Assembly: GCA_026983715.1 (NCBI GenBank) | Contig: JALSTM010000240.1 | Span: forward strand, 1-32,816 | Direction of reading: 5' to 3' | DNA from: Desulfobacterales bacterium | GTDB taxonomy: Bacteria > Desulfobacterota > Syntrophobacteria > B119-G9 | DNA length: 32,816 nucleotides | Shown: piece after piece, positions 1-32,816 of the stretch | How positions within the stretch are numbered: the stretch's first letter is position 1 | Layout of the letters: each line of letters begins with the position of its first letter | Notes under the pieces: model-generated | What the model was told of the DNA's origin: nothing | The model's database searches: none | Seen by the model: only the letters and a program-made list of their open reading frames with translations | Position numbers and translations under genes: made by a program

Positions 1-567
1 ATCGAGCTTAGGGTCAATGTGTGTTGCCTCGTTCATTGCCCTGCCCCAGGCCTTAAATATTGCTTCTATCAGATGATGTGAGTTCTCACCGTACTCGCCG
101 ATAACGTGTAGGGTTATGCCAGCATGGTTTACGAAGGCTCTGAAAAACTCGGGCACCAGTTCCGTTTCAAAGGATCCAATTCGATCTTTTATCTTCGCCG
201 TCCTGTACACGAGGAAAGGTCGATTTGAAATATCCACTGCAACCCTGGCAAGGGCTTCGTCCATGGGGACTATTTGGCTACCATAGCGATTAATCCCACT
301 CTTATCACCCAGCGCCTCTGAAAATGCTCTACCCAGACATATCCCCAGATCTTCCACAGTATGGTGATCGTCTATGTCAGTGTCTCCTCTGGCACTGATG
401 TCAATATCAAAGTTTCCGTGGATGGCAAAAAGCTCTAACATGTGATTCAGGAAGGGGACTGGTGTATCAATAGTACCTTTTCCCGTTCCGTCTATCGCTA
501 ATTTTACTTCTATGCGGGTTTCATCTGTCGATCTTTCAATCCTTGCTTCTCGTATTTTTTTCACCAT
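1..567 (-). CDS. hisB: Imidazoleglycerol-phosphate dehydratase, 3' end cut off
   Basis: HisB dehydrates imidazole glycerol phosphate to imidazole acetol phosphate in cytoplasmic histidine synthesis, using Mn2+ bound by histidine-rich motifs. I translated this by hand from the ATG at 567: 189 codons remain open to the window edge. It shows both signature metal-binding stretches, DIDDHHTVED near residue 67 and GENSHHLIEA near residue 163. The family is about 195 residues long, so only a few C-terminal residues and the stop are missing. It is the monofunctional form, with no phosphatase domain. It starts 16 bp after the selB stop and is probably cotranscribed with it. A GGAG lies 8 bases before the ATG. 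No other his gene is in view; any partners would lie beyond position 1. Confidence 0.96.
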   Translation of the reverse strand, partial: MVKKIREARIERSTDETRIEVKLAIDGTGKGTIDTPVPFLNHMLELFAIHGNFDIDISARGDTDIDDHHTVEDLGICLGRAFSEALGDKSGINRYGSQIVPMDEALARVAVDISNRPFLVYRTAKIKDRIGSFETELVPEFFRAFVNHAGITLHVIGEYGENSHHLIEAIFKAWGRAMNEATHIDPKLD

Positions 568-583
568 TTCCTAGTCTCCGTGA

Positions 584-2500
584 TTATGTCTTGCTCCTAA
601 GCACTCTTTTGTCTCCTACTCGTATTGTAACCCTGGTAGAATCGAAATACTCAAGTAAAGGAATGCTGAATTTCCTGCTTGCCCGGGTGAGTTTCTTAAA
701 TTCAGCAGGGCTGATTTCCCCATGGTCTTCAAGGAACTTAATCAACCTTTCTTTTAAATCTTCCAGGGCTTTCCTATGAAAGTAAAGATCATCTTTTACC
801 TTTACCAGTACTCCTTCTTCCAATAGCAGGTCAAGAACATCGTACTTAACTTTTGTTTCACCGGGAATTTGCGTGGCAACTTCCTTGAAAAAAGGTGGTG
901 TAAGACCAGATTGCAAGTACTGTTTTTCGATTTCTTTCTTTATTTTTTCCTCGTTCTTTCCAAGGTCAAGCTTGTGGGAAGCCAGCCTTACCCATTCTTT
1001 ATCCTGGATAAGGATTCCTTCCTTGGATAGCAGCAAAAGTACCTGGTTAAAAAGCTTGCTTTCAAGCCAAGGAGGCATCTTCGATCCTAGTTCTTCTTTT
1101 CCGAGTCCGGGCTTGAGTGGATTTTCACGGTGGAAACGCTCAAGGGTATCAACTATCATTTTTTTCGCCATGTCCACCGCATCCCGGCAAACCATCTTCT
1201 GTGATTCTCTGTCGTAAAGTAGAGCTTGGCCGTCACTCAGAGCCTTTTGCCAATGTTTTTCAAAAACCTTCGGCGGAAGGTTTGTCCTGATTGCAAGTTC
1301 TGTCCTACTTATTCCTTTAAGGCCAACTTCTTTGAGATGCCAGAAAAACGCGTCTTCGGCTGTTCCTTCGTCCAGTATTTGCAAGCTTTCGACAACTCTT
1401 TTCAGCTCCCCCTTATGCTTTCTCGGAAGAGGATTCAGGATGTGGCCACCTCCAATGGTTCTAATGGGGGAATAGGATCGAAGAATATACCTGTCGCCGG
1501 CCAGAGTTGTGGTGGGTTTATCCATTCTGAACTGAACGTAGGCCGCTTCACCCGGTGCGAGTTCATCCTGGCCAAGTATCACCACGGTGGTGATAATCTC
1601 CGTTGTGCCGATATGGAGGCGTGCTTTTGACCTATTCTTTAGTGGTTTTGTATTGCTTGCAAGATACTCAAAATAGGCGTCCACCATGTATGTTGGTATA
1701 AGCGAGCCTGGAGTTGCCACCACGTTGCCCCGTTCTATGGAAGACTTCTCTAGACCTTGCAAGTTAATAGCAGTCCTCTGACCCGAGTAAACTTCGTTAA
1801 CTTCGGTGTTGTGAACCTGAAGCCCCCGAACCTTCGACTCCAGACCCTGCGGGTAAACCATTACTGGATCGCCTACTTTTAGATGACCGGAAAGAGATGT
1901 GCCAGTCACCACGGTTCCAAAACCTTTTATCGTGAAAACTCGGTCAATAAATAACCTGAAATTTCCGGTGCTCGGTCTTGGTTCCACTGAATCAACCAGT
2001 TTTTGAAGCTCAGAAAGCAACTCGTTGAGACCTTCATCTTCGGTTGCGGAAACGGAAATTATGGGAGCACCGTCAAGGAAAGTACCTTTGAGAAAGTCTC
2101 TCACGTCTTCCTTGACAAGATCAAGCCAATCAGGGTCATCTACCAGGTCGGTTTTCGTGAGAACCACCAGTCCTTTTTTGACCTTTAACAATTCACAGAT
2201 TTCAAGATGTTCCCTTGTTTGGGGCATTACTCCTTCATCTGCCGCCACGACAAGAGCCACTATGTCTATTCCGGTGGCACCTGCCACCATGTGTTTGACA
2301 AACTTCTCGTGTCCCGGAACGTCAACTACACCGATCATCTCTCCACTGGGTAATTTCAGGGAGGCAAATCCTAACTCGATGGTAATACCCCGAATTTTCT
2401 CTTCCTTGAGTCGGTCGGTATCAATTCCCGTTAGAGCCTTAACAAGAGTAGTTTTACCGTGATCGATGTGCCCCGCAGTCCCGAGGATAACCTGCTTCAT
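584..2500 (-). CDS. selB: Selenocysteine-specific translation elongation factor SelB
   Basis: SelB is the dedicated EF-Tu-like GTPase that carries Sec-tRNA to UGA codons marked by a SECIS hairpin. The 638-residue length is normal for the family. The GTPase motifs are all present: G1 [12 protein letters not shown] near residue 7, G2 RGITIELGF near 38, G3 [12 protein letters not shown] near 60, and G4 TKTD near 115. Translation-factor beta-barrel domains follow, then about 270 residues that would form the winged-helix repeats that read SECIS. An AAAGGA lies upstream of the ATG. It sits between rng and hisB. No selA, selC or selD is visible here, and no UGA-interrupted reading frame was recognised in this window. 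Confidence 0.96.
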
Positions 2501-2555
2501 TATCTTTCCTTTGTATTGAGCTATCGACTTTTGCTGGATCTAACACTTTTGACTT

Positions 2556-2775
2556 CCCACGGTTATGTAAGAAGTTCAAGACCCAGTCTGGTTTATTATA
2601 CTCTCCAATTAGTACATTGCAAGCTCTGTGGTGAACAAATCAGGGCACAAGAGAAACCGATGAAACAGTTTTGTGACAAGCCCTGATGGCTCAACCCACG
2701 GTTAAAAACCGTGGGTTAAAGGGATATAGTTACCCGGGGGAATGAACAGGTTAGCCCGCGGTTTCAACCGTGGGT
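2556..2775. repeat. Cluster of CCCACGGTT palindromes between rng and selB
   Basis: The 283-bp gap holds repeated copies of one 9-mer. CCCACGGTT occurs at 2556-2564 and 2695-2703, and its reverse complement AACCGTGGG at 2707-2715 and 2766-2774. The second and third copies form a perfect 11-bp stem (2693-2703 with 2707-2717) around a 3-base AAA loop. A second hairpin pairs 2755-2763 with 2766-2774 through one G.T wobble. Such hairpins could act as a processing or partial termination site in the rng-selB-hisB transcript, or be REP-like or mobile-element remnants. No T-run follows either hairpin on the minus strand, so a classical terminator is unlikely. No convincing gene was found in the gap. 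Confidence 0.75.
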
Positions 2776-2783
2776 ATGGGGAT

Positions 2784-4310
2784 CTATTCCCGTTCAAAGT
2801 CTAGAACTCCATCTTCGGGAAGCTTTGTAGGGTCACTTTCCACAAAGATTGTAAGGTTGTACTGGTTTTCAAGCTTTACCAGATCGTTTCGTTTCTTGTT
2901 TAACAGGTAATCTGCAACAGGTGGGGGAACGCTAACAAATATGCGGGTAATTTTCGTATTACTGCACAGCCCATGGCGCATTTGCCTGAGAAAATCGAGA
3001 GCAACGGTTTCAGGGGATCTTATCCTTCCGGTGCCTTTGCAATATTTGCACGGTATCATGGTGCCGAATTCGATGGAAGAGTGAAGGTGCTGGCGGGCAA
3101 TTTCAAGCAAACCAAACTTTGAGATTCTTCCGATTTCGACCTTTGCCTTGTCCTTTTTGAATCCGTCCCTCACCTTTTTTTCTACTGCCCTCTTGTGCTT
3201 GTTATCCTTCATATCGATGAAATCAATTACGGTTAGCCCCCCAAGATCTCGCAAGCGGAGCTGTCGTGGAATCTCAGATGCAGCGTCGAGGTTAACCCTG
3301 TAAGCTGTTTCTTCCTGGTCTATCTCGCTTGTCATCCTGCCGGAATTCACGTCAATGGCAACCAGTGCCTCCGTTTTCTCTATCACGAGGTAAGCACCAG
3401 TAGTTAGCGGAACTTTTTTATCAAATATAGATTTAATCTGGTCTTCCAGACCGTATTTAACGAAAATGGGTTCATTGCCCCTGTATAGCTTTACAATTCG
3501 CTTTCTTCGAGGGCTTATAATTCCGAGGAACTCCTTGATGGTCTTATGAATCTCCTTGTTATCAACTATGATTGCTTTTACATCGCTGGTAAAGTGGTCC
3601 CTTATGACCCTGATGCCCAGATCCTGTTCCTTGTAGACCAGTGACGGTGCAGGGAGTTTTTGCGCACGCTTCTTTATTTCTTCCCAGAGACGGAGAAGGT
3701 ACCTAAGGTCTCTCGTTATTTCTCGCTTGGTACGGTTCTCGCCAGCTGTTCGGAGTATGACACCTATCTCCTCTGGCAGGGTCAACTTGTTCAAGATATC
3801 CCGTAACCTGGCACGCTTTTTTTCATCCGTTATTTTGCGAGAAATACCACGGTGCGGACGGCCCGGCATAAGAACCAGGTAACTCCCCGGGATAGATAAA
3901 TACGTCGTGAGTGCCGCACCCTTGCTTCCAACTTCCTCCTTGACTACTTGTACTAAGACTTCCTGGCCTTTTTTTATCAAGTCCTGTATACCAACGCCCC
4001 CGGAAGTAGATTTTCCCGTCCTGGACGAATGATTTTTTTTCGCGTGGGTTTCAACTGAATCTGGCGAGATGGCAAAATACTCGGGGTGGATTTCACTCAA
4101 TGGCAAAAAACCGTTTTTCTCCGCACCAAAATTAACAAAAACAGCCTCGAGACTGGGTTGAACGTTTACTACTGTTCCCTTGTAAATATTACCTACTATT
4201 TGTTTCTTGAATGCAGTCTCTATGAAAAAATCCTGAAGAATCTTGTTTTCGGTTATGGCAACCCGAAATTCTTCAGGATCAGTGGCGTTAATAATGATCT
4301 GTGATGGCAT
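2784..4310 (-). CDS. rng: Ribonuclease G/E family endoribonuclease
   Basis: This is a cytoplasmic single-strand endoribonuclease acting in rRNA maturation and mRNA turnover. It is 508 residues, RNase G size, without the long RNase E C-terminal scaffold. An S1 domain spans about residues 38-125 (GNIYKGTVVNVQPSLEAVFV). The catalytic DNase I-like region carries the two metal-binding aspartates in VAIDVNSGR and in VIDFIDM. The Zn-link appears as CKYCKGTG near residue 425, giving the CxxC pair that dimerises the enzyme. The ATG was chosen because the start MPSQIIINAT leads directly into the S1 region; GGAAAG lies about 11 bases upstream, which is rather far. It is 79 bp downstream of the dehydratase-like gene, with no terminator between them. 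Confidence 0.95.
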   Translation of the reverse strand: MPSQIIINATDPEEFRVAITENKILQDFFIETAFKKQIVGNIYKGTVVNVQPSLEAVFVNFGAEKNGFLPLSEIHPEYFAISPDSVETHAKKNHSSRTGKSTSGGVGIQDLIKKGQEVLVQVVKEEVGSKGAALTTYLSIPGSYLVLMPGRPHRGISRKITDEKKRARLRDILNKLTLPEEIGVILRTAGENRTKREITRDLRYLLRLWEEIKKRAQKLPAPSLVYKEQDLGIRVIRDHFTSDVKAIIVDNKEIHKTIKEFLGIISPRRKRIVKLYRGNEPIFVKYGLEDQIKSIFDKKVPLTTGAYLVIEKTEALVAIDVNSGRMTSEIDQEETAYRVNLDAASEIPRQLRLRDLGGLTVIDFIDMKDNKHKRAVEKKVRDGFKKDKAKVEIGRISKFGLLEIARQHLHSSIEFGTMIPCKYCKGTGRIRSPETVALDFLRQMRHGLCSNTKITRIFVSVPPPVADYLLNKKRNDLVKLENQYNLTIFVESDPTKLPEDGVLDFERE

Positions 4311-4389
4311 ACAAAGTAATTCTTTCCTTTCTAAAAGACTTTAAGTGCAGATTATCAAAAATGAAAATATTTTTACCATATTTTCTGTT

Positions 4390-5805
4390 CTATTGGATCA
4401 ACCATTCTGAAAAATACCAGTCTTTTCCAGAATGATAACGATAGGCAGTGCCATTTTCTCTCTGTTTTTTCTGATGTTGATATGCCTGGTACATGAACGT
4501 TCTTACGATTGCATCACGGTTTGGCTGGTAAGTTCCGTCGTATGCGGAATCGATGTACGGAATTCGAAGTTTTTGCAAAAGCGGCTTCAGAACTGCAGAA
4601 GTGGCGGTACTTGGCATACAGGTAAACGGGAAAACATTTACAACGCCGTTGAAACCGTGTTCAGCATAGGCAAGAGCCCCCGCTATGCTGAGGGCTGCCT
4701 CGGTGCCCACGTCGAAGCAAAAAAGTTTTCTGGGCCCGAGTTTATCCTCGAGCGGTCCGATCGCATGATCGGGACTAATGTCCAGTTCAATACGTGCAGC
4801 CCTGTAAACCTGACCCTGGCGCCATAGTTGGTAGTAATACTCGATGACACTTTTACTCCATCTTTTAAGAGTACTGTAGAAGTCTTTCCATTGCCCGAGT
4901 CTAAGAGCCATTTTCCACTTCTGTCGAGCCTTTAAAGCCGTATCGTATGTAATGTAGTTTATCCATTCCGACATAGAAGCGTTTACCACTTCACCCCCGT
5001 ATTTTTCAATCAACCTAATGATGTCCTGGTTAGACTTGGTATGACATCTGAGATATATTTCTCCCACAATCCCAATTCTTGGTTTCCTGGGAATACCGGG
5101 GTCGATCAAATTCCTGGCTTCGTATACTAGTTCCCTTAACGTTTTTCGTATGGTTGGAAAATCTTTTTTATGTCCGCACTCTTCAATCACCCGGGCCATG
5201 GTTTCCAGGCCTTCTTCGTAAAGGCGATCCATGGCACCACTTTCTTTTTCGTAGGGGCGTACTCTCCAGAGTGTCCTATCCCAGACGTCTCCTGCCACCA
5301 TGGCAACGTAGGCGGTTCTCCTGAAATGCCTGGCCTTCTCAGCGGGCAGAAGCCCACCTATGGCGTAGCCATCCTTAGTTGAGAGATAAGCTATGGGGAC
5401 TTGCTGAAATTCCGGGAAGCTGTCGAGAACAATTCGCTGGAGCTTGTTATACATGCCAAATCGGCATGGGCCATCTGCTTCCGGCAGAAAATACACGTAC
5501 CTGGAAGCATCAAAAGCATCTCCGAGCCTCTCTTTTTCCTTCATTAAATGGTACAGAATGTCTCCGAGCGTAACCTGGCACGGAAAGCATTCTTTTCCGG
5601 AAGTAAATTCCTTGCCCAGCTTCAATCCGGTGTAGGTTTCCATTATTTGGGCATTTACGCCGAAGCTTCTGAAGGTTGCAGCAAGCAAATACTCGCTTGC
5701 CTTGCTCATTTCCGGAAGGAGCAATGTTTTACCGGTTACGTCGAAGCGACCGACTTTCTCCAAGAGGGAAGCGAATGTTGCATAGTTTATTACTTTTCCG
5801 TCCAT
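4390..5805 (-). CDS. 2-hydroxyacyl-CoA dehydratase-like protein (COG3581 type)
   Basis: A 471-residue protein related to the D-component (HgdAB/BcrBC-like) side of ATP-driven anaerobic dehydratases and reductases. The reaction of this subfamily is not assigned. Conserved cysteines that could ligate an Fe-S cluster are C73 and C76 (GKECFPC), C114 (ADGPCRFGMY) and C396 (FPFTCMPST). The reading frame is open to a GTG at 5823 that directly abuts the activase stop, but the ATG at 5805 has GAGGT upstream at good spacing and is preferred. The gene follows its putative activator by 18 bp, so the two are almost certainly cotranscribed and work together. Substrate unknown; anaerobic, oxygen-sensitive chemistry is inferred from family relationships. 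Confidence 0.85.
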   Translation of the reverse strand: MDGKVINYATFASLLEKVGRFDVTGKTLLLPEMSKASEYLLAATFRSFGVNAQIMETYTGLKLGKEFTSGKECFPCQVTLGDILYHLMKEKERLGDAFDASRYVYFLPEADGPCRFGMYNKLQRIVLDSFPEFQQVPIAYLSTKDGYAIGGLLPAEKARHFRRTAYVAMVAGDVWDRTLWRVRPYEKESGAMDRLYEEGLETMARVIEECGHKKDFPTIRKTLRELVYEARNLIDPGIPRKPRIGIVGEIYLRCHTKSNQDIIRLIEKYGGEVVNASMSEWINYITYDTALKARQKWKMALRLGQWKDFYSTLKRWSKSVIEYYYQLWRQGQVYRAARIELDISPDHAIGPLEDKLGPRKLFCFDVGTEAALSIAGALAYAEHGFNGVVNVFPFTCMPSTATSAVLKPLLQKLRIPYIDSAYDGTYQPNRDAIVRTFMYQAYQHQKKQRENGTAYRYHSGKDWYFSEWLIQ

Positions 5806-5823
5806 ACCATACCTCAATCGCAC

Positions 5824-8800
5824 TTATATGGCTTTTAACAAGGGTTTTTCAAGGTGTTTCTGATGTACATTTTGAACCACGTTATTAAACGCCTCCACCC
5901 GGGTCATCATCCCGGCAACAGCGGAATGTTCATCGAGTTCAAGAAGCAGGTACGGTTTTCCGTCCATCACGTGGTTGTAGAAATGTTCAATAAAAGAGTC
6001 AGCACCACAACTAAAATTGGTCAAATGTAACCCGTAAAAATGAGGGGTTGTCTTCACCAGCTTGGCTGCTCTCAGGATTCTTGCACCGAGCCCCCAGTAC
6101 ATGTTTGGAAAATCAGAGAGATCAATACCGGATAAATCTAGGAAATCCAGGGGAATCGCCCTGATTCCCAGTTTTGACAGGTGCCTCCCAAGCCTTAGGT
6201 TCAATCTCTCATCATAAAGATTATAAGGTCGCCCGCTTACAATCCAGATGGGGTTCTCACCGGTTTCTTCTTCAAGAAATTCTTCACCTATTTCTCTGAG
6301 CTTCCTGGTAAACTCCTGTTGCCTTTCTAGACCGATCCCCAAGGCCTCTTCGACCCTAGTTCTTTTTACCTTGAGACGCGGGAAGATACCATCGTGAACC
6401 TGTCTGACAAGGGCGGGGAATTCGTCTTTTAGATAGACTGTTGGATTTATAATTCTCCTTTCATCAAGTCCCAACGCCGCTTTAACGAGATACTGGCTGC
6501 TTTGAACCAGCGGGCAAAAGAACCCTGATTCCTTTTCAAGTAGCGCCGGCATATTAATCATGTTCGGCAAAAAGAGATAATAGGCATAACGGGAGAGAAA
6601 TTTCACGTGCCCGTGGAACACTTTCACGGGGAAGCAAGTTTCGGCAGTCATCGATTCAATCCCGATGCGGGCGAGCCTGTTGTTTGTTTTCGGGCTCAAA
6701 AGTACCCTGAAACCGAGTTCCGAGAAAAAGCTCGCCCAGAGTATCCCCCATTCCCAGAACGGAAGAGCAAGTGGAATACCTATGGTATGAGGATCGGGGC
6801 TTTGTGGCGGTTCAGCCAGGTCAGACAACTGCTCGGCTTTTTCAAAAAGAAGTTCCTCGAAGATTTCTTCTCTTACTTTGAAGAAATTTTTTGTCCTTGG
6901 ACCGGTAGCTTGAGCCATTTCATAACGGCCGCAATCCCCGCCCCAGATGCTTTTCCTTTTGCCAAACCTGTATATTTTTAGTTTACACTCGTTGTGACAG
7001 CGAGGATCTGCACGGCATACCTTCTCCGTGTACGTAACTTTCATGTTAATAAGTTCTTCCAGGGATCGGCTTTTGCTTTCCAGCATTCCCGCCTGACGCT
7101 GCTTTTCCCGTACTGCCAGTGCAGCCCCAAAAGCCCCCATAACTTCACGGTTAGGCGGAACAATTAGTTCCCTGTTTAAAACCTTTTCAAAAGCGGCGAC
7201 AATTCCTTTGTTCAGGGACGGTCCGCCAAGGAACATTATCTTCTGACCTATCTTTCGCTTACCCACCACTCGATTCAGATAGTTGTGAACGATTGCATAA
7301 CAGAGCCCAGCAATTAAATCGTTAATTCTGGCTCCCTTTTGCGCGTAGGAAACTAGATCGGATTCCATGAAAACGGTACAACGCTCGGCAAGGCTAATAG
7401 GACTTTGGGAAGAGAGGGCAATTTCCTGGAATTCTCCGACAATGTTGATCTTCAACTTGTTAGCCAATTCATGAAGAAAGCTCCCAGTTCCAGCCGCACA
7501 TACCTTGTTCATGTCAAAATCCAGGGGATAGGTGTTTTGTATGCGAATGTATTTGGAATCCTGCCCACCTATTTCAAAAACGGTGTCTACCGTCGGATCT
7601 ATCTCTACAGCACCTCTCGCGTGCGCCGTTATCTCATCAATGATTAAATCTGCATTGACAAAATCTCCCACCACATTTCGGCCGGACCCGGTTGTGGCAA
7701 CGCCTCTTATTTTCACCCAGCCATCTATCTCTTTATCCAGCACTCTTAGCAACTTTTGCGTTACTTCTATAGGTTTGCCCTGGGTTTGTACGTATTGCTT
7801 GTGAATTATCTTTCCGTGGTCATCGATAAGAGCATACTTAGTCGTGGTAGACCCGATATCAATCCCTAGGTAAACAGTGATGGGCGGATCGTAAGCCTTT
7901 TTAGCCGGGGTGAGCTCTTTACTTGGGTTAAATTTTGTTTTTTCGAGCCGGAGTACCGGGGCTCTAGGGAACTCTTCTGCTGTCTCACCAACCTTTGCCA
8001 TCTTTTCAAGGGACGGTTTGCATTTCCACCCGCATCTCTGGGCATGGAGGGCAGCGCCTAGTGCCCCAACTGATGTGTGGTGTTTGGGAACGATCAAATC
8101 AGGGTAATAGTGTCGAAAAGCCTTTACCTGTAGAGCGTTGCTCGCAACTCCACCAATAAAAATTATGGGACTCTCAAGCTTCTGGTTCGACACGATGGTA
8201 CTAATGTAGTTTGCCGCGTTACCGTAATGAAGGCCGGCGATTATATTTTCCAGGCTTTCACCCTTGTTCTGGAGGTGGATCATGTCTGATTTGGTAAAAA
8301 CGGTGCAACGACATGCAACAGGGGCCGGATCGTTACTTTTCATCCCTAGTTCTATGAAATCTTTGAGAGTTTTTTCTATGTGGTCGAAGGAAAAATCGAT
8401 TTCTTCGCCATAAATCGATGAAGAAAGACGCTCTGCCTGCTGGTCAATAAAAGACCCGGTTCCTGAAGCACACGGACCGTTCATGGTAAAAGATTCAAGT
8501 TCCCAGTCTCCATCGTGATAAGCAATTCTAAATAGGCATGCATCCTGCCCACCCATGCTGATGATCGTCCTAACGCCAGGCACAAGGTGGCATGCTCCCA
8601 CCACCTGGGTTATCGAGTCAAACTCGTACGGAATATCAAGCTTCTCACTTATAACCTTTCCATGATTTCCGGTGATGGACACTGAACGTATTTTTTCACG
8701 AGAGAAGTCCCGGTACACCTTACCAATAATCTTCTGGACTTCTTCCATGAAACGCCCAAAGTGTCTCAGGTACGGATATTCTTTAACAATTTCTCCTTCT

Positions 8801-8859
8801 TCGCCTATCACAACGCAATTAATACTTACCGAACCAATATCTATTCCTACGTCTAACAT
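5824..8859 (-). CDS. Tandem BcrA/BadF/HgdC-type ATPase plus DUF2229, dehydratase activase
   Basis: A 1011-residue cytoplasmic protein. HgdC-family activases hydrolyse ATP to push a low-potential electron into a dehydratase or reductase partner. Two ASKHA ATPase repeats are seen. The first (residues 1-275) starts DVGIDIGS and has GGQD at 104, CASGTGSF with C130, and CTVF with C185. The second (about 328-600) starts LGIDIGSTTTK and has GGQD at 431, CAAGTGSF with C454, and CTVF with C494. In dimeric HgdC the equivalent two cysteines per subunit hold one bridging [4Fe-4S] cluster, so this chain looks like a covalent dimer. A DUF2229-like C-terminal part with a cysteine-rich entry (CRADPRCHNEC) follows from about residue 640. 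GAGGT precedes the ATG. It leads the minus-strand operon. Confidence 0.9.
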   Translation of the reverse strand: MLDVGIDIGSVSINCVVIGEEGEIVKEYPYLRHFGRFMEEVQKIIGKVYRDFSREKIRSVSITGNHGKVISEKLDIPYEFDSITQVVGACHLVPGVRTIISMGGQDACLFRIAYHDGDWELESFTMNGPCASGTGSFIDQQAERLSSSIYGEEIDFSFDHIEKTLKDFIELGMKSNDPAPVACRCTVFTKSDMIHLQNKGESLENIIAGLHYGNAANYISTIVSNQKLESPIIFIGGVASNALQVKAFRHYYPDLIVPKHHTSVGALGAALHAQRCGWKCKPSLEKMAKVGETAEEFPRAPVLRLEKTKFNPSKELTPAKKAYDPPITVYLGIDIGSTTTKYALIDDHGKIIHKQYVQTQGKPIEVTQKLLRVLDKEIDGWVKIRGVATTGSGRNVVGDFVNADLIIDEITAHARGAVEIDPTVDTVFEIGGQDSKYIRIQNTYPLDFDMNKVCAAGTGSFLHELANKLKINIVGEFQEIALSSQSPISLAERCTVFMESDLVSYAQKGARINDLIAGLCYAIVHNYLNRVVGKRKIGQKIMFLGGPSLNKGIVAAFEKVLNRELIVPPNREVMGAFGAALAVREKQRQAGMLESKSRSLEELINMKVTYTEKVCRADPRCHNECKLKIYRFGKRKSIWGGDCGRYEMAQATGPRTKNFFKVREEIFEELLFEKAEQLSDLAEPPQSPDPHTIGIPLALPFWEWGILWASFFSELGFRVLLSPKTNNRLARIGIESMTAETCFPVKVFHGHVKFLSRYAYYLFLPNMINMPALLEKESGFFCPLVQSSQYLVKAALGLDERRIINPTVYLKDEFPALVRQVHDGIFPRLKVKRTRVEEALGIGLERQQEFTRKLREIGEEFLEEETGENPIWIVSGRPYNLYDERLNLRLGRHLSKLGIRAIPLDFLDLSGIDLSDFPNMYWGLGARILRAAKLVKTTPHFYGLHLTNFSCGADSFIEHFYNHVMDGKPYLLLELDEHSAVAGMMTRVEAFNNVVQNVHQKHLEKPLLKAI

Positions 8860-9025
8860 GGCTTTACCTCGACCTGGATAATCTGGTTAATGGGGAAGTA
8901 TACTGGTTGAAAGACTTTGTGTATCATTACTTTATGAGCGATCATTAAAGGTTTAATAATAAGTACCTGCTCATATTTGCCAACGTACACAATTTCATGA
9001 AAGGGTTAAAATAAGATTTTAAACA

Positions 9026-9054
9026 AAATTAAGAATTTAGAATTATCTTGTCAA
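9026..9054 (-). promoter_or_regulatory. Candidate sigma-70 promoter of the activase operon
   Basis: Read on the minus strand, TTGACA (9054-9049) is followed by a 17-base spacer and TAATTT (9031-9026). The -35 is perfect but the -10 matches TATAAT at only three positions. It lies about 170 bp upstream of the activase ATG. The rest of the 8860-9204 gap is AT-rich and holds the possible ilvD leader at 9083-9136. Confidence 0.45.
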
Positions 9055-9082
9055 CATAATTCTTTCTGGTAAAAGGTAGCTA

Positions 9083-9136
9083 TGTTCTACGGCGAGCTTC
9101 GTTCGCCCCTTTTCCCCTTGCTATCGAAGACTTAAT
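9083..9136 (+). CDS. Possible 17-residue leader peptide upstream of ilvD
   Basis: The short frame MFYGELRSPLFPLLSKT ends in TAA and has AAAGG six bases before its ATG. Four of its 17 codons are leucine, in a cluster near the end, as expected of a branched-chain amino acid attenuation leader. A 7-bp stem (GGCGAGC with GTTCGCC, one G.T pair) forms inside it around a TTC loop. I see no strong GC-rich terminator followed by T's before ilvD, so attenuation is only a possibility. The frame could be chance. Confidence 0.3.
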
Positions 9137-9204
9137 GAATTAAACATAACCTAAAAATTTAAAAACTTCACCATGTTTCTTTAACATAGAAGGGAGCCGC
9201 TGCC

Positions 9205-10863
9205 ATGAGAAGTGATTTGATGAAGAAAGGCGTGGAGAAAGCACCTCACAGATCGTTATTCAAAGCAATGGGATACACCGACGAAGAGTTGAGCAGGCCT
9301 CTTATAGGGGTTGCTAATTCTGCAAACGAAATTATTCCTGGCCACGTGCACCTCGATAAAATCGTGGAGGCGGTAAAGGCCGGGATTCGAGCGGCCGGGG
9401 GAACGCCAGTAGAATTTTCCACTATTGGCGTTTGTGACGGTATTGCCATGAATCACAAGGGGATGAAATATTCACTGGCAAGTCGTGAACTGATTGCTGA
9501 TTCCGTAGAAATAATGGCCATGGCACATCCCTTTGATGGCCTTGTTCTGGTACCCAACTGCGACAAGATAATCCCGGGGATGCTTATGGCGATGCTGAGA
9601 CTAAATATTCCTTCCATAGTGGTAAGTGGAGGCCCAATGCTCGCGGGGAGAAAGGGGAAGGAAAAGATTGACCTTATCACGGTCTTTGAAGGTGTTGGAG
9701 CGTGTAAGTCAGGTAAAATAACCGAGGAGGAACTTCTTGAAATAGAAAACGAGGGATGCCCGAGTTGTGGTTCGTGTGCCGGCATGTTTACAGCTAATTC
9801 AATGAACTGCCTAACGGAGGCTTTGGGACTGGGGCTACCTGGTAACGGAACCATCCCCGCAGTTTTTGCCAAGAGGATCAGGCTGGCCAAGCAGGCGGGA
9901 ATGAAAGTTATGGAACTGGTGGAGAAAAATATACTTCCGAGAGACATAGCAACTGAGAAAAGCTTTGAAAATGCCATGGCCGTAGATATGGCTCTTGGCT
10001 GTTCCACCAACACGGTTCTCCACGTGCCAGCCATAGCACATGAAGCCGGAATTGAACTCGACCTGGAACTTTTTAACAAGGTTAGCAAAAGAACTCCGCA
10101 CCTGTGCAGTCTTCGCCCTGCTGGTCCGGTTTTTCTTGAAGATTTGTACGCCGCTGGCGGAGTTCAGGCAGTAATGGCAGAGCTTTCGAAGAAGAACCTA
10201 ATTAACCTTGATGTTCAAACCGCTACCGGAAAAACGGTGGGAGAAAATTTAAAAGGGGTAGAGGTTCTGGATTATGATATTATCAGACCAATAGATAACC
10301 CACATAGTAAAGAAGGTGGACTTGCGATTTTGTTTGGCAACCTGGCACCCCAGGGAGCCGTGGTAAAACAATCCGCCGTTTCACCAGAAATGATGGTGAA
10401 CACCGGAACGGCAAGGGTATTTGAATCCGAGGAAGAAGCTGCATCGGCAATCCTTGGTGGCAAAATAAAGGCCGGAGATGTCGTTGTAATCAGGTACGAA
10501 GGCCCCAAGGGTGGCCCCGGTATGCAGGAAATGTTGACTCCTACCGCTGCGATCGTTGGCATGGGCCTGGATAAGGAAGTATCTCTTATAACCGACGGAA
10601 GATTCAGCGGAGGTACAAAAGGAGCTGCCATTGGCCATATTTCCCCTGAAGCCGCAGAGGGGGGTCCTATAGCGCTTATAGAAGACGGGGACAAGATTCG
10701 GATAAACATTCCGGAAAAGAAGCTCGAGTTGCTCGTCGACGAGGCGGAGCTTGAGAAACGTAGGGCGGCCTGGAAGCCTCGTGAACCAAAAATAAAGGAA
10801 GGTTACCTTGCGCGCTATGCTAAACTTGTTACATCGGGTGCAAGGGGAGCAATATTTGAGTAA
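9205..10863 (+). CDS. ilvD: Dihydroxy-acid dehydratase
   Basis: IlvD converts 2,3-dihydroxy-isovalerate and 2,3-dihydroxy-3-methylvalerate to the 2-keto acids in valine, leucine and isoleucine synthesis. It is a cytoplasmic Fe-S enzyme of the IlvD/Edd family, and 552 residues is typical. Cluster cysteines are visible at C119 in PNCDK and in the [11 protein letters not shown] block (C185, C188, C191). The C-terminal half carries the family signature [15 protein letters not shown]. The ATG has AGGGAG eight bases upstream. It heads a plus-strand run with a methyltransferase gene 12 bp downstream, but the downstream genes have no obvious role in amino acid synthesis. No ilvB, ilvC or leu genes are in view. 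Confidence 0.97.
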
Positions 10864-10875
10864 AAAAGGGTTACC

Positions 10876-11694
10876 GTGGGTTACATATTCGATTTTGAAA
10901 ACGCAAGAAACTATGACAGGTGGTTTGAAAGTTCGGTAGGCCGGGAAGTGCTGAACCTTGAGAAACGTCTCCTTAGATCGTTCTTGAATCCTCTCCCCGG
11001 GGAGCGTCTTCTTGAAGTCGGATGTGGTACAGGTATCTTCCTGGAATGGTTTACGGAATTGGGCTATTACGTTACAGGTATTGAACCGTCACCGTATATG
11101 CTCGACGTTGCAAGGAAAAAACTAGGGAACCGGGCCAATCTTTACAAGGGTGTAGCCGAAGATTTACCCTTTGATGATAACGAGTTCGACGTGGTAGCCC
11201 TGGTGACTACTCTAGAATTCGTGGATGATCCACGGGTGGCGCTCCGAGAAGCGTCAAGAGTCGCCCGGAAGAAAATCGTACTCGGCGTCTTAAACAAGTA
11301 TTCCTTGACCAATACGACAAGATGGCTGCATGCCAAGCTCAAAGGTCATAACCTGTATGCTCATGCAAAGTTTTTCTCAGTGTTTGAGCTTAATCGACTG
11401 TTGAGCGAAGTGATACCTGGTTCCAATATATCATGGAGAACCACCGTTTTCTTTCCCGAGATGTTGCTTCCTTATCTGAAATGGATTGAGACAATCAGGT
11501 ATTTTCAGCACAATCCTTTTGGGGCATTCATAGGCATGATAGTTGAAATCCGGCCTACATTTGCTACCATTCAACAGCCGCTGGTGGAGTCGATTCATTC
11601 CACATCCGGTGGTATAACTCCAAAACCTACTTTTTACAACGACTTACCTCAAATCGGGAGGGAGATTGCCGATGAAGGAAGCCAGGCTTTATGA
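10876..11694 (+). CDS. Class I SAM-dependent methyltransferase, substrate unknown
   Basis: A 272-residue methyltransferase of the Methyltransf_11 kind. The SAM-binding motif I is LLEVGCGTGIFLEWF at about residues 45-59, followed by an acidic residue in VTGIEPSPYML. A motif-IV-like segment FDDNEFDVVALVTTLEFVDD lies near 100-120. The C-terminal 100 residues carry no motif I recognise. The start is GTG, chosen because an AAAAAGGG sits just upstream and the frame opens directly after ilvD with a 12-bp gap. Its end overlaps the start of amrS by 23 bp, so the two are translationally coupled. Substrate and pathway cannot be deduced from the sequence. Confidence 0.85.
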   Translation: MGYIFDFENARNYDRWFESSVGREVLNLEKRLLRSFLNPLPGERLLEVGCGTGIFLEWFTELGYYVTGIEPSPYMLDVARKKLGNRANLYKGVAEDLPFDDNEFDVVALVTTLEFVDDPRVALREASRVARKKIVLGVLNKYSLTNTTRWLHAKLKGHNLYAHAKFFSVFELNRLLSEVIPGSNISWRTTVFFPEMLLPYLKWIETIRYFQHNPFGAFIGMIVEIRPTFATIQQPLVESIHSTSGGITPKPTFYNDLPQIGREIADEGSQAL

Positions 11695-12685
11695 AAAACT
11701 CGAGGAAAACAAGGTTAAGTGTAACCTTTGCAACCATCGATGCATAATAAAAGATGGAAAACGCGGGATATGTGGTGTCCGTGAAAACCAGGGGGGTAAA
11801 TTATTTTCGCTGGTTTATGGGAGACCCGTGGCGACTCACATTGATCCTATCGAAAAAAAACCCCTTTTTCATTTTCAACCTGGCAGCAGAAGCTTTTCCC
11901 TGGCAACGGTTGGATGCAACTTCAGGTGCCTTTTTTGTCAGAACGCTGATATTTCCCAGATGCCGAGGGACAGCAAGAGAATAATTGGAGATCACGTTTC
12001 TCCGGAGGAAATTGTTAATCTGGCAAAGAAATATTCGTGTTCTTCCATCTCTTATACTTACACCGAACCCACGATCTATTTTGAATACGCATACGATACA
12101 GGCGTGCTTGCTCACGAATCCGGTATAAAAAACGTTTTCGTTAGCAACGGATACATGACGAGGGAAGCCCTGGAAGAATACTATCCCCGTCTTGATGCCG
12201 CAAATATCGACCTTAAAGCCTTTCGGGATAAGTTTTACAAGGATCTTTGCGGAGCGAAGCTTAAACCGGTGCTTGATACGCTTAAGACACTAAAAGAGCA
12301 GAATGTATGGGTAGAAGTGACTACTCTAATTATACCAGGTCACAACGATGATTTTGACGAACTTAGGGATATAGCGCGCTTTATAGCCAAGGAATTGGGT
12401 CCTGAGACTCCGTGGCACATAAGCCGCTTTCACCCGACCTACAAGTTAACAACCGCACCGGTTACTCCGGCCACCACCATACAGAGGGCAAGGGAGATAG
12501 GACTGGAAGAAGGGCTTCAGTTCGTCTACTCGGGAAACTTACCAGGAGATGACGGAGAGAAAACCTATTGCCCCGGGTGTAAAAAGATCGTGATTGACAG
12601 GTTTGGTTTCAGTATCCTTGGCAACAAGGTTGAAAAGGGATCTTGCCCTTATTGTAAAACGCCGATTGCCGGTGTTGATCTTTAA
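11672..12685 (+). CDS. amrS: AmmeMemoRadiSam-system radical SAM protein
   Basis: A 337-residue radical SAM enzyme related to pyruvate formate-lyase activators. The CX3CX2C cluster motif is C82-NFR-C86-LF-C89. An N-terminal cysteine group (CNLCNHRC from residue 17, then GICG) and a C-terminal double CxxC (CPGC and CPYC) are usual in AmrS. The biochemical substrate of the family is not firmly known; AmrS often clusters with Memo-like and AMMECR1-like genes, and neither is present here. A TTG six bases upstream would also be in frame, but the ATG with GGGAG seven bases before it is preferred. It overlaps the methyltransferase gene and lies 7 bp before the glycosylase gene. Confidence 0.9.
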   Translation: MKEARLYEKLEENKVKCNLCNHRCIIKDGKRGICGVRENQGGKLFSLVYGRPVATHIDPIEKKPLFHFQPGSRSFSLATVGCNFRCLFCQNADISQMPRDSKRIIGDHVSPEEIVNLAKKYSCSSISYTYTEPTIYFEYAYDTGVLAHESGIKNVFVSNGYMTREALEEYYPRLDAANIDLKAFRDKFYKDLCGAKLKPVLDTLKTLKEQNVWVEVTTLIIPGHNDDFDELRDIARFIAKELGPETPWHISRFHPTYKLTTAPVTPATTIQRAREIGLEEGLQFVYSGNLPGDDGEKTYCPGCKKIVIDRFGFSILGNKVEKGSCPYCKTPIAGVDL

Positions 12686-12692
12686 AGAATTA

Positions 12693-13349
12693 ATGGCGAC
12701 TTCCAGGAAAAGCGAGCTTCTCAAAATATACAAGCGTTTATTTCAACATTTTGGGCCACAACACTGGTGGCCTGCCGAAAGTCCTTTCGAAGTAATCGTC
12801 GGAGCTATCCTGACTCAGAATACAGCGTGGAGTAATGTTGAAAAGGCCATAATAAATTTGAAGAAACAGAATCTTCTTAGTTGTGGCGCAATATTAAAAA
12901 TCCCTGATAAAGATCTTGCTTCGCTTATCAAGCCCTCCGGATATTACAATCAGAAAGCGAAAAGGCTAAAAGATTTTTGTACGTTTTTCCTGAAAGAATA
13001 TAGTGGCGATATAGAGAAGATGTTTTCCGAGGAAATAGGCGTTCTCAGGGAAAAACTCCTTTCCGTCAAGGGGATCGGCCCTGAGACTGCTGATAGTATC
13101 CTGCTCTACGCGGGAAACATGCCTGTATTCGTCGTTGATACCTACACGTACCGTATTTTATCCCGCCACGGCCTCATCCCTGATGAAATAAGCTACGAGG
13201 AAATCCAGTCTCTTTTTATGGATTTCCTTGATAGCGACGCAGAACTTTTTAAGGAATTTCACGCCCTTCTTGTTATGACAGGAAAACATTTCTGCAAGAA
13301 AAAACCGAAATGTTCCGGGTGTCCCTTGGAGGACTATGACTCGAACTAA
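12693..13349 (+). CDS. Endonuclease III-like DNA glycosylase, MagIII (COG2231) type
   Basis: A 218-residue HhH-GPD base-excision repair glycosylase that would remove damaged bases, probably alkylated purines. The helix-hairpin-helix is at about residues 122-140 (LLSVKGIGPETADSILLYA), and the catalytic aspartate D149 is in VVDTYTYRI. The lysine used by endonuclease III for lyase chemistry (GRKTA) is replaced by E131 (GPETA), as in Helicobacter MagIII, which argues for a monofunctional glycosylase. The C-terminal cysteine motif has only three cysteines (C201, C207, C210), so a normal [4Fe-4S] site is doubtful. The frame extends upstream inside amrS, but the ATG at 12693 gives a natural N-terminus; its ribosome site is weak. 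Confidence 0.85.
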   Translation: MATSRKSELLKIYKRLFQHFGPQHWWPAESPFEVIVGAILTQNTAWSNVEKAIINLKKQNLLSCGAILKIPDKDLASLIKPSGYYNQKAKRLKDFCTFFLKEYSGDIEKMFSEEIGVLREKLLSVKGIGPETADSILLYAGNMPVFVVDTYTYRILSRHGLIPDEISYEEIQSLFMDFLDSDAELFKEFHALLVMTGKHFCKKKPKCSGCPLEDYDSN

Positions 13350-13362
13350 AATGAAGATTTGT

Positions 13363-13392
13363 AAAAAACAGCAGGTGCTTCCACACCTGCTG
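13363..13392 (-). terminator. Rho-independent terminator of the RDD gene
   Basis: A perfect 9-bp stem, CAGCAGGTG (13369-13377) with CACCTGCTG (13384-13392), encloses a 6-base loop. On the minus strand it is followed directly by six T's (13368-13363). It ends the minus-strand GYF_2-RDD gene in the gap where that gene converges with the glycosylase gene. There is no T-run for the plus strand. Confidence 0.85.
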
Positions 13393-13405
13393 CCAGATTA
13401 ATAGG

Positions 13406-14044
13406 TTAATCGGCAAGGCTCACTACTATTGTTTTTGAAACAATATTGTGAAGCATCCTGCGCTTTTTATCTATGAAAAACCAAATCCAGCCGATGAATC
13501 CAACAAGAGAAAGGACCAGGTACCAGAGGAATATTGGAGCAATTGGTGCCGGTTGCATCGTTTCTTCACTCAACAGTTTCAATTTCATAGCCTTGTATCC
13601 TATGGTCTGACCTCCACCTAGGTCTGACATGAAGTAAATGTAGTAAGGAACGCTTACAATAAGCCCACCAACATAAGGGATAAACATACCCACGAGCATG
13701 CTTGGTATGAAGAGAACTACAGCGTCAATTAAACCAGCAAGAAATCGAGGCATAAAATCTGCGTATCTAACGGCCGCTTGTTGATATCCGGCAAAGGCTT
13801 CCTGCTGCGGTTGTGCCTGGGCTTGGGCTTCACCACCCGGTGGGGGTGATGTAAAAGTTGATCCCTGGAGCTCGGGGAAAGCTGCCAGAAGTTCCGGGAC
13901 GTCCTTTACCTGTGCCCACTGTTCCATACCCTGCTTCCATGCGAGAGTCTTTAAGGTAATTTTTTTTGAAGAAATAAATTCCCGAATCTGTACTTCTTGC
14001 AAAGGCCCAACGTTTTGCCCGTCGATATGAAAATAATAATCCAT
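13406..14044 (-). CDS. GYF_2-RDD domain membrane protein
   Basis: A 212-residue inner-membrane protein. The N-terminal 55 residues form a GYF_2 (DUF4339) fold, recognisable by GQNVGPL and the W-KQGMEQW segment; such domains are thought to bind proline-rich or partner segments. A Pro/Gln/Ala-rich linker (PPPGGEAQAQAQPQQEA) leads to an RDD domain at about 95-212. Its RFLAGLID motif has the family R and D, followed by three or four hydrophobic helices. RDD proteins are often proposed transporters or membrane-associated modulators, but function is not settled. GGAGAG precedes the ATG. It is a single-gene unit with its own promoter and terminator. Confidence 0.85.
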   Translation of the reverse strand: MDYYFHIDGQNVGPLQEVQIREFISSKKITLKTLAWKQGMEQWAQVKDVPELLAAFPELQGSTFTSPPPGGEAQAQAQPQQEAFAGYQQAAVRYADFMPRFLAGLIDAVVLFIPSMLVGMFIPYVGGLIVSVPYYIYFMSDLGGGQTIGYKAMKLKLLSEETMQPAPIAPIFLWYLVLSLVGFIGWIWFFIDKKRRMLHNIVSKTIVVSLAD

Positions 14045-14101
14045 TATACTCTCCTTTTTTGTTGATCTAATTCTGATTAGGAATCCCTATTGATTAAATA
14101 T

Positions 14102-14131
14102 CACATACATTGCAGGGCTGTGTTTTGTCAA
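14102..14131 (-). promoter_or_regulatory. Candidate promoter for the RDD gene
   Basis: On the minus strand, TTGACA (14131-14126) is followed by an 18-base spacer and TATGTG (14107-14102). The -35 is perfect; the -10 is moderate. It lies about 60 bp upstream of the GYF_2-RDD start codon, close behind the stop of the upstream gene. Confidence 0.5.
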
Positions 14132-14146
14132 CGAAAACAAGGCTGT

Positions 14147-14809
14147 TCATTTTTCCTCGGGTGCAGTTTCGGCAAAAATCCCGAGCTGTTTTCTTACAAA
14201 CTCTTCGCTCCAGCTCGGGTTTGCTTCTAGAAGAACCTGTACGCTTTCTTCTATGAAATCCTCGAGCGGTTTTGCACGTTGGTACAAGTTGTTGAAAAAG
14301 TCGGTTAGAATCTTTGCCAGTACCTTGTTTTCAATTAAAATTCCCTCAGTGCTTGGCTCGTCCTCTCGTAGTGACAGGCCAATTATAACCTTTTCCTCAT
14401 CAATTACATTAAATCTAAAGTTGGAAACGCTGGCAAAGTTGTGGACTTTCACCTCGACGCCCCGTTTCTTCAATTGTATCATGGCTTCTATTTTTGCACT
14501 TTCGTCTGGTACAATCCCGCGGTAGTCTTTTAAATCAAGATTTTCAATTATGGCATAGAGCTCATCTGTGGGTTTTTTCTTCTCCAGACTCGTGGCTACG
14601 AAGATTATACTTTCCTTGGCGTCTTTGAGTCCTTTCTTGATCATTTCGAGATAAGACTCCCGTCCCAGCTTTCTCCGGGTCAATCCTAGCTCGGCTATTA
14701 GCTCCTTGCGTTCTCTTGTTTCCTTTCGAGCATTAAAAAGAATGAAGATCTCTACTATTAAAACTAAAACAACAATTCCAGTCTCAACGTAGCTGAACAT
14801 GTTTTCCAT
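14147..14809 (-). CDS. Membrane-anchored PLD-like protein lacking HKD motifs
   Basis: A 220-residue protein of unknown function. One hydrophobic helix (about residues 8-25, IVVLVLIVEIFILF) anchors it, and a charged segment follows. The soluble part has the outline of half a phospholipase-D or TrmB-like domain: YLEMIKKGLKDAKESIIFVAT, then LKKRGVEVKVHNF, then FRFNVIDEEKVIIGL. The HxKxxxxD catalytic motif is absent, so enzymatic activity is unlikely and a binding or regulatory role is more plausible. AGGGGG precedes the ATG. The 166-bp stretch upstream (14810-14975) shows no gene and ends at the insertion sequence. Confidence 0.6.
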   Translation of the reverse strand: MENMFSYVETGIVVLVLIVEIFILFNARKETRERKELIAELGLTRRKLGRESYLEMIKKGLKDAKESIIFVATSLEKKKPTDELYAIIENLDLKDYRGIVPDESAKIEAMIQLKKRGVEVKVHNFASVSNFRFNVIDEEKVIIGLSLREDEPSTEGILIENKVLAKILTDFFNNLYQRAKPLEDFIEESVQVLLEANPSWSEEFVRKQLGIFAETAPEEK

Positions 14810-14977
14810 AACTACCCCCTATGTAACTTAGGAGCTTGCGCAGAAGCGGTCTCTATTGTCATGGGATCAGGGATCTTGGGAAACGTTGATGTATAGCCTG
14901 TCATGAAAGGAAGTGGACTGTCAAGAGGAAAGAGGTCGAGGGGGATGGGGATTTTTTTGATTTTTTTTCATTTATTA

Positions 14978-16360
14978 CTAAAGTTTCGCACTAAAAAGTA
15001 CACTATTATCTAGCAGTATATTTTCAGCAATATCAAGGATATGGAAGAAGATTTCTGTGTCGAAATTGGTTGAAAATAGTTGACTTGACACCATCATTAT
15101 TTGCCTAAGACGACTCCAAAGAGCTGGGATAACAGTTAGTTCAAGTTGTTCTTGAGCTAGGCATCTGAACAGGGCTCCAATTGGGCCAGTTGAGTATCTT
15201 TTTGATAAAATGTAAACAAGAAGAAAATAGCGAAGCATTACGATAGAAGTCCATGCAATAAGGGCATCAAAGGTCTCACTTTGTCCCTTGCCAAGATCAA
15301 GAAGTTGCTTACAGTCTCGAAAGTAAACCTCAATAGACCAACGACGAGCATAGTAATCAAGTATCTCAGCGATTTCTAGATCAGTCTCTATTGAGAGAAA
15401 ACAGTGCCATCTTTTTTTACTCCATCGCACAAAGACAACCAGAACTGTTCCGGAAAGTGGAAGTTCAAGGGTTATAGCAGCAGCCTTAACGTTCCATTGA
15501 GGAACCTTTTGTAGCTTATGTCTCGCTATATTATGCCAAATGGCCTTAAGTGTGAGCAACTCACCATTGTAACCGTAGCGGGTTTTACCTGCTTTAAGCC
15601 GGCAAATTACCCCATAGCCAATATCCAGGACCTTAGAGATAACTTTGTCGTGTGCAAACCAGCTGTCAAAAAGAACAAATCGAGCATCAATGCCCTGCTG
15701 ATAAGCTCTTTGCAACATTTCAACAAGAAGATCAGTCTTCTTCTTGAAGCTCTCAGCTCGACGTTTCCATCCATTTGTGCGTCGATCAATTGAGCGGATC
15801 TTTTCATTGGGACGCTTTTTGGAGATATGAAATCCCACATCTATAGGATAAAAGTGACTTCCATTGTGATAACCGAGCTGAAGCATCTGGTAACCTAATT
15901 GCCTGCTATGGATCTTATGATCATGATGAAAGCTTACAAGCTCCATGTTCTTTCCGGTCTTTTTCAAAATGGTGTCATCTGCAATGAGAACTTTGTCATT
16001 GAATGCTACTCGATCACATAGCGCAACAATACGATTGACTACCAGATAGATAAACCTTCTCCAATTAAACCGAGGATGATTGAGGAATCTGTAATAGGCA
16101 TCTTTTCCGGCATTGATATATCGCTTATAAAAGTCAGTTGTCCAAAGAGACGTTAAGTTCATCTTAGCCAATGGAAGCAAAAGCATTACAAAAAGTAAGC
16201 TAGCGGGAGAATAACCCTTCTCCTTTCTGATGTTACTACGACACAAAAGAGTTTTTACGTTTAGTTCATTGACTGCCCTATTGACTTCTGGTTCAGCACT
16301 TATACGCTGTTTTTTAATTTCCTTTTGAATTGAGAGCGACATTAGTGTATGATTCTTCAT
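14978..16360 (-). CDS. IS4-like DDE transposase
   Basis: A 460-residue cut-and-paste transposase with an RNase H-like DDE core. The first aspartate is in VLIADDTILKKTG, the second in VLFDSWFAHD. The glutamate is in the Y-(2)-R-(3)-E-(6)-K-like signature YARRWSIEVYFRDCKQ. The length and the intact frame suggest it could be active. AAGGAG lies seven bases before the ATG, within an inverted repeat that could hide it (see 16361-16425). It points away from the pha genes. Assignment to IS4 is from the motif layout; the subgroup is not certain. Confidence 0.92.
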   Translation of the reverse strand: MKNHTLMSLSIQKEIKKQRISAEPEVNRAVNELNVKTLLCRSNIRKEKGYSPASLLFVMLLLPLAKMNLTSLWTTDFYKRYINAGKDAYYRFLNHPRFNWRRFIYLVVNRIVALCDRVAFNDKVLIADDTILKKTGKNMELVSFHHDHKIHSRQLGYQMLQLGYHNGSHFYPIDVGFHISKKRPNEKIRSIDRRTNGWKRRAESFKKKTDLLVEMLQRAYQQGIDARFVLFDSWFAHDKVISKVLDIGYGVICRLKAGKTRYGYNGELLTLKAIWHNIARHKLQKVPQWNVKAAAITLELPLSGTVLVVFVRWSKKRWHCFLSIETDLEIAEILDYYARRWSIEVYFRDCKQLLDLGKGQSETFDALIAWTSIVMLRYFLLVYILSKRYSTGPIGALFRCLAQEQLELTVIPALWSRLRQIMMVSSQLFSTNFDTEIFFHILDIAENILLDNSVLFSAKL

Positions 16361-16425
16361 GGCAGCTCCTTCTTTAGTGATTTTAATTGTTTATGAAAAT
16401 CAACTATACTAAATTTGGAGCTGCC
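16361..16425 (-). promoter_or_regulatory. Inverted repeat that could sequester the transposase ribosome site
   Basis: On the minus strand, GGCAGCTCC (16425-16417) is followed 47 bases later by GGAGCTGCC (16369-16361), which contains the transposase Shine-Dalgarno and abuts the ATG. A TATAGT lies just inside the upstream arm and could be the native -10. A transcript starting there would lack the upstream arm and be translatable, whereas read-through RNA from outside would fold and mask the ribosome site. Confidence 0.55.
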
Positions 16426-16526
16426 TTTCCACTAAAAAATGATAAAATTCAGTGTGTTACCCAAATTAATTAACCTAAATTCATGTGCGAAACTTTAGTA
16501 GTAACATTGATACATAAGGAGAAAAA

Positions 16527-17945
16527 ATGGGAAAGGTAAAAAAAGTTCTCGAGATTATTGACCCTTTTAGTGATGACTACAAGAACATCAACAGTGCCAA
16601 GGATGATAGGTATTACAGGAAACTCTATGAAGAAATTTTCAAGAACATCCCTACCCGGGCACGCGCTGCAATTGTGAAGAACTACCTGGAGTACCTAAAT
16701 AACGTATCAAAACCGTTCTGGGAACTCGGGAACCCTTTCACCTGGCTTGATCCTGAATCTGTAGTAAACAATACCTTGGAAACATGGGAAAATGCGTTTA
16801 GATTCGGTGCAGGCGCAACTAAGTACCTCTACGATCTGATGGCATCGATGAAGCTAATTGAAAAGTCGAGCGTTTATTATGAAGTTGGTAAAAATATAGC
16901 AGTTACACCGTGCGAAGTTATCCACGAAACTCCTCTTTTGAAATTGAAAAGGTATATCCCGGCGGGTGATACAGTATATGAAGCACCACTCTTTATGATC
17001 TACTCAATAATAAACGGGTACTACATCCTCGATCTCACCAAAGAGTTGAGCATGATAAGATACATGGTGGAAAAGGGCTACGATGTATTTGTTACTGACT
17101 GGAAGCTGATTACAGAAGAAACGAAAAATGCCACCCTCGAAGATTACATAGCTGAGATAATGGAAGCAAAAGAGGTTATAAAGAAAGTAACGGGACAGGA
17201 TAAGATAGGTGGTCTCGGATACTGCATTGGAGGAGCGTACATAGATATCGATGCCGCACTAAACAACGGGTACCGATATCTGGTTAATCTTACTACCCTT
17301 CTAAACTCCAAGGTTGGAGAAGAGGGGGCAGGGTTGATGGGAGCTTTTTCTGATTTTTCCGTCAACGACATAGATAAATTCGTGGAAACTCACGGTGGGG
17401 TCTTTCCTGGTGAAATTCTAAAAAGCTTCTTCGACTGGGTAAAGCCTGAAAAAGCTGCATTAATGTTTATGGATATGTACTTTTACGGAAACGAGTACAA
17501 ATATGCCAATGATGCGGTATTTTTCTGGAACAATCATTCCACCAGGGATCTCGCGGGACCCGCTCACAGGGAATATTTATGGGAGATATACTATAAGAAC
17601 AACCTTGCAAAGGGAAAGATGAAACTCTTTAATCGAACGGTTGATCTGAAAAAGATAACCGTTCCGTATTGTAACGTTGCAGCGGTATTTGACCACATTG
17701 TTCCCTTCCCGAATGCTCTCTCTACTGCTTATCTGATTGGGACTCCTAAAGAAGACCAGATGACCGTAAAGGTGTACGGCGGACATGTGAGAGGCGTGGT
17801 GAACCTTCACCTTTACCCGGTACTGGAAAAATTTATCAGGAAATACTCCGGCAAGAAAGTGCGAAAAGTCGAATCTATTGGCGTTCTGTCTAAAATTCCA
17901 TCAAATCGCTCTTGTAGTGCTCAGGCAACTCCTGGTGTGGCTTGA
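16527..17945 (+). CDS. phaC: PhaC-like polyhydroxyalkanoate synthase
   Basis: A 472-residue alpha/beta hydrolase of the PHA synthase family, which polymerises (R)-3-hydroxyacyl-CoA on granules. The catalytic triad is complete: C233 in the lipase-like box GYCIGG, D389 in VFDHIVP, and H420 in YGGHVRG. It is shorter than class I synthases (about 550-600) and longer than class III PhaC (about 355); the N-terminal 120 residues are class I-like in extent. AAGGAG precedes the ATG. It is the first gene of the cluster and is followed 44 bp later by phaE. The insertion sequence ends only 26 bp upstream, so its original promoter has probably been displaced. A degradative or accessory role cannot be excluded. 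Confidence 0.85.
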   Translation: MGKVKKVLEIIDPFSDDYKNINSAKDDRYYRKLYEEIFKNIPTRARAAIVKNYLEYLNNVSKPFWELGNPFTWLDPESVVNNTLETWENAFRFGAGATKYLYDLMASMKLIEKSSVYYEVGKNIAVTPCEVIHETPLLKLKRYIPAGDTVYEAPLFMIYSIINGYYILDLTKELSMIRYMVEKGYDVFVTDWKLITEETKNATLEDYIAEIMEAKEVIKKVTGQDKIGGLGYCIGGAYIDIDAALNNGYRYLVNLTTLLNSKVGEEGAGLMGAFSDFSVNDIDKFVETHGGVFPGEILKSFFDWVKPEKAALMFMDMYFYGNEYKYANDAVFFWNNHSTRDLAGPAHREYLWEIYYKNNLAKGKMKLFNRTVDLKKITVPYCNVAAVFDHIVPFPNALSTAYLIGTPKEDQMTVKVYGGHVRGVVNLHLYPVLEKFIRKYSGKKVRKVESIGVLSKIPSNRSCSAQATPGVA

Positions 17946-17989
17946 TTGATGGATAGTTCAAGAACGATCTAACGGAACGGAGTGTAAAT

Positions 17990-18871
17990 ATGAGTAGCAG
18001 TGATCAAGATAGGAAAAGCAACGACGTTTTTACCGAGTGGTTCAAGTCAGGCTTTGATTTCTGGACGTCCATGGGAAAGGCGTGGCCTGATTTTACGAAG
18101 ATCTTTGAGAGTACCCTGCCCGAGGAACATCCGTTTGAGTTCCTGAAATCGTGGCAGTCAATGATGAAAATGTCGGAAGGTATGATGTCTGCCCTCTCAT
18201 CTTCAGGAACATTTTCCTCCGCCTTCAGCGGATTGAGTTCACTTCCTGAAATAGTCCTGAAAATGGCCCAGAAAGGTTGGGATGGGTATTTTTACCTTTA
18301 CCGACAGTGGCTGGAAAAGAGTATGAGCGGGACAAGGCCGGTTCAGGCATACGTATTTGAGAAGTTAGATGAGAATACCTTTAAAGCCTGGACAGAGATA
18401 TATGAAAAGGAATTTAAGCAAATTCTAAAAATGCCCAAGATAGGCCTTGCCCGCGAATACCAGGAAAGGTTAGCAGATCTCGCGGACAAGTTTAGCGTTT
18501 TTCAGGCAACGCTTGCAGAATTTCTCTATACCCTGTACTTGCCGGTTGAAAAATCGATACAAGTTGTTCAACAAAACATGGGGGAACTGGCAAAAAGCGG
18601 GGAACTCGGGGATGACTTTAAAAAAATATACAAGATGTGGATTAAGACTCTCGAAGGTCACTACATGACTCTTTTTAAGTCCCCGGAATACACGAAGGTT
18701 TTAAAGAGGCTCCTGGATGCGGTGGAAGATTACAAAATTGCGAGGGAAGAAGTTTTGATGGATATGCTCCAGGCTTTGCCAGTACCTACAAATCGTGACA
18801 TAGATGACGTTTACAAGGAAATACACGAATTAAAAAAGCAGGTAAGGGAATTATCACGAAAGGTTAAGTAG
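17990..18871 (+). CDS. phaE: PHA synthase subunit PhaE
   Basis: A 293-residue non-catalytic partner of class III PHA synthase, which binds PhaC and is needed for full activity on the granule. The protein is largely helical. It has the PhaE-type middle (KIYKMWIKTLEGHYMTLFKS) and the C-terminal end with DVYKEIHELKKQVRELSRK, a short coiled coil typical of PhaE. A Ser/Met-rich stretch lies near residues 55-85. GGAG lies seven bases before the ATG. It sits between two PhaC-family genes; the second, class III, is its expected partner. Confidence 0.85.
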   Translation: MSSSDQDRKSNDVFTEWFKSGFDFWTSMGKAWPDFTKIFESTLPEEHPFEFLKSWQSMMKMSEGMMSALSSSGTFSSAFSGLSSLPEIVLKMAQKGWDGYFYLYRQWLEKSMSGTRPVQAYVFEKLDENTFKAWTEIYEKEFKQILKMPKIGLAREYQERLADLADKFSVFQATLAEFLYTLYLPVEKSIQVVQQNMGELAKSGELGDDFKKIYKMWIKTLEGHYMTLFKSPEYTKVLKRLLDAVEDYKIAREEVLMDMLQALPVPTNRDIDDVYKEIHELKKQVRELSRKVK

Positions 18872-18907
18872 AAGAAATAAATAGAATCGACAATGACGGG
18901 GGTAGTT

Positions 18908-20053
18908 ATGAGCGAACCCAGGATAGCCATAGATCTTATTATGGAAAAATTGGCGGAAGAATCTGAAAGGACTCAGGAGCGTTTCCTGAAGGCCCAGGAT
19001 GTTCTTCTTGGTGAGCTTGACACTGAAATCGCCACTACGCCATACGATGTAGTGTACCAGATTGACAGGGTTAAGCTAAAATACTATAAGCCCAAAACCC
19101 GAAGGAAAATTAAGACCCCTTTACTGGTTGTATATGCTCTTATCAACCGGGAAACGATGCTTGACCTTCAACCGGGAAGAAGCGTTGTACAGAACTTTCT
19201 AAATGAAGGTGTGGATCTTTACATGATTGATTGGGGTTATCCCACCAGAAAAGATCGGTTCCTTTCCATAGATGACCATGTAAATGTTTACATTGATAGC
19301 GTTGTGGATTTCATAAGAGAAAAGCATAAAAAGGATAAGATTAACCTCATGGGTATATGCATGGGTGGCACATTTTCAGTTATTTATACTGCCCTGCATC
19401 CTGAAAAGATAAAGAACCTGATAACCACTGTTACCCCAACAAACTTTGATACGGACAAGGGCCTATTGCACATATGGACAAAACAGATTGACGCGCAAAA
19501 ACTCGTAAAAGCATACGGGAATATGCCGGGAGATATTCTTAACCTTGGGTTCTTGCTTCTTAATCCTGCCCGGTTAATGATTGATAAGTATGTGGGATTC
19601 CTTGAGAATATTGACAACAAGACCTTTGTTGAAAACTTCATTCGAATGGAAAAGTGGATCTTTGACAGCCCGGATGTCCCCGGGGAAACGTTCAGGCAGT
19701 TCATTGAGGACTGTTATCAGAAGAACTTGCTTATCCAGAACAAGATGGTTGTTGGAGGAAAAAAAGTTGACCTGCGGAAAATCAAGGTGCCTCTTTTAAA
19801 CATCTACGGAAGGTTTGACCACCTGGTTCCGCCCGAAGCATGTGAACTTCTGACCAAGAAGGTAGGAAGCAAGGACACGGAGGATATTTGCCTGGATACC
19901 GGGCACATAGGGATTTATGTCAGTTCCAAGTGTCAGAGGGAACTGGTACCGAAAATCGTCCAGTGGCTAAAAGAACGTGACGATGTTCCTCCAAAAGTTA
20001 AAAAAGTCAAAAAAACTAAGAAAGTAGCTTCAAAGACTAAAAAAAGTAGTTAA
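18908..20053 (+). CDS. phaC: Class III PHA synthase catalytic subunit PhaC
   Basis: A 381-residue synthase. The triad is C151 (MGICMGG), D304 (YGRFDHLVPP) and H333 (DTGHIG), nearly the same positions as in the Allochromatium vinosum class III enzyme. YALINRETMLDLQPGRSVV and the DLYMIDWGYP segment are class III hallmarks. The C-terminus has an added lysine-rich tail of about 20 residues (PKVKKVKKTKKVASK). An in-frame ATG lies 15 bases upstream without a ribosome site; the ATG at 18908 has GGGGGT before it and is preferred. It follows phaE by 36 bp and completes a PhaE-PhaC pair. Confidence 0.92.
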   Translation: MSEPRIAIDLIMEKLAEESERTQERFLKAQDVLLGELDTEIATTPYDVVYQIDRVKLKYYKPKTRRKIKTPLLVVYALINRETMLDLQPGRSVVQNFLNEGVDLYMIDWGYPTRKDRFLSIDDHVNVYIDSVVDFIREKHKKDKINLMGICMGGTFSVIYTALHPEKIKNLITTVTPTNFDTDKGLLHIWTKQIDAQKLVKAYGNMPGDILNLGFLLLNPARLMIDKYVGFLENIDNKTFVENFIRMEKWIFDSPDVPGETFRQFIEDCYQKNLLIQNKMVVGGKKVDLRKIKVPLLNIYGRFDHLVPPEACELLTKKVGSKDTEDICLDTGHIGIYVSSKCQRELVPKIVQWLKERDDVPPKVKKVKKTKKVASKTKKSS

Positions 20054-20096
20054 GGGTTACTGATGAAATAATGCTAAACGGATACAGGAGTGAAAA

Positions 20097-21152
20097 ATGA
20101 CTGTGAAAAGAAGCGGAAATGATTATTTCGAATCCATCTGCGAAGTTGTTAGAGCCTTCGGGACTACCCTGAACAAGGACGAAATTCTTGAACTCATTGT
20201 GGACAACGCAATAAAAACAATGAACGGGAAGGCTGCGTGTCTTTTCCTGGCCGAGGAAGGAGAGGATATTTACCAGCCTGTTGCCCAGAAAGGGCTTTCC
20301 AAGAACTATTTGCATGCTGACCCCATGAAGGCAAAGAAGGCTGCAAGCGACGTACTCCAGGGGGGATACCTGGCAATCAAAGATGCAACCACTGACCCAA
20401 GGGTAGAAAACCACGAAGCCAAGAAGAAAGAAGGAATTGCATCGATACTCGTAGTGCCGGCTATGTTCAAGGGGAAAACCGTCGGGGTCCTGGCTCTCTA
20501 TACTGACACCCCCAGGGACTTTTCCCCAAAAGAAATTAACTTTCTGAAAGCCCTCGCAGAACAGGGAGCGATTGCCATTGAGCATGCCCGTCTTTTTGAG
20601 CAACTGCGCAGGAACACGAGAATATTTCATAATATTGCTGTAAGTATACAGTCTAGCCTTGATATAAAGAAGATCCTGCACATCCTTTCGGCTGACGTTG
20701 CAGAGGCTCTTGATGTTAAAGCATCCTCAATTCGCTTGTTGAATGAAAAAACTAATGTGCTTGAACTCGTTTCGAGCTACGGGTTGAGTGAGGAGTATCT
20801 CAGTAAAGGAGACGTTCATGCGGACAAGAGCATAAGTGAAACCCTGGAAGGAAAGCCTGTCTGGATTGAAGATGCCACCAAGGACGAGCGGGTTCAATAC
20901 CGCGACGAAAAAAAGAAAGAAGGAATTGTGTCCATGCTTTCGGTCCCCATCAAGACAAAAGAGAAAGTTATTGGGGAACTCAGACTTTACACGGACAGGA
21001 GAAGGGAGTTTACTGAGGACGAGTTAATGCTCGTAAACGCCTTGGCACACCTTGGGGGACTAGCAATCCAAAATGCATCCCTTTACCTGATGCTTAAAAC
21101 TGATATCAAGGAACTTCAGGACGACATGTGGAGCCACAGGTCATGGTTCTAG
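20097..21152 (+). CDS. Tandem GAF-domain protein in the PHA cluster
   Basis: A 351-residue cytoplasmic protein made of two GAF domains (about 10-170 and 185-335) and nothing else recognisable. The two halves are duplicates: DATTDPRVENHEAKKKEGI in the first matches DATKDERVQYRDEKKKEGI in the second, each followed by a VP-containing strand and an LYTD motif. There is no kinase, cyclase, HTH or other output domain, so it probably acts by binding a ligand and a partner protein. CAGGAG precedes the ATG. It starts 43 bp after class III phaC and is followed 49 bp later by phaJ, so it belongs to the same transcript. Ligand unknown. Confidence 0.8.
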   Translation: MTVKRSGNDYFESICEVVRAFGTTLNKDEILELIVDNAIKTMNGKAACLFLAEEGEDIYQPVAQKGLSKNYLHADPMKAKKAASDVLQGGYLAIKDATTDPRVENHEAKKKEGIASILVVPAMFKGKTVGVLALYTDTPRDFSPKEINFLKALAEQGAIAIEHARLFEQLRRNTRIFHNIAVSIQSSLDIKKILHILSADVAEALDVKASSIRLLNEKTNVLELVSSYGLSEEYLSKGDVHADKSISETLEGKPVWIEDATKDERVQYRDEKKKEGIVSMLSVPIKTKEKVIGELRLYTDRRREFTEDELMLVNALAHLGGLAIQNASLYLMLKTDIKELQDDMWSHRSWF

Positions 21153-21201
21153 AGCTAAGTTTTTGAAACGGAAAAAAGACAAGATCGTGGAGGATGGAGA
21201 A

Positions 21202-21630
21202 ATGATAGGGAAAACTATTGACGAACTCAAGGTTGGGGAGTATGCGGAATTATCAAAAACGATAGCAGAATCAGATGTTTATCTTTATGCGGGCATTACC
21301 GGGGATTTCAACCCTGCACATATAAACGAAGAGTATGCCGCAGGAACTTTCTTCAAAACTCGGATAGCTCATGGGATGCTTCCGGCGGGTTTTATATCGG
21401 CAATTCTAGGGACGAAGCTTCCCGGTCCAGGGACCATTTATGTTAAACAGGAACTTAAATTCCTGGCCCCCGTCAAAATGGGTGACACCATCACTGCCAG
21501 GGTTGAAGTTACGGAGATAGATAGAGACAAAAAGAAGGTCACCCTCAAAACAACGTGTACTAACCAAGAAGGCACCGTTGTTCTTGATGGGGAAGCCGTG
21601 GTGAGTCCACCCAGGCCACCGAAGAAGTAA
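21202..21630 (+). CDS. phaJ: (R)-specific enoyl-CoA hydratase, MaoC family
   Basis: A 142-residue hotdog-fold hydratase. PhaJ hydrates trans-2-enoyl-CoA to (R)-3-hydroxyacyl-CoA, linking beta-oxidation intermediates to PHA synthesis. The hydratase-2 catalytic pair is seen in GDFNPAH (Asp and His, five apart), and IAHGML is the usual second motif. The frame is open to a TTG at 21163, but the ATG at 21202 has GGAGG eight bases before it and gives the standard PhaJ length. It is the last gene of the plus-strand pha run. The position after phaC supports supply of monomers from fatty-acid or crotonyl-type CoA esters. Confidence 0.9.
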   Translation: MIGKTIDELKVGEYAELSKTIAESDVYLYAGITGDFNPAHINEEYAAGTFFKTRIAHGMLPAGFISAILGTKLPGPGTIYVKQELKFLAPVKMGDTITARVEVTEIDRDKKKVTLKTTCTNQEGTVVLDGEAVVSPPRPPKK

Positions 21631-21652
21631 AGATTATGGAACCAGATAACAA

Positions 21653-21765
21653 CCTGAACCCGTGATCGTTCACCTGGGCTGCAAATGCAAGGAAGAGCCC
21701 GTCGGAATACAGTACGCAATGTCCGGCGGGCGATGACGCCACAGATGCGGTTCAGGTGAACGATC
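21653..21765. repeat. Interspersed repeat with inverted arms (copy C of the CTGAATCCGTGA family)
   Basis: The phaJ-phaR gap contains a 13-bp perfect inverted repeat, GATCGTTCACCTG (21664-21676) and CAGGTGAACGATC (21753-21765). Its left part, starting CCTGAACCCGTGATCGTTC at 21653, matches the reverse complement of the end of the repeat near 32404-32442 at nearly all of 38 positions. It has no T-run and is not a typical terminator. No gene was seen in 21631-21886. Confidence 0.7.
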
Positions 21766-21886
21766 CAAAGGGCGTAAAAAGATTGCTTGACAAGGTGACG
21801 AATAATCCATTCTTGCTATGTGGCTACCAATCAGCCCTTTGGTTCGGAGGATTGCTCCGTTAACCCTCGTGGTGGGGAGCGTGTTT

Positions 21887-22369
21887 CTATTTCTCTTCCT
21901 TGTCTTTTTCTTCCTGTTTTACCGTGCGTGGTGAGAAATCGAAGGGTTTTTTCGGAAAAAGATTTAGTATTGCCTTCTGGCCGATGGTCGATAGGTCCAT
22001 GCCGAGCTCAAGCCAGTTCCTAAACTGTTCGTCAACGGCAGACTTGTAGGCCAGGTAATTCTTAATAGTTAGCTCAAGGTACTTTTCGAAAAATTCACTT
22101 AGAACGTTTTCGCCGTACCTAATGATGAGGTGCAAAAGGGATACGGGCAAAAAGGAACTGTTTTTCCTGGTTTGTTCCAAGATTATCTGTGTTAATATAA
22201 AAGCGGTAACATCCTCACCAGTCTTTACGTCTATAACTTCTACCTCGTAGCCACCTTTTATCAGTTCGGCAACTTCCTTTAACGTAACGTAGGCGCTTTT
22301 CTTGGTGTCATACAGGCGCCTGTTCGGATATTTTTTGATTATAATTTTCCCCTTTTCTTCCTCTTCCAC
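21887..22369 (-). CDS. phaR: PHA synthesis repressor PhaR
   Basis: A 160-residue DNA-binding repressor that also binds PHA granules, and so releases phasin promoters when polymer accumulates. The PhaR DNA-binding domain is clear: IIIKKYPNRRLYDT at about 9-22, YVTLKEVAELI, and DVKTGEDVTAFILTQIILEQ near 47-66. The rest is the PHB-accumulation-regulator C-terminal part with an acidic and lysine tail. Both candidate starts are GTG. The one at 22369 has AGGAGG immediately before it (spacing short) and is preferred over 22384, which lacks a ribosome site. It is divergent from the first phasin-like gene, and the shared promoter region is its expected target. Confidence 0.92.
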   Translation of the reverse strand: MEEEEKGKIIIKKYPNRRLYDTKKSAYVTLKEVAELIKGGYEVEVIDVKTGEDVTAFILTQIILEQTRKNSSFLPVSLLHLIIRYGENVLSEFFEKYLELTIKNYLAYKSAVDEQFRNWLELGMDLSTIGQKAILNLFPKKPFDFSPRTVKQEEKDKEEK

Positions 22370-22433
22370 AAATCCTCCTGACACAACGCAATAAATTTTA
22401 ATCCCGAAACTTCCATAAGAATCTGCTCACATA

Positions 22434-22462
22434 TTAGTAATTTAGATATTCTCGCTTGTCAA
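22434..22462 (-). promoter_or_regulatory. Candidate phaR promoter
   Basis: On the minus strand, TTGACA (22462-22457) is followed by a 17-base spacer and TACTAA (22439-22434). The -35 overlaps the palindrome CGCTTG-T-CAAGCG (22453-22465), which is a plausible site for autoregulation. Confidence 0.45.
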
Positions 22463-22474
22463 GCGATGCGAGCC

Positions 22475-22513
22475 TGTGTGCAATTTTTTAAAATATACTT
22501 GTGCAGTGCAACA
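22475..22513. promoter_or_regulatory. Candidate PhaR operator region (TGCA boxes)
   Basis: TGTGTGCAA at 22475-22483 and TTGTGCAGTGCAACA at 22499-22513 repeat the TGCA core just upstream of the phasin -35 element. TGC/GCA-rich dyads are known PhaR targets in other bacteria. Assignment here is by motif and position only. Confidence 0.4.
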
Positions 22514-22521
22514 TTTTTCTC

Positions 22522-22549
22522 TTGACATCCCTTTTTTTGTGGTTATAGT
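22522..22549 (+). promoter_or_regulatory. Sigma-70 promoter of the phasin gene set
   Basis: TTGACA (22522-22527), a 16-base spacer and TATAGT (22544-22549) make the strongest promoter match of the pha region. It lies 64 bp before the first phasin-like ATG and directly beside the TGCA boxes. Confidence 0.75.
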
Positions 22550-22613
22550 ATGCTTAACTAAAGATCGGCTGATGGTTAGAGGGTAGAAGCTTGAAGGAGA
22601 AAGGTTTGAAAAT

Positions 22614-22964
22614 ATGACTACATCAAAATTTGTTGAAGCAATTTGTGCTATGCAAAGAGAAATCTTAAACACAACAACCAGGACGACGGGATTGATGTGG
22701 AAACAGATGGTTGAATTTACCGAAATACTTGTCAAGCACAATCCTTGTGTTCCTGATACCGCCAAGGAAGTAATGGCCGGTGCACTGTCATCGTACCTTG
22801 ATTTCGTGGCAGAGAAAGAAAACATTTCAAACGTTGTAAATGGTGCTTCGAAGGAAATAACGGAACTGGTAATGAAATCAATGGGTATTTACACTGAGTC
22901 GAACGAGAAGACAGACGTTGGCAAACAGGTCTTGGACCTTGTAGGTCCGGACCCCAAAAAGTGA
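22614..22964 (+). CDS. Phasin-like small helical protein
   Basis: A 116-residue, predicted all-helical protein without signal peptide or membrane segment. It begins MTTSKFVEAICAMQREILN and contains KQMVEFTEILVKHNP, an amphipathic pattern like granule-coating phasins. I do not recognise a specific family. The call rests on its place behind a strong promoter opposite phaR and before further phasin-like genes. A 12-bp perfect inverted repeat brackets it: GATCGGCTGATG at 22563-22574 and its complement at 22977-22988. AAAGG lies nine bases before the ATG. Confidence 0.6.
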   Translation: MTTSKFVEAICAMQREILNTTTRTTGLMWKQMVEFTEILVKHNPCVPDTAKEVMAGALSSYLDFVAEKENISNVVNGASKEITELVMKSMGIYTESNEKTDVGKQVLDLVGPDPKK

Positions 22965-23020
22965 TTGGCGAATGATCATCAGCCGATCATAAATAATTAT
23001 TTAAAGGAGGTTAAGAGGAA

Positions 23021-23320
23021 ATGGTTCAGTTGGAAATGGTTAAACAAATGATCGAATTTAACAAGATGGCTTTCGAAAACACGTTCAAGGCCATGACCCT
23101 AGTGCAGGATCAAACGGAAGAGATGCTTCTTTCCTATATGGAAAAGGCTCCCTGGCTTCCAGCGGAAGGGAAAAAGGCTCTCAAAGACTGGCTAGATAAC
23201 TGCAAAAAGGTAAGGAAAGAATACAAAAAAATAGTAGATGACGGGTTTAAAAGGATGGAGGAGCTTTTTGCCAAGGCAGAAAAAGGTGGTGAAAAGACCA
23301 AAAAAGCAGAATCGAAATAG
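23021..23320 (+). CDS. Phasin family protein, first of a tandem pair
   Basis: A 99-residue helical protein expected to coat PHA granules. It has MVKQMIEFNKMAFENTFKAM, a mid-region P-W-LP-x-EGKKAL motif, then a long charged helix and a lysine-rich tail (EKGGEKTKKAESK). It is a clear paralogue of the next gene, sharing KQMI-x-NK-AFENTF and EGKKAL in register. AAGGAGG and GAGGAA precede the ATG, so high translation is likely. It is 56 bp downstream of the first phasin-like gene. Confidence 0.7.
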   Translation: MVQLEMVKQMIEFNKMAFENTFKAMTLVQDQTEEMLLSYMEKAPWLPAEGKKALKDWLDNCKKVRKEYKKIVDDGFKRMEELFAKAEKGGEKTKKAESK

Positions 23321-23341
23321 TTAATAAAAGAGGAGGAAAAG

Positions 23342-23596
23342 ATGGAACCAAAAGAAATGATGAAGCAGATGATTAAGTTAAACAAGACCGCATTTGAGAA
23401 CACTTTCAACTCCATTGTAATGCTACAGAACCAGACCGAGCAAATGGTGCAGACCCTGATATCTCAGTCTCCATTGCTTCCGGATGAAGGTAAAAAAGCC
23501 CTGGAAGAATGGATCAAGGCGTACAAAAAGGCTCGCGATGAGTTTAAAAAAGCAGTTGATGAAAGTTACAAAAGAGTTGAAGATTTCTTCGCTTAA
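23342..23596 (+). CDS. Phasin family protein, second of a tandem pair
   Basis: An 84-residue helical protein that aligns end to end with its upstream neighbour: MMKQMIKLNKTAFENTFNS, LLPDEGKKALEEW, and YKRVEDFFA at the C-terminus. It lacks the lysine-rich tail of the first copy. The pair arose by local duplication. GGAGG lies five bases before the ATG, and only 21 bp separates the two genes. A hairpin follows the stop, so this gene probably ends the first phasin transcript. Confidence 0.7.
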   Translation: MEPKEMMKQMIKLNKTAFENTFNSIVMLQNQTEQMVQTLISQSPLLPDEGKKALEEWIKAYKKARDEFKKAVDESYKRVEDFFA

Positions 23597-23601
23597 AAAC
23601 T

Positions 23602-23645
23602 ATTCGGCACGGTTTATCCTACTGGATAGAATTGCCGTGCCGAAT
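23602..23645 (+). terminator. Hairpin after the phasin pair
   Basis: An 11-bp perfect stem, ATTCGGCACGG (23602-23612) with CCGTGCCGAAT (23635-23645), encloses a smaller TATCC/GGATA stem-loop. Only three T's follow, so it may be a leaky terminator or an mRNA-stabilising end. A second small stem-loop, AACAGA/TCTGTT at 23654-23671, lies just before the next gene. Confidence 0.55.
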
Positions 23646-23685
23646 TTAACGAAAACAGATTAATTTCTGTTAGCATGGATAGATT

Positions 23686-24180
23686 ATGAATAAAGAGTTT
23701 CTTGAATTCTGGGGGAAATTTTTGCTTGATGCTGCCAAAGGACAGAAGCAGCTTGAAGAGTTTTCCAGGTGGATTACGGGAGGTTTTCGGGAGTTTGGTG
23801 ATCTGACAGAACAGTTTAAGAAAGTTTACGGGCTTGATAAGCTTTCGGAAGACGACCCAGAGTATCCTTCCTTATGGGAAAAATCGGTCAAGGATTTCCG
23901 CGAAACCTTTAAAGAATACCTGGAACTGTTTAACCTTGTCCCGAGGGAGAAGTATGACGAGCTTGCGAGACAATGCGAAGAACTCAAAGAAAAAGTTCGT
24001 CTACAGGAGGAGAAGATCAAGCAATTGGAGCGGCTCCTGGGGGAGAGGGGTATTGACTACGTCAACATGGCGGGTGAGTTCCAGAAATTAATTGAAAAAC
24101 AAGCAAAGGACTTTCAAAAAGTTTTAAATAGCTTTGCAAATCCTTTCCGTGAAACTGATTCTGAGAAATCAGGGGAATAG
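23686..24180 (+). CDS. Coiled-coil PHA-cluster protein, phasin or PhaE-like
   Basis: A 164-residue soluble helical protein of no family I can name. It starts MNKEFLEFWGKFLLDAAKG, has a middle segment with PSLWEKSVKDFRETFKEY, and a clear heptad coiled coil near residues 85-120 (REKYDELARQCEELKEKV onwards). The C-terminal helix has FQKVLNSFANPF, like the ends of PhaE and phasin proteins. The ribosome site is poor. It lies between phasin genes and a further 240-residue relative, which supports a granule-associated role; this is inference from context. Confidence 0.55.
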   Translation: MNKEFLEFWGKFLLDAAKGQKQLEEFSRWITGGFREFGDLTEQFKKVYGLDKLSEDDPEYPSLWEKSVKDFRETFKEYLELFNLVPREKYDELARQCEELKEKVRLQEEKIKQLERLLGERGIDYVNMAGEFQKLIEKQAKDFQKVLNSFANPFRETDSEKSGE

Positions 24181-24201
24181 GGGCTAAGTAGAGGTGAGAA
24201 A

Positions 24202-24924
24202 ATGGTTGAGAATAAAGCATTTAAATGGACTAATTACTATGTCGAATTCTTGGAACATATGAACGAGGCTTCCTCAAAGGTTTTTACCGAAAGCTCAAAA
24301 GTATACAGCCAGTTCATGGAAAGTCTCTTAAAGGTAAACAGAGACCGATCGAAAGGTACCTTCTTTTTCCAGGATCCTGAAGAGATGAAAGAAATCTATA
24401 AAAATACCCTCGATCACGTAAAGAAAATACTTGAACCTTATACTGTTGTTCATCCGTACGGGGATGAAATAGCCGACTTGGCATCTAGAAATGCGGAGAA
24501 AGGTTTTGATTTCTGTACCTCTTTGTTTTCAACACAACTCGATTTTTATCAAAAAGCTGGGGAGGTATCCCGCAATACTTGGAAGGCCTGCCAAGAAATG
24601 GTAGGGGTGGACAAGGTTCTAAAACCTGGTGAAATAATCAAGAAATGGACGGGTATTTCTGTAAAAATCCTGGAAGATCTGGTTAAGTCTCCTTTTACCG
24701 ATGCTATTCCGGTAGTAACGGCAAAATACGTGGAATACCTTAGATCCGGCGTTGAGCTCCGGAAGAAGGTTCTTGAGTACCCTTACGTGAGTAAAAAAGA
24801 GTTTTGTGAACTTTCAAAGGACGTAAAAGAAGTTAAAGAGTTGTTAGAAAAAGGCTTGAAAGAGAGAGAAGCTCAACAGGCCACGAAAAAAACCGCGGCA
24901 AAAGTTGCTGATAAAAAGAAATAG
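24202..24924 (+). CDS. PhaE/phasin-like granule protein with lysine-rich tail
   Basis: A 240-residue helical protein without membrane segments. Helices such as WTNYYVEFLEHMNEASSKVF and TLDHVKKILEPYTVVHP precede a PhaE-like end with SKKEFCELSKDVKEVKELLE. The final 15 residues are Lys/Ala-rich (ATKKTAAKVADKKK), resembling the histone-like tails of some PHA proteins that tie granules to the nucleoid. GAGGTGAG precedes the ATG. It follows the previous gene by 21 bp and is closed by a good terminator. The family assignment is tentative. Confidence 0.6.
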   Translation: MVENKAFKWTNYYVEFLEHMNEASSKVFTESSKVYSQFMESLLKVNRDRSKGTFFFQDPEEMKEIYKNTLDHVKKILEPYTVVHPYGDEIADLASRNAEKGFDFCTSLFSTQLDFYQKAGEVSRNTWKACQEMVGVDKVLKPGEIIKKWTGISVKILEDLVKSPFTDAIPVVTAKYVEYLRSGVELRKKVLEYPYVSKKEFCELSKDVKEVKELLEKGLKEREAQQATKKTAAKVADKKK

Positions 24925-24979
24925 GTTGCCGTCGCAGTTTTTGTGATGCGAAGGGTTGGCTCTGATCAACTATATGAGT

Positions 24980-25014
24980 GAAGCCGGGAAGATTATTTCC
25001 GGCTTCTTTCTCTT
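24980..25014 (+). terminator. Rho-independent terminator of the PHA granule genes
   Basis: GAAGCCGG (24980-24987) pairs with CCGGCTTC (24999-25006). Three further pairs, one of them G.T, extend the stem to 11 bp, and TTTCTCTT follows. It lies 55 bp after the last phasin-like gene. Confidence 0.85.
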
Positions 25015-25031
25015 ATAACAGTTACACGGAC

Positions 25032-25418
25032 CTAAGAATCTAGCACATGTTTTTCCAATACTACGCAGACAAACTCGCCTGTAAATATGCTCTCATTTTT
25101 TCTCTCCACAACAACCTCAACCACTTTTTTTCTACCTTTGCTTTCTACCACGTGGGCTCTAGCAAAAAGAAGGTCACCAACTTTAACAGGTTTCAGGAAT
25201 TTTACGTTAGCTCCGGCAAGCACCACGTTAGGATGATTGACTGCCAGCATTGAAGCGTAGTCTGCAAGACCAAAAATTGTTCCCCCGTGAATAAGGCCAA
25301 ATTCGTCCACGGCCATGTCTTCTGATGTTTTAAGTTTTACCTCGGCAAAACCTTCTGAAATTTCTAAAGGCTTTCCCCAAAACGTGGTATTTATTTTTTT
25401 GTGCGTTCTTTGTTCCAC
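25032..25418 (-). CDS. PaaI-like hotdog thioesterase
   Basis: A 128-residue hotdog-fold protein, probably an acyl-CoA thioesterase. The hallmark is FGLIHGGTIFGLADYASM near residues 40-57, with the HGG loop and a downstream Asp. A second strand, ANVKFLKPVKVGDLLFARA, is typical of the family. The start is GTG; the ribosome site is weak. It lies convergently behind the PHA cluster and may act on hydroxyacyl-CoA or aromatic-CoA esters, but the substrate cannot be read from the sequence. Confidence 0.85.
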   Translation of the reverse strand: MEQRTHKKINTTFWGKPLEISEGFAEVKLKTSEDMAVDEFGLIHGGTIFGLADYASMLAVNHPNVVLAGANVKFLKPVKVGDLLFARAHVVESKGRKKVVEVVVERKNESIFTGEFVCVVLEKHVLDS

Positions 25419-25489
25419 AGTCTACCCGTCCCATAAAGTAGTTTATTTAATAATTTAGAGGCTACCAAGTTTCCTTGGAGTATCTGACC

Positions 25490-25807
25490 TTAGCGTTCCC
25501 ACCATAGCACCGTGACATTACCAGGGCCGGGGACAATCTCAAGGATTTCATCTTTCTCATTCAAAACATTATCAAGGATCTGAAAGGCTTTTTTACCATA
25601 CTCATAATCGTTGAATTTGGCCACCTTTGAAAAATCATGAAGGCTCTTTTTGAAGAAATCCGGCTCATACGTCACGATCGCCTTTCTTTTCCTTTCACTT
25701 CTCATCTTCTCCCACGCATTTTTCCAATCAATGCTATATCGCAATTTTCTCTTTTTAATGATTATTTCCCCCATTTTAACAGAGTCTCTTGATACTGTTT
25801 GACACAA
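25490..25807 (-). pseudogene. Truncated class I methyltransferase
   Basis: The 105-residue frame looks like the N-terminal part of an anaerobe-type SAM methyltransferase: IDWKNAWEKMRSERK, then DEILEIVPGPGNVTV, which is motif I with V where G is usual. It stops a few residues later (LWWER), and the remaining roughly 150 residues of a normal protein are absent in all frames before the next gene. The 3' part has been deleted or replaced. A composite repeat lies just upstream. The encoded fragment cannot bind SAM fully and is probably non-functional. Confidence 0.6.
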
Positions 25808-25864
25808 AGAAGCTCAAAGGTCATCACTAGTAGGGCGATTCCTAAAAATCATTTCCAGCATTCT

Positions 25865-26008
25865 GTCATTGCGAGGATCCCGCACCCACTTTATGATAAT
25901 GTTTTCGAGTTAATGTCGACATGTATGGCTTAAAGTGGGTGCGGGAGACCAAGCAATCTCCCCGGAATATCAAGGCGTTAGAGATTGCATTGCTGCGTTC
26001 GAAATGAC
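25865..26008. repeat. Composite palindromic repeat, copy 1
   Basis: An outer repeat with ends GTCATT (25865) and AATGAC (26003-26008) contains AAGCAATCTCC and a nested palindrome. The nested arms are TCCCGCACCCACTTTA (25878-25893) and TAAAGTGGGTGCGGGA (25931-25946), 16 bp perfect, 69 bp in total. A second copy in opposite orientation is at 30579-30729. The 245-bp gap holds no gene. Confidence 0.8.
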
Positions 26009-26052
26009 GATCTCCTGGGTTTTGTCTGACACAATATCTAGAGAGTGCCCTA

Positions 26053-26970
26053 CTAGCTGCCGGGAAAAACCATTTTCCCAGTCATCCCGAGATCATATCC
26101 GTCCAGGGTGGATGCCAGATTTTTGAAAGCCTCATCTTGCAAAAAACTGAGGAATCTCTGGATTGGTTTGTCAAAGAATCGGTCTTTCAATATCAGTAGA
26201 TCGTAACGTTCTTTCCGGACAGGAATGAAATCTAGGTTCAGCAACGATGCCATTGCCTTTATACCCAGTGCCGCATCGGCTCTGCCGGAGAGAACCTCTA
26301 ATCCCACAGCAAGATGAGTCGGAAATTCGTTCTCGTAACCGTTCACTTTCGACGGATCTGCTCCGGCCTTTTTAAGCTCGTGCTCAAGCAACAGTCGAGT
26401 TCCCGTACCTTTTTGACGATTGGCGATCTTAATGCCAGTTTTCGCAAGGGAAGCTATGTTCTCAATCCTTTTAGGGTTCCCCTTAGCTACCATGATTCCC
26501 TGTTCTCGAAAACAGAAATTAACCACGGCGGGCAGCGGACCATCTATGTGTTCCTCAAGGTAAGCAAAGTTATACTCCTCTTCATCGCTATGCATGAGGT
26601 GAGAAGTTGCTATGTGGCATAGCTTCCTGTTCAGGGCCTTTAGGCCTCCCAGACTTCCTGTAGAACCGAACACAGCCAAGGTGTCGCCGCGTTTGCTGTT
26701 GTAAAGAGCTATTGTGCGCTCCATAAGAGGATCGTTACTGCCGGCAATCACAAGTAAGGTTTCAGACGTGACGGGTGAATCACCGGGATAATTGATTACG
26801 TGGCTTTCAATCCACTTTTCAACCAGGTGCCGAGGAAATATCCATTTCCCTGTGACCTTGCACGCCGGCAAACCCTTTTCTGATATGAGAGAATATACGA
26901 CCTTTTCGTTTACATCAAGCAGTTCAGCAACTTCCTTGGTGCTGAGAAAGGTTTTAGGGTGTTCGGGCAT
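26053..26970 (-). CDS. HTH regulator with periplasmic-binding-like (COG1910) domain, probable tungstate/molybdate sensor
   Basis: A 305-residue cytoplasmic protein. An excisionase/MerR-like helix-turn-helix spans about residues 8-55 (FLSTKEVAELLDVNEKVVY, ending KWIFPRHLVEKWI). A PBP-like domain from about 70 to 295 resembles molybdate-binding periplasmic proteins: LLVIAGSNDPLM, FGSTGSLGGLKAL, RQKGTGTRLLL. There is no signal peptide, so the binding fold is used as an intracellular sensor. Of three in-frame ATGs, the one at 26970 has GGAG six bases upstream and is preferred. It is divergent from the wtpABC-type transporter, which suggests that it controls uptake according to oxyanion level. Whether it represses or activates is not shown. 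Confidence 0.8.
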   Translation of the reverse strand: MPEHPKTFLSTKEVAELLDVNEKVVYSLISEKGLPACKVTGKWIFPRHLVEKWIESHVINYPGDSPVTSETLLVIAGSNDPLMERTIALYNSKRGDTLAVFGSTGSLGGLKALNRKLCHIATSHLMHSDEEEYNFAYLEEHIDGPLPAVVNFCFREQGIMVAKGNPKRIENIASLAKTGIKIANRQKGTGTRLLLEHELKKAGADPSKVNGYENEFPTHLAVGLEVLSGRADAALGIKAMASLLNLDFIPVRKERYDLLILKDRFFDKPIQRFLSFLQDEAFKNLASTLDGYDLGMTGKMVFPGS

Positions 26971-27121
26971 GGGAGACTCCATAAAGGTCATTTAAAGTAA
27001 ATATAAGAGACATTTTCAAGTAAGCCGCTACGCAGGAGATATCGATTTAATCTAATTGCAAAGATTCCAAATTTTGTTTTTGTGAAAACTCTGATTAATT
27101 ACTCACTTTACCAATGGCTTC

Positions 27122-27242
27122 TTGCACGTCATGCCGCCCCCTAATTAGGTCAGGGGTAGGCTCGATCCGGCATCCAACTAGAGAATCCTAGATTCCGGCT
27201 CCATGCTTCGCTCCCGCCGGAGCGACGGCTTTTGGATTGTTC
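27122..27242. repeat. Interspersed repeat with TTGCACGTCATGC and TTTGGATTGTTC ends, copy 1
   Basis: Begins TTGCACGTCATGC (27122-27134) and ends TTTGGATTGTTC (27231-27242). Inside are GATCCGGCATCCA and a CGGCTCCATGCTTCGCTCC segment typical of dispersed REP-like elements. The same two end sequences bound 30795-31132. Part of the 26971-27582 intergenic region, which holds no gene. Confidence 0.65.
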
Positions 27243-27270
27243 CCGATCTACTTGTTTAATTGTTTGCCAC

Positions 27271-27337
27271 CTGAATCCGTGACGAAACTTGATAGCTGAT
27301 TTCTATACCATATCTAAATTGCTGATTGTTGGCAAGA
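27271..27337 (+). repeat. CTGAATCCGTGA repeat family, copy A (partial)
   Basis: About 66 bases starting CTGAATCCGTGACGA match 32320-32385 at about four in five positions, including TCTAAATTGCT. The right-hand inverted end present in copy B is not found here, so this copy is incomplete. Confidence 0.65.
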
Positions 27338-27459
27338 TGGCGATGGCATTGTCACGCAATCTTTTTCCGCCCTCCTGGTCGCCCACCTGTATCGCACTTG
27401 CCGATCTTGGGAATATGAGTAAACATGAAGCATAATAAGAAAATATAGGTAAATAAATG

Positions 27460-27487
27460 TTGACAGATATGTCTAAAAAGATATAAA
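27460..27487 (+). promoter_or_regulatory. Promoter of the tungstate transporter operon
   Basis: TTGACA (27460-27465), 16-base spacer, TATAAA (27482-27487). It lies 95 bp before the preferred wtpA ATG. The spacer and -10 region contain GATATG and GATATA direct repeats that could be an operator; this is not proven. Confidence 0.75.
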
Positions 27488-27582
27488 GGGATACACGTTA
27501 ACTTGTAGCGACATGAAAGCTGGGGTTCACCTGGTTCTGTTTCTTGAGATAGATGGACAACATATTAGATCGGAGGCTTGAT

Positions 27583-28569
27583 ATGATTAAATCGATTAGA
27601 TGTGCAAAGCTATTGGTTGTTTTTGTCCTGGGTTTCATTCTGTTTTTTGTCAATAATGCCATTGCTGAACCTCATGGTAAGCTGATTATTTTTCATGCTG
27701 GTAGCTTAACAATGCCTTTTGCCAAGATAGAAAAGCAATTTGAGGCAAGATATCCCCGAGTGGATATTCAGCGGGAAGGTGGCGGGAGCACGAAGATGGC
27801 AAGAATGATTTGCGAGGTCGGGAAACCCGCTGACGTAATGGCCGCAGCCGATTATGCCGTAATCGATAATTTTTTGATCCCTCAATTTGCTACCTGGAAC
27901 GTTCGCTTCGCCACCAATCAACTGGTGCTCTGCTACACAGATAAAAGTAAATACGCATCTGAAATAAATACCGATAATTGGTATGAGATATTGTTACGTA
28001 AAGGGATTGTTTGGGGACATGCGGATCCCAATCTTGACCCATGTGGATACAGGAGCTTGATGGTTATGCAGCTTGCAGAGAAGTTCTACAATAAGCCCGG
28101 TCTATACAAGAAACTTCTTGCTAACAGGCCCAAGAAAAATATACGCCCAAAATCCGTGGAACTGATTTCCCTTCTTCAAACAGGAAACATGGATTACGCC
28201 TGGGAATACCTTTCGGTCGCAGTGCAACACAAGCTTAGATACGTAAAACTAAACGACCACATTAACCTGGGTAATTCAAAATACAATAATTTCTATATGC
28301 AGGCGACGGTCAAGGTCGCTGGTAAAAAGCCAGGGGAGTGGATCATAAAACATGGAAAATCATGCACCTATGGTATCACCATGCTTAAGAATGCCGAAAA
28401 CAGGGAAGCAGCCATAGCTTTTTTGGCTTACCTATTTGATCCAAATGGTGGTTTGAAAATTCTAAGGGAAATGGGACAACCACCCATTGTTCCATGCAGG
28501 GTAGCGACCGAGGAAATGTATGAAAGGCTTCCGAAATCTATTCAAAAGCTTGTTGAAGTAAGAAAATAG
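27583..28569 (+). CDS. wtpA: Tungstate/molybdate ABC transporter substrate-binding protein
   Basis: A 328-residue periplasmic binding protein of the WtpA/ModA family. An N-terminal signal peptide covers about residues 1-28 ([19 protein letters not shown]). [21 protein letters not shown] and DPCGYRSLM are WtpA hallmarks. D152 in [10 protein letters not shown] and E208 in DYAWEYL correspond to the carboxylates that give octahedral oxyanion coordination in archaeal WtpA. The frame is open to an ATG at 27553, but the ATG at 27583 has GGAGG six bases upstream and puts the signal peptide at the N-terminus. First gene of the transporter operon. Tungstate over molybdate is inferred from WtpA-type similarity. 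Confidence 0.92.
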
Positions 28570-28636
28570 GTGAAGAACCCAGATTTGGGAAGTTCATAAA
28601 GTTAGGATACTTGTTGATTTGGCTGGGTTATAAACT

Positions 28637-29449
28637 ATGGGTACTTATAAGAGCATGGAAACAACACTAAGAAGAGAGAGCACGTTTTTTGCCATTCTTT
28701 TGTGTTTTTCGCTTCCACTGGTGCTCTTGATTATCCTGCCATTAACAAAAATGGTAACATCTCCTAGCCTGGGGAGTCTTGTAGATACGATCAAAGACCG
28801 GGAAGTTATAAGGGCAATTTTCCTCAGTCTCTACGCATCTGCCTTTGCCGCTCTAATTTCCTTTGTATTTGGAACCCCCCTAGCCTACGTACTGGCTCGC
28901 AAAAACTTCAGGGGCAAAAAACTGGTTGAAGGGTTAATCGATCTACCGATTATGATTCCTCATCCCGTTATCGGGATCGCCATATTGAGCCTTGCTACAA
29001 AGGGGCAATGGATAGGAGAGGTACTTTCGGCAGTCGGCCTTCAGATCATGGGTACAACCACGGGAATTATTACGGTGCTTACTTTTGTGGGGATGCCTTT
29101 CTACGTTAATACTGCAAAAGCAGGGTTCGAATCGATCCCCGTACGACTTGAAAAAGTTTCGAGAAGTCTTGGTGCGGGACCGTTTTCAACGTTTATTCGA
29201 ATCACTTTTCCGCTGGCGTGGAGGAACATGATTCTTGGGATGATAATGTGTATTGCAAGAGCTATCAGTGAATTTGGTGCGGTTGTCATAGTCGCATACT
29301 TCCCCATGACAGCGCCTGTGTTAATTTACGAGAGGTTTACGGCATACGGACTTAAATATTCTCAGCCTGTTTCAGTATGGCTTATACTTGTCTCACTTGT
29401 TTTGTTTGTATGCATGAGGCTTTTTGCAAGAAAAACTTACGATTTTTGA
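28637..29449 (+). CDS. wtpB: Tungstate/molybdate ABC transporter permease
   Basis: A 270-residue inner-membrane permease of the ModB/CysW type with about six hydrophobic segments. The first is near residues 20-38, and later ones include PIMIPHPVIGIAILSL and VWLILVSLVLFVCM. The EAA loop that docks with the ATPase is seen as SRSLGAGPFSTFIRITFPLA. The ribosome site is weak for both the ATG at 28637 and the next ATG at 28655; the first is kept. It is 67 bp after wtpA and 38 bp before wtpC. Confidence 0.92.
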   Translation: MGTYKSMETTLRRESTFFAILLCFSLPLVLLIILPLTKMVTSPSLGSLVDTIKDREVIRAIFLSLYASAFAALISFVFGTPLAYVLARKNFRGKKLVEGLIDLPIMIPHPVIGIAILSLATKGQWIGEVLSAVGLQIMGTTTGIITVLTFVGMPFYVNTAKAGFESIPVRLEKVSRSLGAGPFSTFIRITFPLAWRNMILGMIMCIARAISEFGAVVIVAYFPMTAPVLIYERFTAYGLKYSQPVSVWLILVSLVLFVCMRLFARKTYDF

Positions 29450-29487
29450 TTAAGGTAACCATAACTTACTGAGAGAACTACAGTTTT

Positions 29488-30537
29488 ATGCTAAAGATAG
29501 AAAACCTGAACCTTGATGTACCGGGATTCAGCCTTACTGACATAAATATGGAAGTAAAGAAAGGGGAGTTCTTTGCTCTAATTGGCCCAACTGGTTCCGG
29601 GAAATCCCTTTTGCTGGAAACCATAATGGGACTTACACTCTTTAATAGCGGAAAAATATTCTTAAATGGGAAGGACATTTCCCTCGTTCCTTCCGAGGGG
29701 CGTAACCTCGGTATCGTATACCAGGATTGCGCTCTTTTCCCCCATCTCACTGTTTTGGATAATATTCGATACGGTTTAAGGTATAAAAAAATCGGTTTCG
29801 ACGATGAAAAGGAAAGACTGAGCTTTATCGTAGAAAATTTGAACATATCGCACATCCTTCATCGATTTCCCGGAACCCTCAGTGGTGGAGAAAAACAAAG
29901 GGTGGCTCTCGCGAGGGTTCTGGTTCTACGGCCTGATGCGGTTCTACTCGATGAGCCTCTTTCTTCGCTTGACCCGGTGTTTAGAGAAGAAATAAAGGAC
30001 CTTTTAAAGGACCTTCACCGGAAGTTTGAGACCACTTTTATTATGGTTTCACACGATTTTCCCGAGGTTATGTACCTGGCTGAGAGAGCAGCAATTATTC
30101 ACAATGGAAGAATCGTACAGCAGGGTCCTGTTGAGGAGATATTTAACAGGCCTAATTCTCGATTCGTTGCTAACTTCCTCGGAATAAAAAATGTGTTCTC
30201 CGCAGAAGTTTCAGGGGGTAGGGCGATGGTAGGAAAACTAGAGATTAAGCTAGTCACGAACAATTGCTTCCGGACCCCGAATTACATTTCAATACGACCT
30301 GAAGAAATCGTCCCAATTGACCTGGGCACCAACAGCTATGAAAACAGGTTAAGCGGTGTGGTTAAGAAAATCACCTGCCACGGGTTCTACTTTAATGTTC
30401 AAATAGAAGTCGCGGGGGTTGTTTTCGAAGCCACCTGGAACAGGAAGGATATTAGTGAGCAAGGTGTTGCGCCCGGGAAACAAATAACAATAGGTTTCAG
30501 TCGGGACGCCGTGCACGCATTTTTTGATGGTCACTAG
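29488..30537 (+). CDS. wtpC: Tungstate/molybdate ABC transporter ATP-binding protein
   Basis: A 349-residue ABC ATPase that powers uptake at the cytoplasmic face. Walker A is GPTGSGKS at residues 33-40, the signature LSGGEKQ at 131-137, Walker B AVLLDE at 151-156, and the switch histidine is in MVSHDF. The C-terminal third (about 230-349) contains TOBE-like segments (ISIRPEEIV, NRLSGVVKKITCHGFYF), which in this family can bind oxyanion and inhibit transport. The ribosome site is weak. It is the last gene of the operon; no terminator hairpin is evident after it. Confidence 0.93.
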   Translation: MLKIENLNLDVPGFSLTDINMEVKKGEFFALIGPTGSGKSLLLETIMGLTLFNSGKIFLNGKDISLVPSEGRNLGIVYQDCALFPHLTVLDNIRYGLRYKKIGFDDEKERLSFIVENLNISHILHRFPGTLSGGEKQRVALARVLVLRPDAVLLDEPLSSLDPVFREEIKDLLKDLHRKFETTFIMVSHDFPEVMYLAERAAIIHNGRIVQQGPVEEIFNRPNSRFVANFLGIKNVFSAEVSGGRAMVGKLEIKLVTNNCFRTPNYISIRPEEIVPIDLGTNSYENRLSGVVKKITCHGFYFNVQIEVAGVVFEATWNRKDISEQGVAPGKQITIGFSRDAVHAFFDGH

Positions 30538-30578
30538 GCCATGGTGGGCAGATCTAAAAAAACATTTGTAACATTATC

Positions 30579-30729
30579 TCATTGCGGGGAGTTCACCAAA
30601 GGCAGATAACGAAACGCATTTCTAAGAATATCAAAGTTTTGGAGATTGCTTCTCCCGCACCTACTTCAAATACAACTATTTGCCATTGCTCCTACAGTTC
30701 GCAGGAAGTGGGTGCGGGATCGCAATGAC
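30579..30729. repeat. Composite palindromic repeat, copy 2
   Basis: The same layout as 25865-26008 but in reverse orientation: ends TCATTGCG (30579) and CGCAATGAC (30721-30729), an internal GGAGATTGCTT, and nested arms TCCCGCACCTACTTC (30653-30667) and GAAGTGGGTGCGGGA (30705-30719). The arms pair at all but one position. The interior between the arms is unlike copy 1. Confidence 0.8.
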
Positions 30730-30794
30730 CGTGATCTAGCTTTTTGTTTGACAAAAGGAACCTCTACTTAATTACGAGCAAAACCCACGACTAA

Positions 30795-31132
30795 TTGCAC
30801 GTCATGCAGTCCAGCTGATCAACGGTGAAGAGTGCCGGATCTTCGGTACGTCGCTTCGCTCTTACTCGGGGCACTGCTCGGAAGCAGAGGCCAGAAATCA
30901 GAAGTCTGATTTCAGACAACACTGAAATGTCGTTTGTTTAAAGATGTTAACTATACCTCATACCGCTTTTCCGACTTCTGATCTCCGATTTCTGATCTCC
31001 GTACATGTACGGCGCCCTTCGGTACACTTCGTAATCCCTCGATACGTCGCTTCGTTCCTACTTGGGGCACTACTCGGAACAAGGCTCAAAATACGCTTCG
31101 CTTCAGCCAGAATGATATGCTTTGGATTGTTC
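30795..31132. repeat. Interspersed repeat with TTGCACGTCATGC and TTTGGATTGTTC ends, copy 2, with internal direct repeats
   Basis: Shares both ends with 27122-27242 but is longer. A 41-base direct repeat occurs at 30843-30883 and 31039-31079 with five mismatches, all transitions; its core is CGTCGCTTCG. Between them lie an inverted pair (AGAAATCAGAAGTC near 30892 against GACTTCTGAT at 30973) and tandem TTCTGATCTCCG units. The 30538-31190 gap of 653 bp holds no gene. Confidence 0.6.
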
Positions 31133-31190
31133 TTGTTTTAATCTTTTAACTGATGACTAGTTCTAGAAATCTAAAATTGTCAGAACTTAT

Positions 31191-32210
31191 TTAAATTAAC
31201 TCCTCGATTTCAGAAAGGTCTTTGGCGACTTCGATGGCTTCTTTTATGGATCTCAGCTGGTCTACCTCTTTGAGTTTTCGTATCCTTGGGTATATCTTGA
31301 GACCTTTTGTTCCAAACTTTAACTTCAATCCCAGCTCGACGGCCTCAAGAAGCCCTTCTCTTATTCCCTTCTGAATGCCTTGCTGGATGCCCTTCTGAAT
31401 GCCTTGCTGAATGCCCTTCTGAATCCCCTGTTCGAAGCCCTCTTTCTTCCACTCTTCGGCTATAGTTGGCATAATTTTCTCACCCTCTGGTATGCTTTTT
31501 AATGCTCTTTCGATATCTTCTCTACTTATGAGATCAGATGCGTTAACAAGATACCTTAAAAGAATCTCTAGATATTCTAACCCAGTTTTTCTCGAAATCA
31601 AATCTTGGAAGATTCCAAAAATTTTGTCCAGATGTTTTCTTAAGTCTGGACTGAAAATATACTTCATTGTAAGCAGAGTTGCTCTTAATAACACGGCGCC
31701 CTTGATTTCATCGTCATTCAGATGAGAAATGTCGTATAGGTGATACGTGAAATCGGGTATATACCTTTGTAAGTAATCGCTAGATATCTCAAATAGGTCG
31801 TTAAACTTGGTTCCCGCCTTCCATGGGGTGGTTCCGTGATAGATAACCATAGGAACGATAATGGGCAAACTCCCTCGAGCCCGGCTCTGCTGAATTATTT
31901 GTTCCCATATCTTTGTCATGTAACGTAACAGTTGGAAACCAGTAAATCTGTCAGGATAGCTCTTATGCTCGAACAAACAATAGATGTATACTGGTTCATT
32001 TTTTAATTTTACCTGATATAACAAGTCGGAGAAGTATTCTTTCAGTTCCTTCTCAACAAAGCTGTCTTTGATAATCCTTAGAGTGGAAAAATCAAGTGTT
32101 TTTAGGAGCTCATCCGGTAAGTAAAGGCTCAAAAAATCCTTTGCATGCTGCTCGTTTGAAAAAACAGCCTTGAAAAACTTGTCATGGGGATTGCTGATTT
32201 TACTTTCCAT
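31191..32210 (-). CDS. Rpn family recombination-promoting nuclease (PD-(D/E)XK)
   Basis: A 339-residue protein of the Rpn/Transposase_31 family, whose studied members are DNA nucleases that promote RecA-independent recombination. The N-terminal NPHDKFFKAVFSNEQHAKDF is the family start. The PD-(D/E)XK core is D in YFSDLLYQV and E/K in YCLFEHKS. The C-terminus carries alternating GIQKGIQQ repeats (see 31366-31437) and then a helical tail. No ribosome site is strong. It stands alone among repeats, as such genes often do. Confidence 0.85.
   Translation of the reverse strand: MESKISNPHDKFFKAVFSNEQHAKDFLSLYLPDELLKTLDFSTLRIIKDSFVEKELKEYFSDLLYQVKLKNEPVYIYCLFEHKSYPDRFTGFQLLRYMTKIWEQIIQQSRARGSLPIIVPMVIYHGTTPWKAGTKFNDLFEISSDYLQRYIPDFTYHLYDISHLNDDEIKGAVLLRATLLTMKYIFSPDLRKHLDKIFGIFQDLISRKTGLEYLEILLRYLVNASDLISREDIERALKSIPEGEKIMPTIAEEWKKEGFEQGIQKGIQQGIQKGIQQGIQKGIREGLLEAVELGLKLKFGTKGLKIYPRIRKLKEVDQLRSIKEAIEVAKDLSEIEELI
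31366..31437 (-). repeat. 24-bp tandem repeat in the Rpn gene
   Basis: Two units (31366-31389, 31390-31413) differ at one base, and a third (31414-31437) has diverged. Each encodes eight residues, of the form IQQGIQKG. Because the unit is a multiple of three, copy number can change without breaking the frame. Confidence 0.85.
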
Positions 32211-32319
32211 AATGCCATATTATCCCTTAAATTTGGAAAGCGCAATATCCACATTAATAGTTCCATTTTTTTCTTCGAAGGTTGCGAATGACAACTAGGT
32301 GTTACATGTAGTAAACTAC

Positions 32320-32441
32320 CTGAATCCGTGACGAGACCTTATGGCTAATTTGTATAAGATGTCTAAATTGCTTATTATTGACCAAAGAGCTAGGGTGGAT
32401 TATTTTGCATCTGCGGCCTAGGTGAACGATCACGGATTCAG
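32320..32441. repeat. CTGAATCCGTGA repeat family, copy B (complete, MITE-like)
   Basis: A 122-bp element with perfect 12-bp inverted ends, CTGAATCCGTGA (32320-32331) and TCACGGATTCAG (32430-32441), and no coding capacity. Its left 66 bases match copy A at 27271 and its right 38 bases match copy C at 21653. The 299-bp gap 32211-32509 holds no gene besides it. Confidence 0.75.
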
Positions 32442-32509
32442 GAACTAGTTATGGTGGTTCGAGGAAATTATTACTCGGGGTAATTTTGGCGTTCTGAAAG
32501 GATTTTGTG

Positions 32510-32816
32510 ATGATTAAAAAGATAAGGGGTTACGTAGAAGAAATTTACCCTGAAATCAGGGATATCAGGCGAAAGATACACCGGCACCCTGAACTTCGAA
32601 TGAAAGAGCATAATACCGCGAGGCTGGTCAAAGAATATCTGCACCAACTCGGGATAGAGGTTTTTGCTCAATACGCGGGTACTACCGGTGTTATTGCACG
32701 AATCAAGGGTGAGAAAGCTGGGCCTGTCAGAGCCTTCCGGGCAGACATGGATGCTCTTCCTATTAAGGAAGAAACAGGCTTGCCTTATTCATCTGAGATT
32801 GAAGGAGTAATGCATG
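32510..32816 (+). CDS. M20 family metal-dependent amidohydrolase, N-terminal part only
   Basis: Translated by hand: 102 codons run open to the window end. The family start IRRKIHRHPEL is at about residue 18, RADMDALPIKEE near 80, and the last residues GVMH are the start of the zinc-binding GVMHACGHD motif, which is cut. M20D enzymes hydrolyse N-acyl amino acids or related amides (hippurate hydrolase, N-acetyl-diaminopimelate deacetylase). AAAGGA lies seven bases before the ATG. Full proteins are about 390-400 residues. Specific substrate not determinable. Confidence 0.92.
   Translation, partial: MIKKIRGYVEEIYPEIRDIRRKIHRHPELRMKEHNTARLVKEYLHQLGIEVFAQYAGTTGVIARIKGEKAGPVRAFRADMDALPIKEETGLPYSSEIEGVMH

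Follow-up and report, generated by a model that had tools for sequence, protein, structure and literature searches.

The PHA island at positions 16527-24924 of the window (the whole stretch of 32,816 nucleotides that was analysed) is probably a class III PHA operon of a kind widespread in the phylum, to which one gene, phaC1, has been added and in which a GAF-GAF protein serves as a sensor-like partner. This reading draws on the observed gene content, order and conservation, in addition to the intact catalytic residues, the phylogenetic position of PhaC1 and the genome-wide association of the genes. The island consists of phaC1, phaE, phaC2, the GAF-GAF gene, phaJ, phaR on the minus strand and five small open reading frames (ORFs). 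The ORFs of phaC1, phaE, phaC2, GAF-GAF and the small proteins were found at their earlier coordinates and are not chance ORFs. The preliminary description of two PhaC-family genes flanking one phaE was borne out by the ORF coordinates and by domain matches to PhaC_N in both PhaCs and PHA_synth_III_E in PhaE; further matches are two GAF stretches, MaoC and PhaR. The first three genes are tightly spaced, with gaps of 44 bp between phaC1 and phaE and 21 bp between phaE and phaC2. The gene order phaC1-phaE-phaC2-GAF-GAF-phaJ-phaR-small genes is the same in each of the three genus genomes, and is not unique to this genome; among the genomes searched, which are draft MAGs, the order phaC1-phaE-phaC2 was found nowhere outside the genus. 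In this genus, phaC1 is presumably co-transcribed with the class III genes.

As judged from their sequences, PhaC2 and PhaE are an ordinary class III two-subunit synthase. The catalytic subunit PhaC2 (18893..20053, plus strand; 386 aa, 44 kDa) scores 443 bits against the class III PhaC model TIGR01836, above the cut-off of 365, and ends in a Lys-rich tail; a conserved ATG at 18908 gives a protein of 381 aa. PhaE (17990..18871, plus strand; 293 aa, 34 kDa) scores 96 bits against PF09712, above the gathering score of 25.7, and 97 bits against TIGR01834, below the cut-off of 155. The Cys-Asp-His triad of PhaC2 (C156/D309/H338) is invariant in the orthologues, as is that of PhaC1 (C233/D389/H420), in agreement with the earlier claim that both triads are intact. 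In the PHA loci read, phaE adjoins phaC2, and about 30 genomes across the phylum have the phaE-phaC2 pair but no PhaC1. The two subunits resemble the Allochromatium vinosum-type and haloarchaeal PhaEC, in that PhaC2 passes the class III model, phaE lies directly upstream, and the masses of both proteins are within the published size ranges (PMC6403647); however, the operon here also includes a GAF-GAF gene, joined in this genus by a second phaC. PhaE and PhaC2 would form the main two-subunit polymerase.

The (R)-3-hydroxyacyl-CoA would be supplied by PhaJ (21163..21630, plus strand), a predicted MaoC-type (R)-enoyl-CoA hydratase with a PF01575 match of 85 bits, the 142-143 aa orthologues of which begin at the position of ATG 21202. 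The predicted PHA synthesis repressor PhaR (21887..22384, minus strand) scores 98.5 bits against PF07879 and 105 bits against TIGR01848, the cut-off of which is 109; together with the small granule proteins, it would act in the control and coating of granules. Both phaJ and phaR lie within the 16527-24924 span, and had been left out of the earlier account. A promoter-like site, TTGACA-N16-TATAGT (22522..22549, plus strand), precedes the small-protein genes; it is a consensus match only (11/12), with the site total at the chance level. The sibling promoter element was looked for in the window and was not found.

The five small proteins (22614-24924, all on the plus strand) had been termed granule-type. 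The ORFs themselves stand, and none of the five reaches a Pfam phasin gathering score, so that the label rests on their recurrence at PHA loci. The first is a conserved protein of 116 aa (22614..22964) with orthologues in L037 and L038 and no Pfam match. Proteins A (23021..23320; 99 aa) and B (23342..23596; 84 aa) are paralogues; A has a Lys-rich tail and matches no family above cut-off, and B has relatives at PHA loci elsewhere in the phylum and matches PhaP_Bmeg at no better than E=0.03. They are followed by a 164-aa coiled-coil protein (23686..24180), relatives of which adjoin the phaE-phaC-GAF-GAF-phaJ unit in further families of the same phylum, and by a 240-aa protein with a Lys-rich tail (24202..24924), which has orthologues in the genus and no Pfam match.

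The GAF-GAF protein (20097..21152, plus strand; 351 aa) has two GAF stretches above the gathering score (PF13185/PF01590) and is a tandem GAF protein, the structure model of which (pLDDT 81) comprises two domains linked by a helix. It lies beside class III PhaC in 29/29 loci read, and is present in 29 of the 34 genomes that carry this PhaC subfamily (Fisher p = 2e-36) and in none of the nine with a more distant one. The conserved unit is phaE-phaC(III)-GAF-GAF, usually followed by phaJ. The C-terminal tail, WSHRSWF-COOH in the protein of the window, follows a consensus of the same sequence, in which F is last in 35/35, K/R stands at -4 in 35/35 and W at -2 in 33/35; tails of this type are absent from paralogues. 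Compared to known tandem GAF sensors, such as the GAF units of PDE5/6 and stand-alone GAF proteins, the protein shares two joined GAF domains followed by long helices; however, it has no output domain, carries the conserved aromatic tail, and is always beside class III phaC where the neighbours are readable. As it has no enzymatic or DNA-binding domain, it probably senses a ligand or forms a dimer, and then signals to the synthase or granule. Most likely, a small ligand would be sensed, or dimerization would occur, before binding through the C-terminal helix and the aromatic tail.

A literature search found no paper joining a GAF domain to phaE/phaC. We tentatively put forward a stronger version, which we hold to be possible and somewhat short of an even chance, that the GAF-GAF protein is a third component of the class III synthase of the phylum, a ligand sensor docked via the WSHRSWF tail to PhaE-PhaC or the nascent granule and setting polymerization; PhaC1 would then be a separate short synthase clade that is not yet classified. 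If true, this would make the GAF-GAF protein the first allosteric sensor dedicated to a PHA synthase. A conserved partner of this kind hints at a way in which carbon storage in anaerobes could be linked to an intracellular signal; its tail is a short peptide open to direct test.

Four classes of PHA synthase are distinguished on the basis of size and subunits. PhaC1 (16527..17945, plus strand; 472 aa, 53.8 kDa), a divergent PHA-synthase-family protein, belongs on sequence grounds to a rare synthase-like clade in neither class I nor class III, as had been supposed. It has a PhaC_N match (PF07167) of 64 bits, and C233, D389, H390 and H420 are invariant in five intact orthologues, which places it in the PHA synthase superfamily. 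The class I model TIGR01838 gives 214 bits (198-227 for the orthologues) against a cut-off of 622, and the class III model TIGR01836 gives 176 bits against a cut-off of 365. In trees that contain neither classical class II nor named class IV references, the PhaC1 clade is the sister group of the sampled class I sequences as a whole (99/97 in the tree of 27 rows, 99/96 in the core-only tree), and the 22 class I rows form their own clade without PhaC1 (100/99; 100/98 on the core only). A grouping of PhaC1 with class III was rejected (p=0.015 at full length, p=0.028 on the core). Membership in class I or class III was unsupported in both the full-length and core trees, and PhaC1 stands firmly inside no depolymerase or class I clade.

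Like the class I synthases of Cupriavidus necator, Chromobacterium USM2 and Aeromonas caviae, PhaC1 has PhaC_N, the GYCIGG box, DHIVPF and GHVRGVVN, and class I provides both its best-scoring model and its best structural matches. By contrast with them, it has only 472 aa and a shortened N-domain, and it lies outside the class I clade; the class I C-terminal extension is missing, with the model match stopping at about position 462 of 532, and the class I W residues are replaced or absent. Of the 33 columns that are conserved in class I as well as in class III, it retains 29, His390 among them, and by alignment it departs from the conserved residue at four positions (P195I, L271M, D337H and W436F). 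Structural similarity search using Foldseek returned PHA synthases for all of the best 15 matches, supporting the fold family of a model (8-row alignment, pLDDT 58) whose N-domain details are unusable. In this clade the N-domain is class I-like but shortened, and the catalytic core, which has no C-terminal extension, is class III/IV-like; the mixture is useful for asking which parts set the subunit need and substrate range.

Orthologues of PhaC1 occur in 5 of the 56 genomes of the class, and searches of 395 genomes from the phylum and 396 from that of G434 yielded no further close relatives. In the 97%-complete genome G053, PhaC1 persists without a PF09712 PhaE or a class III PhaC and in an unrelated neighbourhood; in G028 about 3 kb separate it from the class III pair, and in G434 it is in frame-broken pieces. 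The strong purifying selection on the orthologues (pN/pS ~0.13; dN/dS 0.035 between two siblings) indicates real genes. PhaC1 is more likely to be an accessory synthase, a second and divergent paralogue that probably adds synthase activity with other monomer or chain properties; a PhaC1-PhaE interaction may occur. The intact triad is no proof of activity, because Haloferax mediterranei PhaC2 has the triad yet is inactive (PMC2939530). That archaeon has four phaC genes and one phaE, and two of its three additional PhaCs were functional on co-expression with phaE (PMC2939530). Both genomes hold several phaC paralogues per phaE; however, those of H. mediterranei share 43-58% identity, are class III-like and are not neighbours, whereas PhaC1 is about 27% identical to PhaC2 and adjacent to it.

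The earlier interpretation was upheld only in part. The other role suggested for PhaC1, a dedicated enzyme that remodels or mobilises PHA by hydrolysis or thiolysis instead of polymerising it, appears unlikely. PhaZ shares the alpha/beta hydrolase fold and Cys nucleophile; however, PhaC1 matches neither TIGR01849 nor PF06850, retains PhaC_N, and has the synthase-type His390 after the catalytic Asp, where the PhaZ-like rows have Asp. A grouping of PhaC1 with the PhaZ-like sequences was also rejected (AU test, p=0.007), and G053 carries PhaC1 as well as a PhaZ-like gene. A PhaZ-type depolymerase was accordingly discarded. A mobilisation role is conceivable, since the genus genomes have no TIGR01849 PhaZ (only the PhaC2 tail matches), NF050089 is matched in them only by generic alpha/beta hydrolases, none over the cut-off, and cleavage of PHA by alcoholysis has been reported for class IV synthases (PMC6403647).

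It is improbable that PhaC1 plays no major part, as a paralogue that is decaying or has no catalytic function: its sporadic distribution, the broken pieces in G434 and the IS element close upstream in this genome are consistent with decay, but the purifying selection, the intact triad with most synthase columns, and the position kept in three genomes argue against it. Least probable is the proposed heteromer of PhaC1, PhaE and PhaC2 as one three-subunit synthase, with PhaC1 as specificity or regulatory subunit, which the tight gene order in the three genus genomes and the proximity in G028 favour, but which was dropped as the leading reading, as the order is lost outside the genus and the occurrence of PhaC1 alone in G053 and of the pair alone elsewhere in the phylum speaks against an obligate complex.

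Upstream of the accessory synthase gene lies an IS element (14976..16500, minus strand) bounded by a perfect 16-bp terminal inverted repeat (TACTAAAGTTTCGCAC / GTGCGAAACTTTAGTA), which encodes a DDE transposase (14978-16360, minus strand) with DDE_5 and DDE_Tnp_1 Pfam matches. Its right end is 26 bp 5' of the phaC1 start codon, and the insertion could silence or alter the operon in this genome.

The PHA island lies on contig 240 of a 3.39-Mb draft genome, and every open reading frame attributed to it in the preliminary description is present in the window. On the plus strand, phaC1 (16527-17945) is followed by phaE (17990-18871), phaC2 (18893-20053), a GAF-GAF gene (20097-21152) and phaJ, with successive gaps of 44, 21, 43 and 10 bp; this close spacing suggests a single transcript from phaC1 to phaJ. 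Beyond phaJ, phaR is encoded on the minus strand and five small genes again on the plus strand. With 443 bits, PhaC2 clears the cut-off of the class III PhaC model (365), and PhaE passes PF09712; a domain search identified PhaJ as a MaoC hydratase, and PhaR matches PF07879. The five small proteins all fall short of the phasin models. Those of 84 and 99 residues are paralogues of each other, and relatives of the 84-, 99- and 164-residue proteins are also carried by PHA loci of other families. PhaC2 (18908-20053) and the small granule-type proteins at 23021-23320 and 24202-24924 have Lys-rich tails at the C-terminus that recall the nucleoid-binding tails of PhaM and PhaF; such tails also occur at 4670-5866 and 6987-7598 of L039, the locus of genome G028. 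A search of the genomes G000, G001, G002 and G028 for a TIGR01849-type intracellular PHB depolymerase found none, the sole match being the PhaC2 tail.

The conserved partnership of synthase and GAF-GAF protein is a stronger result than the short PhaC1 beside the class III pair. GAF-GAF orthologues were found in 31 of the 395 phylum genomes searched, and the gene directly adjoins a class III PhaC in all 29 loci read (L148-L176), in most of them preceded by phaE and followed by phaJ. In a separate count, a PhaC of the window-type subfamily (at least 568 bits) was found in 34 genomes and a more remote PhaC (440-461 bits) in nine; GAF-GAF is present in 29 of the former but in none of the latter. 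With genomes counted irrespective of kinship, the association of GAF-GAF with PhaC subfamily gives a Fisher p of 2e-36. Two GAF-GAF genomes fall outside the 34: G060 has a PhaC fragment at the locus, and in G277 a contig end truncates the GAF-GAF match. At the same-subfamily phaE-phaC loci L204, L205, L188 and L192 (genomes G255, G236, G158 and G407), phaJ or phaR takes the place of GAF-GAF, and G407 has a weak single GAF-like match only.

The C-terminus of GAF-GAF is strikingly conserved across the phylum, with the consensus WSHRSWF: the last residue is F and position -4 is K/R in 35/35 sequences, and position -2 is W in 33/35. Paralogues in the same genomes lack this tail. The predicted structure (pLDDT 81) has two GAF domains linked by a long helix, and a C-terminal helix (residues 307-346) followed by the free tail. 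Among solved structures, those closest to it are GAF units of phosphodiesterases, PtsP-type phosphotransferases and histidine kinases. Since the protein has no output domain, the simplest inference is that its output is protein-protein. No open-access paper joining GAF domain, phaE, phaC and gene cluster was found.

The 472-residue PhaC1 stays below the cut-off of three class models: class I, 214 bits against 622; class III, 176 against 365; and class II, 124 against 855. Its orthologues score alike, and all these matches end near position 462 of the 532 in the class I model. By comparison, two full-length class I sequences from this bacterial class reach 525 and 588 bits with that model, and their class II score is about 2.5 times their class III score. 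Because these two show a different score pattern, PhaC1 cannot simply be counted as a class I enzyme. Classes I and II comprise a single protein of about 60 kDa, and class III pairs PhaE with a PhaC of 40-53 kDa; class IV lacks the extended C-terminal region found in class I (R521-A589 in C. necator) (PMC6403647). PhaC1, of 53.8 kDa, retains part of the class I N-domain (PhaC_N from residue 93) and has no C-terminal extension.

In two trees of PhaC/PhaZ sequences (54 and 49) taken from the genomes and from named plasmids, which have long branches and do not include classical class II and IV references, the five intact PhaC1 sequences cluster together on a long stem, as the sister clade of the class I sequences as a whole. 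PhaC1 plus class I (27 rows) is supported at 100/99 and 99/97 in the two trees, and at 99/96 in a tree of the catalytic core alone; class I itself (22 rows) is a separate clade. Grouping with class III was rejected (p=0.015 full length, 0.028 core), as was grouping with PhaZ-like rows (p=0.007). PhaC1 retains C233, D389, H390 and H420, and 29 of the 33 columns that are conserved across class I and class III alike; synthases have His at the His390 position, whereas PhaZ-like rows have Asp. Despite the low confidence of the AlphaFold model (pLDDT 58), all top 15 structural matches are PHA synthases, in agreement with the sequence search. Elsewhere, a class III-group PhaC adjoining phaE (L032 of genome G032, 1399-2475) has no G-x-C-x-G-G box recognisable by pattern search.

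PhaC1 is rare. Among 56 genomes of the class it occurs in all three of the genus, one of family f3 (G028) and one of f6 (G053), and no further case was found among 395 genomes drawn from the phylum. The complete island order is common to the genus only. G028 has the order thiolase-phaE-phaC2-GAF-GAF-small gene-methyltransferase-phaC1; an extra 203-residue protein between GAF-GAF and phaC1 (L039 6987-7598) resembles the C-terminal part of PhaE (PF09712, 27.8 bits). In L040 (1-1517) of G434, a bin labelled Nitrospira, a PhaC1-type gene lies in frame-broken pieces with one stretch duplicated, and may be a pseudogene, an assembly error or a product of misbinning. In G053, phaC1 is solitary, flanked by genes for an Mrp-type ATPase and a universal-stress protein, both named from their sequence. 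This 97% complete genome has two class I-like PhaCs, and neither a PhaE match nor a class III PhaC was found in it.

Half of the initial interpretation stands, a short unclassifiable PhaC beside a class III pair, with the order conserved within the genus; the heteromeric three-subunit reading is weakened. By analogy with Haloferax mediterranei, in which several PhaCs share one PhaE, and two of three extra PhaCs were active on co-expression and one was inactive despite an intact triad (PMC2939530), it is possible that PhaC1 shares PhaE and also possible that it is inactive. A compulsory PhaC1-PhaE-PhaC2 enzyme is unlikely, because G053 has phaC1 without PhaE or a class III PhaC.

An IS element at 14976-16500, bounded by perfect 16-bp terminal repeats, stops 26 bp short of the phaC1 start. 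Both siblings, the two other genomes of the genus, have other DNA there, with a common promoter-like element, TTTTGACTAT-N9-TGTTGTATGTTG, that is absent from the window with three mismatches allowed; operon expression may therefore be altered in the window genome. PhaC1 is under purifying selection, as are its neighbours, with a pN/pS of 0.13 against 0.08-0.16 for PhaC2, PhaE and GAF-GAF (window-sibling pairs, synonymous sites saturated) and a dN/dS of 0.035 between the siblings.
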